From assembly GCA_947630715.1 (NCBI GenBank), contig CANRIP010000006.1, forward strand, positions 33,694-97,693: DNA of 64,000 nt. The letters are read 5' to 3'. How positions within the stretch are numbered: position 1 is the stretch's first letter; each line of letters opens with the position of its first letter. This stretch comes from an uncultured Acetatifactor sp. Lineage in GTDB: Bacteria; Bacillota; Clostridia; Lachnospirales; Lachnospiraceae. Position numbers and translations under genes: made by a program. The notes under the pieces are model-generated. The model searched no databases, was not told where the DNA came from, and was given only the letters and a program-made list of their open reading frames with translations. Positions 1-64,000 of the stretch are shown one piece after another.

Positions 1-81
1 GTGCTGGTTCTGTAAAAAGAGAACGAAAAAAAAGAAACAGAAAGGGGCGGTTTTGATCTGCGCAGAAAATGGACTAAGCAA

Positions 82-843
82 ATGGTTGTTTCGGTTTCCA
101 TACTGATCCTGATGTTTGTATTGACCGCATTCGCGTGGGACGGGTCCGTAAAGAGACTGATCATCTGTACGGGGCTTTCCCTGATCAGCAGCGCGTTACT
201 GCTGACCCCCAGGCTGTCCAACTGGATTTCGGTTCCTCTTTTGGCATTCTACCTGTGCTTTGTTCCGCTGAAAATATTGCAGAGGATGGAACTTCCTATC
301 CACGGTATGAGCGGGATTACGGATGGGCGGGCGAAGCTGACCGTTGCGTTTATCCTCTGTGTGTATCTGCTGGTTTTCCTGTTCACACAGAGCAGCGCAG
401 CGGCGCTGGGAGCCGGAAGCGGTTTCTTTCTGGTATTGTTTCTGGTGGAATATTATATAGGGAAGTTCCGGGGAGATTTTCTGGTGCCCAGCGAGCTGGA
501 GAAGGCCGGCAGGGCGGTATCTGCCATGGGAAATGGTGCTTATGGCCTGTCTCCGGAGGCAGTTTACACGGTAGTGTATTTGATCTTCTTTGTTGTGCTG
601 GGATCCCGGATACGGATCCGCATGTGCAAATGGGTGCATGTGGGAGTTTCCGTGCTGGCGGCGCTTTTGATTGGCGGGTGGTACTGCCTGGTCATGGATA
701 CCCCGAATCCGTTGGGGAGGGAATTTATCGTGGGCGATTGGGATGTGGGCGATAACCGGGATATGAGTGACGCAACGATACAGAACCACAGCCCTTACGG
801 GGTTGTCCGGACAGCGGGGGAAACGGACGGGCAGTCAGGATGA
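82..843 (+). CDS. Multi-pass membrane protein, unknown function
   Basis: Long ORF with many hydrophobic segments, followed directly by the GDPD-like gene; family not recognised. Confidence 0.6.
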   Translation: MVVSVSILILMFVLTAFAWDGSVKRLIICTGLSLISSALLLTPRLSNWISVPLLAFYLCFVPLKILQRMELPIHGMSGITDGRAKLTVAFILCVYLLVFLFTQSSAAALGAGSGFFLVLFLVEYYIGKFRGDFLVPSELEKAGRAVSAMGNGAYGLSPEAVYTVVYLIFFVVLGSRIRIRMCKWVHVGVSVLAALLIGGWYCLVMDTPNPLGREFIVGDWDVGDNRDMSDATIQNHSPYGVVRTAGETDGQSG

Positions 844-855
844 TCAGGGAGGCAT

Positions 856-1722
856 ATGGGAGGAAACGGAGATGTGGGCGCAATGAAAGTACGAACGGCA
901 TTTGGGATCGTAGGAGCCTGGCTGGCCGCCCTGGCAATCATGGTTTCCCTGCAAATCCGCGGCCAGGCCATGCCCTGGTATGAAAAATACCCGGTGGTGT
1001 GCCATGCATTGGGAAGGACGGGGGAGGGAGATTTCCTGACCAATTCCAAAGAGGCTTTTTTGTATAATTACGGGCGTGGACAGCGGGTGTTCGAAGCAGA
1101 CTTTCAGATTACGTCCGACGGCGTCATGGTTTTGCGCCACGACTGGACTACGGATCTGGGACAGGCAGATGCTTTTGGCTGGACAGAGGAGGAACAGTGG
1201 GCGGTTACGGCGAAGGATTTTCTGGCGGCTCCTATTTACGGGAAGTACACGCCGTTGACTCTGGAAGACTGGTTTGCGATCATGCAGGAATATTCGGATA
1301 TTTATCTGGTAACGGATACAAAATATTCTCCTGATGTGGAGGGACAGTTTCAGCTTTTTACAGATACCGCCATAGAAAACGGATATGAAGATGTGCTTTC
1401 GAGAGTGATCGTACAGATCTATTATGAGAAAATGTACGATGAAGTAAGGGCGGTCTATCCCTTTCAAAACTGGATCTGGACATTGTACTATATAGGATAT
1501 CCGGGCAAACAGGAAATTTTGGATTTTATGGCGCAGAAAGAGATTCCCGTGCTGGTCATGCCGTATGCTGACTGGTACGGTCAAAAGGAGGAGGAACTGA
1601 AAGACAGCGACATAAAAGTCTACGTCCATACGGTCAATCATGAGGACGAGGCCCGCTGGGTAATGTCGCGGGGCGTAGACGGTATTTATTCAGACGACAT
1701 CCTGCCGGCGACAGTCAGGTAA
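856..1722 (+). CDS. Glycerophosphodiester phosphodiesterase-like (PI-PLC-like TIM barrel) protein with N-terminal TM
   Basis: CHALGRTGEGDFLTNSKEAFLYNYGRGQRVFEADFQITSDGVMVLRHDW resembles the GDPD His/Glu/His active-site layout. Confidence 0.75.
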   Translation: MGGNGDVGAMKVRTAFGIVGAWLAALAIMVSLQIRGQAMPWYEKYPVVCHALGRTGEGDFLTNSKEAFLYNYGRGQRVFEADFQITSDGVMVLRHDWTTDLGQADAFGWTEEEQWAVTAKDFLAAPIYGKYTPLTLEDWFAIMQEYSDIYLVTDTKYSPDVEGQFQLFTDTAIENGYEDVLSRVIVQIYYEKMYDEVRAVYPFQNWIWTLYYIGYPGKQEILDFMAQKEIPVLVMPYADWYGQKEEELKDSDIKVYVHTVNHEDEARWVMSRGVDGIYSDDILPATVR

Positions 1723-1831
1723 GGACGGAAGCTGGAGAGGAATCCCCGGTCACTGGCAGTTGCCACGGGGCCGTCTTTTGTGTTAAGATAGCATTATCAA
1801 AACCGGGCCGTAAGGCGGATTGTGAGAGCCG

Positions 1832-3400
1832 ATGAAAATTTTGAAAAAAATTCTGTTTGGCATGGCGGGACTTGTGATTGCGTTCTGCCTGGGTATTTTA
1901 ATCTGCGCGCTGAACCCTTCCCTGACCAATTTCCTTGCGGGGAAGGTAAACGCGGTGGAATCCGAAAAGGAAACGGACGGATCGGAAACCGGCGGGGAGA
2001 CCAGAGCCCCCGGGCAGTTGCCCCAGGGTGTGCCCGGCGTGAATGCCGACTGGATTTCGGATCGGGAAAACAGAGGATATCTGGTGCCGGACAGCGCCCC
2101 GGAGGATGTGCCGGAGGCCGTAAGCGGCAGGACGGGCTATGAGCCTGTAAACGGCGATGTGCAGCAGGTGCTGGACGGGGAAACGGACGGGGTGGATCCC
2201 GGGGAACTGGGAGAGAATCTGGACTTTGACCCGCTGTATTACCCCTATTACGCCATGCTGGATCAGGACATGCAGACCCTTTACCGCCAGATCTATGCCA
2301 ACGCGGCCCAGGCTGCCCCTTCCTTTTCTCCCGCGGTGGACGTGGATCTGGAGCGGCTGAAACGGGTTTTCGAGGCGGTGTACAACGACCACCCGGAGCT
2401 GTTCTGGCTGGAGACGGGATTTTCCTGTAAGTGTCTGGAGGACGGGAGCTGCGTGGAGATTTTGCTGCGCTATAACGAAACCGCCAATGATCTGTCCGGC
2501 GCCAAGGAGATCTTTTTCAGCCAGGCCCAGTCTATTCTCACGGAGGCGGCCCGGCTGGGAAACGATTACGAAAAGGAAAAATATGTGCATGACGCGCTGG
2601 CGCAGCGGATCCGGTATGACGCCTCCGCCGGATTGAATCAAAGCGCATACGGGGGCCTGGTGATTGCCCGGACCGTCTGCGCGGGCTATGCCAGGGCGTT
2701 TCAGTATCTGCTTCAGCAGTTGGAGATTCCCTGCTATTACTGTACCGGGAACGCAGGGGAGAACCATGCCTGGGACATTGTCCGGATCGGCGGGGAGTAT
2801 TACAATGTGGACGTAACCTGGGACGACACGGAAGAAATCGGCTACGACTATTTCAACAAAACGGACGCCGAATTTGCGCCCACCCACGTCAGAACCGGGC
2901 TCTCCGTGTATCTGCCGGCGTGTATGGGAACGGAATTTGCGGGGAATAAGGAGCCTGCGACCGGGGAGGAAACCGGGGAACCGGAGGAAACCCCGGCGGC
3001 CAGCGAGGAGCCCGCGAAACCCCTGACCTGGGAGAGCCGGGGCAAGAGCGATGAGGAAAAGCGCCGGGAGGAAGAGGAGGCTGCGAAGGAGGAACGTCTC
3101 CGCAGTCTGGAAAAGGCCGGCATCACGGAAGAAGATGTGTTAAGCACCATGGAAGCATATTACGCAGACTGCGCGGAGCAGTTGAAAAAGGCGGGAACCG
3201 GGGAACACACCTTTTCCAATGTGGTTCCCGGTTCCCTGTGGAACACCGTGGAGCAGGCGTACACCGGCGGCGGATACCGGTCCGGCTATGTGGATGGGGT
3301 CTTAAAGGAGCTGGGAGCGGAATCCTTTTACATCCAACTGCAGGTTCAGGATCTGGGCGGAGGGTATTACAGGATCTACCATAACGTGCTTGTGGAATAA
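1832..3400 (+). CDS. Transglutaminase-like domain protein with signal anchor
   Basis: Cys/His/Asp layout: GGLVIARTVCAGYARAFQYLLQ, ENHAWDIVRIGGEYYNVDVTWDD. Confidence 0.85.
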   Translation: MKILKKILFGMAGLVIAFCLGILICALNPSLTNFLAGKVNAVESEKETDGSETGGETRAPGQLPQGVPGVNADWISDRENRGYLVPDSAPEDVPEAVSGRTGYEPVNGDVQQVLDGETDGVDPGELGENLDFDPLYYPYYAMLDQDMQTLYRQIYANAAQAAPSFSPAVDVDLERLKRVFEAVYNDHPELFWLETGFSCKCLEDGSCVEILLRYNETANDLSGAKEIFFSQAQSILTEAARLGNDYEKEKYVHDALAQRIRYDASAGLNQSAYGGLVIARTVCAGYARAFQYLLQQLEIPCYYCTGNAGENHAWDIVRIGGEYYNVDVTWDDTEEIGYDYFNKTDAEFAPTHVRTGLSVYLPACMGTEFAGNKEPATGEETGEPEETPAASEEPAKPLTWESRGKSDEEKRREEEEAAKEERLRSLEKAGITEEDVLSTMEAYYADCAEQLKKAGTGEHTFSNVVPGSLWNTVEQAYTGGGYRSGYVDGVLKELGAESFYIQLQVQDLGGGYYRIYHNVLVE

Positions 3401-3412
3401 GGGCCGGGACGT

Positions 3413-4399
3413 TCAGCCTTTTTTCCTGCCTGCCGCCGCGAAACGGCGGAAGGTGAGAGGCCATACCGCGCCGGCAAAGAGGACCATCAGGCAGTATCGG
3501 ACGGCGGTGGCCGGGTACTCCGGCAGCACCCGCAGCAAGGGCGCCTTGAGGCCTGCCCGGATCGCCGTGATCAGGAGCAGGCCGCCGGCCACCTTCAGGA
3601 TCTGCGCCCACCAGACCGCCCTGACTTCAAAATGGATGAACCGCCGGTCCAGCGCCACGGAAAGGATCAGGCCGATCAGACAGCCCAAAAGCGTGGCGGC
3701 GTTTTTGGCGCCGGAACCCAGGTTGGCGGCGTCGATATCCGCGGGGAAGGGATAAAAGGCCACAAACGCGGCATAGGCTAAGGACGCCACAAGGGACAGG
3801 GACAGCGCTCCCCACAGAAGACGGCCGTTGACCGCCGGGCCGGTGATCAGGGGGCGAAACGAAAAGGCCAGGGCGATGGCCAGAAGGAAGGATACGCCCA
3901 CATCTAACGGCGTGTGGCATCCAAGATACATTCGGGAAAAGGGAACCAGAAGGATCAGCGCAATGCAGAGGGCGCGGATCCATTTTTGTTTTGTGAGAAA
4001 AAGGATGCAGCTCATGGTACCCACAATATTCTGGGTGTGGCCGGAGGGAAAGGAATAGCCCGTTGCTCCCGCCCGGGCGCTTTCCACTACGCTGAAACCG
4101 GGATCCAGCACCCAGGGACGGGGAATCCGGAACCAGAGTTTCAGGAACTGGTTGCAGACGGTTCCCAGAAATCCCACCAAAAGGATATAATAGCCCCCTC
4201 TTTTGCTGACGCACCAGAATACGGTGACGGCCAGGATCATAAAGAAAATCTCGTCCCCACAGTAGGTGATGCAGGACAGGAGAAAGGTCAGGACCGGGGT
4301 GCGGATGCTTTCCAGTAATCTTAAGAATTCCATACATGTCTCCTTTCTTGGTTGTTTCTCTATTTTATCATAACTTTTCCCTTTGGAAAACAAAAACAA
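3413..4399 (-). CDS. PAP2-family membrane phosphatase
   Basis: PSGHTQN and SRMYLGCHTPLDV motifs with multiple TM segments; the true start may be the internal Met (MEFLRLLESIRTP). Confidence 0.85.
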   Translation of the reverse strand: MFLFSKGKSYDKIEKQPRKETCMEFLRLLESIRTPVLTFLLSCITYCGDEIFFMILAVTVFWCVSKRGGYYILLVGFLGTVCNQFLKLWFRIPRPWVLDPGFSVVESARAGATGYSFPSGHTQNIVGTMSCILFLTKQKWIRALCIALILLVPFSRMYLGCHTPLDVGVSFLLAIALAFSFRPLITGPAVNGRLLWGALSLSLVASLAYAAFVAFYPFPADIDAANLGSGAKNAATLLGCLIGLILSVALDRRFIHFEVRAVWWAQILKVAGGLLLITAIRAGLKAPLLRVLPEYPATAVRYCLMVLFAGAVWPLTFRRFAAAGRKKG

Positions 4400-4448
4400 A
4401 AAGTTCTTTCATCCGGCTGCGTCCTTTCATCCGGCTATGGGGAAAGTA

Positions 4449-4482
4449 ACAGGAATATCCGGCGCATGTCCACATATATTGG
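4449..4482 (+). promoter_or_regulatory. Possible SigE-type promoter for the spoIIIA operon
   Basis: GGAATATC, about 13 nt, then CATATATT just upstream of spoIIIAA; resembles the SigE -35/-10 pattern only loosely. Confidence 0.3.
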
Positions 4483-4500
4483 AAAGAAAGGATAGCACAG

Positions 4501-5478
4501 ATGGGAGGCGCGGGAGTGGAAAATACGTTGCTGCAAATCTTTCCCGAAAAGCAGAGGGATTTTTGGAGGCGGGCCGTGTCCTGCCAGAACCGGATCCAGG
4601 AGATCCGGCTGCGGGCCGGGCGGCCTATCGTGATCTACCGGGAAGGCCGGGAAAGTTATCTGGACGCCCAGGGGCAGTTTACGGAGCAGCTTTGCCGGGC
4701 CGCGGAAATCACCGGGGGAGAGCTGGAAACCTTGCTCCAGCATATCTGCCATTATTCCCTTTACGCCTATGAGGACGAGCTGAAACAGGGGTTTATCACC
4801 GTGAGGGGCGGGCACCGGGTAGGGGTGGCGGGACAAGCCGTTCTGGAAAGCGACGGCAGAGTGCGCACCATCAAAAATATTTCCTTCCTGAATATCAGGA
4901 TTTCCCATGAGGTGAAGGGGGCGGCGGACGCCGTGATGCCCCGGATGTACGGGCCGGGAGGGGCGTTAAAAAGCGCGCTGATCCTGTCGCCGCCGGGCTG
5001 CGGGAAGACCACACTTCTGCGGGATCTGATCCGCCAGATCTCCGACGGGAACTCCTACGGCAAGGGTCTTACCGTGGGGGTGGTGGATGAAAGATCGGAG
5101 ATTGCCGGATCCTACTGCGGCGTCCCGCAGAATGACCTGGGCCTGCGAACGGATGTGCTGGACGGATGTCCCAAGTCCCAGGGGATGTTTCTGCTCTTGC
5201 GCTCCATGTCTCCCAGGGTCATTGCCATCGACGAGCTGGGGTGCAGGGAGGAGCTGGATCAACTGAGACAGGCGGCCGCCTGCGGCTGTCGGATCCTGGC
5301 CACGGCCCATGGGGAAACCCTGGGGGATCTGGCCCGGAGATTCGGCGGGGACGCCGGGAAATGGCAGGATCTGTTTGAACTGATCATATTTCTGAGAAAG
5401 GAAAACGGCGGATGCGTGGTGACGCGGATGGAGGAGGCGGGAGCGTCCGTCCGGTGGGGGAGCGGGGAAGATGCTTAA
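4501..5478 (+). CDS. spoIIIAA: Stage III sporulation protein AA (ATPase)
   Basis: Walker A SPPGCGKTTLLRDLIR, VVDERSEIAGSYCGVPQNDLG; first gene of the spoIIIA operon. Confidence 0.95.
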   Translation: MGGAGVENTLLQIFPEKQRDFWRRAVSCQNRIQEIRLRAGRPIVIYREGRESYLDAQGQFTEQLCRAAEITGGELETLLQHICHYSLYAYEDELKQGFITVRGGHRVGVAGQAVLESDGRVRTIKNISFLNIRISHEVKGAADAVMPRMYGPGGALKSALILSPPGCGKTTLLRDLIRQISDGNSYGKGLTVGVVDERSEIAGSYCGVPQNDLGLRTDVLDGCPKSQGMFLLLRSMSPRVIAIDELGCREELDQLRQAAACGCRILATAHGETLGDLARRFGGDAGKWQDLFELIIFLRKENGGCVVTRMEEAGASVRWGSGEDA

Positions 5479-5989
5479 GGGAATTGCGGCTGTGTTTGTC
5501 ATGACGGGGTGCCTGGGCCTGGGGGTGTGGCACCGGCAGCAGCTTTCGGGCCGGATCCGGGCCCTCGGCAGGCTGCAGGGCATTCTGGAGCTTTTGGCCA
5601 GCCAGGTGCGTTACGGAAAGGAAACGCTGCCGGAGTGCTGCCGGCATCTTTCCCCGCGGCTGAAACCGCCCTTCGACAGCGCTTTCCTGGAGGTGGCGGA
5701 TCAGATGGAGCAAAATACGGGAGCGTCCTTCGCGGAAGTTTTTGCGGAACAAATGCGGGATCCGCTGCTGGAAATGCCTTTGACGGAGGAAGACCGGGAA
5801 ACGTTTCTGCGGTTTGCCTCCCGGACAGGATACGCGGACGGGCAGATGCAACTGCGGATCCTGGAGCAAAGCGGCCGGTGGATGGAGGAAACCGCCGGGC
5901 GGCTGAAACAGGAAAACGGGGAAAAAAGCCGGATGGCGCTGGGGCTGGGTATCCTGGGCGGCCTGCTTTTGATACTGACGCTCTGGTAA
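5471..5989 (+). CDS. spoIIIAB: Stage III sporulation protein AB
   Basis: Position after spoIIIAA; SpoIIIAB-like sequence with N- and C-terminal TM segments. Confidence 0.9.
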   Translation: MLKGIAAVFVMTGCLGLGVWHRQQLSGRIRALGRLQGILELLASQVRYGKETLPECCRHLSPRLKPPFDSAFLEVADQMEQNTGASFAEVFAEQMRDPLLEMPLTEEDRETFLRFASRTGYADGQMQLRILEQSGRWMEETAGRLKQENGEKSRMALGLGILGGLLLILTLW

Positions 5990-6029
5990 GGGAACTGTAT
6001 GGAAAAAAGCGGAAAGGCGTGGGAAGGCG

Positions 6030-6224
6030 ATGGGAATCAGTCTGATCTTCAGAATAGCGGCGGTGGGAATACTGGTAACGATACTCAGTCAGGTGCTGAA
6101 ACACAGCGGGCGGGAGGAACACGCCTTTTTGATCAGCCTGGCGGGATTGATCCTGGTGCTGACATGGATCGTACCCTATATTTACGAGTTGTTTCAGACG
6201 ATCCAGACTCTGTTTTCTCTGTGA
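6030..6224 (+). CDS. spoIIIAC: Stage III sporulation protein AC
   Basis: 64 aa, two TM helices, correct operon position. Confidence 0.92.
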   Translation: MGISLIFRIAAVGILVTILSQVLKHSGREEHAFLISLAGLILVLTWIVPYIYELFQTIQTLFSL

Positions 6225-6304
6225 GGGCGTCCGGGATGTGCGCTGCCGGACAAAGTCCCTTGGAAGGGAGGGCCGCCTGGCCGGCGGCAGAAGGCGAGGG
6301 AAAC

Positions 6305-6691
6305 GTGGGGGAGCTGATCAAAGTGGCGTTTCTGGGGATCGCCGGCGTGTTGCTGGCGGTGCAGTTTAAGAGCCAGAAACCGGAATACGGGGTTTATATC
6401 GGCCTGGGCTTAAGCCTGGTGATTTTTTCCTATGTGGTCCGCCAGGTGGAGGCGGCGCTGGGGCAGTTGGAAAGGATCAAAGGGTATCTGGACGGGGCGG
6501 AAAGTTATCTGTCCGTCCTGCTGCGGGTGATCGGCATCACTTATATCTGCGAATTTGGGGCGGGAATCTGTAAGGACGCAGGGTATCAGTCGGTGGCGTC
6601 CCAGATCGAGATCCTGGGAAAGCTGGCCGTCATGTTTGCGGGGCTGCCGGTGCTGTTTGCGGTGATCGAGCAGATTCAGAGTTTTCTGTAA
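6305..6691 (+). CDS. spoIIIAD: Stage III sporulation protein AD
   Basis: In-frame GTG at 6305 gives (V/M)GELIKVAFLGIAGVLLAVQFKSQKPEYGVYIGLG; the supplied ORF from 5999 overextends into spoIIIAC. Confidence 0.9.
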   Translation: MGELIKVAFLGIAGVLLAVQFKSQKPEYGVYIGLGLSLVIFSYVVRQVEAALGQLERIKGYLDGAESYLSVLLRVIGITYICEFGAGICKDAGYQSVASQIEILGKLAVMFAGLPVLFAVIEQIQSFL

Positions 6692-6699
6692 GGGGGCCT

Positions 6700-7767
6700 G
6701 TGGGTATGACGGATATGGATGTGTTATGGCAGGATTACGGGCTGGACAGGCTGGAGGAAGGAATGCGTCAGTTATTTCCTCAAAGCAGGCTGTCCATGGA
6801 GCATCTGATTGCCAAACTGATGCAGGGGGATATAGCCGGGGCGGCCAGGGGGCTGTTTGAGGGAGTGGCGGGGGATCTGACGGGCCAGGCCATGGGAATG
6901 AAGAACGTGTTTATCTGGCTGCTGGTGCTGGGGATCGTTTCCTCCCTCATGACCCATTTTGCGGAGATTTTCGACCGGCATCAGGCGGCGGACGTGGGCT
7001 TTTACTTTATGTATCTTTTGTTTACCGTCATTTTGCTGAAATGTTTTTTTCTGGCGGCGGAAACCACCTGCGGGGCGCTGAACAAGGCGGTCGGGTTTAT
7101 CCGGCTGATGATTCCGGCGTATCTGATCAGCGTGGGGCTGGCGGCGGGGAGCGCCACGGCGGCGGCTTCCACGGAACTGATGCTTCTGGTGATCTACGGC
7201 ATCCAGAATCTGCTGTTGAACCTGCTTGTCCCCCTGATCTACGGCATGTGCATGCTTTCGGTGATCAACGGCGTCTGGGCGGAGGAAAAACTCACGCTGT
7301 TAATTGATTTTCTGGAAAAGGGGGTGGGCTGGGCCCTGAAGGCGGCTCTGGGAGCGGTGACCGGCTTAAGCGTTTTTCAGGCGTTAATTACGCCCATGGT
7401 GGATTCGGTGAAAAACTCTGCCCTTCAGAAATTCGTATCGGCCATCCCCGGGATCGGGAACACGGCGGACGGGGTGGTGGAACTGGTGCTGGGTTCCGCC
7501 AGGATGATCAAAAACAGCATTGGCGCGGCGCTGCTTTTGCTGTTTCTGGTCATGTGCGCGGTTCCCCTTGTAAAGATCGGGGTGATCGCGGTGATGTTGA
7601 AATGCGCCGCGGCGTTTATGGGGATTGTCAGCGACAGGCGGATCACTGCCTGCGCAAACCGCACGGGGGACGCGGGGCTTTTGCTGTTCCGCACCCTGGG
7701 GACGGGGATGCTGCTGTTTTTGATTGCCATGGCGGCGGCAGTGGCCTCGGGCGGCGTCGCAACGTAA
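6700..7767 (+). CDS. spoIIIAE: Stage III sporulation protein AE
   Basis: Polytopic protein with SpoIIIAE-like sequence and operon position. Confidence 0.93.
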   Translation: MGMTDMDVLWQDYGLDRLEEGMRQLFPQSRLSMEHLIAKLMQGDIAGAARGLFEGVAGDLTGQAMGMKNVFIWLLVLGIVSSLMTHFAEIFDRHQAADVGFYFMYLLFTVILLKCFFLAAETTCGALNKAVGFIRLMIPAYLISVGLAAGSATAAASTELMLLVIYGIQNLLLNLLVPLIYGMCMLSVINGVWAEEKLTLLIDFLEKGVGWALKAALGAVTGLSVFQALITPMVDSVKNSALQKFVSAIPGIGNTADGVVELVLGSARMIKNSIGAALLLLFLVMCAVPLVKIGVIAVMLKCAAAFMGIVSDRRITACANRTGDAGLLLFRTLGTGMLLFLIAMAAAVASGGVAT

Positions 7768-7787
7768 CGGAAACGGGGGGAAACGGC

Positions 7788-8363
7788 ATGGGAAACATGG
7801 GGGAGGCGCTGTTCCACGCCATCTGCCGCACGGGCATTTTCATGATCTGCGCCCAGACGGTGGTGCATTTCAGACCGCAGGAATCCTATGAAAAATATTT
7901 GAAACTGCTGGTCAGCGTGATGGTCCTGGTGCAGTTGTTCCTGCCGATCGGAAGCTTTTTCGCGGGCGTCAACAGCCGGGAGGCGTATGAACAACTGGAT
8001 CAATTTCGGGAAAGTCTGGAGCGGGAAATGGAGGAGGCGGGGCGGATCGGGGATGAGAGGGAGGCCCTGCTGGAGCGGATGACCCTTGAGGAAGTGCGCC
8101 GTCTTTGGCAGGAGCAGAAGGAGGCGGAGGAAGCACGGGAGAAGGAGGAACAGACGGAGGAAGAACGGGCGGAGGAAACACAGGGGGCCTCCCTCCCGGA
8201 AGAAACTCAGACGCAAGAAGGACTCACTAGGGAAGAAACGAGGGAGGAAGAACCGGAACCCTCCCCCGGAGAGATCCAGGTGGAACTGGAGGAAATGGAA
8301 CCCATTGTGGTGGAGGTGGGCCCCATCGACGCACTCCCCGCGGACAGCGGGGAGAAACGGTGA
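7788..8363 (+). CDS. spoIIIAF: Stage III sporulation protein AF with a Glu-rich C-terminal tail
   Basis: ATG at 7788 (MGNMGEALFHAICRTGIF...); two TM then a highly acidic tail; operon position. Confidence 0.85.
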   Translation: MGNMGEALFHAICRTGIFMICAQTVVHFRPQESYEKYLKLLVSVMVLVQLFLPIGSFFAGVNSREAYEQLDQFRESLEREMEEAGRIGDEREALLERMTLEEVRRLWQEQKEAEEAREKEEQTEEERAEETQGASLPEETQTQEGLTREETREEEPEPSPGEIQVELEEMEPIVVEVGPIDALPADSGEKR

Positions 8364-8440
8364 AGATCGGGCAGAACAGGCAGAACGGAAAAAGGGCAAA
8401 AACGGTGAAAAAGAGCGAGAAACGATGAGAAACAGCGAAA

Positions 8441-8520
8441 AACAAAGAAGAACAAAGAAGAACAAAGAAGAACAAAGAAGAACAAAGAAGAACAAAGAAG
8501 AACAAAGAAGAACAAAGAAG
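8441..8520 (+). repeat. Eight perfect tandem copies of the 10-bp unit AACAAAGAAG
   Basis: Counted directly: 8441-8450 through 8511-8520, all identical; between spoIIIAF and spoIIIAG. Confidence 0.99.
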
Positions 8521-8565
8521 AACAACACAACAAGAAAACTCTGGGTAAGGAGGCGGTGGAAATCC

Positions 8566-9225
8566 ATGAAAAAAGACTGGTTCGGGAAAAGGGACTGGCG
8601 CAAATGGCTGGAGGATCGGGGGGTAAAGAAATGGTTCCGCCGGGATAACCTGGTGATTCTGGTGCTGGCGGGGGTGTTTCTGTTCCTCATTGCCTGGCCC
8701 CAGGGCCGGGAACAGGACGAGAAGGAGGAAACGGAGAGCGCCCGGTCTGCCCTGCCGGAGCTGTTCCGGGAGGAAACGGAGAACGGGGACGGGGCGGCAT
8801 CGGCACAACAGGAGGGGTTCCTGGACGATGCGGCCTACGCGGCCTCCCTGGAGGAAGAACTGACGGAGATCCTGTCCCGGGTATCGGGAGTGGGGAACGT
8901 CCGGGTGATGATTACGTTAAGCTCCTCCAGCGAGCTGGTGGTGGAGCGGGAGCGCCCGGTAACCCGTTCCGACACGGAGGAGACGGATCAAAAGGGCGGC
9001 AGCCGGAAGGTGACGCAGACGGAGACGGGGGACGCGGTGATTTACCGCTCGGAAGGGACGGACAGCGTTCCTTATGTGATTAAAACCCTGCCTCCCAGAG
9101 TGGGGGGCGTGTTGGTGGTGGCGGAGGGCGCCGGAGACATTACGGTCCATAAAACGGTGACGGCCATTGTGCAGGCGCTGTTCGACGTGGAGCCCCACAA
9201 GATTTCCGTGGTGCGGATGAAGTGA
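8566..9225 (+). CDS. spoIIIAG: Stage III sporulation protein AG
   Basis: RBS AAGGAGG then ATG at 8566 (MKKDWFGKRDW...), TM, and GVGNVRVMITLSSSSELVVERE ring-forming domain. Confidence 0.92.
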   Translation: MKKDWFGKRDWRKWLEDRGVKKWFRRDNLVILVLAGVFLFLIAWPQGREQDEKEETESARSALPELFREETENGDGAASAQQEGFLDDAAYAASLEEELTEILSRVSGVGNVRVMITLSSSSELVVERERPVTRSDTEETDQKGGSRKVTQTETGDAVIYRSEGTDSVPYVIKTLPPRVGGVLVVAEGAGDITVHKTVTAIVQALFDVEPHKISVVRMK

Positions 9226-9314
9226 GAAACCGCCTTATGAGCAACCTGTGCGCATATCCGAATCAGACAGCTCATACAATGAATTAGGAAAAACGTAAAA
9301 GAGGGGACAAATAA

Positions 9315-10070
9315 GTGAAAAACCTGATTAAAAAGAACCAACTGATGATAACGGCCCTTGCGATCATGATTGCGATCGCCGGGTATCTGCAATTTGCAGG
9401 GAATACGGCGGAAGAAGACTACCTGACGGTCAATGACAGTCTGGACTATACCTACGATGCCAGCCAGGCGGGTTCCGGAGACATTATTACCCAGGCCGAT
9501 ACTGCCGGGGTTTTAGATCTGACCGACGGAGATCTGGCAAACGCCGGCCTTTCGGATATTGAAAGCCTTGATTCGGAGCTGGAGGGAGAACAGGTGGATG
9601 ATTACCTGGATTCCGCCCAGGGGATGATCGAGGTGGAGTCGGACGAGACGGACGCGCTGGGAACGCCCCAGGAGGGAGAAATTCCCGGGGAAGCAGTTTT
9701 TACCGCCTCCGGGGACGTATCGGTGGTACTGACGGAGGCAAAGCTTTTGAGGGAGCAGACCCGCGCCAACAACCGGGACAGACTGCTGGAGATTATCAAC
9801 AGCGCGGAGTTAAGCGATGAGTCCAAGCAGGACGCGGTGAACAGTCTGATCCGCATGACGGAGATCGCGGAGAAGGAGGCGGCCGCGGAGATTCTTCTGG
9901 AGGCCAAAGGGTTTTCCGATGTGGTGGTCAGCATCAACGGCGACCAGGCGGACGTGGTGGTAAACGCCCAGCAGTTGGATGAGGCGATGCGGGCGCAGAT
10001 CGAGGACATCGTCAAAAGAAAAACCGATATCGCGGCGGAAAACATTATCATCAGCACGGTGGTCCGGTAG
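9315..10070 (+). CDS. spoIIIAH: Stage III sporulation protein AH (SpoIIQ partner)
   Basis: N-terminal TM, YscJ/FliF-like C-terminal region, last gene of spoIIIA operon. Confidence 0.93.
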   Translation: MKNLIKKNQLMITALAIMIAIAGYLQFAGNTAEEDYLTVNDSLDYTYDASQAGSGDIITQADTAGVLDLTDGDLANAGLSDIESLDSELEGEQVDDYLDSAQGMIEVESDETDALGTPQEGEIPGEAVFTASGDVSVVLTEAKLLREQTRANNRDRLLEIINSAELSDESKQDAVNSLIRMTEIAEKEAAAEILLEAKGFSDVVVSINGDQADVVVNAQQLDEAMRAQIEDIVKRKTDIAAENIIISTVVR

Positions 10071-10171
10071 TTTTTGAATCCAGTCCGCAATTTTCAGTAG
10101 GAATCCGGCGGGTTTTGTGGTACACTTTACATAGCGGTTTGAAAGAACGGTTGAAAGGATAAAAAAGATCG

Positions 10172-11341
10172 ATGAAACGAGTATTTCTGATTGTACTGGA
10201 CAGTTTTGGCATCGGCGGGATGGAGGACGCGGCTTCTTACGGTGACGAGAACGTAAACACCCTGAGAAGCGTGTCCTCAAGCCCGTATTTTCATCTGCCG
10301 AACCTGAAAAAACTGGGCCTGTTCCAGATTGAGGGCGTGGAAACGGGAGAGAAGGACGGCGAGCCTCTGGCGGTGAGAGCGCGGATGCGGGAGGCGTCCC
10401 GGGGAAAGGATACGACCGTGGGCCACTGGGAGATCGCCGGTATCTGTTCTCCCAATCCTCTGCCTACTTATCCGGAGGGGTTCCCGGAGGAGGTGCTTGC
10501 CCCTTTCCGGGAGAGAACGGGCAGGGGGACGCTTTGCAACCGCCCCTATTCCGGCACGGATGTGATCCGGGATTACGGGGACAGGCATAGGGAGACGGGG
10601 GATTTGATTGTCTATACCTCCGCGGACAGCGTGTTCCAGATCGCGGCTCATGAGGACGTGGTTCCCCTGGAGACGCTTTACCAGGACTGCCGTATCGCCA
10701 GGGAGATTCTTCAGGGCAAGCACGGCGTGGGGCGGGTGATCGCCAGACCCTTTACCGGCCCTTACGGCGGCCCCTACGTCAGAACGGCCCACCGCCACGA
10801 CTTTTCGCTGCTCCCGTCCAAACCCACCATGCTGGATCAACTGAAGGACGGGGGGAAGGACGTGATTGCTGTGGGAAAGATCCGGGATATTTTTGCGGGC
10901 AGGGGCATCACGGAAGCGGTGGCCACCGCCGGCAACCGGGAGGGAATGATGCAGACCCTTGCTTACCTGAACCGGGATTTTGAGGGGCTTTGCTTTGTGA
11001 ACCTGGTGGATTTTGATATGCTTTACGGACACAGAAGGGATGTGGACGGCTACGCAAAGGCGCTGGCCGAATTTGACGAATTTCTGCCGGAGATCATGGG
11101 GGCCATGAGAGAGGACGATCTTTTGATGCTGACGGCGGATCACGGCTGCGATCCCGCCTATGCCGCCACAACGGATCATACCCGGGAATACACGCCGTTT
11201 TTGATGTACGGCAGGAAAATCAGGCCCAAGGATCTGGGAACGCGGAAAACCTTTGCGGACATCGGGGCGACTGTGTTACAATATTTTGGTATAACGCCCG
11301 ACTTTATCGGGGAAGGTATGCTGGAGGAACAGAACGCATGA
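10172..11341 (+). CDS. deoB: Phosphopentomutase
   Basis: MKRVFLIVLDSFGIGGMEDAASYGD; DTTVGHWEIAG; TADHGCDPAYAATTDHTREYTPFL. Confidence 0.97.
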   Translation: MKRVFLIVLDSFGIGGMEDAASYGDENVNTLRSVSSSPYFHLPNLKKLGLFQIEGVETGEKDGEPLAVRARMREASRGKDTTVGHWEIAGICSPNPLPTYPEGFPEEVLAPFRERTGRGTLCNRPYSGTDVIRDYGDRHRETGDLIVYTSADSVFQIAAHEDVVPLETLYQDCRIAREILQGKHGVGRVIARPFTGPYGGPYVRTAHRHDFSLLPSKPTMLDQLKDGGKDVIAVGKIRDIFAGRGITEAVATAGNREGMMQTLAYLNRDFEGLCFVNLVDFDMLYGHRRDVDGYAKALAEFDEFLPEIMGAMREDDLLMLTADHGCDPAYAATTDHTREYTPFLMYGRKIRPKDLGTRKTFADIGATVLQYFGITPDFIGEGMLEEQNA

Positions 11342-12939
11342 ACAACTACACGGAAGAAATCAACCGCCGCCGCACCTTTGCCATTATCTCCCACCCGGAC
11401 GCGGGAAAGACCACCCTCACAGAGAAGTTTCTCCTGTACGGGGGAGCCATCAACCTGGCGGGCAGCGTCAAGGGAAAGGCAACCGCCAGACACGCGGTTT
11501 CCGACTGGATGGGAATTGAGAAGGAGAGAGGGATTTCCGTCACCTCCTCGGTGCTGCAGTTCGAGTACGGCGGTTACTGCATCAATATTTTGGACACGCC
11601 GGGGCACCAGGACTTTTCCGAGGACACCTACCGTACGCTGATGGCGGCGGATTCCGCGGTGATGGTGATCGACGCCTCCAAGGGCGTGGAGGCGCAGACC
11701 AGAAAGCTGTTCAAAGTCTGCGTGATGCGCCGGATCCCCATTTTCACCTTTATCAATAAGATGGATCGGGACGCCAGGGACACCTTTGAGCTGCTGGATG
11801 ATATCGAGAATGAGCTTGGCATCGCCACCTGTCCCGTGAACTGGCCCATCGGCTCCGGGAAAGGCTTTCAGGGAGTCTATGACAGAGAGACGAAATGTGT
11901 GATCTGTTATTCCGATACGGAAAAGGGGACGAAGGAGGGCGTGGCCACGCAGATCCCCGCCGCGGATGAGGAAAAGCTGCGGGAAACCATCGGCCCTGCC
12001 GCGGCGGACAAGCTCCTGGAGGAAGTGGAGCTTTTGGACGGCGCCGGCGCGGAATTCGATCTGGAGCTGGTACACAGGGGAGAGCTGACGCCGGTGTGTT
12101 TTGGGTCCGCCCTCACCAATTTTGGCGTGGAGATTTTTTTACAGCATTTTCTCCGCATGACCACCGTTCCCCTGCCCAGAAAAGCGGACATCGGCCTGAT
12201 CGATCCGGTGGAGAACCGGTTCAGCGCTTTTGTGTTTAAGATTCAGGCCAATATGAACAAGGCGCACCGGGACAGGGTGGCGTTTCTGCGGATCTGCTCC
12301 GGCCGGTTTGACGCGCAGATGGAGGTCAGGCATGTGCAGGGCGGCAAGATCATGCGGCTTTCCCAGCCTCAGCAGATTCTGGCGGACGAGAGGAAAATTC
12401 TGACGGAAGCCTACGCGGGGGATATTATCGGCGTTTTTGACCCGGGGATCTTTTCCATCGGGGATACGGTCTGCACCCCCGGGGAAAATTTCCGCTATGA
12501 GGGCATTCCCACCTTTGCGCCGGAGCATTTTGCCCGGGTGCGGCAGATGGATACCATGAAACGGAAACAGTTTGTGAAGGGAATCCAGCAGATCGCCCAG
12601 GAGGGCGCCATCCAGATTTTCCAGGAGTTTAACACGGGCCTGGAGGAAATCATCGTGGGCGTGGTGGGCGTTTTGCAGTTTGACGTGCTGAAATACCGGC
12701 TGGAGAACGAATATAACGTGGAGATCAAGCTGGAAACCCTGCCCTATGAGCATATCCGCTGGATCGCGAACAAGGATCAGGTGGACGTGTCCAGGCTTTC
12801 CGGGACATCCGATATGAAGAAGGTGAAGGACATGAAGGGGAACCCCCTGCTTTTGTTTGTGAACCCGTGGAGCATCGGCATGACGGCGGAACGGAATCCG
12901 GGGCTTGTTTTGACGGAATTCTGCGTCAATCAGGAGTAA
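11338..12939 (+). CDS. prfC: Peptide chain release factor 3
   Basis: SHPDAGKTTLTEKFLLYGGAI, KGKATARHAVSDWMGIEKERGISVTSSV; overlaps deoB stop. Confidence 0.97.
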   Translation: MNNYTEEINRRRTFAIISHPDAGKTTLTEKFLLYGGAINLAGSVKGKATARHAVSDWMGIEKERGISVTSSVLQFEYGGYCINILDTPGHQDFSEDTYRTLMAADSAVMVIDASKGVEAQTRKLFKVCVMRRIPIFTFINKMDRDARDTFELLDDIENELGIATCPVNWPIGSGKGFQGVYDRETKCVICYSDTEKGTKEGVATQIPAADEEKLRETIGPAAADKLLEEVELLDGAGAEFDLELVHRGELTPVCFGSALTNFGVEIFLQHFLRMTTVPLPRKADIGLIDPVENRFSAFVFKIQANMNKAHRDRVAFLRICSGRFDAQMEVRHVQGGKIMRLSQPQQILADERKILTEAYAGDIIGVFDPGIFSIGDTVCTPGENFRYEGIPTFAPEHFARVRQMDTMKRKQFVKGIQQIAQEGAIQIFQEFNTGLEEIIVGVVGVLQFDVLKYRLENEYNVEIKLETLPYEHIRWIANKDQVDVSRLSGTSDMKKVKDMKGNPLLLFVNPWSIGMTAERNPGLVLTEFCVNQE

Positions 12940-13073
12940 ACGGGGAAGGTTCCCCGGGGCTGATCCGGAATGCGCCGGTCAACCTGACATTTTGGGTGAC
13001 AAATCGGCGGCGGATATGGTATACTTACCAGAGGGTGTTTTTTGCGGACGATCAGGGAAAGGAGCATGGAAAA

Positions 13074-13493
13074 ATGGGAAAGAGAGAAGACAGGAAAGCG
13101 TTGGGAATCTCTGAGGCGCTTTCAGGGGAAGGACGCGGCGTGGTGCTGAAGGAGGAAAAGGACGTGGGAACGGTTCAGATCGCCGACGATGTGGTGGCCA
13201 TGATCGCTTCCCTTGCCACCACGGAGGTGGAGGGCGTAAGCGCCATGGCGGGAAATATTACCAATGAGCTGATGAGCCGGGTGGGCGTGAAAAAATTGAC
13301 CAGAGGGGTCAAGGTGGACGTGCTGGAGGGCAATGTGACTGTGGATCTGGCGGTCACCATGGAATACGGCTATAATATTCCGGCTACCTGCCGACAGGTG
13401 CAGGCCAAGGTGAAGGCGGCCATCGAGAACATGACGGGGCTTACCTGTACGGACGTCAATATCCGCATTATGGGCGTCAAGGTAAAGGCCTGA
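13074..13493 (+). CDS. Asp23/Gls24 family envelope stress response protein
   Basis: IADDVVAMIASLATTEVEGVSAMAG...VNIRIMGVKV; ATG at 13074 preceded by GGAAAGGAG. Confidence 0.93.
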   Translation: MGKREDRKALGISEALSGEGRGVVLKEEKDVGTVQIADDVVAMIASLATTEVEGVSAMAGNITNELMSRVGVKKLTRGVKVDVLEGNVTVDLAVTMEYGYNIPATCRQVQAKVKAAIENMTGLTCTDVNIRIMGVKVKA

Positions 13494-13524
13494 ACAAAAA
13501 CAGCAGAAGGAAATACAGGCGCAA

Positions 13525-13935
13525 ATGGGAAGACATGAACAGAGGGAACAGGTATTTCTGCTTTTATTCCGCGAGGCTTTTTACGATCCGGCGGATCTGC
13601 CGGATCAGGTTAAGCTGTTTCTGAACGAGAGCGAAATTCTGAGGGATCCGAAGGACCGGGAGTATGTCCGTGCCAGGTTTGAGGCGGTTATGGAGCGGCT
13701 GGAAACCATCGACCGGCTGATCAATGACAACACCCAGGGCTGGGATACCCACCGGATCGGGAAAGTGGAGCTGGCGGTTCTTCGTCTGGCCGTGTATGAG
13801 CTTCGGTTCGACGATGATATTCCCGCCGGGGTGGCCATCAACGAGGCGGTGGAAATCGCCAAAAAATACGGGCAGGACAACGCCGGCGGATTCGTCAACG
13901 CTATCCTGGCCAAAATACTGAAACTGGGTGATTGA
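13525..13935 (+). CDS. nusB: Transcription antitermination factor NusB
   Basis: REAFYDPADLPDQ..., VAINEAVEIAKKYGQDNAGGFVNAIL. Confidence 0.95.
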   Translation: MGRHEQREQVFLLLFREAFYDPADLPDQVKLFLNESEILRDPKDREYVRARFEAVMERLETIDRLINDNTQGWDTHRIGKVELAVLRLAVYELRFDDDIPAGVAINEAVEIAKKYGQDNAGGFVNAILAKILKLGD

Positions 13936-15136
13936 GATTCCAAACGCATATACGGTTTCACAACTGAATTCCTATATCAAAAATATGTTCACACAGGACT
14001 ATCTGCTGCGGAGCCTTTTTGTCAAAGGAGAGGTCAGCAACTGCAAATATCATCCCTCGGGACATATTTATTTTACGTTAAAGGACCCTAAGGGTACAAT
14101 TAGCTGCGTGATGTTCGCAGGCAGCCGTTCGGGTCTTTCTTTTCGTTTGTCGGAGGGGCAGCAGGTGGTGGTGGGCGGCTCCGTGGACGTGTACGAGAGA
14201 GGCGGCAGCTATCAGCTCTACGCCAGGCAGATCGTCCTGGACGGGAACGGCCTGCTCTATGAAAAATATGAACAGTTGAAACGCGAGCTGGAAGAAACCG
14301 GTATGTTTGCCAAAGAGTATAAAAAGCCCATCCCCCGTTATATCCGGACGCTGGGCGTTGTGACCGCGCTCACAGGCGCGGCGGTCAGGGACATTATCCA
14401 GATCGCGGGGAGGCGCAACCCCTATGTGCAGATCATTCTCTATCCCGCCGCCGTTCAGGGAGCCGACGCGGTGCCGGACATTGTGAACGGGATCCGCGCC
14501 CTGGAGCGGCTGGGAGTGGATGTGATGATCGTGGGGCGGGGCGGAGGCTCCATCGAGGATCTGTGGGCTTTTAACGAGCGGGAGGTGGCGGAGGCGGTGT
14601 TCCAGTGCAGCGTGCCGGTGATTTCGGCCGTGGGACATGAGACGGACACCACCATTGTGGATTTTGTGGCGGATCTGCGCGCACCCACGCCCTCCGCGGC
14701 CGCGGAGCTGGCGGTGACGGATATCCGGGAGATTCTGCGGGAGCTTTCCGCATACCGGGAGGCTTTAAACACGTCCATGGGGAACATCCTGCGCAAGCTG
14801 CGGGAGACGGCTGACAAAAAGGCTCTCCGCCTGAAAGCCGTAAGCCCTGGGGCGGGGATTCGGGAGAACAGAATGCGCGCCCTGTCCGCGGAGGAAAGGC
14901 TGCGCTCCCGGATGGAGCGGCTGATCCAGGGCAGACGGAACCGGCTGGCGGTATATATCGAGCGGATCAGGGGCCTGTCCCCCCTGGAAAAGCTAAACAG
15001 CGGATACGCCTTCGTCTCCGACGAAAGCGGCGCGAACATCCGGTCCGTAAGCCAGGCGCAGCCGGGAAAGCTGTTGACGGTCCAGGTGCGGGACGGAAGG
15101 ATTCTGGCCAGGGCGGAACAGGTGCTGCCGGACTGA
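13928..15136 (+). CDS. xseA: Exodeoxyribonuclease VII large subunit
   Basis: VKGEVSNCKYHPSGHIYFTLKD; GRGGGSIEDLWAFNEREVAEAVF; SAVGHETD. Confidence 0.97.
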   Translation: MIEIPNAYTVSQLNSYIKNMFTQDYLLRSLFVKGEVSNCKYHPSGHIYFTLKDPKGTISCVMFAGSRSGLSFRLSEGQQVVVGGSVDVYERGGSYQLYARQIVLDGNGLLYEKYEQLKRELEETGMFAKEYKKPIPRYIRTLGVVTALTGAAVRDIIQIAGRRNPYVQIILYPAAVQGADAVPDIVNGIRALERLGVDVMIVGRGGGSIEDLWAFNEREVAEAVFQCSVPVISAVGHETDTTIVDFVADLRAPTPSAAAELAVTDIREILRELSAYREALNTSMGNILRKLRETADKKALRLKAVSPGAGIRENRMRALSAEERLRSRMERLIQGRRNRLAVYIERIRGLSPLEKLNSGYAFVSDESGANIRSVSQAQPGKLLTVQVRDGRILARAEQVLPD

Positions 15137-15202
15137 CGGCCGGAAAGCGGGGCCCACACACAGCAAAGGCGCGGTAGGCAGTCAAACCGGGAAAGAGGAA
15201 AT

Positions 15203-15442
15203 ATGAGCGAAGAAGGACGGCAGGAATGGAATCTGGAGGAAAATTTTGAACGGCTGGACCAGGTGATCGGGCGTCTGGAGAAGGAGGATCTTTCTCTGGA
15301 GGATGCCTTCCGGGAGTACGCCCTCGGCATGGAAATCCTGAAACAGTGCAGCGGGCAGATCGACAGAGTGGAAAAACAGGTTCTTAAGCTGAGCGAATCC
15401 GGAGAACTGGAGGAAATGGACCATGGAGAAACAGGAGTTTGA
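15203..15442 (+). CDS. xseB: Exodeoxyribonuclease VII small subunit
   Basis: FERLDQVIGRLEKEDLSLEDAFREYALGMEILKQC; next to xseA. Confidence 0.95.
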   Translation: MSEEGRQEWNLEENFERLDQVIGRLEKEDLSLEDAFREYALGMEILKQCSGQIDRVEKQVLKLSESGELEEMDHGETGV

Positions 15443-16343
15443 CAGTCTGCTTCAGGCCAAAACGGAGGAAATCGACCGGATCATAGGAAAATTCCTTCCC
15501 AGGGAAGAAGGCTGGCAGAAAACATTGATTCAGGCAATGAATTACAGCGTCCTGGCGGGCGGGAAACGCCTGCGGCCCATGCTGATGCTGGAAACGTACC
15601 GGATGCTTGGGGGAAGGGGAACGGAAATCCAGCCCTTTCTGGCGGCCATTGAGATGATCCACACCTATTCCCTGGTGCATGACGATCTTCCGGCCATGGA
15701 TAACGACGAGTACCGCAGAGGGCGTGAGACCACCTGGAAGGTATACGGCGAGGCCGGGGCGATTCTGGCGGGGGACGGACTGTTGAATCTGGCGTTCGAG
15801 ACGGCGGCCGGCGCCTTTGCGTTGGTGGACCGGGGCGATCCGGCGGCGCTTGCGCGGGTTGCGGACGCGCTTTTGCTGCTGGCCCAAAAGGCCGGTTATC
15901 AGGGAATGATCGGGGGCCAGAGCGTGGATGTGGAGGCGGAGGGCAGGAAGGAGCCTGTGACGGAGGCCCAGTTAAATTATATCCACCGGTGCAAGACGGG
16001 GGCGCTGATCGTGGCCTCCATGCAGGTGGGAGGCATTCTGGCCGGCGCGGACGGGGAAACCCTGCGGACGCTGGAACAGTGCGCCGAGGATGTGGGAATG
16101 GCTTTTCAGATCCGGGACGATATTCTGGATGTGTCGGGAGACAGCAGGGAGCTGGGGAAACCTGTGGGAAGCGATGAAGAAAACCACAAGCAGACCTATG
16201 TGACCTTTTATGGACTGGAGGAAGCCGGGAGACTGGTGGAAACGCTGTCGGAGGAAGCCGTGAACACCTATCTGCGGATCATGAAGGGAGATCATGAGTT
16301 TCTGGATCATCTGATTCTCATGCTGGCGGGAAGACGTAAATAG
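15423..16343 (+). CDS. ispA: Polyprenyl (farnesyl/geranyl) diphosphate synthase
   Basis: DDLPAMDNDEYRRGRETTWK and DDILD aspartate-rich motifs. Confidence 0.95.
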   Translation: MEKQEFDSLLQAKTEEIDRIIGKFLPREEGWQKTLIQAMNYSVLAGGKRLRPMLMLETYRMLGGRGTEIQPFLAAIEMIHTYSLVHDDLPAMDNDEYRRGRETTWKVYGEAGAILAGDGLLNLAFETAAGAFALVDRGDPAALARVADALLLLAQKAGYQGMIGGQSVDVEAEGRKEPVTEAQLNYIHRCKTGALIVASMQVGGILAGADGETLRTLEQCAEDVGMAFQIRDDILDVSGDSRELGKPVGSDEENHKQTYVTFYGLEEAGRLVETLSEEAVNTYLRIMKGDHEFLDHLILMLAGRRK

Positions 16344-16354
16344 AGGATAAATTT

Positions 16355-18226
16355 ATGCTGTTGGAAAATATCAGGCAGGTAAACGATATCAAAAAGATAA
16401 AACGGGAAGATTACGACAGGCTGGCGCAGGAGATCAGGGAATTCCTGATTCGCAAGATCAGCGTCACGGGAGGGCACCTGGGCTCCAATCTGGGCGCGGT
16501 GGAGCTTACCATGGCGCTGCATCTGGCCTTAAATCTTCCGGAGGATAAAATTATATGGGACGTGGGGCATCAGTCCTACACTCATAAGATCCTCACCGGC
16601 CGCCTGGACGGTTTCGACCATCTGCGCCAGTTCCACGGTCTGAGCGGATTCCCTAAGAGAAAGGAGAGCGACTGCGATGTGTTTGACACGGGGCACAGCT
16701 CCACCTCCATCTCCGCGGGGCTGGGTCTGGTGAAGGCCAGGGATCTGAAGGGGGAAAAAAACACGGTGGTCTCCGTGATCGGCGACGGCTCCATGACCGG
16801 CGGGATGGCCTATGAGGCTTTGAACAACGCGGCCCAGTTGGAGACTAACTTCATCATCCTTTTAAACGACAACAACATGTCCATCTCGGAAAACGTGGGA
16901 GGAGTGTCCGCCTACTTAAATAAAATCCGTACCGCCACAGGGTATCTGGATCTGAAAAAGGGGATTTACGACGCCCTGCGCAATACCAAAGGGGGCGGCG
17001 ACAGCACGATCCGCAGCATCCGCCGGGCCAAGAACAGCTTTAAGCAGCTTGTGATCCCGGGGATGTTTTATGAGGATATGGGGATTACCTACTTAGGGCC
17101 GGTGGACGGGCATGACGTCAACGCCATGATCCGGGTGATCAACGAGGCAAAGCGCGTGAAGGGGGCCGTGCTGATCCACGCCCAGACCCAGAAGGGGAAG
17201 GGATATCTGCCGGCGGAGCGCCATCCGGCCAGATTCCACGGGGCGGAGCCCTTTGACATTGAGACGGGGATTCCCTCCCATCCCAGAACCGTGGCCAATT
17301 ACACGGATATTTTTTCCACCGTGATGTGCAAGCTGGGCGCCAGGGATGAACGGATTGTGGCCATCACCGCGGCCATGCCGGACGGCACGGGGCTGAAACG
17401 GTTTCACAACATGTACCCGGACAGGTTTTTTGACGTGGGGATCGCGGAAGAACACGCCGTGACCTTTGCGGCCGGTTTGGCGGCGGGGGGCTTGAAACCC
17501 ATTGTGGCGGTGTATTCCTCCTTTTTGCAGAGGGCCTACGATCAGATCCTGCACGATGTCTGCCTTCAGAATCTGCCGGTGGTCTTTGCCATTGACCGGG
17601 CAGGGCTGGTAGGCAGCGATGGAGAGACGCATCAGGGCATTTTTGATCTGAGCTATCTGTCCGGCATTCCCAACATGCATGTTTGCGCGCCCAAAAACAA
17701 ATGGGAACTGTCCGACATGCTGAAATTTGCGGTGAGTCTGTCCGCGCCGGTGGCGATCCGTTATCCCCGGGGAACCGCTTACGCCGGTTTAAAGGAATTC
17801 CGGGCTCCCGTGGAACTGGGAAAGGCGGAGTGGATTTACCGGGAGTGGGAAATCGCGTTGTTTGCGGTGGGGAGTATGGTCAAGACGGCGGAAAGCGTCC
17901 GTCAGGCTTTGAAGGAGAAGGGCTATGGGGTCAGCCTGATCAATGCGCGTTTCGTGAAACCGCTGGATGAGGAAGCGGTAAAGGACGCCTGCGCCGACCA
18001 CGCGCTGATCGTCACGCTGGAGGAAAACGTGGGAAACGGCGGCTACGGAGCGAGAGTGCTGGATTTTATGAACCGAAGCGGCCTCAGAAACAGATGCCTG
18101 AACGTGTGTATTCCCGACGCGTATGTGGAGCATGGTAATGTGGAGCTTTTGAAACAGGAGATCGGGATTGACGCCGACAGCATTGTCCGGCGTATTCTGG
18201 ACGCCCTGGAAAGCAAAAAGGATTGA
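16355..18226 (+). CDS. dxs: 1-deoxy-D-xylulose-5-phosphate synthase
   Basis: GHLGSNLGAVELTMALH; GDGSMTGGMAYEALNNA; RAGLVGSDGETHQGIFDLSYL. Confidence 0.98.
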   Translation: MLLENIRQVNDIKKIKREDYDRLAQEIREFLIRKISVTGGHLGSNLGAVELTMALHLALNLPEDKIIWDVGHQSYTHKILTGRLDGFDHLRQFHGLSGFPKRKESDCDVFDTGHSSTSISAGLGLVKARDLKGEKNTVVSVIGDGSMTGGMAYEALNNAAQLETNFIILLNDNNMSISENVGGVSAYLNKIRTATGYLDLKKGIYDALRNTKGGGDSTIRSIRRAKNSFKQLVIPGMFYEDMGITYLGPVDGHDVNAMIRVINEAKRVKGAVLIHAQTQKGKGYLPAERHPARFHGAEPFDIETGIPSHPRTVANYTDIFSTVMCKLGARDERIVAITAAMPDGTGLKRFHNMYPDRFFDVGIAEEHAVTFAAGLAAGGLKPIVAVYSSFLQRAYDQILHDVCLQNLPVVFAIDRAGLVGSDGETHQGIFDLSYLSGIPNMHVCAPKNKWELSDMLKFAVSLSAPVAIRYPRGTAYAGLKEFRAPVELGKAEWIYREWEIALFAVGSMVKTAESVRQALKEKGYGVSLINARFVKPLDEEAVKDACADHALIVTLEENVGNGGYGARVLDFMNRSGLRNRCLNVCIPDAYVEHGNVELLKQEIGIDADSIVRRILDALESKKD

Positions 18227-18232
18227 GGCGGC

Positions 18233-19150
18233 ATGAAGAAACGATTGGATCTGCTTCTGGTGGAGCGGGGGTACGCGGATTCCAGAGAGAAGGCGAAAGC
18301 CGTCATCATGGCCGGGAACGTTTATGTGAACGGGCAGAAGGAGGATAAAGCCGGCAGCTTCTTCCAGGAGGAAGGGCTTTCTCTGGAGGTAAGGGGAAAT
18401 ACGCTGAAGTATGTGAGCCGGGGCGGGCTCAAGCTGGAAAAAGCCGTTTCGGTCTGGCCCCTTCCCCTGGAGGGTGGGGTCTGCGTGGACATTGGCGCGT
18501 CCACCGGGGGATTTACGGACTGTATGCTGCAAAACGGCGCAAGGAAGGTGTATGCCGTTGACGTGGGAAAGGGCCAGCTTGCCTGGAAACTCAGGAACGA
18601 TGAGAGAGTGGTCTGCATGGAACGGACCAATTTCCGCTATGTGACCCGGGAGGATTTGGGGGAGGAAGTGGATTTCGCCGGGGCGGATGTGTCCTTTATC
18701 TCCCTGACCAAAATCCTTCTCCCAGCGGGAAGGGTGTTAAAGCAGGGGGGACAGGCTGTCTGCCTGGTGAAACCCCAGTTTGAGGCGGGCCGGGAACAGG
18801 TGGGAAAAAACGGCGTGGTGAGGGATCCCGCCGTCCACAGACAGGTTGTGGAGGGGATTGTGGATTTCGCGGACAGCATTGGATTTACCGTGGCGGATCT
18901 GGACTATTCCCCCATCCGGGGGCCGGAGGGAAACATCGAATATCTGTTATATCTGCGCAAGGATGCCGGATCTGTGGAAGATCGGTTTTCCCTGCCGGAA
19001 GCGCAGGCGGTGGAGGAATGGAAAACCCTGGTTCAAAACGGCGGGGGACTGTCCCGGAGCCCCTTCTGGCAGCAGAAGATCCGGGAGACGGTGGAGCGTT
19101 CCCACGGAAAGGAGGAAGGCGTCCGAAAGGAGGAAACGCCGGAGGCATGA
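18233..19150 (+). CDS. tlyA: TlyA family RNA methyltransferase
   Basis: S4 domain MKKRLDLLLVERGYADSREKAK plus VDIGASTGGFTDCMLQNGA. Confidence 0.94.
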   Translation: MKKRLDLLLVERGYADSREKAKAVIMAGNVYVNGQKEDKAGSFFQEEGLSLEVRGNTLKYVSRGGLKLEKAVSVWPLPLEGGVCVDIGASTGGFTDCMLQNGARKVYAVDVGKGQLAWKLRNDERVVCMERTNFRYVTREDLGEEVDFAGADVSFISLTKILLPAGRVLKQGGQAVCLVKPQFEAGREQVGKNGVVRDPAVHRQVVEGIVDFADSIGFTVADLDYSPIRGPEGNIEYLLYLRKDAGSVEDRFSLPEAQAVEEWKTLVQNGGGLSRSPFWQQKIRETVERSHGKEEGVRKEETPEA

Positions 19151-19989
19151 GGCATTTTCTGATCTATACCAATACCCGAAAGGATCAAAATATGGCGGTG
19201 ACCGCCCGGATCCGGGATTATCTGACGCTGCGGGGCCGGAAGGCCACCCTGTGGACGGACGCTGCGGGCCAGGAAGGCCGTGCCCGCCGGATTCCGGAGG
19301 ACGTGGACTGTATGATTGTGCTGGGAGGCGACGGCACCGTATTGCAGGCGGCCAGGGAAACCGCCTGTCTTTCGATTCCCATCGTCGGCGTGAACCTGGG
19401 GACTTTGGGGTACATGACGGAAATCGAGCCGGAGGGGGCCGAGGAAGCGCTGGACCGGCTGCTGGCCGGGGATTTTCAGCAGGAAAGCCGGATGATGCTG
19501 GAGGGCAGGGTCTTTTCTCGGGACGGGGACGAGAAGGAGAGCTGGGCCTTAAACGATATTGTGATTTCCCGCAGCGGTTCTCTGCGGATTATCAAATTCA
19601 ATATCTATGTGAACGGCCAGTTCCTGCACGATTATGACGCGGACGGCGTGATCGTCACCACCCCCACGGGCTCCACCGGGTATAATCTGTCGGCGGGAGG
19701 GCCCCTGGTGGAGCCTCAGGCAAGGCTGATGGTGGTGACGCCCATTTGTCCCCACACGCTGAACCAGAGAAGCATTATTCTGTCCGCGGAGGACGTGATC
19801 GAGATTGAAATCCCTCAGGGCAGAGAGGGCGGGATCCAGACGGTGGAGGCAAATTTTGACGGCAGCCATGCGATCACCCTGCAGACGGGGGACAGGATCC
19901 GGATTGTGAGATCGGAAAAATGCACGGAGTTTCTCCGGTTAAATCAGGTCAGCTTTCTGGAGGTGCTTCACAGAAAAATGGCGGATTGA
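19147..19989 (+). CDS. nadK: NAD kinase
   Basis: ATGA overlap with tlyA; GGDGTVLQAAR; TPTGSTGYNLSAGGP. Confidence 0.95.
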   Translation: MRHFLIYTNTRKDQNMAVTARIRDYLTLRGRKATLWTDAAGQEGRARRIPEDVDCMIVLGGDGTVLQAARETACLSIPIVGVNLGTLGYMTEIEPEGAEEALDRLLAGDFQQESRMMLEGRVFSRDGDEKESWALNDIVISRSGSLRIIKFNIYVNGQFLHDYDADGVIVTTPTGSTGYNLSAGGPLVEPQARLMVVTPICPHTLNQRSIILSAEDVIEIEIPQGREGGIQTVEANFDGSHAITLQTGDRIRIVRSEKCTEFLRLNQVSFLEVLHRKMAD

Positions 19990-20094
19990 TCCCCGGGGGA
20001 TCGGGATCGGCCGGCCGGTAAGCGGCTTGGGCTTTTGCGCGGGGCGGCGCACGGAGAGGGCAAAAGGTCGTGGAACGACGGAATGCGAGGAAAA

Positions 20095-21801
20095 ATGCTG
20101 GAAAGTTTACATGTGAAAAATCTGGCTCTGATTGAGGAGACGGAGGTGGAATTCGGCCCTGGGCTGAACATTCTCACCGGGGAGACCGGCGCGGGAAAAT
20201 CTCTGCTGATCGGCAGCGTGAATCTGGCGCTGGGAGGTAAATTTGAAAAGGAAATGCTGCGCAAGGGAGCGGACAGCGCGCTGGTGGAGCTGGTCTTTTC
20301 CGCAGACGCCCCCGGGGTGCGGGAATTTCTGGATCAGTCGCAGCTAGAGCAGACCCAGGACGGCAGCCTGACCATCAGCCGCAGGCTCCAGGCGGGAAAG
20401 AGCGTCTGCCGGATCAACGGCGAGATCGTCACCGCCAGACAGGTAAAGGAGCTGGCGGAGCTTTTGATCGATATTCACGGCCAGCATGAACACCAGTCGC
20501 TTTTGAACAAAAAAAGCCATCTGGATATTCTGGACGGTTTCTGCGGCGGGGAGCTGGAGACGCTGGCAGAGGAAGCCGGACGGCTGTATGTGCAGTGCAG
20601 GGAAGGGCGGGAACGGCTGAACCGGGAGACGGTGGATGAAACGTCCCGCAGACGGGAGCAGTCCCTGGCGGAGTTTGAGTGGCAGGAGATCGAGCAGGCC
20701 AAACCGGTTCCCGGGGAGGACGGCGAGCTGGAGAAACAGTACCGGCTGATGGTGAACGGGAAACGGATCCTGGAGGGGCTGACGGAGAGCTACCAGTCCA
20801 CCGGCGGGGATTTCCCGGACGGGGCAAGCGGCGCCTTAAGCCGGGCGCTGCGGGCGCTGCGCGGCGTCTCCGGATACGATGAGAGACTGGGACAGCTAGA
20901 GGAGCAATTATCCCAGGTGGACAGCCTTCTGGCGGATTATAACCGGGAGCTGTCCGAGTATATGCAGGAGAGGGAATTTGACGGAGAGGACTTCGCCCGG
21001 GTGGAGGAAAGGCTCAATCTGCTGAACCGTCTAAAGGAAAAATACGGCGGCACGTTGGAGGATGTGATTCGGTACCAGGAGGAACGAAGGGCGCAACTGG
21101 AAAAATATGAACATTACGATTCCTACCTGGCCAATCTGCAGCAGGAGCTGGCGGAAGCGGAACAGAAGTTTTCGGACGTATGCGGACGGATGTCCAAGAT
21201 CCGCAGACAAAACGCCGCCGTTTTGGCCGGGCAGTTAAAGGAGGCCCTGCGCCAGTTAAATTTCCAGTCGGTGGAATTTGAGATCGCCGTGCGGCCGGAG
21301 GGGACAAGGACGGCCAGAGGCTGGGACGACGTGGAATTTTTGATCTCCACCAACCCCGGCGAAAGCCTGAAACCCTTAAGCCAGGTGGCAAGCGGCGGTG
21401 AATTGTCCAGGGTGATGCTGGCCATTAAAACCGTATCGGCGGGAAAGGACGGGATCGGCACCCTGATTTTTGACGAGATCGACGCGGGGATCAGCGGCAG
21501 AACCGCGTGGAGGGTATCGGAGCAGTTGAACCGGGTAGCGGAAAACACCCAGGTGCTTTGTATTACCCATCTGCCCCAGATCGCCGCTATGGCGGACCGG
21601 CATTTTGTCATTGAAAAAAACAGCACTTCGGACAGCACCATCACGGATATCCGGCCGGTGGACGCCGACGAGAGCACGGGCGAGCTGGCAAGGCTGTTGG
21701 GGAGCGACGCCGCCACGGACGCCGCCTGGTCCAACGCCCAGGAAATGCGGGCTCAGGCGCTGGCATACAAAAAGAATCGTCATGTAAATTTGCGGAATTG
21801 A
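20095..21801 (+). CDS. recN: DNA repair protein RecN
   Basis: MLESLHVKNLALIEETEVEFGPGLNILTGETGAGKS; LIFDEIDAGISGRTAWRV. Confidence 0.97.
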   Translation: MLESLHVKNLALIEETEVEFGPGLNILTGETGAGKSLLIGSVNLALGGKFEKEMLRKGADSALVELVFSADAPGVREFLDQSQLEQTQDGSLTISRRLQAGKSVCRINGEIVTARQVKELAELLIDIHGQHEHQSLLNKKSHLDILDGFCGGELETLAEEAGRLYVQCREGRERLNRETVDETSRRREQSLAEFEWQEIEQAKPVPGEDGELEKQYRLMVNGKRILEGLTESYQSTGGDFPDGASGALSRALRALRGVSGYDERLGQLEEQLSQVDSLLADYNRELSEYMQEREFDGEDFARVEERLNLLNRLKEKYGGTLEDVIRYQEERRAQLEKYEHYDSYLANLQQELAEAEQKFSDVCGRMSKIRRQNAAVLAGQLKEALRQLNFQSVEFEIAVRPEGTRTARGWDDVEFLISTNPGESLKPLSQVASGGELSRVMLAIKTVSAGKDGIGTLIFDEIDAGISGRTAWRVSEQLNRVAENTQVLCITHLPQIAAMADRHFVIEKNSTSDSTITDIRPVDADESTGELARLLGSDAATDAAWSNAQEMRAQALAYKKNRHVNLRN

Positions 21802-21921
21802 AAAAAGAAAGGTTTAAAAAGTACACACACTGTTAAAAATACAGATAGATTACGGCGCGCCATAAGGAAGACAAAGCCTTGTGCAGCCGGAAAAAATCAG
21901 GATGCAGGGAGTGTGTGGAAA

Positions 21922-23274
21922 ATGAACAGGCGGACGGAAAGAGACGTTAGGATCAAGCGGCAGGCGGGACAGGAAATGGTCGTTTTGCTGGAGAACTGGA
22001 AAAAGCGCGCGAGACGTATGAAGATATACCGGTTCTGCCTGTGCCTGACGCTTTTTTTCTGCTGCACGGCGTTGACCGCAACGTTGTATTACAGAATTGA
22101 CAGCAGTATTCCCTCGGTGCTGAATATCCGGGCGGACACAGAGCAGTCTTTCTGCCTGGGGGTGCCGGCGGAGGCTGAGATTGTCAGCGTCAGTGAAAGC
22201 GGGGAAAGCAATATCCCGGCGGGATCGGTGCAGATCGATTTAAGCAGGCCCGTCACCTTAAAGACCGCGCAGGAATCCAGTTACAGGATGCTGGTGAAAC
22301 TGTTCGGTTTTCTGCCTTTTAAAGAGGTGGATATCCAGGTGATCGAGGATCAGGAGCTGATTCCCGTGGGAGCGCCCATCGGCATTTACGTCAAGACGGA
22401 CGGCGTGTTGGTGGTGGGAACCGGGGAATTTCAGGGACTGGACGGCGTCTCCTATTCCCCCTGCCGGTTTGTGCTGAAATCCGGGGATTATATCCGGCGG
22501 GTGGACGGCCAGGATGTGACGGAAAAGGAAGCTTTTATCCAGTGTGTGGAACAAAGCGGCGGCAGGCAGATGAAACTGACGCTGGAGCGGAACGGCGAAA
22601 CCATGGATGTGAGCGTGACGCCGGTGAAGGATGCGGCAGGGGTGTACAAGCTGGGGGTATGGGTCAGGGATAACGCGCAGGGCGTGGGAACCATGACCTA
22701 TATCGACCCCGATGGCAATTTCGGGGCGCTGGGCCACGGGATCAACGACATTGACACCAGCACGTTGATGCATATGGAAAACGGGACGCTGTATCACACG
22801 GATATTGTGGACATCAAGAAGGGAACGGATGGAAATCCCGGAGAAATGACGGGAATGATTGTGTATTCAAAGGACAATATCCTGGGGACCATCACCAGCA
22901 ACAGCAGCAAGGGGATCTTTGGCGTGTGCAATGAAAGCGCCTTACAGCTTGGGGTGCAGGAGCCCCTTCCCATCGGGCTGAAACAGGAGATTGTCAAAGG
23001 GCCGGCCCAGATTCTGTGCACGGTGGAGGACGAGGCCGCCTATTACGATGTGGAAATCACGGCGGTACATCTGGATCATGACAATGTGAACAGAGGCATT
23101 GAGCTGAAAGTCACGGATCCCAGGCTGCTGGAGGTCACCGGCGGCATTGTCCAGGGCATGAGCGGCAGCCCCATCATTCAAAACGGGAAGATCATTGGGG
23201 CCGTCACCCATGTACTGGTGCAGGACAGCGCCAGAGGATACGGGATCTTCATTGAAACCATGCTGGAGCATTGA
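21922..23274 (+). CDS. spoIVB: SpoIVB peptidase
   Basis: PDZ region plus GALGHGINDIDT and GIVQGMSGSPIIQNGKIIGAVTHVLV (Ser protease motif). Confidence 0.95.
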   Translation: MNRRTERDVRIKRQAGQEMVVLLENWKKRARRMKIYRFCLCLTLFFCCTALTATLYYRIDSSIPSVLNIRADTEQSFCLGVPAEAEIVSVSESGESNIPAGSVQIDLSRPVTLKTAQESSYRMLVKLFGFLPFKEVDIQVIEDQELIPVGAPIGIYVKTDGVLVVGTGEFQGLDGVSYSPCRFVLKSGDYIRRVDGQDVTEKEAFIQCVEQSGGRQMKLTLERNGETMDVSVTPVKDAAGVYKLGVWVRDNAQGVGTMTYIDPDGNFGALGHGINDIDTSTLMHMENGTLYHTDIVDIKKGTDGNPGEMTGMIVYSKDNILGTITSNSSKGIFGVCNESALQLGVQEPLPIGLKQEIVKGPAQILCTVEDEAAYYDVEITAVHLDHDNVNRGIELKVTDPRLLEVTGGIVQGMSGSPIIQNGKIIGAVTHVLVQDSARGYGIFIETMLEH

Positions 23275-23315
23275 ACCATGACACCGGAAGAAATTGCGGA
23301 TTGTGTTTCTGCATG

Positions 23316-23348
23316 AAAAATCCTCGGTTGAGTCCGGGGATTTTTTTT
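23316..23348 (+). terminator. Intrinsic terminator after spoIVB
   Basis: AAAATCCTCGG/CCGGGGATTTT stem followed by a run of T. Confidence 0.8.
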
Positions 23349-23458
23349 GGCAAAAAACAAATTTCTATGAATAAATTCAAATAAATAGGAAAATATGAGA
23401 AAAAAACTCAAATATTGTTTACAAAATTGAAAAATGGTATATAATATACAAGTATCAA

Positions 23459-24700
23459 GTGGAGGTTGATGATATGCTAAGTCAATTTACTGTTAAAAAC
23501 TACAAAAGTATCCGTGATGAGATTACATTTGACATGCAGGCAGCAGCTATTTCGGAGCATAACGATAAAATTATTCAAGATGGGAATGGGGAATTGTTTC
23601 TGCCCGTAGCGGTTATCTATGGGCCGAACGGTGGCGGAAAGTCTAATGTACTGGAAGCAATTTATACATTGGCATCTAAAATTTTGCGTCCTCTTTGCGC
23701 AACCTGCGATAAAAGCGACTGCGCATACAAGGCCAGAAAAATTCCTGTGGAACCATTTGCTTTTACGGAAGAAAATAGAAACATGCCTACAAAGTTTGAA
23801 ATTTTCTTTCGGACGCAAGTAGCAGAGTATCGTTATATTCTTCATATTCAGAGAGAAACCGTGATTTATGAAAGCCTTGATAGAGTGAAAATGGAAACGG
23901 GAAGGCGCTCTGCATTGTTTGTCCGTGAAAAAGACAAAATAGATTTGAAAGGCACATTTGTCAAATTTAAGATTAGTGAAGACTTGTCGGAAACTTTGCC
24001 CTTATTGTCATATCTTGGGATTACTTATAAAAAGAACGAAATAGTGAATGACGTGCTGAGTTGGTTTGAAGAATCCATAGACTTTTTAAATTATGGAAAT
24101 CCTTATCAGGAAATGAAAACAGCAATAGCAAAATCTGATAAAATCAAAGAATTAGTGTTGAAAATGATCCGGGAAATGGACTTGGATATTGAAGATTTTC
24201 GTGTGGAAGAAAAGGACGAGGATACGGTAGAGGTGTATACAAAACATATTGTGAATGGAGAGAGTACAGAACTTACGTTATCCGAGGAGTCCAGCGGAAC
24301 AAAAAAGCTATTTGGACTTTTGCCGTATATTGTGCATAGCCTGATCTGCGGAACGACGTTGGTCATTGACGAACTGGACGCAAAAATTCATCCCTTATTA
24401 TTGAAACACATGATTGAACTGTATACGGACATGAATGTAAATAAGGCAAAGGGGCAGTTGATTTTTACCTCCCATGATTTATCAACCATGAACAATGAGG
24501 TTTATCGAAGGGACGAAATTTGGTTTGTGGCAAAGGGAAGGGATCAAAACACCAAGTTATATTCATTGGTAGAGTTTAAGGATGACAATGGTGTGTCAGT
24601 CCGCAAGGATGCAAAATATGATAAACAGTATCTTGAGGGGAAATATGGCGCGGATCCGTATCTGCAAAGGATTATAGATTGGGGGACAGTCAATGCCTAA
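23459..24700 (+). CDS. AAA family ATPase (AbiLi-like partner of RloB)
   Basis: MLSQFTVKNYKSIRDEITFDMQA; Walker A YGPNGGGKSNVLEA; LVIDELDAKIHPLLLKHMIELY; AT-richer than neighbours. Confidence 0.88.
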   Translation: MEVDDMLSQFTVKNYKSIRDEITFDMQAAAISEHNDKIIQDGNGELFLPVAVIYGPNGGGKSNVLEAIYTLASKILRPLCATCDKSDCAYKARKIPVEPFAFTEENRNMPTKFEIFFRTQVAEYRYILHIQRETVIYESLDRVKMETGRRSALFVREKDKIDLKGTFVKFKISEDLSETLPLLSYLGITYKKNEIVNDVLSWFEESIDFLNYGNPYQEMKTAIAKSDKIKELVLKMIREMDLDIEDFRVEEKDEDTVEVYTKHIVNGESTELTLSEESSGTKKLFGLLPYIVHSLICGTTLVIDELDAKIHPLLLKHMIELYTDMNVNKAKGQLIFTSHDLSTMNNEVYRRDEIWFVAKGRDQNTKLYSLVEFKDDNGVSVRKDAKYDKQYLEGKYGADPYLQRIIDWGTVNA

Positions 24701-25409
24701 AAAAGCCGGTATGGAAAAGTGGAAGAAAGAGCGTCGGAAACACTATTTGGAACTCAAAGAATATCGCTACTACATCTTTTGTGAGGGGGAGCAAACAGAG
24801 CCGCAGTATTTTGCAGGATTTAAACGGCTGATTGAGGACAACCCTATCTACAAAGATATGGTATTGATTGAGATTGAGCCTTGTGCAGCAGAAACCATGC
24901 GCGTCATAGGAATGGCGGAAAGATATGTCAAAGAGAATAACATACAAAAGGGTCAAATCTGGTGTGTGTATGATAAGGACAGTTTTCCGGCAGAGCATTT
25001 CAATGGTGTTGTGGAACGAGCGGACTTGTTAAATCAGGATAACTCAGAATTACAATATCATGCAGCGTGGAGTAATGAGTGCATTGAGTTCTGGTTTATA
25101 CTGCATTTTGCTTATTATACCGCTAACAACCACCGGACAGCGTACATAAATTTTTTAAACCATAAGTTTCAGGAACTGGGATTAGGGAAGTATCAGAAGA
25201 ATATGCCGAATCTTTTTGAAATATTAATGGAAAAAGGTAATCCAAAGCTGGCAATACGATACGCCAAGCGGGCTATCAAAGATGGACGAGGTAAAACGCC
25301 AACGGAAATTGCGCCGGGGACAAAGGTGTATGAGCTGGTGGAGGAACTGGCGAAGTATTTGCCGGAAGAAATAAGAAACTGTTTTTGCCAGGAACGTGCG
25401 CAATTTTGA
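24693..25409 (+). CDS. RloB-like protein (AbiLii-like)
   Basis: YYIFCEGEQTEPQYFAGF, WCVYDKDSFP, SNECIEFWFILHF; 8-bp overlap with upstream AAA ATPase. Confidence 0.88.
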   Translation: MPKKAGMEKWKKERRKHYLELKEYRYYIFCEGEQTEPQYFAGFKRLIEDNPIYKDMVLIEIEPCAAETMRVIGMAERYVKENNIQKGQIWCVYDKDSFPAEHFNGVVERADLLNQDNSELQYHAAWSNECIEFWFILHFAYYTANNHRTAYINFLNHKFQELGLGKYQKNMPNLFEILMEKGNPKLAIRYAKRAIKDGRGKTPTEIAPGTKVYELVEELAKYLPEEIRNCFCQERAQF

Positions 25410-25433
25410 CAAAATTGCCAAAATCCGCACGTT
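25393..25433. repeat. Nested inverted repeat at the 3' end of the RloB gene
   Basis: AACGTGCG (25393-25400) / CGCACGTT (25426-25433) enclosing CAATTTT-gac-AAAATTG; no T tract follows. Confidence 0.85.
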
Positions 25434-25538
25434 AGACTTGCAAGCAACTTACCCAATATGATAAAATATGGCTAACCAAGTAGGCGTGATACTTGTACTG
25501 AGCGGCTTATTACAGTTGTATGGTAAGGAGGCAGGAAT

Positions 25539-25898
25539 ATGGCTAAATTAACATCAAAGCAACTGCTATGGATCAGAAACATTGTGATGTTTGCCGGGGT
25601 TCTTATGGCTTTTGTTGTATGGCTGCATGTTCCTTCTACTTTAAAAAATAACCGCCTATACCATATTGGAAATGGAGAGTATACTTTTAAGGAACCTTTT
25701 CTTATTTTCATACTCATGCCTTTACTTGGGCTTATTCCAAGAAAACCGATCGATGAAATCCATACGGATGATATGACAGAGAGAAATAAGATAAAAGAAG
25801 AAATAGAAATAACGTCAAAAAAGACACAAATTATCTGCACTGTAATCGGAACGCTATTAGCATGCGTTATCTTTTTGTTGATGGTGCTGATTGGATAG
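25539..25898 (+). CDS. Small membrane protein, unknown function
   Basis: 119 aa with three hydrophobic segments and RBS AAGGAGG upstream. Confidence 0.6.
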   Translation: MAKLTSKQLLWIRNIVMFAGVLMAFVVWLHVPSTLKNNRLYHIGNGEYTFKEPFLIFILMPLLGLIPRKPIDEIHTDDMTERNKIKEEIEITSKKTQIICTVIGTLLACVIFLLMVLIG

Positions 25899-25905
25899 TT
25901 TCAGA

Positions 25906-25962
25906 AAAAGGAAAGAGAGAGTACTGTAAACCCCGCAGCGGCGCTGTACTCTCTTTTACCTC
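25906..25962 (+). terminator. Likely intrinsic terminator
   Basis: GAGAGTAC...GTACTCTC arms flanked by A-rich and TTTT sequence, after the small membrane protein gene. Confidence 0.55.
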
Positions 25963-26115
25963 TCTTTTCCATAAGCATCGCAAGCGCCCAATGGGTTCTT
26001 TCCACTTTCTGCCACCCCATCAAGCCATTTTCCCGTTCCCGATTGTTTTTGGCCGCATCCATGTATGTCTTTTAGTTCCTTCCCAATGATCTGACAGAGT
26101 GGGTTTCTGACGTCC

Positions 26116-27948
26116 TTATTTGCGCATGGCAGCCCGTTTCCTCAGGGTGGGATCCAGAATTTTCTTGCGGATGCGCAGGCTCCCTGGGGTCACCTCCAGC
26201 AGCTCGTCCGTATCGATAAAATCAAGGGCCTGTTCCAGAGAGAGCAGCTTGGGAGGCGTCAGGCGCAGCGCTTCGTCCGCGCTGGAGGAACGGGTGTTGG
26301 TCAACTGTTTTTTCCGGCAGACGTTGACCTCTATGTCTTCGCTTCGCCCGGTCTGCCCTACAACCATGCCGGCATACACCTTTTCCCCGGGGCCGATGAA
26401 CAAAATGCCGCGCTCCTGAGCGTTGAACAGGCCGTAGGTGATGGCCTCCCCCGCCTCAAAGGCGATGAGGGAGCCCTGTTTTCGGTACTGAATGTCTCCC
26501 TTGAAGGGGGAATAGCCGTCAAACACCGTGTTCATGACGCCGGTTCCCCTGGTATCGGTCAAAAATTCACCCCGGTAGCCGATCAGCCCCCGGGCGGGGA
26601 TGGAAAATTCCAGCCGGGTTCCGGTTCCGCCGGAGATGGATCCCATATTCAAAAGCTCTCCCTTTCTCTGTCCCAGCTTTTCAATCACCACGCCGGAATA
26701 CTCGCTGGGGACGTCGATATAGCAAAGCTCCATGGGCTCCGTTCGTCTGCCGTTCTCATCCGTATGGTACAGCACCTCCGCCTTGCTGACGGCAAACTCA
26801 TATCCCTCTCTGCGCATGCTTTCGATCAAAACGGACAGATGCAGCTCCCCCCGGCCCGAGACTTTGAAACACTCTGTGGAATCCGTTTCCTCCACCCGGA
26901 GGGACACGTCGGTATTCAGCTCCCGGAACAGCCTGTCCCGGATGTGGCGGCTGGTTACATACTTGCCCTCCTGGCCCGCCAGAGGGGAATCGTTGACCAT
27001 AAACTGCATGGCGATAGTAGGCTCGCTGATCTTCTGAAAAGGAATGGGTTTCGGGCATTCGGGGGAGCAGAGAGTGTCGCCGATGTGGATATCGCTGATG
27101 CCGGCGATGGCAACGATGGAGCCAATATCCGCCTGCTTGACCTCTGTTTTTCCCAGGCCGTCAAATTCATAGAGTCGGCTTACCTTGACCCGGGTCTGTT
27201 TGCCGGGCTCATGGTGATTGCAGATCACCACTTCCTGGTTGACGCGGATCTGCCCGTTATCCACCTTTCCCACGCCGATGCGCCCTACATACTCGTTGTA
27301 ATCGATGGTGCTGATCAGCACCTGGGTGCCGGCGTCCGGATCCCCCTCGGGGGCCGGAATATAGTTTAAGATGGTTTCAAACAGCGGTTCCATGCTGACG
27401 CCGGGTTTCTCCATGTCAAGGGAGGCTACGCCGGTTCTGGCGGAGGCGAACACGAAGGGGCAGTCCAGTTGGGAATCGTCGGCGTCCAGTTCCAGAAACA
27501 GATCCAGCACCTCGTCCACAACCTCGCCGGGCCTTGCCTCCGGCCGGTCGATTTTATTGATACATACGATGACGGGCAGCTTAAGCTCCAGCGCCTTGCG
27601 GAGAACGAATTTGGTCTGGGGCATGGCGCCTTCAAAGGCGTCCACCACCAGGATCACGCCGTTTACCATTTTGAGAACGCGCTCCACCTCTCCGCCGAAA
27701 TCCGCGTGGCCGGGCGTGTCAATGATATTAATCTTGGTATTTTTATAAGTGACGGCGGTATTTTTGGACAGGATCGTGATGCCCCGCTCCCGTTCGATAT
27801 CGCCGGAGTCCATGACCCGTTCGGCCACCTCCTGGCCCTCGCGGAACACGCCGCTTTGCTTTAACAGCTCGTCCACCAGAGTGGTTTTGCCGTGGTCTAC
27901 ATGGGCTATGATGGCCACATTCCGCACATCTTCTCTTTTTTGTCTCAT
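26116..27948 (-). CDS. typA: Ribosome-associated GTPase TypA/BipA
   Basis: MRQKREDVRNVAIIAHVDHGKTTLVDELLKQSG...DTPGHADFGGEVERVL; start chosen at internal Met at 27948. Confidence 0.97.
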   Translation of the reverse strand: MRQKREDVRNVAIIAHVDHGKTTLVDELLKQSGVFREGQEVAERVMDSGDIERERGITILSKNTAVTYKNTKINIIDTPGHADFGGEVERVLKMVNGVILVVDAFEGAMPQTKFVLRKALELKLPVIVCINKIDRPEARPGEVVDEVLDLFLELDADDSQLDCPFVFASARTGVASLDMEKPGVSMEPLFETILNYIPAPEGDPDAGTQVLISTIDYNEYVGRIGVGKVDNGQIRVNQEVVICNHHEPGKQTRVKVSRLYEFDGLGKTEVKQADIGSIVAIAGISDIHIGDTLCSPECPKPIPFQKISEPTIAMQFMVNDSPLAGQEGKYVTSRHIRDRLFRELNTDVSLRVEETDSTECFKVSGRGELHLSVLIESMRREGYEFAVSKAEVLYHTDENGRRTEPMELCYIDVPSEYSGVVIEKLGQRKGELLNMGSISGGTGTRLEFSIPARGLIGYRGEFLTDTRGTGVMNTVFDGYSPFKGDIQYRKQGSLIAFEAGEAITYGLFNAQERGILFIGPGEKVYAGMVVGQTGRSEDIEVNVCRKKQLTNTRSSSADEALRLTPPKLLSLEQALDFIDTDELLEVTPGSLRIRKKILDPTLRKRAAMRK

Positions 27949-28270
27949 CTTACAATTTCCTCGCATTCTGCCGCGGCAGGGCGGCTGTTCCAATGTCCTG
28001 TGAACGCTTTGCAAACTGTTACAGTATAGCACTATTTCCGGGAGGGCGCAAGCGCAGGATGCCGATTTTTAAATTCTGGTTGATTTTTATGTTGAAAGGT
28101 ATAATAATAAAGGGGAAAGTGGCGGGAAATCGTGAATCGTGGGGAAATACCGCGATGGAAAAAGATTCTAAAATCTCCTGAAATATAGTATATATATTAA
28201 TATCCACCGGAGAAGGATCTGCCGGGGGATTCATCGAAAAAATATTTAAGCACAAGACGGGAGGACAAGG

Positions 28271-28345
28271 CTGGAACGAAGGTTCCACGCCCCGGAATCC
28301 GGGCGCGACCGGATTCCCCTGGATTGCAGCCGTTACAGCGGCAGA
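28271..28345 (+). promoter_or_regulatory. Structured 5' leader with consecutive hairpins upstream of the SSB-like gene
   Basis: TGGAAC-GAAG-GTTCCA (28272-28287), GGAATCCGG-GCGCGA-CCGGATTCC (28294-28317), then a weaker GCCG...CGGC stem. Confidence 0.6.
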
Positions 28346-28357
28346 AGGAGAGGAAAA

Positions 28358-29014
28358 ATGACGGATAAAGTAATTGAAAACAATCAGGTAACGGTGATGG
28401 GAGAGATCGTCAGCGGTTTCACTTACAGTCACCAGATCTACGGCGAGGGTTTTTATATGATGGATGTCAAGTGCAAGCGTCTGAGCGAAAGCTATGACAC
28501 GATTCCGGTCATGGTGTCGGAGCGCTTGCTGGATGTGACGGCCAACTATGAGGGAGCGCTGATCTGCGTCAACGGGCAGTTCCGGTCCTACAATCGCCAT
28601 GAGGAACACAGGAACCGGCTGGTTTTGTCCGTGTTCGCAAGAGAGATCAGCTTTGTGGAGGAGATGGAGGAAAGCTCCAAGACCAACCAGATTTTTCTGG
28701 ACGGCTATATCTGCAAGGAGCCTATTTACCGTAAGACCCCCCTGGGACGGGAGATCGCGGATCTTCTGCTGGCGGTGAACCGGCCTTACGGCAAATCCGA
28801 TTACATACCCTGCATCTGCTGGGGCAGAAACGCCCGTTATGCCAGCAATTTTAAGGTGGGAGAGCGCTGCGCCGTATGGGGCAGGATCCAAAGCCGTGAA
28901 TATATGAAGAAACTGGACGAGGAGAACGTGGAAAAGCGGGTGGCCTTTGAAGTCTCCGTCAGCAAGCTGGAGATTATGGAAGACGGCGGGGAAAATACGG
29001 AGGAAGAATCTTAA
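28358..29014 (+). CDS. Single-stranded DNA-binding (OB-fold) protein-like
   Basis: VTVMGEIVSGFTYSHQIYGEGFYMMDVKCKR; YICKEPIYRKTPLGREIADLLLAVNRPYGKSDYIPCICWGRNA resembles SSB. Confidence 0.85.
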   Translation: MTDKVIENNQVTVMGEIVSGFTYSHQIYGEGFYMMDVKCKRLSESYDTIPVMVSERLLDVTANYEGALICVNGQFRSYNRHEEHRNRLVLSVFAREISFVEEMEESSKTNQIFLDGYICKEPIYRKTPLGREIADLLLAVNRPYGKSDYIPCICWGRNARYASNFKVGERCAVWGRIQSREYMKKLDEENVEKRVAFEVSVSKLEIMEDGGENTEEES

Positions 29015-29091
29015 GATTTGTTTCATTGCCAGATCCTGGAAAATGTGGTATGCTTACGGAAGCACGGATCCCACACGACGAGAGGTGTATT

Positions 29092-29589
29092 ATGGCAAAA
29101 GGATCAATCTGCATTTATTCCGGGGAGGGACGGGGAAAATCCTCCGCTGCGATCGGGAAGGCCGTACAGGCCGCCACGGAGGGCAGGAGGGTGGTGATCA
29201 TCCAGTTCCTGAAGGGAAAAGGCCTGGAAGACTCCGAATTTTTAAAACGGATGGAACCTGACATCAGGCTGTTCCGGTTTGAGAAATCCGATGAAAATTT
29301 TGAAATGCTGTCCCAGGAGAAGAAGAAAGAAGAGATTGCAAACATCCGAAACGGCTTGAACTACGCAAGAAAAGTGCTGGCCACCGGAGAATGCGATCTT
29401 CTGGTTCTGGACGAAGTGCTGGGGCTGGTGGAAAAGGATATTGTGGACGGCGGAGAGCTGAAGGAGATTCTGGAAAACCGGGGGGAAACCGGGATTATTT
29501 TAACCGGCATCAATCTGCCGGATTCCATCTGTATTCTGGCGGACGAAGTTTCCAAAATCGAGACGGTGAAATTTAAGGTGTGGGAATAA
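29092..29589 (+). CDS. Cob(I)yrinic acid a,c-diamide adenosyltransferase-like P-loop protein
   Basis: MAKGSICIYSGEGRGKSSAAIGKAVQAA; VIIQFLKGKG; DLLVLDEVLGLVEKDIV. Confidence 0.88.
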   Translation: MAKGSICIYSGEGRGKSSAAIGKAVQAATEGRRVVIIQFLKGKGLEDSEFLKRMEPDIRLFRFEKSDENFEMLSQEKKKEEIANIRNGLNYARKVLATGECDLLVLDEVLGLVEKDIVDGGELKEILENRGETGIILTGINLPDSICILADEVSKIETVKFKVWE

Positions 29590-29646
29590 AAGCATTGACA
29601 CTTGTCCGGCAGAATGTTATGATGCAGTTATTAAAACGATAAGGGA

Positions 29647-29815
29647 GATAGAGGTTGCGTTTTTCAGGAGTACTCCTTTTGATGCGGCAGGCGCAGAGGA
29701 AAAGGGAGAAAAGGGAAGGACGCCGAAAGAAGGGATCATCTGCGGATTTCTTCTTGGGCATGCAGTGAAAAACTGCATGACTGTCATCCGGCTGTCTGCC
29801 GGATGGGGCGCTATC
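29647..29815 (+). promoter_or_regulatory. Lysine riboswitch (L-box) aptamer upstream of dapA
   Basis: GATAGAGGTTGCG...AGTACTCC...AAGGACGCCGAAAGAAGG...TGCAGTGAAAAACTGCATGACTGTCATCCGGCTGTCTGCCGGATGGGGCGCTATC; first and last segments pair as P1. Confidence 0.92.
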
Positions 29816-29840
29816 AAGGGAAATCCTCTTTGGGAATTTT

Positions 29841-29871
29841 CGCCGGCGCCATGTATGCGCCGGCGTTTTTT
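29841..29871 (+). terminator. Terminator of the lysine riboswitch expression platform
   Basis: CGCCGGCGC ... GCGCCGGCG stem followed by TTTTTT, between aptamer and dapA. Confidence 0.92.
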
Positions 29872-29939
29872 CATGGGGGCTTATCCGGTCACAATTTACA
29901 TAGCAGAAAACCGCTCAGGGCGGAAGGAGGAAGAAAAAT

Positions 29940-30848
29940 ATGGCTATTTTTAAAGGCGCCGGCGTGGCCATCGTCACGCCCATGCACGAGGACGGCAGCG
30001 TGGACTATGAAACGTTTGAGGAACTGATTGAATTTGAGATCAGGGGAGGGGTGGACGCGATTATCGTCTGCGGCACCACCGGGGAATCCTCCACCCTGTC
30101 CCATGCGGATCATCTGGATGTGATCCGCTGCTGCGTGGATGCGGTGAAAAAGAGGGTGCCGGTAGTGGCCGGAACCGGCTCAAACAGCACGGAGACGGCA
30201 ATCTATCTGTCGGAGAGGGCGCAGATGATCGGAGTGGACGGCCTGCTGCTGGTGAGCCCTTATTACAATAAGGCCACTCAGAACGGGCTGTACGAGCATT
30301 TCAAGACCGTGGCAAAATCGGTGGATCTGCCGATCCTGCTTTACAACGTGCCCTCCAGGACGGGCTGCAACATCAAGCCGGAGACTGTGGTGCGGCTGTG
30401 CAGGGATGTGGACAATATCGTGGGCGTTAAGGAGGCAAGCTCCGACATCGTCCAGATCGCCAGGCTGGCGGCCATGGCGGAGGGAAAAGTGGATATTTAC
30501 TCCGGGAACGACAACCAGATCGTGCCTATCATGGCGCTGGGAGGAATCGGCGTGATTTCCGTTCTGGCGAACGTGGCGCCGGCCCAGACCCACGATATCT
30601 GCCAGAAATACCTGGACGGCGACACGGCGGGCAGCCTGAGAGAGCAGTTGAGGGCCATGGAGCTTTGCGACGCGCTGTTCTGCGAGGTCAATCCCATTCC
30701 GGTGAAGAAGGCGCTGGAGCTGATGGGGCTGGCCGGGGGGACGCTGCGCATGCCTTTGACCGAGATGGAGCCGGAAAATGTGAAACGGCTTGAGGCCGCC
30801 ATGAGAAATTACGGGATCCTGTCCCAGAAACGGGGGAACCAGAATTGA
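29940..30848 (+). CDS. dapA: 4-hydroxy-tetrahydrodipicolinate synthase
   Basis: GVAIVTPMHEDGSVDYETFEELIEF; CGTTGESSTLSHADH; YNVPSRTGCNI; VGVKEASSD. Confidence 0.97.
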   Translation: MAIFKGAGVAIVTPMHEDGSVDYETFEELIEFEIRGGVDAIIVCGTTGESSTLSHADHLDVIRCCVDAVKKRVPVVAGTGSNSTETAIYLSERAQMIGVDGLLLVSPYYNKATQNGLYEHFKTVAKSVDLPILLYNVPSRTGCNIKPETVVRLCRDVDNIVGVKEASSDIVQIARLAAMAEGKVDIYSGNDNQIVPIMALGGIGVISVLANVAPAQTHDICQKYLDGDTAGSLREQLRAMELCDALFCEVNPIPVKKALELMGLAGGTLRMPLTEMEPENVKRLEAAMRNYGILSQKRGNQN

Positions 30849-31612
30849 TCAGGATTATCATGCACGGCTGTAACGGCAAAATGGGGCAGACCATCAGCGG
30901 GATGATCGCGGAAGATCCCCAACTGGAGATGGCCGCGGGAATCGACCCAAGAGATGACGGACACAACCCCTATCCTGTGTTTTCCGATCTTTCCCTCTGT
31001 GATGTGAAAGCGGACTGTATCATCGACTTTTCCACGGCGTCGGGGGTGGACCGGCTGTTGGATTACTGCGTGGCAAACTCCGTGCCCTGCGTACTCTGTA
31101 CCACGGGTCTGAGCGAGGAACAGCAGAAGAAGGCGCTGGAGGCCTCGAAAACCGTGGCGATCCTGCGTTCCGCAAACATGTCCCTGGGGATTAACCTGCT
31201 GCTTGGGCTGGTGAAGAAGGCGGCGCATACCCTTGCGCCCGCGGGGTTTGACGTGGAGGTGCTGGAAAAGCACCACAATCTGAAACTGGACGCCCCCAGC
31301 GGAACCGCGCTGGCGCTGGCTGATTCCGTCAATCAGGAGCTGGGCGGCGATTATGAATATGTGTTTGACAGAAGCGGCAGAAGGGAAAAAAGACCGAAAA
31401 AGGAGATCGGGATCAGCGCCGTGAGAGGCGGCACCATCGTGGGCGAGCATGACGTGATCTTTGCCGGCACGGACGAGGTGGTTACCCTGTCCCACTCGGC
31501 GTATTCCAAGGCGGTGTTTGGCCGGGGGGCGGTTTCCGCCGCTAAATTTCTGGCGGGCAGGCCCGCGGGGATGTACGACATGAGCGATGTAATCGGCGAC
31601 ATCCTGAAGTAA
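30845..31612 (+). CDS. dapB: 4-hydroxy-tetrahydrodipicolinate reductase
   Basis: MIRIIMHGCNGKMGQTISGMI; EKHHNLKLDAPSGTAL; overlaps dapA. Confidence 0.97.
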   Translation: MIRIIMHGCNGKMGQTISGMIAEDPQLEMAAGIDPRDDGHNPYPVFSDLSLCDVKADCIIDFSTASGVDRLLDYCVANSVPCVLCTTGLSEEQQKKALEASKTVAILRSANMSLGINLLLGLVKKAAHTLAPAGFDVEVLEKHHNLKLDAPSGTALALADSVNQELGGDYEYVFDRSGRREKRPKKEIGISAVRGGTIVGEHDVIFAGTDEVVTLSHSAYSKAVFGRGAVSAAKFLAGRPAGMYDMSDVIGDILK

Positions 31613-31673
31613 AAGCCGGATAAAAGCCGGATAAAAGTCGGATAAGAGCCAGATAAAAGCCGGATAAAAGCGG
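31611..31673 (+). repeat. Tandem 11-bp repeat (AAAAGCCGGAT), five full copies plus a partial copy
   Basis: Three perfect copies, AAAAGTCGGAT and AAGAGCCAGAT variants, partial AAAAGCGG; overlaps the dapB stop and precedes fbp. Confidence 0.95.
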
Positions 31674-31691
31674 AAGAAGGGGAAACGGCAT

Positions 31692-33644
31692 ATGGACGGG
31701 AAAGAAAGGAAGATCCTGAAAACCCTTGCGAAACAGTACAGAAATATAGCGGAGGCGTCCACCGAAATCATCAATCTGCAATCGATTTTAAATCTGCCGA
31801 AGGGGACGGAGCATTTTCTGACCGATATTCACGGGGAGTATGAGCAGTTCAACCATGTGCTGAAAAACGGTTCCGGTTCCGTGGCGAAAAAGATCGACGA
31901 GGAGTTCGGCAATACCATCAGCAATAAGGACAAAAGGGCGCTGGCCACCCTGATTTACTATCCGGAGGAAAAGCTGGAGATCGTCCAGAGAACCGAGGAA
32001 AACCTGGAAGACTGGTATAAGATTTCTCTCCACCGTCTGGTCCAGATGATCAAGAGGGTTTCCTCCAAATACACCCGCTCCAAGGTGCGCAAGGCGCTGC
32101 CCAAGGACTTCGCCTATGTGATTGAGGAACTGATCACGGAGAAGGAGGAAATCCAGGATAAGGAAGCCTATTACAACGAGATCATCCACACCATTATCCG
32201 CATCGGCAGGGCGCCCCAGTTTATCACGGCGCTGAGCCAGCTCATCCAGAGGCTTGTGATCGATCATCTCCACATTGTGGGAGATATTTACGACCGGGGG
32301 CCGGGCCCTCATGTGATCATGGACACTCTCTGCGCGTACCATTCGGTGGACGTGCAGTGGGGCAATCATGACATGGTATGGATGGGCGCCGCAAGCGGGC
32401 ATCTGGCCTGTATCGCCAACGTGATCCGGCTTGCCGCCCGGTACGGCAATCTGGCTACCATAGAGGAGGGATACGGCATCAATCTGCTGCCCCTGGCCGC
32501 TTTTGCCCTGGAGGTCTATGAAAACACCAACTGCGACGTGTTCCAGATCCGGTACAACACGGACTACAACACGAAGGATTTAAATCTGGACATCCGCATG
32601 CACAAGGCCATTGCCATCATCCAGTTTAAGCTGGAAGCGCAGTTGATCCTGAGGCACCCGGAGTTTGGGATGGACGACAGAAAGCTGTTAGACCGGATCG
32701 ATTTTCAAAGGGGAACGGTGAATATCGGGGGAAAGGATTATAAGATGCTGGATATGGATTTCCCCACCATCAACCCCGAAAGGCCCTTTGAGCTGACGGA
32801 GGAAGAGGCGAAGGTCATGGTGCGGCTCCAGCATGCGTTTTTAAGCAGCGAAAAGCTGCAGCGCCACGTCAGGTTCCTCTACGCAAAGGGTGGGCTGTAT
32901 AAAATTTATAACGGCAACCTTCTCTATCATGGATGTATGCCGATGGAGCCGGACGGCAGTTTCACCGAAGTGGAGATTTACGGCAGGAAGTATAAGGGAA
33001 AAGCGCTGTATGATATTCTGGAATATTATGCCCGGAGAGGGTATTACGCCAAAAGCGGGGCCGAGCGTTCCGACGGCCAGGATATCATCTGGTATATCTG
33101 GGCGGGCAAGGGCTCTCCCGTATTCGGCAAGGAAAAAATGGCCACCTTCGAGCGGTATTTTCTGGCGGAGAAGGAGACTCATGAAGAAAAGAAGAACAGC
33201 TATTACCGGCTGTTGGATCAGGAGGAAACGGTCAATTCCATTCTGAAGGAATTCGGGCTGGACGTAAAGGGGGCCCACATTGTCAACGGCCATGTGCCCG
33301 TAGAGCAGATTCACGGGGAATCGCCCATTAAATGCGGCGGCAAGCTTTTGATTATCGACGGAGGGTTTTCCAGAGCCTATCACGACAAAACCGGAATTGC
33401 CGGGTACACGCTGGTCTGTAACTCCCGGGGGCTGCGGCTGGCGGCCCATGAGCCCTTTGAATCCGCCCGTGCGGCCGTACAGAACGAGTCGGACATTCTG
33501 TCGGACTTCATCGACGTGGAAACGTTTCCCCGCAGAAAACTGGTGGCGGACACCGACACCGGACGGGAGATCAAGGAATCCATTGAAATTCTGGAGGAGC
33601 TGCTGGAGGCTTACCGGGACGGGACGATTGTGGAAGAAATATAA
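31692..33644 (+). CDS. fbp: Class III fructose-1,6-bisphosphatase
   Basis: FLTDIHGEYEQFNHVLKNGSG; GDIYDRGPGPHVIMD; QWGNHDMVWMGAA. Confidence 0.96.
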   Translation: MDGKERKILKTLAKQYRNIAEASTEIINLQSILNLPKGTEHFLTDIHGEYEQFNHVLKNGSGSVAKKIDEEFGNTISNKDKRALATLIYYPEEKLEIVQRTEENLEDWYKISLHRLVQMIKRVSSKYTRSKVRKALPKDFAYVIEELITEKEEIQDKEAYYNEIIHTIIRIGRAPQFITALSQLIQRLVIDHLHIVGDIYDRGPGPHVIMDTLCAYHSVDVQWGNHDMVWMGAASGHLACIANVIRLAARYGNLATIEEGYGINLLPLAAFALEVYENTNCDVFQIRYNTDYNTKDLNLDIRMHKAIAIIQFKLEAQLILRHPEFGMDDRKLLDRIDFQRGTVNIGGKDYKMLDMDFPTINPERPFELTEEEAKVMVRLQHAFLSSEKLQRHVRFLYAKGGLYKIYNGNLLYHGCMPMEPDGSFTEVEIYGRKYKGKALYDILEYYARRGYYAKSGAERSDGQDIIWYIWAGKGSPVFGKEKMATFERYFLAEKETHEEKKNSYYRLLDQEETVNSILKEFGLDVKGAHIVNGHVPVEQIHGESPIKCGGKLLIIDGGFSRAYHDKTGIAGYTLVCNSRGLRLAAHEPFESARAAVQNESDILSDFIDVETFPRRKLVADTDTGREIKESIEILEELLEAYRDGTIVEEI

Positions 33645-33651
33645 GAGCAAA

Positions 33652-33691
33652 GGCATTCAGGCATCCGTGTTCCTGCCTGAATGCCTTTTTT
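33652..33691 (+). terminator. Intrinsic terminator after fbp
   Basis: GGCATTCAGGCA / TGCCTGAATGCC 12-bp stem followed by TTTTTTCCTTTT. Confidence 0.9.
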
Positions 33692-33719
33692 CCTTTTGCC
33701 GGTCTTTTATCCCCTGTTG

Positions 33720-34337
33720 TTAGCGCATGGAGCCGCCGGCGGTACCTCCGTTCACTCCGGTGCCGCTGTTTCCGGCAGCCCCGTTCCCGGCGCCGTTTGC
33801 CCCGTTCAAAGCGCCGTTACCGTTGGCGCCGTTCATGACATTGTCGGCAAGATCGGACACGCCGTCGGCTACGTCATCGATGGTGCCTCTGATCGTGTTG
33901 CCCGCATCCTCCAGAAAGGAGCCGTCGTTATCGTCGGTGCCTTCCGTGACGGAATTATTGAATCTTCCGGCATCGCTGGAATCGCTGGCATCACTGGAAG
34001 AATTGCCGTTGCCGTTGTCCTCGTTGGCGGCGGAGCTTCCATTGGCCGTATCCGTGCCTGCGCCGCCGTTTGCGGCAGAGTTTCCGTTTGTGGCGTTGGA
34101 GCCGGTTCCGTTTCCTGTGGAGCCGTTTTGATTGCCCGCTACGGAGCCGCCGTTTGTCCCGGCGCCGTCTCCGGCGCCCGCTGTGCTGCCGGGCCGGCTG
34201 CCTTCAGCCATGCTGTCGGAGCCGTTTTGGCCTGCAACGCTTCCGCCACAGGCGGAGGCCATGCACATAAACGTCAGTGCAAGACCGATGGCAAGGAGTT
34301 TTTTTGCTCCTGCTTTCGCTGTTTTTCCTTTTTTCAT
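33720..34337 (-). CDS. Low-complexity (Gly/Asn/Ser/Ala) lipoprotein
   Basis: MKKGKTAKAGAKKLLAIGLALTFMCMASACGG lipoprotein signal; repetitive N/G/S-rich body. Confidence 0.7.
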   Translation of the reverse strand: MKKGKTAKAGAKKLLAIGLALTFMCMASACGGSVAGQNGSDSMAEGSRPGSTAGAGDGAGTNGGSVAGNQNGSTGNGTGSNATNGNSAANGGAGTDTANGSSAANEDNGNGNSSSDASDSSDAGRFNNSVTEGTDDNDGSFLEDAGNTIRGTIDDVADGVSDLADNVMNGANGNGALNGANGAGNGAAGNSGTGVNGGTAGGSMR

Positions 34338-34506
34338 AATTTCCTCCATTCTGCATCCTGATTGATTACTCTGCAAAAAAATGATCACCGTTTACGCCGG
34401 GCGCAAACGGTAAGACAAATCGTTCCGTCAGTGCGGAGACTACGGTCGGATTCGTTGTTAGTATGTGAAGGCAAAAACAAAATATGCAGGCCGGCAAAAA
34501 CAATTT

Positions 34507-34535
34507 TTGACAGGCGGCACGTCCTTTATTATAAT
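34507..34535 (+). promoter_or_regulatory. Perfect-consensus SigA-type promoter
   Basis: TTGACA (34507-34512), 17 nt, TATAAT (34530-34535); about 264 nt upstream of hisA. Confidence 0.8.
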
Positions 34536-34729
34536 GAAACTATTATCATGAAATTATGAGTGTACAGGTAAAACCATGATTTTTTATTTAGGAAGCCAAT
34601 GGAAAAAATTACCTTTCATAAGGGAAAAGATTGAAAATTAAAATTTTTAATCGCGAGATTTGTGCCCGCGCACTGCTTGACACAAACTCGTTATGCGCAA
34701 AGATTAGCGCGGAAATGAGGTATAAGGAT

Positions 34730-34790
34730 CGGAAATAAAGATCGGGAAAAAACCGGAAATAAAGACCGGAAACAAAAATCGGAAAGCGGT
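34730..34790 (+). repeat. Degenerate tandem repeat of ~13 bp (CGGAAATAAAGAY-like) in the hisA leader
   Basis: CGGAAATAAAGAT, CGGGAAAAAAC, CGGAAATAAAGAC, CGGAAACAAAAAT, CGGAAAGCGG in series. Confidence 0.75.
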
Positions 34791-34798
34791 GGAGCAGT

Positions 34799-35575
34799 AT
34801 GGAGTTTCGGCCATGTATCGATATTCACAACGGAAAGGTCAAGCAGATTGTGGGGGGCAGCTTGAAGGATAAGGGAAATCAGGCCCAGGAAAATTTTGTG
34901 GCGCGGCAGGACGCGGCGTATTTTGCCCGTCTGTACCGGCGTTTCGGGCTTTCCGGGGGACACATCATCCTGCTGAACCCGCCGGAAAGCGAATATTACA
35001 GCGCCACATGCTCCCAGGCAATGGAGGCCCTTTCCGCGTATCCGGGCGGTCTGCAGCTAGGAGGCGGGATCACGCCGGAGAACGCTTCCGCGTTTCTGGA
35101 CGCGGGGGCGTCCCATGTGATTGTGACCTCCTATGTGTTTCAGGGGGGAAGGATTCAATATGAACGTCTGGAGCGGATGCGCCGCGCTGTGGGAAAGGAA
35201 AGGCTGGTGCTGGATGTAAGCTGCAAAAGGACGGAGGACGGATATCGGGTGGTCACGGATCGGTGGCAGACGCTCACCTCCCAGCGGGTGGATGCAGAGC
35301 TGCTGGACAGGCTGTCGGAGTATTGCGATGAATTTCTGGTTCACGGGGTGGACGCGGAAGGGAAATCCCAAGGCATCGAGACGAAACTGGCAAGCCTTTT
35401 GGGACAATGGAACGGCATTCCGGTGACCTATGCGGGGGGAGTGCATAGTTATGAAGACCTGGAGCTGTTAAAAAAGCTGGGAAACAACAGGCTGCATGTG
35501 ACGGTGGGCAGCGCCCTGGATCTGTTTGGGGGGCCCCTGGAATGGGAGCGGGTATTGGCAATAATAGACAAATAG
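34799..35575 (+). CDS. hisA: Phosphoribosylformimino-5-aminoimidazole carboxamide ribotide isomerase, eukaryotic (HIS6) type
   Basis: MEFRPCIDIHNGKVKQIVGGSL...GGHIILLNPP...LQLGGGITPENASAFLDAGASHVIVTS...VTYAGGVHS...VTVGSALDLFGG. Confidence 0.88.
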   Translation: MEFRPCIDIHNGKVKQIVGGSLKDKGNQAQENFVARQDAAYFARLYRRFGLSGGHIILLNPPESEYYSATCSQAMEALSAYPGGLQLGGGITPENASAFLDAGASHVIVTSYVFQGGRIQYERLERMRRAVGKERLVLDVSCKRTEDGYRVVTDRWQTLTSQRVDAELLDRLSEYCDEFLVHGVDAEGKSQGIETKLASLLGQWNGIPVTYAGGVHSYEDLELLKKLGNNRLHVTVGSALDLFGGPLEWERVLAIIDK

Positions 35576-35698
35576 CAAGTGTTATTTTATGGCATATCGG
35601 AGAATATAGCAGTTTTTTCTTGGGTAAATGTTACAAAAATATTAAATTCACATTGCCGTCAAGGGCTGCCTATGGTAAAATAATAGAGTTTACCGGAG

Positions 35699-36427
35699 GT
35701 GGCTTTTATGAGACGACGAAGACATAAGCGAAAGAACTGCCATGTAGTCATCGTTACGTCCGATGCCGTAGACGCAGGCGTGAAACAGTTCCGCCTAAGG
35801 GGCTGGGTCGGGGAAACGCTGCTCCTTCTGGCCTGTGTGGCGGCCGGTACTGCAATCGGGTTTTGTCTCTTTGAAAGAGGGGATTCCACACAAGAGGAAC
35901 TGATGGAGAAAAATTTCCAGCAGGAGCAGCAGATCGCGGCGCTGGAGCAGGATAATTCCTCCTATCAGGCCCAGATCGAGGAACTGCAGGATACGGTCGC
36001 TATCCTGAGCGAAACCATTACCCAGAAAGCGGAAAGCGAAAGCAGCCTGACCGAGCTGCTGGAGCAGGAGTACACGCCCACGGAATTTCCCCTGACATCC
36101 TCCGCAACCTTTGAGGAGGCGACGGAAGGAGATCCCATGTGCGTATTCACCGCAGCCACGGGAGCCATGGTGGTGGCCACGGCAAACGGCACCGTCTCCG
36201 CGGTGAACGACGACGCGGAATTCGGGCATAACGTGTGGGTGGATCACGGCAACGGATATGTTACCATATACAGAAATCAAGGGGAAGTCAAGGTAAAACA
36301 GGGAGAAACCGTCAGACAGGGAAGTACGCTTTTTATTATTAATGAAGATAACAGTACGCTTGGATACCAGATGCTGAAGGACGGAGTGTATATTAACCCG
36401 ATGGAGGTTCTGGCGATCAGCGGATAA
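35699..36427 (+). CDS. M23-family (LytM-like) peptidoglycan peptidase domain protein with TM and coiled coil
   Basis: TM, coiled coil, then GHNVWVDHGNGYVTIYRNQGEVKVKQGETVRQGSTLFII. Confidence 0.82.
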   Translation: MAFMRRRRHKRKNCHVVIVTSDAVDAGVKQFRLRGWVGETLLLLACVAAGTAIGFCLFERGDSTQEELMEKNFQQEQQIAALEQDNSSYQAQIEELQDTVAILSETITQKAESESSLTELLEQEYTPTEFPLTSSATFEEATEGDPMCVFTAATGAMVVATANGTVSAVNDDAEFGHNVWVDHGNGYVTIYRNQGEVKVKQGETVRQGSTLFIINEDNSTLGYQMLKDGVYINPMEVLAISG

Positions 36428-36480
36428 GGGCGGGACTTACAGATTGTTTGGCCGCAGGGCGGCGGAAGGCGAGGAGGATC

Positions 36481-37119
36481 ATGAAAAAAAAGGACATGAA
36501 AATAACCAATATTATCGGAAAAGGGGCGGAGTGCAACGGCGATTTCACCGCGGAAGGGTCCGTCAGGGTGGACGGAACCATTAACGGGAACGTGAAGGTG
36601 AGCGGAACCCTGATCGTGGGCGCCACGGGAAACATTAACGGCGATGTGGATGCGGCGGCCGCCATTGTGGGCGGCGAGATTATCGGGGACGTCAGGGTCA
36701 CCGAGAGGACGGAACTGACGGGAACCGCCAGAGTGATTGGAAACATAACGACAGTTATTATTGTGATCGATGAACACGCGATCTTCCAGGGAAGCTGCAA
36801 TATGAATCAGGCGATGCCAGAGAAACGGCCGAAACCTCCGCTCCGCACCGTGAGAGCGGTCAAGAAGTCCGCAAAGGCGGCGATTGAGGAGGCTCTGAAG
36901 GAGGTAGAGGCCGCGAACAGGGAGGAGGCTGCGGACGGGGCCGAGGCCGATGCAGGCACAGGCGCCAACAGGGGTACAGGCGCCAAGCCCAACGGGAGCG
37001 CCAATCCCAGCGCCAACGCAAACGCCAACCCAGGGGCAGCTATTCCTGCCAACGCAAACGCCAATAGCAGCGGAAATGTCAGTGCCGGCGCAAGCACCGC
37101 CTCCCATACGATTTCCTGA
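36481..37119 (+). CDS. Bactofilin (polymer-forming cytoskeletal) protein
   Basis: TNIIGKGAECNGDFTAEGSVRVDGTINGNVKVSGTLIVGATGNINGDVDAAAAIVGGEIIGDV beta-helix repeats. Confidence 0.92.
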   Translation: MKKKDMKITNIIGKGAECNGDFTAEGSVRVDGTINGNVKVSGTLIVGATGNINGDVDAAAAIVGGEIIGDVRVTERTELTGTARVIGNITTVIIVIDEHAIFQGSCNMNQAMPEKRPKPPLRTVRAVKKSAKAAIEEALKEVEAANREEAADGAEADAGTGANRGTGAKPNGSANPSANANANPGAAIPANANANSSGNVSAGASTASHTIS

Positions 37120-37176
37120 GGGACGCCGATTACATAACGGGTGTTTTTGTGACAGGGACTTATATGACAGGGACTT

Positions 37177-37482
37177 TTATGACAGGGGCGTTTCATCGTT
37201 CATCATGCGCTCAAAAATCATTTCATAACCATCGTTTCCATAATTCAGGGAACGGTTGACGCGGCTGATGGTAGCGGTGGAGGCACCGGTTTTTTCGGCA
37301 ATTTCCAGGTAAGTCTTGTGCTGTTTCAGCATTGCCGCCACTTCAAAGCGCTGAGACAGGGAAAGCAGTTCGTTTACGGTACATAGGTCTTCAAAGAAAC
37401 TGTAACATTCTTCCCGGGTTTTCAGGCAGAGAACCGCATCGAAAAGGCAGTCCACAGCCTCGGTCTTTATTTTTTTATTCAT
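37177..37482 (-). CDS. YerC/YecD family TrpR-related protein
   Basis: LSLSQRFEVAAMLKQHKTYLEIAEKTGASTATISRVNRSLNYG. Confidence 0.93.
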   Translation of the reverse strand: MNKKIKTEAVDCLFDAVLCLKTREECYSFFEDLCTVNELLSLSQRFEVAAMLKQHKTYLEIAEKTGASTATISRVNRSLNYGNDGYEMIFERMMNDETPLS

Positions 37483-37731
37483 TTCACAGATACCTCTCTG
37501 GATACATTCAGACCGGTTTCATAACGCCTGTCCTAAGGAGATTTTACCATATTAAAGTCCTAAAGTAAACCGCAAATCACATATTTTTGGCCCGGCTTTC
37601 CTTCGGGAAGTCCCGGGCCCTTTTCATGGGACGGCTCCGGGAAAGGGCGCGGCCCTGCGACAAAAATCTGCCGAAAAAGAGAAAATATAAGTTGTCATGT
37701 AGTTTTGAATACTATATAATGAAATTGACGG

Positions 37732-38487
37732 ATGACGGGAAAGGCGGACGGATATATGACGATTGACCATAATGACCTGCTGAACAGCATTCTTGCCAGT
37801 CTTGACAGAGTAAGATGTATCGATCCGGATGATATCCCCGGGATCGATCTTTACATGGATCAGGTGACTACCTTTATGGAAGGGCAGTTGCGTTCTTCCG
37901 TGCGCTTTCCGGGCGAGGACAAGATCCTGACAAAGACCATGATCAACAATTACGCGAAAAACGATCTGCTGCCTCCCCCTGTGAAAAAGAAATACTCCAA
38001 GGAGCATGTGCTGCTTTTAATCTTCATTTACTATTATAAAGGGATCCTTTCCATCGGGGATATCCAGAAACTGCTGAAACCCATTACGGAACAGTTCTTT
38101 CAAAGCGGCGGGGATTTTAATCTGGAGAGCGTTTACCGGGAGGCCTTCAGCATGGAAAAGGATCAGGTGGAGGCGCTGAAGGCGGACGTGATACAAAAAT
38201 TCAAAGCGGCGGAAGGCACCTTTCAGGACGCCCCGGAGGAAAGCCGGGATTTCCTGAAACAGTTTTCCTTTATCTGCGCCCTGAGTTTCGATGTGTATCT
38301 GAAAAAGCTTTTGATCGAAAAGCTGGTGGATCAACTGGCGGAGCCGGAGGGAGCGGAGAAAAAGGAAAAAGACAAGGAAAAAGAAAAGGCAAAAGACAAA
38401 GAAAAAGATAAAGACAAAGAAAAAGAAAAAGATAAAGATAAAGATAAAGAAAAGGAAAAAGACAAGGCCGACGCATCCGGCAGCTGA
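37732..38487 (+). CDS. DUF1836 domain protein with a Lys/Glu/Asp low-complexity tail
   Basis: NYAKNDLLPPPVKKKYSKEHVLLLIFIYYYKGILSIGDIQKLL; tail EKKEKDKEKEKAKDKEKDKDKEKEKDKDKDKEKEKDKADASGS. Confidence 0.85.
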   Translation: MTGKADGYMTIDHNDLLNSILASLDRVRCIDPDDIPGIDLYMDQVTTFMEGQLRSSVRFPGEDKILTKTMINNYAKNDLLPPPVKKKYSKEHVLLLIFIYYYKGILSIGDIQKLLKPITEQFFQSGGDFNLESVYREAFSMEKDQVEALKADVIQKFKAAEGTFQDAPEESRDFLKQFSFICALSFDVYLKKLLIEKLVDQLAEPEGAEKKEKDKEKEKAKDKEKDKDKEKEKDKDKDKEKEKDKADASGS

Positions 38488-38547
38488 TTCAGGAAACTTT
38501 CTCAAAAAAACTTCATATGATAGAGCATCATAATCAGGGAGGTTTTT

Positions 38548-39564
38548 ATGAAAAAAAGAAGCCTGAAAAAAGCCGGGGCGGTATGCCTTGGCGTTATGAC
38601 CATGCTCTTTGGCTTTGCCGGCTGCGGCGGGGAAGGGAAAGGGCAGGGGGGAAACACGGAGATTGTGCTGAACGAGGTGGCCCATTCCATTTTTTACGCG
38701 CCCATGTATGTGGCTATCGAGAAAGGGTATTTTGAGGAAGAAGGGATCGACCTGACGCTGGTCACCGGGTTTGGGGCCGACAAAACCATGACGGCCGTTC
38801 TGACCGGGGAGGCGGACATCGGTTTCATGGGCAGCGAGAGCACCGTTTACACCTACGCGGGAGGAACGGAGGATTATGTGGTCAATTTTGCGCAGCTCAC
38901 CCAGCGGGCGGGAAATTTCCTGGTGTCACGGGAGCCCATCGACGATTTTTCCTGGTCCATGCTGATCGGAAAGGATGTGCTGGGCGGCAGGGCCGGCGGT
39001 ATGCCGGAGATGGTCTTTGAATATATTCTGGAAAAGAACGGCATCGATCCGGCGGATGTGAATATCGACCAAAGCATCGATTTCGGCTCGACGGCAGCGG
39101 CTTTTTCCGGCGGCCAGGGCGAATTTACAGTGGAGTTTGAGCCCCATGCCACCTCTCTGGAACAGAAGGGAGAAGGGTATGTGGTGGCGTCCCTGGGAGA
39201 AGATTCCGGCTTTGTGCCTTATACCGCCTTTTCCGCAAAGAAAAGCTTTCTGGAGAAAAACGGGGAGCTGGTTCAGGCCTTTACCGACGCCCTTCAGAAA
39301 GGGATGGATTATGTGCAGTCCCACAGCCCGGAAGAAATAGCCCAGGTGATCGCGCCTCAGTTTGCCGAGACGGATCCGGAAGCGCTGTCCGCCATTGTGA
39401 AACGATATTATGAACAGGATACCTGGAAAGAGGATCTGATCTTTGAAAAGGATTCCTTTGACCTGCTGCAGAATATTTTAATGGATGCCGGGGTGCTGGA
39501 AGAAAAGGTGCCCTATGAGAAACTGGTGACCACGGAATTTGCCGAAAAGGCCGCCGGGAAATAA
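38548..39564 (+). CDS. ABC transporter substrate-binding lipoprotein, NMT1/SsuA-like
   Basis: Lipobox GFAGCGG; EVAHSIFYAPMYVAIEKGYFEEEGIDLTLVTGFGADKTMTAVLTGEADIGFMG. Confidence 0.9.
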   Translation: MKKRSLKKAGAVCLGVMTMLFGFAGCGGEGKGQGGNTEIVLNEVAHSIFYAPMYVAIEKGYFEEEGIDLTLVTGFGADKTMTAVLTGEADIGFMGSESTVYTYAGGTEDYVVNFAQLTQRAGNFLVSREPIDDFSWSMLIGKDVLGGRAGGMPEMVFEYILEKNGIDPADVNIDQSIDFGSTAAAFSGGQGEFTVEFEPHATSLEQKGEGYVVASLGEDSGFVPYTAFSAKKSFLEKNGELVQAFTDALQKGMDYVQSHSPEEIAQVIAPQFAETDPEALSAIVKRYYEQDTWKEDLIFEKDSFDLLQNILMDAGVLEEKVPYEKLVTTEFAEKAAGK

Positions 39565-39729
39565 AGCCGTCCGGCAGGAAGATCGCGGCGCCGCCGGGAA
39601 AAACTTCAGCCACCGGGCGGAGCGCCGGTTCTTCCTGGGTCACGGAAAGGAATTTAACGCTGGAGGTGACGAGGCAAGAGATCTCCCGGAAGAAGTGGGG
39701 CGGGAGCGCCTGGGCGAAAAGGAGAAAGG

Positions 39730-41520
39730 TTGAAGAAAGCGTGGAAATCCCCGGGCAGGTGGATCTGGGGCAGGATGAAAATCAGAAAACAGATGTATCT
39801 GCTCTATATGGCGGTGCTTTTGATCCCGGTGGCGCTGATCGGGGCGGCGTTAGTGGGAAACGCGCTGAAGGTGCTGAACGATTACAACACGGAACTGGCG
39901 GAGGCCGCAAACAGCCGGATCAGAACCCTGCTCGGGGATGTGACCGCCAGGACTTACAACACGGCCTGGGCGCTCAGTTCCGACAGGGAGCTGACGGAGC
40001 TTCTGATCGCGGACTATGAAGACGGCATGGCCTTTGTCCGGGCGGTCAACGCAAGCAGCCTTCTGGACTCGGTGGTCTACGGGCAGGAGGAGATCGCCTC
40101 CATCCAGATTTATACGGATAATCCCGGGATCAGCGATTACAAGCAGTTTCGGGCCGTCACCGGGCAGGTGGAGAAACAGCCCTGGTTTCTCCGCGCTATG
40201 AATCAGACGGGAGCTTTCTGGACTTCCTTTCAGGCCGAAGACGGATCCGGCAGCAATCCCTTCTGCCTGGTGTGCCCCGTCATCCTGGTGGGATCCGACT
40301 ACCGGGCGGTGATGGTCATACACCTCAGCGACCGCTATCTGCGCTCCCGGCTGAATTCTGACATGACAGACGCGGTTTCCCTGGACGATCAGGGGATTGT
40401 GTACAGCTCCGTGGGAAGCTGGTATGGCAGGGAGCAGGTGATGGAGGTGGACTACACGGATCGCTACTATCGCTTTTCCGGCAGAGTCTGGGCGGACGGC
40501 AAGGAATATTTCGGAGCCCTGTCCACCCAGAGCCTCTACGGGACGCGCTCCCGGCTGTATGTGTGCTCCTTAAGCGATCAGGGGATTGCAACGACCCGGA
40601 GAATCCTGCGCAGCTACGCTTTGATTCTGGCGCTGGCGGTTCTCATACCGGGGGTGCTCTTTCTGATTTTTACCAGGTATTTTGTGGGAAGGGTGCAACT
40701 GCTGCGGGAGGAGATGCACAAGGCCAGCAACCAGGACTACGACATCCTGACGGATTTTACGGGGAATGACGAACTGACGGAAGCCTATGAGGACTTAAAG
40801 GTCATGGTGCATGCCATTCAGGAGAAGGATGCCAGGATGTACCAGGCGGAGCTGGATCGGGCCAAGCTCTTAAACCAGCAGCAGATGATGGAGTACAAGC
40901 TGCTGGCGGGGCAGATCAATCCCCACTATCTCTACAACACCCTGGAGACCATCCGCATGAAGGCGCTTACAGGCGGGGACAGGGAGGTGGCGGACGCCAT
41001 CAAGATCCTGGGCAGGACCCTGCGCTATGTGCTGGACAACAACGGCACCATCTCCACTACGCTGGATAAAGAGTTAAGTTACGTGGAGGACTATCTGGCC
41101 ATCCAGAAACTGCGGTTCGGGGATCGCATCAACTGCCAGGTGGAGATCCAGGAGGGGCTGGACATATGCAGCTTTCGGATTCTTCCCCTGCTGCTGCAGC
41201 CTGTGGTGGAAAACGCGGTGGTGCACGGGCTGGAGGATACGGGAAAGCAGGGCCGGATCCGCCTGGAGGTGCGAAAGGAAGGGGAGGCGCTCAGGCTGGA
41301 CGTGACCGACAACGGCCGGGGCATGACCCGGGAGGAGTTTTTGAAACTTACGGAGAAACTGGAGGATACGGATCCGCCCAAGACTGGTATCGGTCTGTAC
41401 AATACCCAGCAGCGGATTAAGCTCTGCTACGGGGAGGCGTACGGCATCCGGCTGGAGAGCAGCCGGGAACTTGGGACGAAGGTGCGTATTCTCCTTCCCG
41501 CCTGTGAGGTGGACGGCTGA
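39730..41520 (+). CDS. YesM-type sensor histidine kinase
   Basis: GQINPHYLYNTLETIRMKAL His-kinase motif, DNGRGMTREEF ATPase motif; extracellular sensor between TMs; start may be Met at 39778. Confidence 0.93.
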   Translation: MKKAWKSPGRWIWGRMKIRKQMYLLYMAVLLIPVALIGAALVGNALKVLNDYNTELAEAANSRIRTLLGDVTARTYNTAWALSSDRELTELLIADYEDGMAFVRAVNASSLLDSVVYGQEEIASIQIYTDNPGISDYKQFRAVTGQVEKQPWFLRAMNQTGAFWTSFQAEDGSGSNPFCLVCPVILVGSDYRAVMVIHLSDRYLRSRLNSDMTDAVSLDDQGIVYSSVGSWYGREQVMEVDYTDRYYRFSGRVWADGKEYFGALSTQSLYGTRSRLYVCSLSDQGIATTRRILRSYALILALAVLIPGVLFLIFTRYFVGRVQLLREEMHKASNQDYDILTDFTGNDELTEAYEDLKVMVHAIQEKDARMYQAELDRAKLLNQQQMMEYKLLAGQINPHYLYNTLETIRMKALTGGDREVADAIKILGRTLRYVLDNNGTISTTLDKELSYVEDYLAIQKLRFGDRINCQVEIQEGLDICSFRILPLLLQPVVENAVVHGLEDTGKQGRIRLEVRKEGEALRLDVTDNGRGMTREEFLKLTEKLEDTDPPKTGIGLYNTQQRIKLCYGEAYGIRLESSRELGTKVRILLPACEVDG

Positions 41521-41579
41521 AACTCCAATTTTGAACGTATATCATGTGGAATTGGCTATGTATTTTTTTGAGATTCCTT

Positions 41580-41632
41580 CTGTTAAAGTGGGAGATGTGA
41601 GAGGATTTTCTCACGACTATTTTAACAGGAGG
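41580..41632 (+). promoter_or_regulatory. Nested hairpin abutting the Shine-Dalgarno of the surface protein gene
   Basis: CTGTTAAA (41580-41587)/TTTAACAG (41621-41628) enclosing GTGAGA (41597)/TCTCAC (41609); SD AGGAGG begins at 41627. Confidence 0.6.
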
Positions 41633-41639
41633 AATTTTT

Positions 41640-43415
41640 ATGAGAAAGAAGCTGAAGAAATTAATGACGTTTCTTCTGACCGGCGTAATGATGTTTGCTA
41701 CGCTGGGTCTGCCGGTTTCCGCAGAGGGCGAAGAATATGAGATGTTTATCGCCATCGGCGCCGATCTGGCGGAGGATGGGGACTGGGGACTCCAGTATTA
41801 CGGAGACGGCGCTGCATCCAACGCCGGCGACATTGTCACGTCCAACGCGAAGGTGAAGGTGGGCGACACCGTGACCATCGGCCTGACCATGCCTTCTCCC
41901 GTGTTGAAGACCTACTTTGTGGCTCCCGTTCTGGTGGCTGAGGGCGTTGGAAACCTCGACTACACCATCGACAGCATCAAGCTGGACGGGGAGGACGTGC
42001 TGGCAGACGTGAATCTGGCTGCCGGAGACGCTTTCTGGTATGAAGGCACCGGCGATTACACCGACAAGCAGGCTGTGCGCCTGGCCGGCGGCTACAACGA
42101 GTGGGGCACCAAGTACATGGCTGAGGCTCCTGCGGGCTTTACCACCATCGAGTACACCATCACCTTAAACGGCATCGAGTTCGGCGCGCCCGAGGGAGAG
42201 CTGGTTCCCAGCACTGAGAGCTACGACGCTTTCATCGCCATCGGCGGCGACAAGGATGAGGCGGATGACTGGCTCCTGTCATATCCCGGCGATACCGCAG
42301 GCATCACCGCCACCACCGGCACCATCAAAAACGGTGAGACCACCACACTGACCCTGGAGTTTGAAAAACCTGTGCTCAACGTGTGGTACATGGCTCCCTG
42401 CGTGATCTTCCCCAACGGGGACGCAGGACAGGTTTCCGATCAGAGTACCTTTGACATCAAGCTCTATATCGACGATGAGGAAGTGGACATCGACATGACG
42501 GCAGGTGCTTCCTGCTGGGCAGAGGCAACCGGCGACTATTCGCAGGATCAGTGCCTGCGCCTGGCCGGCGGCTACAACGAGTGGGGCACCCAGTACATTG
42601 CCGAGCCTTCCGGTTTCACCAAGGTGACCTATGAGATCACTCCCAACATTCTGCTGGCTCCCGTGGAGGAGGTTCCCCAGTTTGAGTTTGATCCCAACGG
42701 AACCTATCACGCATATCTGGGCGTACAGACCCCTACCTGGCTGTTCCGTAACGCCTGGAACGACGCTACCTACGGCCGCGATGTGGACGGCGGCGCATAC
42801 TTCGGCGAAATGGGCTTTGCCGAGAGCGACTGGCAGCCCCAGGGCGGTACCTTTACAGACGTGGAGATCACTGGAAACGGCACTTACACCGTAGCGCTGA
42901 ACGGCTTTGATTTCTCCGGTACCTTTAACGACCAGCCCATCCTGGGTAGCGACGGCACCTTTAACCTGTTGTTCGTATCTACGGATCTGCCCAGAAACGA
43001 TGCCGTAGTCATCTCCAACGTCGTGTTAAAGATGGACGGCAAGGAGATTACCACGCAGGAGACGCCTTTCCTGGATCCCGATCAGAAGGAGACCCAGAGC
43101 ATCCTGCTGGCCAACATCTGGAACAGTGATATCACTGCGCTTCCCTACTACGCAGCTCCCACCAGCAGCATCGAGATAAGCTTTGACGTGTCCGGCTTTG
43201 CAAACGATGCCGCTCCTCAGGAGGCTCCCGCAGAGGATGCGCAGGAAGACCAGGCCCAGGAATCTGACGAGGGCACGGCGCCCGCCGACGAGACCGCCGC
43301 ACCCGCAGAGGAGGGAGGATCTTCCCTTTCTCCCGTGGTGATCGTAGTCATCGTGGTAGTGGTGGCTGCTGTGGTTGCCTGCGCGGTTGTGGCTGTTAAA
43401 AAGAAGAAACAGTAA
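41640..43415 (+). CDS. Secreted, membrane-anchored surface protein with tandem beta-sandwich-like modules
   Basis: Signal peptide; internal repeats ending (V/L)RLAGGYNEWGT(K/Q)Y; third divergent module; acidic linker, C-terminal TM and KKKKQ. Confidence 0.75.
   Translation: MRKKLKKLMTFLLTGVMMFATLGLPVSAEGEEYEMFIAIGADLAEDGDWGLQYYGDGAASNAGDIVTSNAKVKVGDTVTIGLTMPSPVLKTYFVAPVLVAEGVGNLDYTIDSIKLDGEDVLADVNLAAGDAFWYEGTGDYTDKQAVRLAGGYNEWGTKYMAEAPAGFTTIEYTITLNGIEFGAPEGELVPSTESYDAFIAIGGDKDEADDWLLSYPGDTAGITATTGTIKNGETTTLTLEFEKPVLNVWYMAPCVIFPNGDAGQVSDQSTFDIKLYIDDEEVDIDMTAGASCWAEATGDYSQDQCLRLAGGYNEWGTQYIAEPSGFTKVTYEITPNILLAPVEEVPQFEFDPNGTYHAYLGVQTPTWLFRNAWNDATYGRDVDGGAYFGEMGFAESDWQPQGGTFTDVEITGNGTYTVALNGFDFSGTFNDQPILGSDGTFNLLFVSTDLPRNDAVVISNVVLKMDGKEITTQETPFLDPDQKETQSILLANIWNSDITALPYYAAPTSSIEISFDVSGFANDAAPQEAPAEDAQEDQAQESDEGTAPADETAAPAEEGGSSLSPVVIVVIVVVVAAVVACAVVAVKKKKQ
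42076..42110 (+). repeat. 35-nt exact direct repeat, copy 1
   Basis: TGCGCCTGGCCGGCGGCTACAACGAGTGGGGCACC; identical copy 480 bp downstream. Confidence 0.95.
42556..42590 (+). repeat. 35-nt exact direct repeat, copy 2
   Basis: Identical to 42076-42110; offset 480 bp (160 codons). Confidence 0.95.
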
Positions 43416-43472
43416 GACTTGGCCGGTTCAGAAAGAGCCAGGTAAGCGTTTCAACGCTGCATCAGGCTTTCA

Positions 43473-43505
43473 GGGCGGAAGAAATTTCTTTCTTCCGCCC
43501 TTTTC
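43473..43505 (+). terminator. Intrinsic terminator after the surface protein gene
   Basis: GGGCGGAAGAAA-TTTC-TTTCTTCCGCCC then TTTT. Confidence 0.9.
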
Positions 43506-43638
43506 ATGTGCAAAAAATTAGTGTATTTTCGGTGAAATTATTGAGGTGTCTTTTCAAAAATCCTTCCGGTATAATGTAGACAGCATCATAATCGTCCTTA
43601 CTGTGTGCTTTTGTAAGGCAAAATAAGGGAGGTAGAGG

Positions 43639-45093
43639 ATGAGTAACACAAAGACAGGCGCAGGAAAGACAGCCGACTATCTTTACTATGTGGTGCGCAT
43701 TGCAACCCTGGTCATGGTGGTCATAGCTTTCTTCCCGCAGTTGAACCCGGCTAAGATCTGTGAGTTTGTGAATAAGAACATGTCGCTTTTCACGTCGGGG
43801 GTTTCCTATGGCGGACTGACGAAGGAATGCGGCAGGGCGTTCCGGCAGGGCTGGATCCAGGAGTCCAGTTTCCGGCTGCTGTTCGCATCCAGCATGATTT
43901 CCTGTATCGGCATTGCCCTGGCGGTGGTAAACGGGTGCATGTCCATCGGCAATGTGAAGTTTAAGAGGCTTGGCAACTGGTTCGGCATCGCCGGGACGGT
44001 GCTGGAGCTGGGAGGTATGGCAGGTATCTACAACGCCTACACCCAGGTTGCTGCTACGGATCACCCGGACAGGGTCATTCCCAGTCTGCCCGCTTTTCAG
44101 ATGGGACTGTTTCTGACACTGGCAGTTTTGGTGCTGGTCTGCACAGTGGTCATACAGTTGCTTCTGCCAAAGGCCCGGCCCGAGGATCAATATGAGATGG
44201 AGTCCAAGTATAAGCTGTTTCTGATGTTTATGCCCTTTGCGGCGCTGGCCTTCGTGTTCAGCTACCTGCCCCTGTACGGATGGCGGTACGCCTTCTATAA
44301 CTATGAATCCGGCGGCACGTTAAGCAGGGACAATTTCGTGGGCTTCCAGTGGTTTACTATGCTCTTTGAGAACGCGGCCACCAGACAGGATATCGTGAGA
44401 GTGCTGCGCAACACCCTGGCCATGAGCGGTTTAGGGATCGCTACCAGTTGGTGCGCCATGGCTTTTGCCATCTTCCTGTCGGAGATCAAGAACAGCCATG
44501 TGAGACGGTTCGTGCAGACATTCACCACTATCCCCAACTTTATCAGTTGGGTGCTGGTGTATGCCATCGCCTTTGCCATCTTCTCCACCGACGGTTTCTT
44601 AAGCGGCATCATGCAGAATATGGGCGTCTGGGACGCGGGGAGGAATCTGCTGCAGGATCCCAGCCACATGTGGCTGAAGATGCTGGCCTGGGGCATGTGG
44701 AAGGGCATCGGCTGGAGCGCCATCATCTATATAGCGGGCATCTCCGGCATCGACCAGCAGCTCTATGAGGCGGCCACCGTGGACGGCGCGGGACGTTTCC
44801 AGAAGATGTGGCACATCACCGTGCCCGGACTGATTCCCACCTACATGGTCATGCTGCTCATGTCCATCGCCGGTATCTTAAGCAACGGCATGGATCAGTA
44901 TATGGTCTTCGAGAACGCCATGAACACGGACACGATTACCGTGCTGGATCTGTATGTGTATAAATTGGGTATTGTGGGAGGCGCGATTCCTCTCTCCACC
45001 ATGATCGGCATGGTGAAATCCTTGATCAGCGTTGTCCTGCTCTTTGCCGCCAACAGTATCTCCAAGCTGCTGCGCGGTGAGAGTATCGTTTAA
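43639..45093 (+). CDS. ABC transporter permease, LplB-like
   Basis: EAATVDGAGRFQKMWHITVPGLIPTYMVMLLMSIAGIL (EAA loop), multiple TMs; extended N-terminal membrane region. Confidence 0.9.
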   Translation: MSNTKTGAGKTADYLYYVVRIATLVMVVIAFFPQLNPAKICEFVNKNMSLFTSGVSYGGLTKECGRAFRQGWIQESSFRLLFASSMISCIGIALAVVNGCMSIGNVKFKRLGNWFGIAGTVLELGGMAGIYNAYTQVAATDHPDRVIPSLPAFQMGLFLTLAVLVLVCTVVIQLLLPKARPEDQYEMESKYKLFLMFMPFAALAFVFSYLPLYGWRYAFYNYESGGTLSRDNFVGFQWFTMLFENAATRQDIVRVLRNTLAMSGLGIATSWCAMAFAIFLSEIKNSHVRRFVQTFTTIPNFISWVLVYAIAFAIFSTDGFLSGIMQNMGVWDAGRNLLQDPSHMWLKMLAWGMWKGIGWSAIIYIAGISGIDQQLYEAATVDGAGRFQKMWHITVPGLIPTYMVMLLMSIAGILSNGMDQYMVFENAMNTDTITVLDLYVYKLGIVGGAIPLSTMIGMVKSLISVVLLFAANSISKLLRGESIV

Positions 45094-45107
45094 GGAGGTG
45101 ACGGAAA

Positions 45108-46076
45108 ATGGCGAAGACAACTCAGGAAAAATTAGACGAGAAGGCGGAGAAACTCTATTATAAGAAACACAAAAAAAGGTACCGCTACACGGCGGGAGAC
45201 ATCGTATTCAGCATACTGAACTACACCTTTTTCATCGTGTTCACCCTATGCTGCGTGTTCCCCTTTTATTACCTGTTTATCAACACCATCTCGGACAACG
45301 AGCTGGTGAGCAGGGCGGCCATCAACTTTATCCCCAGGGGCATCCACTTTGAGAACTACGCGAACCTGTTCCATGCAGGGGAGGTGGGGCAGGCCTTCCT
45401 GGTCTCCATTTCCCGGACGGTTATCGGCACCACTTTAATGGTGGCGGCCTCCGCTTTGGCAGGGTATCTGGTGACCAAGCAGAACATGTGGCACCGCAAG
45501 TTCTGGTACCGGTTCCTGGTGGTGACCATGTACTTTAACGCGGGCACCATTCCCTGGTATCTGAACATGTCCATGCTGGGACTGACCAATAACTTCCTGG
45601 CCTACATCATCCCCGGCATTGTGGCGCCCTACAATATCATCCTGGTAAAGACCTATGTGGAGTCCATTCCCGCGGAGCTGGAGGAGAGCGCCTTTATGGA
45701 CGGAGCGGGATACTTCACCATCTTCCGGCGGATCATCCTGCCTCTGTGCAAGCCCATTCTGGCCACCATCGCCATCTTTGGCGCGGTGGGCCATTGGAAT
45801 TCCTTTACAGATTCCCTGATCCTGATGCAGAACGCGCCGGAGCTCTTTACCCTGCAGCACAGGCTGTATCTGTATCTGAACACTACTTCCAATCTGGGGG
45901 CGCTCTTTGAGGGCGGCGCATCCTCGGTGTCGGAGGGGGTGATTCAGAGCGCCTTAAATTCCAAGGTGATCAAGTACACCATCTCCATGGTGTCCATCAT
46001 CCCGATCCTGCTGGTGTATCCCTTCATGCAGCGGTATTTTGAGAAAGGTATCATGTTGGGCGCCGTTAAGGGCTGA
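45108..46076 (+). CDS. Carbohydrate ABC transporter permease, LplC/YtcP-like
   Basis: ELEESAFMDGAGYFTIFRRIILPLCKPILATIAIF; ends YPFMQRYFEKGIMLGAVKG. Confidence 0.95.
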   Translation: MAKTTQEKLDEKAEKLYYKKHKKRYRYTAGDIVFSILNYTFFIVFTLCCVFPFYYLFINTISDNELVSRAAINFIPRGIHFENYANLFHAGEVGQAFLVSISRTVIGTTLMVAASALAGYLVTKQNMWHRKFWYRFLVVTMYFNAGTIPWYLNMSMLGLTNNFLAYIIPGIVAPYNIILVKTYVESIPAELEESAFMDGAGYFTIFRRIILPLCKPILATIAIFGAVGHWNSFTDSLILMQNAPELFTLQHRLYLYLNTTSNLGALFEGGASSVSEGVIQSALNSKVIKYTISMVSIIPILLVYPFMQRYFEKGIMLGAVKG

Positions 46077-46103
46077 CCCGCATCATATAAAGGAGGAAAA
46101 GCA

Positions 46104-47846
46104 ATGATAAAAATGAAAAAGTTTCTTGCAGGCGCCATGGCCGCCGTCCTGATGGCAGGAACGCTTGCCGGCTGCGGAGGCGGAGGCGGTAACGGTGACG
46201 GAAGCGGGGGAGGAAACGCCGACAGCGGCGATCTGGTAACTCTGACCGTCTTCAGCGAGAGGGCAAACTATTCCGGCGAGATGCAGGGCTGGTTTGCCAA
46301 GATCCTGGCGGATAAGTTCAACGTAAAGTTCAATATCATCCCTTCCGGCGAAGGCGTGTTTGATACGCGTATGGTGGCCGGGGATCTGGGCGATATCATC
46401 GTCTGGGGCTCCGACGATTCCAACTACCAGCGGGCGGTGGAGGAGGGGATGCTCCTGGACTGGGAGGAGGATAACATTCTGCAGGAGTACGGCCCTTATA
46501 TGTGGGAGCATCTGCAGGACGCCTTTGAAAAGAATAAGCAGGTGTCCGCCCAGAAGGATGATGAGGGAAACGTGATTTCCGCAGACACTATCTATGGTTT
46601 TGCGGCCAGCGCCGCGGCCAGCCCCCAGAGCCACGACGCTTTCCTGTACACCTGGGACATCCGCTGGGATCTGTATAAGCAGCTTGGCTACCCTAAGGTG
46701 GACAACCTGGACGACCTGATGGACGTGCTGGAGGATATGCAGGAGCTGTGCCCCACCGACGACAAGGGCAACAAGACCTACGCCATGTCCCTCTGGCCGG
46801 ACTGGGACGGCAACATGGTGATGTATGTCAAGAGTATGGCCACCGCCTACTATGGCTATGACGAGTTCGGTTTCGGCCATTACAACGTGACCAACGGCGA
46901 ATATTACGATGCGCTGTCCGATGGGAGTCCCTATCTGGAGATGCTGGCATGGTTCAACGAGCTGTACCGCAGGGGACTGCTGGATCCCGACTCCATGACC
47001 CAGACTTACAACGAGATGATCGCCAAGGTGCAGAACGGCGGCGTATTGTTCTCCATCTTTAACTATGCGGGCAGCCAGGGCTTTAACAACCAGGCCCACT
47101 ACGACAAGGATCAGATCATGATGAGCTTAAAGCCCACCCAGGCGGTTCCCATCGTGTACGGCTTAAGTTCCATGGGAGGAAACCAGCCCTGGAGCATCGG
47201 CGCCAAGACCCAGTATCCCGAGCTCTGCATGGAGATCCTGGACTGGCTGTGCACACCTGAGGGACGTCTGACCATCGACTACGGCCCCAAGGGTCTCTGC
47301 TGGGACTATGACGAGAACGGAAAGACCTATCTGACCGAGTTCGGCCTGACCTGCGTGGAGGACAGAACCACTGTGATGCCCGAGGAATGGGGCGGCAAGA
47401 CCTTTAATGACGGCGCTTTCCAGCCCAACCAGATCACCTGGGCGCCTATGGACACCAACCCGGAATCCGGCGAGCCTTATAACAGAGAGTACTGGGCAAG
47501 TTTCCAGGTGCCCGAGGGACGCTGCCCGGCGGAAGTGGACTGGAGAGAGTATACAGGCTGCACCGCTGTGACGGAGTATCTGGAGAATAACGATTATGTG
47601 GTGGATGTGGTCACCACCTATTCGGCGACGGAGCAGGATGATGCGCTGGAGACGAAATGGAGTCAGGTGGCAACCTGTATTAAGGATTACAGTTGGAGAG
47701 CTATCTATGCGGAGACGGAGGAGGAGTTTGACCAGATCGTCAAGGAGATGTATGGCAAGGCAATGTCCTACGGTTACCGTGAATGCGTAGAATACCAGCG
47801 GAATGAGGCTGCCAGAAAGAACGCTTTGCAGGAGCCTCTCAGATAA
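46104..47846 (+). CDS. Extracellular solute-binding lipoprotein, LplA-like
   Basis: Lipobox TLAGCGGGG; solute-binding family sequence next to LplB/LplC-like permeases. Confidence 0.93.
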   Translation: MIKMKKFLAGAMAAVLMAGTLAGCGGGGGNGDGSGGGNADSGDLVTLTVFSERANYSGEMQGWFAKILADKFNVKFNIIPSGEGVFDTRMVAGDLGDIIVWGSDDSNYQRAVEEGMLLDWEEDNILQEYGPYMWEHLQDAFEKNKQVSAQKDDEGNVISADTIYGFAASAAASPQSHDAFLYTWDIRWDLYKQLGYPKVDNLDDLMDVLEDMQELCPTDDKGNKTYAMSLWPDWDGNMVMYVKSMATAYYGYDEFGFGHYNVTNGEYYDALSDGSPYLEMLAWFNELYRRGLLDPDSMTQTYNEMIAKVQNGGVLFSIFNYAGSQGFNNQAHYDKDQIMMSLKPTQAVPIVYGLSSMGGNQPWSIGAKTQYPELCMEILDWLCTPEGRLTIDYGPKGLCWDYDENGKTYLTEFGLTCVEDRTTVMPEEWGGKTFNDGAFQPNQITWAPMDTNPESGEPYNREYWASFQVPEGRCPAEVDWREYTGCTAVTEYLENNDYVVDVVTTYSATEQDDALETKWSQVATCIKDYSWRAIYAETEEEFDQIVKEMYGKAMSYGYRECVEYQRNEAARKNALQEPLR

Positions 47847-47923
47847 AAGAAAACGGTGAGACTCATAGAACAACAGGAGGCAGCCCATAGGGCGGCCCCT
47901 TCTGAAAGAAAGGATATCCTGCC

Positions 47924-48544
47924 ATGAAATTTTTCAGCGCGGACGGCCCATTATACAGGTTCTTTTCCAGACTGTGGGATGTGATCGTGTTAAATTTTCT
48001 ATGGCTTTTGTGCTGTATTCCCATAGTGACCTTCGGGGCCTCCACGGTGGCTGTGTTCAGTGTGACCTTAAAGATGGCGGACGAGACGGAAGGATATGTG
48101 GGACGGCAGTTTTTCAAGGCCTTTAAGGTGAATTTAAAGCAGGGGATCCCTCTGGGGCTGCTGGCGCTGTTCTGTGCCTATGTGGTGTATCTGGATTTTG
48201 AGTTGTTCCGGGCCATAGAGGACGGGCCCATGATCTTTTTGATCTTCGGGATCCTGGCCATCGGAGTGTTCGGGGCCGCGTTCCTTTACGCTTTTGCCTT
48301 AAGCGCCCGGTATGAAAACACGCTGCTCAACACCTTAAAGAACTCCGTCAGAATCACCTGCCGGTTCTTTGGGCGTACCCTGATCCTGGTGGCGGTGCTG
48401 GTCATCGAGGCGCTTGTGTTTCTGTTTAACACCACCACGTTCTTTATCGGTATCCTGGTGGGGCCGGTGTGCCTGATGTATACGGTAAGCGGCATGGCGC
48501 TGCCGCTGTTCCGGGAGATCGAGCGGGAGAATCAGGGAGAATAA
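47924..48544 (+). CDS. YesL/DUF624 family membrane protein
   Basis: MKFFSADGPLYRFFSRLWDVIVLNFLWLLCCIPIVTFGAST. Confidence 0.93.
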   Translation: MKFFSADGPLYRFFSRLWDVIVLNFLWLLCCIPIVTFGASTVAVFSVTLKMADETEGYVGRQFFKAFKVNLKQGIPLGLLALFCAYVVYLDFELFRAIEDGPMIFLIFGILAIGVFGAAFLYAFALSARYENTLLNTLKNSVRITCRFFGRTLILVAVLVIEALVFLFNTTTFFIGILVGPVCLMYTVSGMALPLFREIERENQGE

Positions 48545-48547
48545 AAA

Positions 48548-48582
48548 GGAACCGGGCCGTCAGGTGGCCCGGTTCTTTTTTC
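48548..48582. terminator. Bidirectional terminator between the convergent YesL and response-regulator genes
   Basis: GAACCGGGCC (48549-48558)/GGCCCGGTTC (48566-48575) with A-run on left and T-run on right. Confidence 0.9.
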
Positions 48583-50113
48583 GGAATTCCGCAGGACTCT
48601 GTCCCATGTATTTTTTGAACTTGATATGAAAATAGTCCACGTTTCGATAGCCTACCTTCTCGGCGATGCTGTACACCTTCATGTCTTCCTTCAGCAAAAG
48701 CTCCTTGGATTTTTCGATGCGGACATGATCCACGTAGGAGTTGAAGTTTTCCCCCATGCGCTTTGAAAAAATCTTGCCCAGATAAGAACTGTTGTACCCA
48801 AAGAGGGGCGCGATGCTTTCCAGGGTGATGTTGCCGGCGTAGTTGTGGTTGATATAATGGAGAATGTCGTCCAGCACGCTGTCTCTGGAAAAATTGCCGA
48901 TGGCGCCCATGACCATCTCGGCCTGCTCCGTAAAATACCGCAGGATCTGGTACAGATAGCGGCTGTCCTCCAGGGTGCGGATGAGAGTCCCGTTGCCCGC
49001 GAAGGGGATAGCCTCCTGGCCGTAGAGATAGTTGATCCGCTCCTTCACCCGCAGCAGCAGATCCGTGAGAAAGAGCCGGATGGAAGGGATGGGGTCGGAG
49101 GCGTCGTTCAGCCTGAGGCGCAGTTCCTCCAGAGTTTCGGAAAAGAGGTTGCGGTTGAAGGACTGGATGTAGTTGACCAGCCGATCCGCGTATTCTTCCA
49201 GAACCGTGTCATTGAGAAAAGGTTTCTGCTCCCTTACGGGGGGGTGAATTTCGTTTCCTAACGTGTGCTGGCCTTCCTCGCAGAAGAAACGGCGGGAGAG
49301 AAACAGCTCCGCATCCCTGTACGAGAGGGGGATGTCCTCCAGGGAGTTTACGCACCGCCCGTAGGTGAGGAACAGGGAATCCAGGGGAGAATCCTTCTGG
49401 GGCCGTCTGTCGCCGCGGTAGCGTTCCAAAAGATCGTTAAACTTCTGGATGGCAAACTCTCCCTTCAGCAGAACGACCTCCCGATCTTGCTGCGTCACGC
49501 TGTCATAGGAGTGATTGTCCTGGTTGGCCACCCGGAGCAGATCGGAGAAACGGCAGGCGATGCCGGTATCCCCGCTGCCGTAGCGCTCGTAGATGACCAC
49601 CTGATACACCGGGGCTTTCAGCCGGTATTCCTCCGGATCCAGCCGGGTGAGATCGGCGTTTCCTGTGAGCAGATCCTGAAGGATCCGGTCATGAGCCATC
49701 CGGTGGTAGTGTTCCGCCGCGTCCGTGGCGGCCTTTGTCTGATCCAGCCGAAGGCGGATCCGGTTCAGGGTTTCCTGGAGTATGTCCTCGTCGATTGGCT
49801 TGGTCAGATAGTCCCGGACTTCATAACGGATGGCCTCTCTGGCGTAGTCGAACTCGGCGTAGCCGCTGATCAGGATAAACTGTCCCTCAAAGCCCTCCCG
49901 GCGCACCTGTCGGATGACATCCAGTCCCATCAGGCCGGGCATACGGATATCCATGAGCACCACATCGGGCCTCAGAGAGAGAATTTTCTGCCGTGCCTGC
50001 TCTCCGGTGGCGGCCTCCCCTATCATGGAAAAACCCAGCGCTTCCCAGTCCAGGAGACACTTGATGCCATCGCGGATTGTCTTTTCGTCATCTGCGATCA
50101 GTATGCTGTACAT
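48560..50113 (-). CDS. Response regulator with AraC-type HTH output (YesN-like)
   Basis: MYSILIADDEKTIRDGIKCLLDWEALGF...VLMDIRMPG; C-terminal AraC HTH KVGYRNVDYFHIKFKKYMGQSPAEFR. Confidence 0.95.
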   Translation of the reverse strand: MYSILIADDEKTIRDGIKCLLDWEALGFSMIGEAATGEQARQKILSLRPDVVLMDIRMPGLMGLDVIRQVRREGFEGQFILISGYAEFDYAREAIRYEVRDYLTKPIDEDILQETLNRIRLRLDQTKAATDAAEHYHRMAHDRILQDLLTGNADLTRLDPEEYRLKAPVYQVVIYERYGSGDTGIACRFSDLLRVANQDNHSYDSVTQQDREVVLLKGEFAIQKFNDLLERYRGDRRPQKDSPLDSLFLTYGRCVNSLEDIPLSYRDAELFLSRRFFCEEGQHTLGNEIHPPVREQKPFLNDTVLEEYADRLVNYIQSFNRNLFSETLEELRLRLNDASDPIPSIRLFLTDLLLRVKERINYLYGQEAIPFAGNGTLIRTLEDSRYLYQILRYFTEQAEMVMGAIGNFSRDSVLDDILHYINHNYAGNITLESIAPLFGYNSSYLGKIFSKRMGENFNSYVDHVRIEKSKELLLKEDMKVYSIAEKVGYRNVDYFHIKFKKYMGQSPAEFRKKNRAT

Positions 50114-50187
50114 GCCGACTCCTTTCTTTTGACTGGTTTTATTATAAGGTTCTGCGGCGGGTTTGTCAAATTTCTCAAATCCGGCTA

Positions 50188-51969
50188 TTAAGGCGCCAAA
50201 AACTCGAAATCCACTTCCAGGGTTTTCACATTGCCCAGAGTCTCCGCATCCAGCAGGTTGGGAGTGGCGCCTGTCAGTCCGCCTCCGCCGAAGACGCGGG
50301 CGTCTGAGGGCACGGCGCTCACCCAGGCGTTGTACAGGTTCACACGGGTGCAGATCCCGTCGTCCGAGGAAGTGTAGGGGCGGCCCCGCAGTTGATAAGG
50401 CTCTCCGTTGACCCGCACCTCTTTTAAGTTGATGATGCAGCCGGGATAGAGGATTTCCGCGTTGGTGACAGCCAGGGCGGAGAAGGTGACGCTGTTTGCG
50501 TATCCGCCGGGAACGCCTGTAAAGTCAAGGCTGGCCGTGTATTCGCCGGGGCCTGTGATCTCCACATCGCCGCAGACCAGGCCTGCGGTCTTGTCATCGG
50601 GGTCATACACGTCGCCCACGCTGTACTGCACATTCCAGTCGCTGCTGGTGTACATGATCCAGGCCATGGCGGTGTTTTCATCCACGCCGGCTCCCTCGGG
50701 GGCGGCGGCCAGAGCCTGATCCAGATAGTTCTGGGCATCCGTCCGAATCTCATCCGCGCTCTTTGCGGACTGGGCGGAGAGGCTGTGCTCCTGATAGATG
50801 GAGGCCACTTCTTCGTCCACGATCTTACAGGTATGGCGGTCGTACATGTTGCTGCAGTCCCAGAGCATGGGCACATAGCCGTACAGATCGCAGTTGCTTA
50901 AGAAGTTCCGGTAATAATCGGCGGTGTTTTCCTTCATGGCCGTATTTTCCATGAGGACGCCGTATTCCCCGATGACCACGGCATAGCCCTGATCGGTAAA
51001 CCGGGTCATCTTAGCCAGCATATTGTTCTGGTCATTGTAATCGTCTTTATCGCCCCAACTGGCCACGGCGGTGTTGATGCAGTAACCGGAAGGGTCATAG
51101 TAGTGCACGGAGATCAGCAGCTTGTCTTTGGCCGCATCCTCGGGCATCTGAAAGCGGCTGTCGCAGGTGTTGGTGATGTCGGTCCCGAATCCGGCAATCA
51201 GCAGAAAACGGTCTTTATTGTTGCCGCCGGTGGCGCGGACGGTGTCCACAAAAGCCTGGTTGATCTGATTGGCCACGGTGTAGCACTCCCCGTCGGAGAG
51301 AGTGCCGGAATCTGGGGCGATGTCCGTATCGTTCAGCCGAAAGCCCAGCTCCTCGTTGGCGGATTCAAAAATCAGATGGTCGGAATACTCCTGATAGCGC
51401 TCCGCGATCTGGGTCCACATGGAGGTGTAGAGCTCCATGGCACGGGAGCGGGTCGCTTCGTCCGCAGAGCCGAACATGCCCCACCAGCCGCCGTCCCAGT
51501 GATCGTTGACGATGACGTACATATCCTCGTTTAAAGCATAGTTGATGATTTCTTCCACCCGGTTTAAGTAGTCCTCCCCGATGGTGTAGTCTCCGGATTC
51601 AAAGTTCATGGCGTTGGTCCAGGCCACGGGAATCCGCAGGGATGTAAATCCGGCTTCCTTCATGCCGGTGATCATCTCCTGGGTGGTCTCAGGCATGCCC
51701 CAGCAGGTCTCATAGGAGGAAACCTCTGCGCCCGTACCGAAGGAGGCGCGTCCGTAGGCTTCCATGGTGTTGCCCAGGTTGATGCCGTTGCCCATCTGCT
51801 CCGCCAGCTCCAGGGCGGTGAGATCCGTGCGCATCACGCCGTCGTCGGAAGTTTCAATGCCGTTTTCGGACTTGTGGGGGCCGGAGGGAGCGCCGCCGCA
51901 GGCGGACAGAGCCAGTCCCGTCAGTGAGGCTGCCACAGCACAGGCGGCAAATTCTTTTTTGATCTTCAT
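50188..51969 (-). CDS. Glycoside hydrolase family 5 (cellulase-like) lipoprotein with C-terminal beta-sandwich-like module
   Basis: Lipobox GLALSACGG; LAEQMGNGINLGNTMEAYG; GFTSLRIPVAW; ESANEELGFR; VIGEYGV; Met start at 51969. Confidence 0.9.
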   Translation of the reverse strand: MKIKKEFAACAVAASLTGLALSACGGAPSGPHKSENGIETSDDGVMRTDLTALELAEQMGNGINLGNTMEAYGRASFGTGAEVSSYETCWGMPETTQEMITGMKEAGFTSLRIPVAWTNAMNFESGDYTIGEDYLNRVEEIINYALNEDMYVIVNDHWDGGWWGMFGSADEATRSRAMELYTSMWTQIAERYQEYSDHLIFESANEELGFRLNDTDIAPDSGTLSDGECYTVANQINQAFVDTVRATGGNNKDRFLLIAGFGTDITNTCDSRFQMPEDAAKDKLLISVHYYDPSGYCINTAVASWGDKDDYNDQNNMLAKMTRFTDQGYAVVIGEYGVLMENTAMKENTADYYRNFLSNCDLYGYVPMLWDCSNMYDRHTCKIVDEEVASIYQEHSLSAQSAKSADEIRTDAQNYLDQALAAAPEGAGVDENTAMAWIMYTSSDWNVQYSVGDVYDPDDKTAGLVCGDVEITGPGEYTASLDFTGVPGGYANSVTFSALAVTNAEILYPGCIINLKEVRVNGEPYQLRGRPYTSSDDGICTRVNLYNAWVSAVPSDARVFGGGGLTGATPNLLDAETLGNVKTLEVDFEFLAP

Positions 51970-52169
51970 TTTGCTGATCTCCTTTTTGGTTTTATGTGAT
52001 TTCGGATGCAAAGCCTGTCTTTACCTCTTTATTATAAGGGAGAAAGGAGGATTGGGGGAATAGTGATTTTTAGAGAGAAATATTGTGATAATTGGAGGTG
52101 CCGCCAGGAAACCGCAAAGACTTGGGGTTCCGTACTTTGCAATGGGAGGAAGAAACAACGGTTTCCGGG

Positions 52170-52211
52170 GCGGAAACGCAAGAAAGGTTGGCGGAAACGC
52201 AAGAAAGGTTG
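52170..52211 (+). repeat. Two tandem copies of a 21-bp unit (GCGGAAACGCAAGAAAGGTTG)
   Basis: 52170-52190 and 52191-52211 identical by eye; upstream of the SPFH/zinc-ribbon gene. Confidence 0.9.
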
Positions 52212-52298
52212 GCCGCGATTGACAAAAGGCCTCCTGTAAGGTAAAATAATTTGGTGAACCTGGTTGGAGGAACTGCCGCAAGAAAGGGAGGAAACGAT

Positions 52299-53651
52299 AT
52301 GGGACTGATCAAGGCAGCCAAAAACGCTGTCAGCAGCATGATGGCTGACGGCTACAAGGAGTATTTCTACTGTACCTCGCTGAGCAACAATGTGTTGATG
52401 GTGAAGGGGCAGAAACAGTCGGCGAAGGGGTATGACAGCAACAAGGGACTGGACAATATCATCAGCAACGGCTCTGTTGTCTCCATCAACGAGGGACAGT
52501 GCATGCTGATCGTGGATCAGGGAAAAATTGTGGATTTCTGCGCGGAGGCAGGGGAATTCGTGTATGATTCCTCCTCCGAGCCGTCTCTGTTTTACGGCGG
52601 TCTTTCCAAGGAATTTTTAAAGCAGACGGTGGATCAGTTTGTGCGCCGTACGGGCTTTGCGGGAGTTCCAAAGGATCAAAGGGTCTATTACATCAACACC
52701 AAGGAAATCCAGAATAACCTTTATGGAACGCCGAATCCCATCGCGTTTCATTTTGTGGCGAAGAACACCGGCTTTGAGCTGGAAACCAGCATCAAGTGCA
52801 ACGGGAAATACAGTTTCCGAATTGTGAACCCTCTCCAGTTCTACATCAACGTGGCCGGCAATGTGGCGGACAGCTATGAGAGAAACGAAGAACTGATGGG
52901 CACCATGAAGGCGGAGCTTTTGACCGTTCTTCCCACCGCGCTGGCGAAGATCGGCGCAGAGGGAATCCTGCCCTCCGCGCTGCCCGCGCATTTGACGGAG
53001 ATCGCGGATTATCTGAAGGAGGAGCTGTCTCCGGAATGGACGGAGAAGCGGGGCATTGAAGTGGTTTCCATGACCATGTCCGCGCCCATTGTGCCGCAAG
53101 AGGATCTGGATCGGATCAACAAGTGGTACGATACGGCTGTTCTGACCAATTCCCAGATGGCGGCGGCAAGACAGACGGAAGCGTATACCCAGGCTTTGGA
53201 AAATATGGGAAACGGCGGGGAGGACGGACAGGCCTCATCCGTGAACGGCGCCATGGGTATGATGGGAATGGCCATGATGCAGAATATGATGAACAACGGG
53301 ATGGGGAGCATGTTCGGAACGCCCGGCCAGGCGCAGCAGCCTCAGATGAAACCGGCAGGCACCGTGGCGGAAGGCGCGGTTTTGGGCTGGACCTGCGGAT
53401 GCGGCAAGACGGACAACAGAGGGAAATTCTGCTCCGAGTGCGGCCTGCCTAAGCCAGCGCTGGAGGGATGGACCTGTTCCTGCGGGCATGTGAATCAGGG
53501 AAAATTCTGCCAGGAATGCGGACGGAAGAAACCGGAAGGGGCGCCTTTGTACAAATGTGACAAATGCGGATGGGAGCCTGAGGATCCCACCAAGCCTCCC
53601 AAATTCTGCCCGGAGTGCGGCGATATTTTTGACGATAACGACAAGATTTAA
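52299..53651 (+). CDS. SPFH/Band7-like protein with C-terminal zinc-ribbon repeats (YdjI-like)
   Basis: MGLIKAAKNAVSSMMADGYKEYFYC...; repeated CxC..CSECG / CSCGHVNQGKFCQECG / CDKCGW..CPECG ribbons. Confidence 0.88.
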   Translation: MGLIKAAKNAVSSMMADGYKEYFYCTSLSNNVLMVKGQKQSAKGYDSNKGLDNIISNGSVVSINEGQCMLIVDQGKIVDFCAEAGEFVYDSSSEPSLFYGGLSKEFLKQTVDQFVRRTGFAGVPKDQRVYYINTKEIQNNLYGTPNPIAFHFVAKNTGFELETSIKCNGKYSFRIVNPLQFYINVAGNVADSYERNEELMGTMKAELLTVLPTALAKIGAEGILPSALPAHLTEIADYLKEELSPEWTEKRGIEVVSMTMSAPIVPQEDLDRINKWYDTAVLTNSQMAAARQTEAYTQALENMGNGGEDGQASSVNGAMGMMGMAMMQNMMNNGMGSMFGTPGQAQQPQMKPAGTVAEGAVLGWTCGCGKTDNRGKFCSECGLPKPALEGWTCSCGHVNQGKFCQECGRKKPEGAPLYKCDKCGWEPEDPTKPPKFCPECGDIFDDNDKI

Positions 53652-53663
53652 GACGGTGGCGAT

Positions 53664-54434
53664 ATGACGGCTGGAATCATTGGTCTGATTGTCCTGCTGA
53701 TACTGATCCTGGCGGTGATGGGGATCGTGTACTGCGCTTACAGGACCATCAGAAGGAAAGTAAGGGCATTCTCCCTGAAGGCTTTTCGGACGCCGGATCT
53801 GGCAAGCGTGATCCATACCCTGCAAGCGCCGGATCAGGAAAGCGACAACACCCCCAAATCGGTATCCGCGGCGACCAGTATTTTCCTGCCGCAGATCATG
53901 AAGGATTTCCCGGATTTTCATTTCGATGAGATGAAACGGCGGGCGGAAAACGTACTCCTTTCTTACCTGAGGGCCATCGATGAGCTGGATGCGTCCAGGC
54001 TCACGGAAGGCACCGAAGAATTCAGGGAAAAACTGAACATGAAAATTGAAATGTTAAAGGAGTCGGGAAAGAGAGAAAGCTACCGGGACATTCTGATCCA
54101 CAAGACGGAGATAACCGTTTACCGAAAAAACAAGGGCAGATGCAGCGTGATGTTTCAATCCGCGGTCCAGTACCATTATCAGGAGCTGGACAACGGCCGG
54201 ATCATCGACGGGGGAAACGGCGTTCTCCGCCAGAGCAGATACAACATAGAACTTCTCTACATACAGGACAGAGAACTGATTGAAAAATCCGGCGGTACCG
54301 GCATGGCCATGGTCTGCCCCAACTGCGGGGCGCCTCTGCCGGAGCGCGGGGCCGCGAAATGCGCTTACTGTGATTCCCTGCTGATGGAATTTAACATCCG
54401 CACCTGGAATTTCAGCAGCGTAGATCAGGCATGA
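53664..54434 (+). CDS. Membrane protein with Tim44-like region and C-terminal zinc ribbon
   Basis: TM near N-terminus; VCPNCGAPLPERGAAKCAYCDS; follows SPFH/zinc-ribbon gene. Confidence 0.65.
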   Translation: MTAGIIGLIVLLILILAVMGIVYCAYRTIRRKVRAFSLKAFRTPDLASVIHTLQAPDQESDNTPKSVSAATSIFLPQIMKDFPDFHFDEMKRRAENVLLSYLRAIDELDASRLTEGTEEFREKLNMKIEMLKESGKRESYRDILIHKTEITVYRKNKGRCSVMFQSAVQYHYQELDNGRIIDGGNGVLRQSRYNIELLYIQDRELIEKSGGTGMAMVCPNCGAPLPERGAAKCAYCDSLLMEFNIRTWNFSSVDQA

Positions 54435-54452
54435 CGAGGGTATGAAGGGGAA

Positions 54453-56720
54453 ATGAGCATTTATGACACATTAAATCGGGAGCAGAAGCAGGCGGTGACT
54501 ACGGTGGACGGCCCGCTTTTGCTGCTGGCGGGCGCCGGAAGCGGAAAGACGAGGGCCCTGACACACAGGATCGCATATCTGATCGACGAGATGGGGGTGA
54601 ATCCCTGGAATATCCTGGCCATCACCTTTACCAACAAGGCTGCGGAGGAAATGCGCACGAGAGTGGATCAACTGGTGGGCTTTGGAGCGGATCAGATCTG
54701 GGTTTCCACCTTTCACTCCGCCTGTATGCGGATTCTGCGGAGGCATATTGACAGGCTGGGCTATGACAACAGCTTTTCCATCTATGATACTGACGATCAG
54801 AAAACCTTGATCAAGGGAATCTGCCGCCAGTTGAACATAGATACAAAGGTATATCGGGAGAGGGCGCTGATGAGCGCGATTTCTTCCGCCAAGGACAGGC
54901 TGGTCAGCGTACGGGAGTATGAGCTGGACGCGGCGTCCGATTACGGGAAAACCGTTTACGCCAAGGTTTACCGGGCCTATCAGGAGGCTCTTGAGAAAAA
55001 TAACGCCCTGGATTTTGATGACATTATCTGTAAGACGGTGGAGCTTTTCCGAAACTGTCCCGAGGTGCTGGAATCCTATCAGGAGCGGTTTCGCTATCTC
55101 ATGGTGGATGAGTATCAGGATACCAACTTCGCCCAGTTTGAGCTGGTGAGGCTTTTGGCGGACAAATACCGGAATCTCTGCGTGGTGGGGGACGACGATC
55201 AGTCCATCTACCGGTTCCGGGGAGCCGACATCCACAATATCCTGGATTTTGAACAGCATTTTCCGGAGGCAAAGGTGATCAAGCTGGAGCAGAATTACCG
55301 GTCCACCCAGAGGATTCTGGACGCGGCCAACGGGGTAATCCAAAATAACGCGGGCCGGAAGGAAAAAGCGCTGTGGACGGACCGGGGGGCGGGAGACAAA
55401 ATCCGTCTGCGCCAGTTTGACAACGCATACGAGGAGGCGGAGTTTATCGCGGAGGATGTGGCGGAAAAGGCGGCCAACGGACTGCGGTATCAGGACTGCG
55501 CCGTGCTGTACCGCACCAACGCCCAGGCCCGTCTTCTGGAGGAGCGCATGATTTTCAAGGGGATTCCCTACAATGTGGTGGGGGGAACCAATTTTTACGC
55601 CCGAATGGAAATCAAGGATATTCTGGCCTATCTGAAAACGGTTGACAACGGCAGGGATGAGGTGGCGCTGCGCCGGATTATCAATGTGCCGAAAAGAGGG
55701 ATCGGAACCGCCACGATGGAAAAGCTGGACGATTACGCCCAGTTAAGGGACATCACTCTCTATGAGGCCATGAAACAGGCGGACGATATCATGGGCCTTG
55801 GAAAAGCCGCGGCCCGGATCAGACCCTTTGTCCATTTGATCGAAACCATCAGGAAACTGAAGGGGGAGCTCTCCGTTGCAGAGCTGATCCGTGCGGCCAT
55901 AGACAAGGTGGGGTATGAGGAATACCTGAAGGAGTATGACGACGAAACCTGGGAAGACAGAATGGAAAACGTGGAGGAACTGGTGACGAAAGCCGTCAAT
56001 TATCAGGAAACCCACGAACAGCCCAGCCTGTCGGAATTCCTGGAGGAAGTGGCGCTGGTGGCGGAGATCGATGAGGTGGACGGAAATGACGACCGGGTTT
56101 TGCTGATGACGCTGCATTCCGCCAAGGGACTGGAATTCCCCAGCGTTTATCTGGCGGGAATGGAGGACGGACTGTTCCCCAGTTACCTGTCCCTGTCCTC
56201 TGACGATCCGGAAACCATGGAGGAGGAACGGAGGCTGGCCTATGTGGGGATTACAAGGGCCATGAACGATCTGACTCTTACCTGTGCCAGAATGAGAATG
56301 ATTCACGGGGAGACGCAGTACAATCCGCTCAGCCGTTTTGTCAGGGAAATTCCGGCCGCCCTGCTGGACGAAAGACGGACGGACCCCAGGCCGGCCAGGG
56401 AGCCTTTGCGGAAGGAAACCTTCGACCCCAGGCCGAAGGCGGTTTTCCGGCCCAATGTGACCGCGGATTCGGAAAAGCCCTTTATTGCCAGGGGCATCCA
56501 GAGCCTGAATCAGCTTGCGGGAATCTCCAAGGGAGCGCCTGCGCAGACGTTTTCCGCCCCGGATTACCAGGAGGGGGACAGGGTGCGGCATATGAAGTAC
56601 GGCGAGGGAACCGTTTTAAAGCTGGAAAAAGAACCCAGGGATTATAAGGTGACGGTACTTTTCGACCAGGCGGGGCAGAAGATTATGTACGCAGCTTTTG
56701 CAAAATTGAAAAGAGTGTAG
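54453..56720 (+). CDS. pcrA: ATP-dependent DNA helicase PcrA/UvrD
   Basis: LLLLAGAGSGKTRALTHRIAYLI; VDEYQDTN; GDDDQSIYRFRGA; LMTLHSAKGLEFPSVYLAGMEDGLFPS. Confidence 0.97.
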   Translation: MSIYDTLNREQKQAVTTVDGPLLLLAGAGSGKTRALTHRIAYLIDEMGVNPWNILAITFTNKAAEEMRTRVDQLVGFGADQIWVSTFHSACMRILRRHIDRLGYDNSFSIYDTDDQKTLIKGICRQLNIDTKVYRERALMSAISSAKDRLVSVREYELDAASDYGKTVYAKVYRAYQEALEKNNALDFDDIICKTVELFRNCPEVLESYQERFRYLMVDEYQDTNFAQFELVRLLADKYRNLCVVGDDDQSIYRFRGADIHNILDFEQHFPEAKVIKLEQNYRSTQRILDAANGVIQNNAGRKEKALWTDRGAGDKIRLRQFDNAYEEAEFIAEDVAEKAANGLRYQDCAVLYRTNAQARLLEERMIFKGIPYNVVGGTNFYARMEIKDILAYLKTVDNGRDEVALRRIINVPKRGIGTATMEKLDDYAQLRDITLYEAMKQADDIMGLGKAAARIRPFVHLIETIRKLKGELSVAELIRAAIDKVGYEEYLKEYDDETWEDRMENVEELVTKAVNYQETHEQPSLSEFLEEVALVAEIDEVDGNDDRVLLMTLHSAKGLEFPSVYLAGMEDGLFPSYLSLSSDDPETMEEERRLAYVGITRAMNDLTLTCARMRMIHGETQYNPLSRFVREIPAALLDERRTDPRPAREPLRKETFDPRPKAVFRPNVTADSEKPFIARGIQSLNQLAGISKGAPAQTFSAPDYQEGDRVRHMKYGEGTVLKLEKEPRDYKVTVLFDQAGQKIMYAAFAKLKRV

Positions 56721-56792
56721 TAATTTTGAAATAAATGTGGTATTCTATGATAGAAGGATGACAGCGGAGCCTGTCGGAGACGGAGGTAACCT

Positions 56793-57059
56793 ATGAATAA
56801 GATTGAAAACCTGATCGATCTTGTGAAGGCAAACGAGCTCTTTAACAAGAAGGAAGAAGAAACCAAGAAAAAGCGTAACATTGCGCTTTGGGTGCTGGCT
56901 GTGATCGGCGTCATCGCAGCGGTGGCCGGCATTGCCTTCGCCGTGTACCGTTATCTGCATCCCAGCTATCTGGAAGATTTTGAGGATGAATTTGAAGATG
57001 AGTTTGAGGATGAGGATACGGAGGACGATGATTTCTTCGTAGACGAGGGAGAAAACTAA
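56793..57059 (+). CDS. Small single-TM protein with acidic C-terminus
   Basis: 88 aa; central TM and EDFEDEFEDEFEDEDTEDDD tail; RBS GGAGG. Confidence 0.7.
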   Translation: MNKIENLIDLVKANELFNKKEEETKKKRNIALWVLAVIGVIAAVAGIAFAVYRYLHPSYLEDFEDEFEDEFEDEDTEDDDFFVDEGEN

Positions 57060-57063
57060 GTAA

Positions 57064-58524
57064 ATGAAAAAAGGTCAGGTATTTGAAACAAAGGTCACCA
57101 GGGTGGACTTCCCCAACAAGGGGATCGCCTTGACGGAAGAAGGCCCCGTGACCGTAAAAAACAGCCTGCCCGGACAGTTCATAAAGCTTAGTGTCAATAA
57201 GGTGAGAAATGGGAAGGCGGAGGGCCGTCTGTTGGAGGTGATGGAACAATCACCTTTGGAAACAGCCAAACCGTGTTCCCACTTTGGTGTGTGCGGAGGC
57301 TGTAATTATTTGTCGCTGCCTTATGAGACGCAGTTGCAAATCAAGGAGGAACAGGTGAAAAGGCTCCTGGAGGATGCGCTGAAAAACCAGGCGGTTCCTT
57401 TTCGCTGGGAGGGGATCAAGGGCAGCCCCATATCCTGCGGATACCGCAACAAAATGGAATTCACCTTTGGCGACGAAAGGAAGGATGGGCCGCTTGCTCT
57501 GGGTATGCACAAAAGAGACAGTTTTTACGATGTGGTAACTGTTTGCGACTGCCGGATCGTGGATGAGGATTACAGGCAAATCCTTGAGGCGGTCCGGTCT
57601 TATTTTGCGGAAAAAAAGGTAAGCTTTTTTCACAGGACATCACACCTTGGTTATCTGCGACATCTTCTGGTCAGAAAGGCGTACCGCACGGGAGAGATTC
57701 TGGCTGCGCTGGTCACTACGTCCCAGCCCATGGCAGGGGAAGGCCAGGGGGAGGGAGAGCAGGGCCGTGAAGGGGAGGAAACGATTCTGCGGGGATTTCT
57801 GGACCGGCTTCTTTCTCTGGAGAAAGAGGGGAAACTCTCCGGCCGTTTTGCGGGTATTTTGCACATTGTGAATGATTCCCCGGCGGATACCATAAAAAGC
57901 GACCGCACGGAGGTACTGTACGGACAGGATTATTTTTATGAGGAAATTCTGGGGCTGAGATTCCGGATTTCCACCTTTTCCTTTTTCCAGACCAATTCCT
58001 CCGGAGCGGAGACGCTGTATCAAACGGCCAGGGAATATGTGGGGGATTTAAGGGACGCATCGGGCAAGCGGGATAAGGTGGTGTACGATCTGTACAGCGG
58101 GACGGGGACGATTGCGCAGCTTTTGTCCCCCGTGGCTCAAAAGGTGATCGGCGTGGAGATTGTGGAGGAGGCTGTGGAGGCTGCCCGCAGGAACGCGGCG
58201 GAAAACGGGATCGAAAACTGCGAATTCTTGGCGGGGGACGTGCTGAAAATCTTGGATGAAATTCCGGAAAAGCCGGATCTGATCGTGCTGGATCCGCCGC
58301 GGGACGGCATCCATCCCAAGGCCCTGCCGAAAATAGCCGCCCACGCCGGCGCGGAGAAGATTTTGTACATATCCTGTAAGCCCACCAGCCTGGCCCGGGA
58401 TCTCAAGCTGTTGCAGGAGTACGGCTATTGCGCGGTGAGAGGCTGCTGCGTCGATATGTTTCCCAACACGGGGAATGTGGAGACGGTGTGTTTGCTGGCC
58501 AAAACGGATGTCGGACAAGCATGA
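57064..58524 (+). CDS. rlmD: 23S rRNA (uracil-5-)-methyltransferase, RumA/RlmD family
   Basis: TRAM-like N-terminus, CSHFGVCGGCNYLSLPYE, VVYDLYSGTGTIAQLL, LDPPRDGIHPKAL, YISCKPTSLARDL. Confidence 0.95.
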   Translation: MKKGQVFETKVTRVDFPNKGIALTEEGPVTVKNSLPGQFIKLSVNKVRNGKAEGRLLEVMEQSPLETAKPCSHFGVCGGCNYLSLPYETQLQIKEEQVKRLLEDALKNQAVPFRWEGIKGSPISCGYRNKMEFTFGDERKDGPLALGMHKRDSFYDVVTVCDCRIVDEDYRQILEAVRSYFAEKKVSFFHRTSHLGYLRHLLVRKAYRTGEILAALVTTSQPMAGEGQGEGEQGREGEETILRGFLDRLLSLEKEGKLSGRFAGILHIVNDSPADTIKSDRTEVLYGQDYFYEEILGLRFRISTFSFFQTNSSGAETLYQTAREYVGDLRDASGKRDKVVYDLYSGTGTIAQLLSPVAQKVIGVEIVEEAVEAARRNAAENGIENCEFLAGDVLKILDEIPEKPDLIVLDPPRDGIHPKALPKIAAHAGAEKILYISCKPTSLARDLKLLQEYGYCAVRGCCVDMFPNTGNVETVCLLAKTDVGQA

Positions 58525-58783
58525 GGTGGAAATGAAACTGGATGAGATGGATTTGACCGCTGCCGAGAAGAAAGCCAGCTATGAGGAGATTAAGGCGTAT
58601 GTGCTGGAGCATAGCGGACTAAAGGTAAGTAATCTTTATATTGCGCAGGTTAAAAGGAAATGTGGGATCATTGAGAGGGAGAATTATAATAAGCCGAAGT
58701 CTGAGGATGCAAGGCAGCCTAAATGCCCGGAAGATAAAGAGAGGGCGATTCGGGAGGCACTTAAGTATTTTAAGATGATTTAA
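58508..58783 (+). CDS. Out-of-frame rlmD C-terminal-extension-like ORF
   Basis: MSDKHEVEMKLDEMDLTAAEKKASYEEIKAYVLEHSGLKVSNLYIAQVKRKCGIIERENYNKPK; resembles the C-terminal extension found on RlmD homologues. Confidence 0.65.
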   Translation: MSDKHEVEMKLDEMDLTAAEKKASYEEIKAYVLEHSGLKVSNLYIAQVKRKCGIIERENYNKPKSEDARQPKCPEDKERAIREALKYFKMI

Positions 58784-59001
58784 TAAGCTGGGAATAGGTA
58801 AAAGGATTTAACTTAAGATGGTCAGTTGACAAAAAAGCATAGGCAATATATGCAACTCGATTTTCTATACGGTAGAAATAGTCTGACATAACAGTAATTA
58901 ACATTGGTAAATATGAACTGTGGCTATTAAGAAATCAACCTATTAGTTAAAAGAAATACGATATTAAATACAGTTATAATACACGAAATGGGAGATAGAC
59001 G

Positions 59002-61440
59002 ATGGAAGTTAATGAATTTATTAGAATAATAGATGATAAAAAAGTAATAGGATGCGGGAAATACAATGTTGGAAGAGATATACCCTGCGGGGAGTATTAT
59101 TTATGGGGAAGAAATATATGGTATTCTTATAAGAGAAAACGAGAAAGAGAAAGTCATGAATATGTTAGAGAAGCATATGACATCTTTGAGAGTGGTGATA
59201 TACTTACAATTGAAAAAGGTAAAATGACGAGAATAGATAATATAAACTACTCCAAAGAGAACATAGATATTATCATGCCTAATCATATTTATAGAGTTGG
59301 TCTTGAGATTCCAGAGGGTTATTATGTGTATAGGTTTGAAAAGAAATTCTTTAATGATACTATTTCATATTGCCGAAGTGATGATGAATGTGCTTTTGAT
59401 ATGCATAAAAATTATGCAGATTCAAGATATCATAGTGAACATGGTAAGAGTGGTTGTGTAATGTTAGATGTTGTTAATTTTAGGCATGTAAATATTAAAA
59501 ATGGAATAGCTGCTTATGTAGGAGATGAAAAATTTGATGAACAAAAAATTGTAAATGAATGTTCCGTTGAAGAAAATAAATTTTTTAGTAATGGTATTAG
59601 AATATTTAATTGTAAGATTATGGAGATAAGATTATATAAAAAGTATAATAACGGAGGCATGTTTTGCGGAAAAATTCCAGTAGATGTATTAAATTATTAC
59701 ATTTACTCAGTAGAAGACCAGTTAATGTGGAAAGCAGATATCAATCCTTTATCTTTCAAAAGACCAAATAGTATTTCGATATGTTTCTCTGATAGCAGTA
59801 ATAATCAATGTATAGTAGAAATTACAAATTTTTCTTATCATTACGATAGAGAAAAATTAATGAGTTGGTATACTATTTCTACTTTTTTGCCAGATGCTTT
59901 TATAGGATGTGAATTAACTCTTGAACTGTTAGCTTACAATGGAGAGCATGTTTCAGAAAGGTTTGAAGAATGTGTTAGTGTTGGTAAATATAAAGCAGAC
60001 GATACGATATATAAAAGCTATCAAGTATATAGTGACGATTATAAAATGTTACAAAAATTGTTGCAAAATTTTGATGGATTAGATATTCATCAGGAATTAA
60101 CATATTTTGAAAAGGCACCTGATTTATTAAATGAGGTTAATGAGTGTTTAAGACAGATTACCAATAGTAAAATACTTTTTGATCAAGAAAAAGGCGATCC
60201 AAATAAAAAAATTATTTTTAAGATTCCAGCAACATATGATAAGAAATTTTATTGTGCAGCAAAATTAGCCGACGAAGCCTATAAGATTGAAGTAGATGAT
60301 AATGAATTAGCATACTCGGTTATATTCACGGGAGATCAATTGGCACAAATTGAATTGATGAGTTATATGTTTTTCGACATTAATAATAAAGAGGAAGTAC
60401 AAAATAGAGAATATCTAAATAAAAAAAGTTACATATTTTATACTAAAAATACTATCCAGCAAAGGATTAATGCTTTAAATGAGAAATATGGATATTCTTC
60501 TATTGTTACCAATTCTGTATTGGTTCGAATTATCAAAATTATGAACAAAAAGTTACAACAAAGAATTGACAGCGTTTATTCAGAAATAAGTAAAGAAGGC
60601 CGTGTTCAAACAAAATGGGGTAATGAGTATCGCTTATTTTTGTTAGTCAGCAGATATGTAGAAGATGCATGTTATCAATATCATTGTGATTGGCTAGGGA
60701 AGCAAAGTTATGATATTTATTCTGACAAGTACAAGGTGGCAATAGAGTATCAAGGGCAACAACATTATGAGGCAATAGATTTATTTGGCGGTGAAGAAAG
60801 TTTAAAATATAATTTGGAGAGAGATAAGCGTAAGAGAGAATTATCAGTATTACATGGGATTAGACTACTGGAATGGAAATATACGGTACCTGTTGAAGAA
60901 AATAATGTAATAAATTTTTTGATTACTAATGGTATTGAAATTCAATCTCCTAGGTGCGTAGATATAAAATCCAATTATGTGTCCAGTAATATAGAAATGG
61001 CACCTATAAAGGGTATTAAGGGACAAAATAAGTCAACACAGCAGAGGAAAAAAGCGGTTAAACAGATAAACTCGTATGTTGTTCAATATATGTTAAGCGG
61101 AGAATTGAAAAATAAATATACCACAATTGGTGAGGCTGCTAAAGCAGTGGGTATTAGTTCAACTAGTATATCTAAAGTATTAAGAAAAGAACGTAATACA
61201 GCCGGAGGATTCATTTGGGAAAAATATGATGTATCAGAGGATATTCCACAAATTGTTGAAATTGATTTTGATATTAGTTTGATAAATAATGGAATATCCA
61301 AAAAAATTGCTGAAATGGATAGTGATGGAAATATTATTGAAGAATATCCATCTATTTTAGAAGCTTCGAGAAAAACCAACAAAGATGTTGATGCCATACG
61401 GAAATGTCTTAGGGATAAAAAGGGTTGGAGATATTTATAA
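59002..61440 (+). CDS. Predicted multidomain nuclease: N-terminal IPxGEY-type repeats, Vsr-like/PD-(D/E)XK-like core, C-terminal NUMOD1-like motifs
   Basis: VGRDIPCGEYYLWG and YRVGLEIPEGYYVYRF; DIYSDKYKVAIEYQGQQHYEAIDLFGGEESLKYNLERDKRKRELSVLHGIRLLEWKY; TIGEAAKAVGISSTSISKVLRKERNTAGGFIWEKY. Confidence 0.7.
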   Translation: MEVNEFIRIIDDKKVIGCGKYNVGRDIPCGEYYLWGRNIWYSYKRKRERESHEYVREAYDIFESGDILTIEKGKMTRIDNINYSKENIDIIMPNHIYRVGLEIPEGYYVYRFEKKFFNDTISYCRSDDECAFDMHKNYADSRYHSEHGKSGCVMLDVVNFRHVNIKNGIAAYVGDEKFDEQKIVNECSVEENKFFSNGIRIFNCKIMEIRLYKKYNNGGMFCGKIPVDVLNYYIYSVEDQLMWKADINPLSFKRPNSISICFSDSSNNQCIVEITNFSYHYDREKLMSWYTISTFLPDAFIGCELTLELLAYNGEHVSERFEECVSVGKYKADDTIYKSYQVYSDDYKMLQKLLQNFDGLDIHQELTYFEKAPDLLNEVNECLRQITNSKILFDQEKGDPNKKIIFKIPATYDKKFYCAAKLADEAYKIEVDDNELAYSVIFTGDQLAQIELMSYMFFDINNKEEVQNREYLNKKSYIFYTKNTIQQRINALNEKYGYSSIVTNSVLVRIIKIMNKKLQQRIDSVYSEISKEGRVQTKWGNEYRLFLLVSRYVEDACYQYHCDWLGKQSYDIYSDKYKVAIEYQGQQHYEAIDLFGGEESLKYNLERDKRKRELSVLHGIRLLEWKYTVPVEENNVINFLITNGIEIQSPRCVDIKSNYVSSNIEMAPIKGIKGQNKSTQQRKKAVKQINSYVVQYMLSGELKNKYTTIGEAAKAVGISSTSISKVLRKERNTAGGFIWEKYDVSEDIPQIVEIDFDISLINNGISKKIAEMDSDGNIIEEYPSILEASRKTNKDVDAIRKCLRDKKGWRYL

Positions 61441-61510
61441 TTATTAATTTGCTGAGAATCTCAAAATGCAACAAGAGTATTCGGCAAAGTAATATAGAAA
61501 GAGAGTAGAA

Positions 61511-62308
61511 ATGTTAATTGATGCTTCAGATGCAAATACCATTCCGGTTGATATAGAAAATAAAATAATAAGATATTTTTCTTTAATGCCTGAAAACGTA
61601 ATTGCTAATATAAAAAATCAGAAACTTGAATACGACCATGATGTGTTATGTGCAATTGAAGAATATGTAGCTCCAAACACTGCATATGATTTTTATCAGG
61701 AGCTTATTGCATTATTTGAACAGCATGAAATGGTTTGCTACCATTCTACAAAAATACTTGATAAAGGCATAATTTTTGAGAATGGACTTAAAACAAATGA
61801 TTGGGATACCTATAGCCGAAATATTATTAGTATTTTCAAAAAACTGAATGTGAAAGCAATCGATATAGCCGAATCTATGAAAGTTATAAAAAAACAATAT
61901 GATTGGAAATACCCTATCGTTGATAGAGAACCACAACTGTGTTTTTATTCAGATATAGGACTGTTAAGAAATGATATGTATGCAGGTTATGAGCAATTTT
62001 GTGAGAATATAGGCGGAGAATTGGCGAAAGATGCATTAAAGAAAGATTTTCCACGAATATATGGATATTTGAGAGAAAATGGTGAGGCAATTTTAGTTAA
62101 GTTTAAAATTCCATTTATCGATATAGAAAATTACGACAAGGATTCTATTGTATATCATTTTGTTGCTTACTTTGCAGGGAAGTATTTTTGGAATTATAAT
62201 TATGAAGTTCATTTTGACGGAAATACCAATAAAGATATTGAACCAAATAATATTTTAGAAATTATTCCCTATTTGATAGATAGGTATTATTTTCATAGTG
62301 GGGATTAA
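61511..62308 (+). CDS. Hypothetical protein, 265 aa
   Basis: Intact ORF in AT-rich island; MVCYHSTKILDKGIIFENGLK and GEAILVKFKIPF stretches; family not recognised. Confidence 0.6.
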   Translation: MLIDASDANTIPVDIENKIIRYFSLMPENVIANIKNQKLEYDHDVLCAIEEYVAPNTAYDFYQELIALFEQHEMVCYHSTKILDKGIIFENGLKTNDWDTYSRNIISIFKKLNVKAIDIAESMKVIKKQYDWKYPIVDREPQLCFYSDIGLLRNDMYAGYEQFCENIGGELAKDALKKDFPRIYGYLRENGEAILVKFKIPFIDIENYDKDSIVYHFVAYFAGKYFWNYNYEVHFDGNTNKDIEPNNILEIIPYLIDRYYFHSGD

Positions 62309-62356
62309 ATATAAAAAGGGTGTGAACTTATCCGAGTAAAAAAGGAGTAATCATAA

Positions 62357-63412
62357 ATGGGAAATAGAAAAGGACCAAAAACCTATAATCATTATGTTCC
62401 ACAGTTTTATTTAAAAAACTTTTCGGGTAATAATAGCATTGGTGTTTATAATTTTGAGAGAAAAAAATTTGTTGATGAAGCTGCCATTCGTACACAAGGA
62501 GGTAGAGATTTTTTATACGGAAAAGATAATAAACTAGAAGACTGGTTCATAAATTTAGAAGGTGAATGGGCTAGGATAATTAATGATATTTTTGTATATG
62601 AAAAAATTCCAAAGGATAGTATAGATTATATTTATTTATTAATGTTTGTATATTTGAGTGATGTGAGGGTAGCTGAAAAAGCGGATGATTTCAAAAGAAA
62701 CAAATTAGAAGAGTCCAAAAGTATAGCCAAGGTACTTGCTGCACAGAATAAAATATCTTTATCAGAAAGCGATATTGAAAGTATGGACATTAGATTTGAC
62801 AGACCTAACCTTTCATATATACAGGGTATGAATAATTTAATCCCCATTATTTCTGAGCTTTGTCCGATGATTATTATAAATGAAAGTAAGCTGGGATTTA
62901 TTACAGCCGATGTTCCTCTTGCAAAATATAACCAATGGTTTATAGAAAGGAATTATAAACATCCATATGGTTTTGGGCATATGGGATTTCAATGTTTTAT
63001 TCCCTTATCTCCTAAGATATGTTTTTGCCTATATGATGATAATGTTTATAAAAATGAGTATAGTAATAAGGGCAGAATTAGAATATATAATGAGTCTGTA
63101 GTAGAACAATTTAACAAACTATTTATCCAAAATTCATATAAGGAAGTTTATTATCGCATAGACACAAGGGCATGGCTTGAGAAAAATATAGGAATAAAAT
63201 CTGAAAATAAATTAGAAGAGTGGATTATGGGGAATCCGCAGCAAGGATATTTGCAAAAAGTATCAAGTCGTAGTGTGTATGACATTATAAAATTGCCTAT
63301 GTTTAAGACGAAACAATTTTATAAAACAGTTCCTTTGCCTTATGATGAAGCCGGACCAATACGCAGGGAAGCATTTGAAAAAATGAGTAAATGGAATAAA
63401 ACACATTTATGA
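62357..63412 (+). CDS. DUF4238 domain-containing protein
   Basis: YNHYVPQFYLKNFSGNNSIGVYNFERKKF...RDFLYGKDNKLEDWFINLEGEWARII. Confidence 0.88.
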   Translation: MGNRKGPKTYNHYVPQFYLKNFSGNNSIGVYNFERKKFVDEAAIRTQGGRDFLYGKDNKLEDWFINLEGEWARIINDIFVYEKIPKDSIDYIYLLMFVYLSDVRVAEKADDFKRNKLEESKSIAKVLAAQNKISLSESDIESMDIRFDRPNLSYIQGMNNLIPIISELCPMIIINESKLGFITADVPLAKYNQWFIERNYKHPYGFGHMGFQCFIPLSPKICFCLYDDNVYKNEYSNKGRIRIYNESVVEQFNKLFIQNSYKEVYYRIDTRAWLEKNIGIKSENKLEEWIMGNPQQGYLQKVSSRSVYDIIKLPMFKTKQFYKTVPLPYDEAGPIRREAFEKMSKWNKTHL

Positions 63413-63442
63413 GGCAACAAAATATTGATGCGTAGTACTATT

Positions 63443-63913
63443 TTATAACGCTTTCTCATTTTTCAAGCACTTTTCCCGTTCCGGATCAGAGTGATTTTTC
63501 TTAAGTAAATTAAGAAAATCAAACAATTCTTTTCTTGTCATATTATCCAATACAAAGAAATCCGCAATTAACTGGTCGATCATCGGCAACTCGGTGTAGT
63601 CAAATTTCTTAATGATCTTTAAGGTGCGGCCGGAGAAGTAAGCCTTCTTTTCCATGTTGATCATCAACCGTTCTTTATCGGAGGGAAGCTTTGGCAGTGT
63701 TTCCATGTCCTCGTAGGGATTGTCCTTGCAGATGGAATTGATAGGAATGTCGAGGATATTGGAAATACGTAGCGCTGTGTCAAAGCGGATGGCGGCGTCA
63801 CGCTGGATAATAGAGTAAAGCGTGGTCGGTGCAATTCCAGTCTTTCTTGCCAATTCTTTTACGGTCATGCCCTTCTCGTCCAACAGATTTTTCAGATTTT
63901 TTCCATATCCCAT
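63443..63913 (-). CDS. XRE-family HTH transcriptional regulator
   Basis: MGYGKNLKNLLDEKGMTVKELARKTGIAPTTLYSIIQRDAAIRFDTALRISNILDIPINSI; start taken at Met 63913. Confidence 0.88.
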   Translation of the reverse strand: MGYGKNLKNLLDEKGMTVKELARKTGIAPTTLYSIIQRDAAIRFDTALRISNILDIPINSICKDNPYEDMETLPKLPSDKERLMINMEKKAYFSGRTLKIIKKFDYTELPMIDQLIADFFVLDNMTRKELFDFLNLLKKNHSDPEREKCLKNEKAL

Positions 63914-64000
63914 TTCAATACCGTCCTTTCTAATTTTGTTCAGTATAACACAGTCACCCAAAATACGCAAGGCGTAAAATTTGCATAAAAACGATAAAAA

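Follow-up and report, generated by a model that had tools for sequence, protein, structure and literature searches.

A probable mobilisable-type island with candidate anti-phage cargo at the 3′ end of rlmD

The 3′ end of the rlmD gene analysed here very likely holds the left end of a mobilisable-type island, put there by a large serine recombinase and carrying exchangeable cargo, most likely with at least one anti-phage gene. The window, i.e. the whole stretch of 64,000 nucleotides that was analysed (G000:C6:33694-97693), stops at its final base with the end of contig C6, in an assembly of 71 contigs that is 87% complete. Exchange of 3′ ends between rumA/rlmD and an integrase gene has already been published for streptococcal ICEs, so the window's element is a further rlmD-targeting one of a known kind, ordinary by its mechanism and of use for its content, namely candidate defence genes and a conserved exchanged domain.

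Base composition and gene order

The GC content per kb is 0.53-0.56 directly upstream of rlmD and 0.51 and 0.49 across the gene, followed by 0.289, 0.291, 0.304, 0.294 and 0.358 from 59 to 64 kb, and the step falls exactly 3′ of a short ORF designated ext. The AT-rich shift reported by a first-pass annotation of the same DNA is thus borne out (GC from about 0.53 to 0.29), as is its order of genes: an 812-aa nuclease-like protein, a 265-aa protein, a DUF4238 protein and a convergent XRE regulator (Table 1). The 91-aa ext ORF, which it had overlooked, forms the left end of the element. Its remark that no integrase lies within the window is correct, and this absence carries no meaning, since the window ends where the contig ends.

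Table 1. Features of the rlmD locus (positions in the window)
Feature	Position	Strand	Remarks
rlmD, 23S rRNA uracil-C5-methyltransferase, target gene	57064..58524	+	TIGR00479, 285 bits vs. cut-off of 183.55
attL core GTGGAGACGGT within the VETV codons of rlmD	58477..58487	+	core common to relatives
ext, 91-aa element-borne tail	58508..58783	+	own ORF, overlaps the rlmD stop, +1 frame
Nuclease-like cargo protein, 812 aa	59002..61440	+	Pfam NUMOD1 and I-HmuI NUMOD-like
Cassette comprising the 265-aa gene, the DUF4238 gene and a portion of XRE	61491..63683	+	DNA match in another genus
Orphan protein, 265 aa	61511..62308	+	no Pfam family at 0.001, no PDB match
DUF4238 protein, 351 aa	62357..63412	+	PF14022, 128 bits (cut-off 27), E 4.7e-37
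XRE-type regulator, oriented towards the cargo; the element backbone starts here	63443..63913	-	HTH_26/HTH_3

The rlmD 3′ end as insertion site

RlmD relatives were found across the whole genus at the 70-77% protein level. In a comparison covering the genus and the order, the protein is conserved through its VETV motif and the tails beyond this motif vary between species, some being short and native, others carrying an extension of ~90 aa homologous to the 91-aa ORF. In two relatives (G032 and G011), rlmD has its native end and other genes follow within ~55 nt, the site looking uninterrupted; in G032, these genes correspond to a pyrH/frr-type operon, as read from translations. The empty-site comparison proposed in the first-pass annotation yielded two apparently uninterrupted sites, and the same gene set does not follow rlmD everywhere: the window's three cargo genes occur in none of the 20 same-genus rlmD-downstream regions. 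Together, the variable 3′ ends, the two uninterrupted relatives and the recombinases located downstream support the insertion at rlmD that had been suggested. At the level of the bacterial family, rlmD appears to be a frequent landing site, ext being present in 135 of the 299 genomes sampled.

A DNA core, GTNGARACNGT, is common to the native rlmD ends, the left ends of elements and the recombinase-ext junctions of relatives, with the recombinase end of G006 deviating from it. The window combines this att core with an element-type ext tail at the end of rlmD, as for an insertion in the 3′ part of the gene.

Exchange of 3′ ends between rlmD and recombinase genes

Among the fetched loci, 47 non-redundant ORFs join ext to RlmD, and at least five have it as the C-terminal end of a large serine recombinase; fusions of the latter kind were also seen by inspection in L163 and in the fecal scaffold L215. 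The recombinase of the G015 element (L048) ends in ...STVETVALLAKEGPA, with a VETV frame identical to that of rlmD. G353, G107 and G052 each have an rlmD-ext gene with a recombinase-ext gene behind it, an arrangement that we read as tandem insertions. Locus L116 (G052:C2) presents an rlmD-ext gene, a recombinase-ext gene and an additional ext ORF in succession, and apparently represents a series of tandem elements, in which SIR2-HerA and type I RM-like genes form the cargo.

The common core and the two types of fusion fit a recombination within both genes, by which the 3′ ends are swapped; the left half of this exchange is visible in the window and both halves are visible in relatives. A serine integrase with attR inside its gene is seen in G015, which shares the window's backbone, while the window's contig stops at 64,000. 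The proposed crossover point is GTNGARACNGT, located where rlmD and the recombinase gene each encode VETV; RlmD would gain the ext tail of the element and the recombinase the native RlmD tail. Once the element is excised as a circle, ext is expected on the recombinase. Exchangeable cargo would be accommodated in the slot that separates ext from the XRE-led backbone.

For streptococcal ICEs, the reciprocal exchange of 3′ ends between rumA and the integrase gene alters the reading frame (Ambroset et al. 2016, PMC4701971). The streptococcal ICEs and dICEs in rumA resemble the present element by their target gene and, judging from its relatives, probably also by their single serine integrase, the exchange of 3′ ends and the location of att within both target and integrase genes. 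Unlike them, the element described here belongs to another bacterial family, and the exchange usually preserves the frame and involves a conserved domain; moreover, its visible part is devoid of conjugation genes, with a MobC-like gene in the backbone of a relative, and its cargo consists of candidate defence genes.

As for ext itself, codon comparison gave a dN/dS of 0.08-0.12, indicating purifying selection, and AlphaFold run without alignment returned a weak all-helical model (pLDDT 52). Streptococcal records contain ext as well: in YS162 it is joined to a rum-type protein, whereas in phi-SgaBSJ27_rum it stands alone. A tentative idea, less probable than not, is that ext acts as a partner-switching control domain, which would favour one direction of recombination on the circle and, after integration, be parked in frame on RlmD, the recombinase then bearing the short RlmD tail. 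If so, the attachment site would be the directionality switch of the element, from this family to the streptococci. The conservation of ext also opens to testing a proposal made for streptococcal ICEs, namely that swapping the C-terminus alters the behaviour of the integrase.

In the window, unlike in most relatives, rlmD and ext are read in different frames (58490-58524); stops are found at the same rlmD-ext junction in G017 and G027. This frame break could reflect a coupling of overlapping genes, decay, a natural indel, or a sequencing or assembly error.

Element backbone and right end

From the XRE gene onward, the element has a backbone in common with relatives. Window positions 63510-64000, i.e. 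the XRE gene and its upstream DNA, share 91% DNA identity with L048 (G015), and positions 63491-64000 share 88% with L190 (G072:C28, another genus); L048 and L190 are themselves 89% identical over 1.2 kb, a match running past the point where the window ends. The cargo between ext and this backbone differs, with DISARM in G015, other genes in G072:C28, and the 812-aa, 265-aa and DUF4238 genes in the window. In G015, G006 and G052, a serine recombinase of one family is located 13-15 kb 3′ of rlmD. The G015 element, with its DISARM system, ends with such a serine recombinase; since its backbone goes on with a MobC-like gene (read from the translation), KilA-N and serine recombinase genes, the missing right part of the window's element probably spans a few kb. 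The recombinase of the window's element would be located past the contig end, and the element may still be mobile. When the G015 backbone DNA was searched in the window's own genome, it matched the contig end alone, the right end, recombinase and attR being absent from the assembly. Concerning conjugation genes, none was found in the visible 5 kb of the element, and the G015 backbone carries the MobC-like gene only.

Elsewhere in the assembly (L004, G000:C1:112-1857), another RlmD-type paralog bears an ext tail fused to it, and its contig ends 111 bp past the stop; a second element at this place may explain both assembly breaks.

It is conceivable, if rather doubtful, that the element entered rlmD and later lost its recombinase, leaving an immobile island whose cargo was shuffled by ordinary recombination. 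The out-of-frame ext would suit such a decay, as would two relatives of the cargo described below: the cassette in G072:C12 is broken by stops and has a truncated recombinase and a transposase-like gene as neighbours, and G089 has fragments 3′ of its 265-aa gene. However, in the window the three cargo genes and the XRE gene are intact and under purifying selection, and the start of the backbone is intact as far as the contig end.

Cargo genes

The 812-aa protein comprises an N-terminal region, a nuclease core and C-terminal NUMOD1 repeats. By our assignment, which relies on the pattern D..IEYQGxQHY..D kept in distant homologs, the core would be PD-(D/E)XK/EDxHD-like. A relative matching both the N-terminal and the nuclease parts is present in G068, and another one, in G333, adjoins integrase-like and relaxase-like genes. 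Our preferred reading is that of a restriction-like defence nuclease. The protein could instead be a selfish free-standing homing endonuclease, which we consider the less probable of the two: NUMOD1, a feature of NUMOD homing endonucleases, and I-HmuI-like domains are present, homing-endonuclease matches were obtained with both PHROG and PADLOC, and the C-terminus is similar to T4 MobB. Against this stand the long additional N-terminal region, the location of the G333 relative on another integrase/relaxase-type element and the setting of the gene, which stands as its own ORF, flanked by ext and the 265-aa gene, with no intron, intein or interrupted host gene at the locus and no Rfam intron in the window. 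I-HmuI and T4 MobB have in common with the 812-aa protein the NUMOD1 DNA-binding repeats at the C-terminus, whereas the latter differs by its catalytic core, its long N-terminal region and its status of free-standing cargo.

The cassette formed by the next two genes and part of the XRE gene is 96.3% identical at the DNA level, over 2194 bp, to G072:C12, and its portion 61491-62408 matches G089:C13 at 95.2% identity; the two loci come from other genera. As the rlmD segments matched within the genus reach only ~70-80% DNA identity, cargo that is 95-96% identical in two other genera makes the locus more than a chance arrangement, and these identities indicate that the cassette moved between genera recently. 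Its left break is identical despite different preceding genes: the nuclease gene in the window, HsdR in G089 and a truncated recombinase in G072. An assembly chimera or contamination is very improbable: the stretch does run to the end of a contig, in an assembly that is 87% complete, but independent genomes have the same rlmD-ext left end and XRE backbone, and 2.2 kb of the cargo are 96% identical in another genus.

The 265-aa gene was found in five of 397 family genomes, where it follows varied partners like an exchangeable add-on, and codon comparison pointed to purifying selection (dN/dS of 0.25-0.35). Besides lacking a Pfam family and a PDB match (Table 1), its product has no match among plasmids or phages, and its AlphaFold model without alignment is unusable (pLDDT 36). 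A function as ADP-ribosyltransferase, considered from a sequence reading of an H78-S-T ... G-L pattern, found no support.

The DUF4238 gene is also under purifying selection (dN/dS of 0.19, codon comparison). DUF4238 occurs in 14 of 250 family genomes, four of which (G000, the window's own genome, G072, G203 and G100) have one within ~4 kb of ext. One DUF4238 protein was shown to confer strong resistance to T7 (Rousset et al. 2022, PMC9122126). That single-gene anti-phage system shares with the window's candidate the Pfam domain and the location in a mobile-element hotspot, and differs in that the present candidate is accompanied by two unrelated genes. The window's DUF4238 protein had no match at E 0.001 in PADLOC-DB 2.0.0, which may hold no DUF4238 model.

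Defence systems at the rlmD slot

Recognised defence systems occur either 3′ of rlmD-ext or at a copy of ext, among them DISARM (G015), an IetS-like gene with a methyltransferase (G035), a type II RM (G072), a type I RM (G089) and SIR2-HerA (G052). In a less selected test, the first three large ORFs 3′ of rlmD-ext were analysed at 20 loci (19 taken by ext rank order plus G203, picked for its DUF4238 gene), with the first three upstream as control. Downstream matches (E<=1e-20) include type I methyltransferases, a type I restriction enzyme and specificity subunits, as well as type IIG, DolB and PDC-M02A. Among the 25 most frequent families listed, the upstream control gave GajB/RTasHel matches only, in five proteins; the GajB matches were rejected as defence genes, being cross-matches as expected of PcrA-type helicases. 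The PADLOC mad2/MTase matches on RlmD were likewise set aside as cross-matches. Several loci at rlmD-ext carry non-defence cargo, e.g. ABC transporters.

When compared to the PADLOC defence models, the window's own cargo genes gave nothing beyond weak homing-endonuclease and HTH matches. That they are anti-phage genes is nevertheless plausible, because the slot holds recognisable systems in many relatives and because of the DUF4238 precedent. Apparently a frequent landing site, often with defence systems, the rlmD slot is worth searching for new anti-phage genes, for which the 812-aa and 265-aa genes provide specific candidates.

Two other observations were made in the window. A second AT-rich patch (23459-25409, GC ~0.40) encodes an ATPase and an RloB-like protein, which match AbiLi (6.5e-83) and AbiLii (1.3e-30) in PADLOC and probably constitute an AbiL pair. 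Finally, a lysine riboswitch is located at 29641-29821 (125 bits).

Follow-up and report, generated by a model that had tools for sequence, protein, structure and literature searches.

Homing endonucleases have been divided into six families, one of which is the EDxHD family (review PMC3943268). In a survey of the introns of Bastillevirinae, proteins of phrog_559 were found to carry a VSR endonuclease domain, their genes lying within terminase introns (PMC11878797), and in 2025 a large, previously unrecognised outgroup of EDxHD/Vsr homing nucleases with CapR-like repeats was described (PMC12350094). Vsr-type nucleases are also contained in the helicases of ARMADA and Druantia (PMC12458937), and NixI and Shedu are among the anti-phage nucleases described (PMC12904381). 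So far, nucleases of the Vsr/EDxHD type are known as selfish homing enzymes or as domains of multi-gene defence helicases.

The window analysed here, a stretch of 64,000 nucleotides from an uncultured Acetatifactor sp., encodes an 812-aa protein in which a core of this type stands between an N-terminal module of IPxGEY-like repeats and two C-terminal NUMODs. The best explanation for this protein is a single-gene, restriction-like defence nuclease, guided by its NUMODs and made of homing-endonuclease parts, a reading to which a probability of about 0.5 can be given.

The gene and its setting in the window

The open reading frame is intact, starts with ATG and contains the motifs quoted in the first-pass annotation, which had been made from the sequence alone; the composition given there (IPxGEY-like repeats, nuclease core and NUMOD-like segments) was confirmed by profile, Pfam and PHROG matches. 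All features are listed in Table 1. The gene is situated directly 3' of an rlmD/rumA-type gene, whose product we take to be RlmD from our own reading of the sequence, and its 102-aa tail. Its start lies 218 bases beyond the stop codon of this tail, and at 58.8 kb the GC content falls from ~0.53 to 0.30. A second local GC dip in the window lies at 24001-26000 (0.40 against ~0.56).

No second gene is present in the cassette, in agreement with the stand-alone gene assumed earlier, and neither a recombinase nor a mobilisation gene was found in it. No group I or group II intron family of Rfam matched at the locus, no methyltransferase is encoded between 58784 and 64000, and a scan of the locus for promoters and terminators gave no more signals than shuffled sequences did. 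Further 3' lie the genes of a 265-aa protein with no assigned family, of a DUF4238 protein and, on the opposite strand, of an HTH regulator. The contig ends at 64000, and the island is seen up to that point.

Table 1. Features of the 812-aa nuclease locus and its flanks, in window coordinates
Feature	Position	Strand	Evidence or remark
rlmD/rumA-type 23S rRNA methyltransferase gene	57064-58524	+	left flank of island
102-aa tail ORF, overlapping rlmD	58475-58783	+	left flank of island; same-genus DNA homology stops at 58782-58788
Exchangeable single-gene cassette, low GC (~30%)	58784-61493	+	left edge: end of same-genus homology; right edge: cross-genus homology from 61494
812-aa multidomain Vsr/EDxHD-type nuclease gene	59002-61440	+
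N-terminal tandem IPxGEY module, residues ~13-175	59038-59526	+	mostly beta in model
Second beta-rich region, residues ~227-300	59680-59901	+	AlphaFold model
Pre-nuclease region, residues ~400-480	60199-60441	+	by-eye likeness to what precedes the nuclease in many family members; low-confidence model
Vsr/EDxHD-like nuclease core, residues ~525-650	60574-60951	+	PHROG matches, fold, conserved residues
First NUMOD1 / I-HmuI-like NUMOD, residues ~690-745	61069-61236	+	Pfam, model
Second NUMOD1, residues ~766-812	61297-61437	+	Pfam, model
265-aa protein gene, first in downstream module, outside nuclease unit	61511-62308	+
DUF4238 protein gene, downstream module	62357-63412	+	Pfam E 5e-37
HTH regulator gene at contig end	63443-64000	-	also directly after the DISARM operon in same-genus L145

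Nuclease core, NUMODs and N-terminal module

Over the nuclease region no match was obtained with Pfam or NCBIfam, while three PHROG families matched residues ~498-638: phrog_34504 (6e-20), phrog_559 annotated as 'HNH endonuclease' (2e-13) and phrog_9084 annotated as 'homing endonuclease' (2e-10). When the PDB was searched directly by sequence, neither the protein nor a 56-row nuclease profile found a match (E limits of 1 and 5), so that folds had to be compared. In the full-length AlphaFold model the core is confident (pLDDT ~96 over residues 540-650), and residues 501-650 modelled alone reached a pLDDT of 92. The top two PDB matches of the latter model in Foldseek were Vsr bound to DNA (1cw0, probability 0.98) and I-Bth0305I, the type member of the EDxHD family (3r3p, probability 0.84), with weak E-values of 0.03 and 0.13, respectively. 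Compared with viral models, the nuclease model gave E-values of 1e-8 to 1e-5, named homing endonucleases among these matching at 1e-7 to 1e-5.

In an alignment of ~100 homologues, W539, E542, D571, E582, G585, Q587, H588, G596, G597, D608 and K611 vary little or not at all; for E542, D571, E582, H588, D608 and K611 this holds across ~80-99 homologues including phage homing endonucleases. In an alignment of 81 rows, again with phage homing endonucleases among them, E542, D571, Q587-H588 and D608 are kept in 80-81. The phage homing rows keep the conserved residues except W539 (both rows) and E542 and Q584 (one row, with V at 542). The conserved residues form the E-D-xH-D pattern of EDxHD enzymes, a match judged from the alignment. 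The first-pass annotation had named absence of a nuclease fold and lack of conservation of the catalytic residues in homologues as the observations that would speak against it; both came out for its reading, that of a Vsr-like nuclease. The extent proposed there for the nuclease, 540-670, was corrected to ~525-650 for the conserved domain, and the position of the second NUMOD was corrected as well (Table 1). Domains, fold and conserved residues together suggest nuclease activity of the 812-aa protein.

In most of the family the nuclease forms the end of the protein (median tail 6 aa), and in the phylogenetic tree the bacterial nuclease clade is set apart from the phage homing rows with a support of 100/99. 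The tree is compatible with one fusion event at the origin of the NUMOD proteins as well as with several. The family is spread over many bacterial phyla under the name 'hypothetical protein', with no Pfam or NCBIfam model. Two tandem copies of the nuclease domain are present in Erysipelotrichaceae proteins of ~730-860 aa (L040, L046, L048, L049, L056, L062, L069, L070).

The two C-terminal NUMOD1-like segments reported earlier were found again as two stretches matching Pfam NUMOD1, with a whole-protein score above the gathering score (E 5.8e-11), and an I-HmuI_NUMOD-like match was obtained as well (E 3.6e-7). Their pLDDT is mostly above 90, and their fold matches I-HmuI (1u3e) with a probability of 1.0 and an rmsd of 1.8 over 53 columns. 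Other top fold matches of the full-length model were spurious matches of beta domains, the NUMOD/I-HmuI match alone being meaningful. Matches in PADLOC-DB 2023 were limited to 'HEase' models and one mad1 model, all over the NUMOD region, and no defence-effector model of this database matched over the nuclease. A match to an enterococcal phage (H2) covered mainly the NUMOD part and was set aside as evidence for the nuclease. A NUMOD tail after the nuclease occurs only in a few Clostridia, one Treponema and one viral contig. In the 812-aa protein the NUMODs may take part in target choice.

A search with a profile of the N-terminal domain retrieved other tandem IPAGEY proteins (E down to 6e-12, both repeats spanned). 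The N-terminal beta region is fair in the AlphaFold model, and residues ~300-400 are without a confident model. Going by the model, the IPxGEY domain appears to be an uncharacterised beta domain; no Pfam family matched it in the window protein, a 'PsaF' match at the N-terminus being below the cut-off and ignored, and the motif string itself, looked for in the literature, gave no result. Elsewhere, the domain occurs mostly in predicted lipoproteins and in secreted or membrane-anchored proteins of related bacteria, and the sensing role proposed for it in the first-pass annotation found no support. Tandem copies are present in predicted lipoproteins and membrane proteins of Clostridia (L004, L005, L114-L117).

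The order IPxGEY, nuclease, NUMODs was found in four other genomes, with homologues of 916 aa in Pseudobutyrivibrio ruminis, 724 aa in a genome deposited as Lactobacillus rogosae ATCC 27753 and 824 aa in an Oscillospiraceae MAG. A chance architecture is excluded, since full-length homologues of the same order exist in other genera. The fourth, an orthologue in Eubacterium plexicaudatum, is broken into four reading frames (L033 5998-8427), by either decay or sequencing error, and is flanked by a Mob_Pre gene on one side and a DUF1016/YhcG nuclease gene on the other. Nuclease and NUMODs are kept with unrelated N-termini in L034, L036 and L163, and the N-terminal regions of the wider family form 16 groups that are unlinked at E 1e-5. 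Among 196 related genomes surveyed, a match of any kind was present in five, and a full-length one in the window's own genome only. In viral contigs no relative was found with the protein alone, and one contig (L163) with nuclease and NUMODs was found with alignment A1. The architecture has no name in Pfam, NCBIfam, PHROGs or PADLOC, as already presumed when it was called unrecognised, and the combination of IPxGEY, Vsr-like nuclease and NUMOD1 was not found in the literature searched.

The rlmD-tail site and exchange with R-M systems

Some 20 same-genus genomes resemble the window at the DNA level across rlmD and the tail; the similarity ends at 58782-58788, the stop codon of the tail, beyond which the sequence varies between genomes. 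Cargo was named by PADLOC or Pfam. In ~10 of 17 readable same-genus genomes a known or candidate defence gene was located within the first few genes (our own raw count, not an enrichment), and ~7 of the 17 contained non-defence cargo. The rlmD-tail is followed by a class 2 DISARM in L145, a type III R-M in L150, a DUF2971 gene and then a type IIG R-M in L139, and a gene that we take by our own reading to be DUF4062-like and then a type I R-M in L141. Single proteins following it are a DUF262-type protein (L146), a mad3-like protein (L147), a C5 methyltransferase (L148), a PrimPol/type IV-like helicase protein (L149) and a CARF-ADA-like protein (L158). In L157 a serine recombinase follows directly. 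The HTH gene of the window shows 90.6% DNA identity to the one behind DISARM in L145, against only ~70% for the rlmD region.

The 3' end of rlmD with its C-terminal tail of ~60-100 aa (57064-58783; L120-L158) is a recurring integration hotspot in the genus, frequently occupied by defence systems. Many genomes have the tail fused to rlmD, whereas in the window it is a separate ORF, and a second copy of it lies at G000:C1:115-330. In C. difficile, rumA/rlmD is the landing site of a mobile element, whose insertion fuses rumA to a reading frame on the element side (PMC4320837), and rlmD with its tail recalls this rumA fusion by CTn5. The rlmD-tail site is a place in which further defence genes of this genus may be sought.

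On the right side, DNA from 61494 onwards is shared with two other genera. One genome (L248) shows 96.3% identity over 2190 bases, comprising the 265-aa gene, the DUF4238 gene and part of the HTH gene, and the other (L249) shows 94.8% identity over the first 929 bases; both matches start at one identical base, just 5' of the 265-aa gene. In L249 the shared DNA is preceded by the last part of a type I R-M operon. In L248 it is preceded by a serine-recombinase remnant at the junction, and this in turn by a methyltransferase of the EcoRI family and a type II restriction enzyme (REase_II). The 812-aa gene therefore takes, alone, the place held by R-M systems in these genomes. The module of the 265-aa and DUF4238 genes (61494-63683; L248, L249, L250) is found at 95-96% DNA identity between genera behind differing cargo, and may be a defence pair of its own. 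A two-gene system of nuclease and 265-aa neighbour was rejected, as the 265-aa gene occurs without the nuclease in other genera and no neighbour family recurs among the close homologues (L032-L037).

In the wider nuclease family the genes next to the nuclease are for the most part ordinary, a minority is defence-like and no partner is conserved; the claim of a defence role therefore rests on the hotspot and the cassette and does not extend to the whole family. The Treponema homologue (L036 216-4099) starts 17 bases after an AIPR gene, a gene of abortive-infection type, and the two form a possible two-gene defence operon.

Possible function and relation to known systems

The genomic position favours a defence role and the parts of the protein favour sequence-guided DNA cleavage. 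In the proposed mechanism, the Vsr/EDxHD core would hydrolyse DNA in a metal-dependent manner through E542, D571, E582 and H588 with D608/K611, and the two NUMODs would hold a long specific site and thereby direct the core to it. Together with the variable middle part, the IPxGEY module would be an exchangeable accessory at the N-terminus, by which the enzyme is assembled, restrained or licensed. Phage or plasmid DNA bearing the site, or triggering the licence, would be cut, and host DNA would be spared by absence of the site or by cleavage only upon activation; one of these would have to apply because a methyltransferase does not travel with the gene. The gene would move as a one-gene cassette into the slot 3' of rlmD, which is used by many defence systems.

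The first-pass annotation had left the choice between a homing and a defence endonuclease open. Defence is now favoured because R-M systems occupy the slot in relatives, no target site is common to the homologues and no intron was detected. Against it stand the indirect nature of the location evidence, the non-defence cargo that the rlmD-tail site also holds, the ordinary neighbours of the wider family, and self-protection, which is without an explanation when no methyltransferase is present. NUMODs are otherwise typical of selfish homing endonucleases, which likewise speaks against a defence nuclease. The main rival is a free-standing selfish homing endonuclease, which would cut the allele lacking the gene and be copied in by repair, the hotspot being incidental or its target. 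The homology of the core to phrog_559 and phrog_9084 agrees with this, as does a C-terminal half that is homing-endonuclease-like as a whole; one family member has as its neighbour a phage terminase gene showing a weak signal of a group I intron, another is annotated as group-I-intron-associated, and the broken E. plexicaudatum orthologue is what a homing life cycle predicts. However, no flanking gene family or insertion site is common to L032-L037, the bacterial clade is split from the phage homing rows, and 812 aa is far above the typical size of a homing endonuclease. Together with the missing intron match and the R-M systems in the slot, this leaves homing as a real but less likely explanation.

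The nuclease could also serve a mobile element itself, by exclusion of competitors or processing during integration, and not the host. Signs of such elements are the serine recombinase in L157 and the recombinase remnant at the exchange junction of L248; in addition, the E. plexicaudatum copy has Mob_Pre as a neighbour, and an integrase is encoded close to that of P. ruminis. The cassette itself carries no gene of this kind and the homologues have no conserved partner, and we consider this role improbable; its effect would overlap with that of defence. A repair or other housekeeping endonuclease, suggested by Vsr as the closest solved fold, is very improbable, since the gene is rare and patchy in related genomes, NUMODs are not part of Vsr, and neither a Pfam Vsr match nor a neighbouring C5 methyltransferase was found.

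Returning to the defence nuclease, it would be a tentative and doubtful step further to see here single-gene immune nucleases of a new class, whose NUMODs direct the cutting of invaders at a programmed site with neither methyltransferase nor RNA guide, and whose exchangeable N-terminal modules, IPxGEY and others, set when they fire. If true, homing-endonuclease parts would clearly have been turned to immunity, in one gene that interchanges with restriction systems, and it would have to be asked how such an enzyme spares its host without methylation.

Compared with known systems, the position used by defence systems in relatives is that of defence-island cargo, while the cognate methyltransferase of a type II R-M system is absent between 58784 and 64000. 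With the EDxHD enzymes (I-Bth0305I, 3r3p; phrog_559 and phrog_9084) the protein shares a Vsr-like core with conserved E...D...(Q)H...D and tethered modular DNA-binding parts, here of NUMOD type, its kinship being to the PHROG families by sequence and to I-Bth0305I by fold. It differs from EDxHD homing endonucleases in its length, the two NUMOD1 behind the core, the N-terminal IPxGEY module, its separate bacterial clade and its chromosomal defence hotspot, where Rfam showed no intron and the flanks of homologues revealed no conserved target site of its own. The phage group II intron proteins with CapR-like repeats and their relatives (PMC12350094) resemble it as a large, mostly unannotated group with a distant Vsr/EDxHD nuclease and auxiliary DNA-binding repeats, but theirs are CapR/DUF4379-like and precede the nuclease, whereas here NUMOD1 follows it and IPxGEY forms the N-terminus. 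ARMADA and Druantia (PMC12458937) use the same nuclease fold in defence proteins, there as YprA-helicase fusions in multi-gene systems, here in a single gene with no helicase. NixI (PMC12904381), also a lone nuclease, is a DNA-nicking effector that acts on phage DNA from the satellite element PLE, and is a precedent for mechanism only. Shedu (PMC12904381) belongs to another nuclease family and has no NUMOD, and outside the NUMOD part of the 812-aa protein no Pfam or PADLOC match, Shedu included, passed a cut-off; Shedu and the 812-aa protein both combine, in one gene, a conserved nuclease with a changing N-terminal part.
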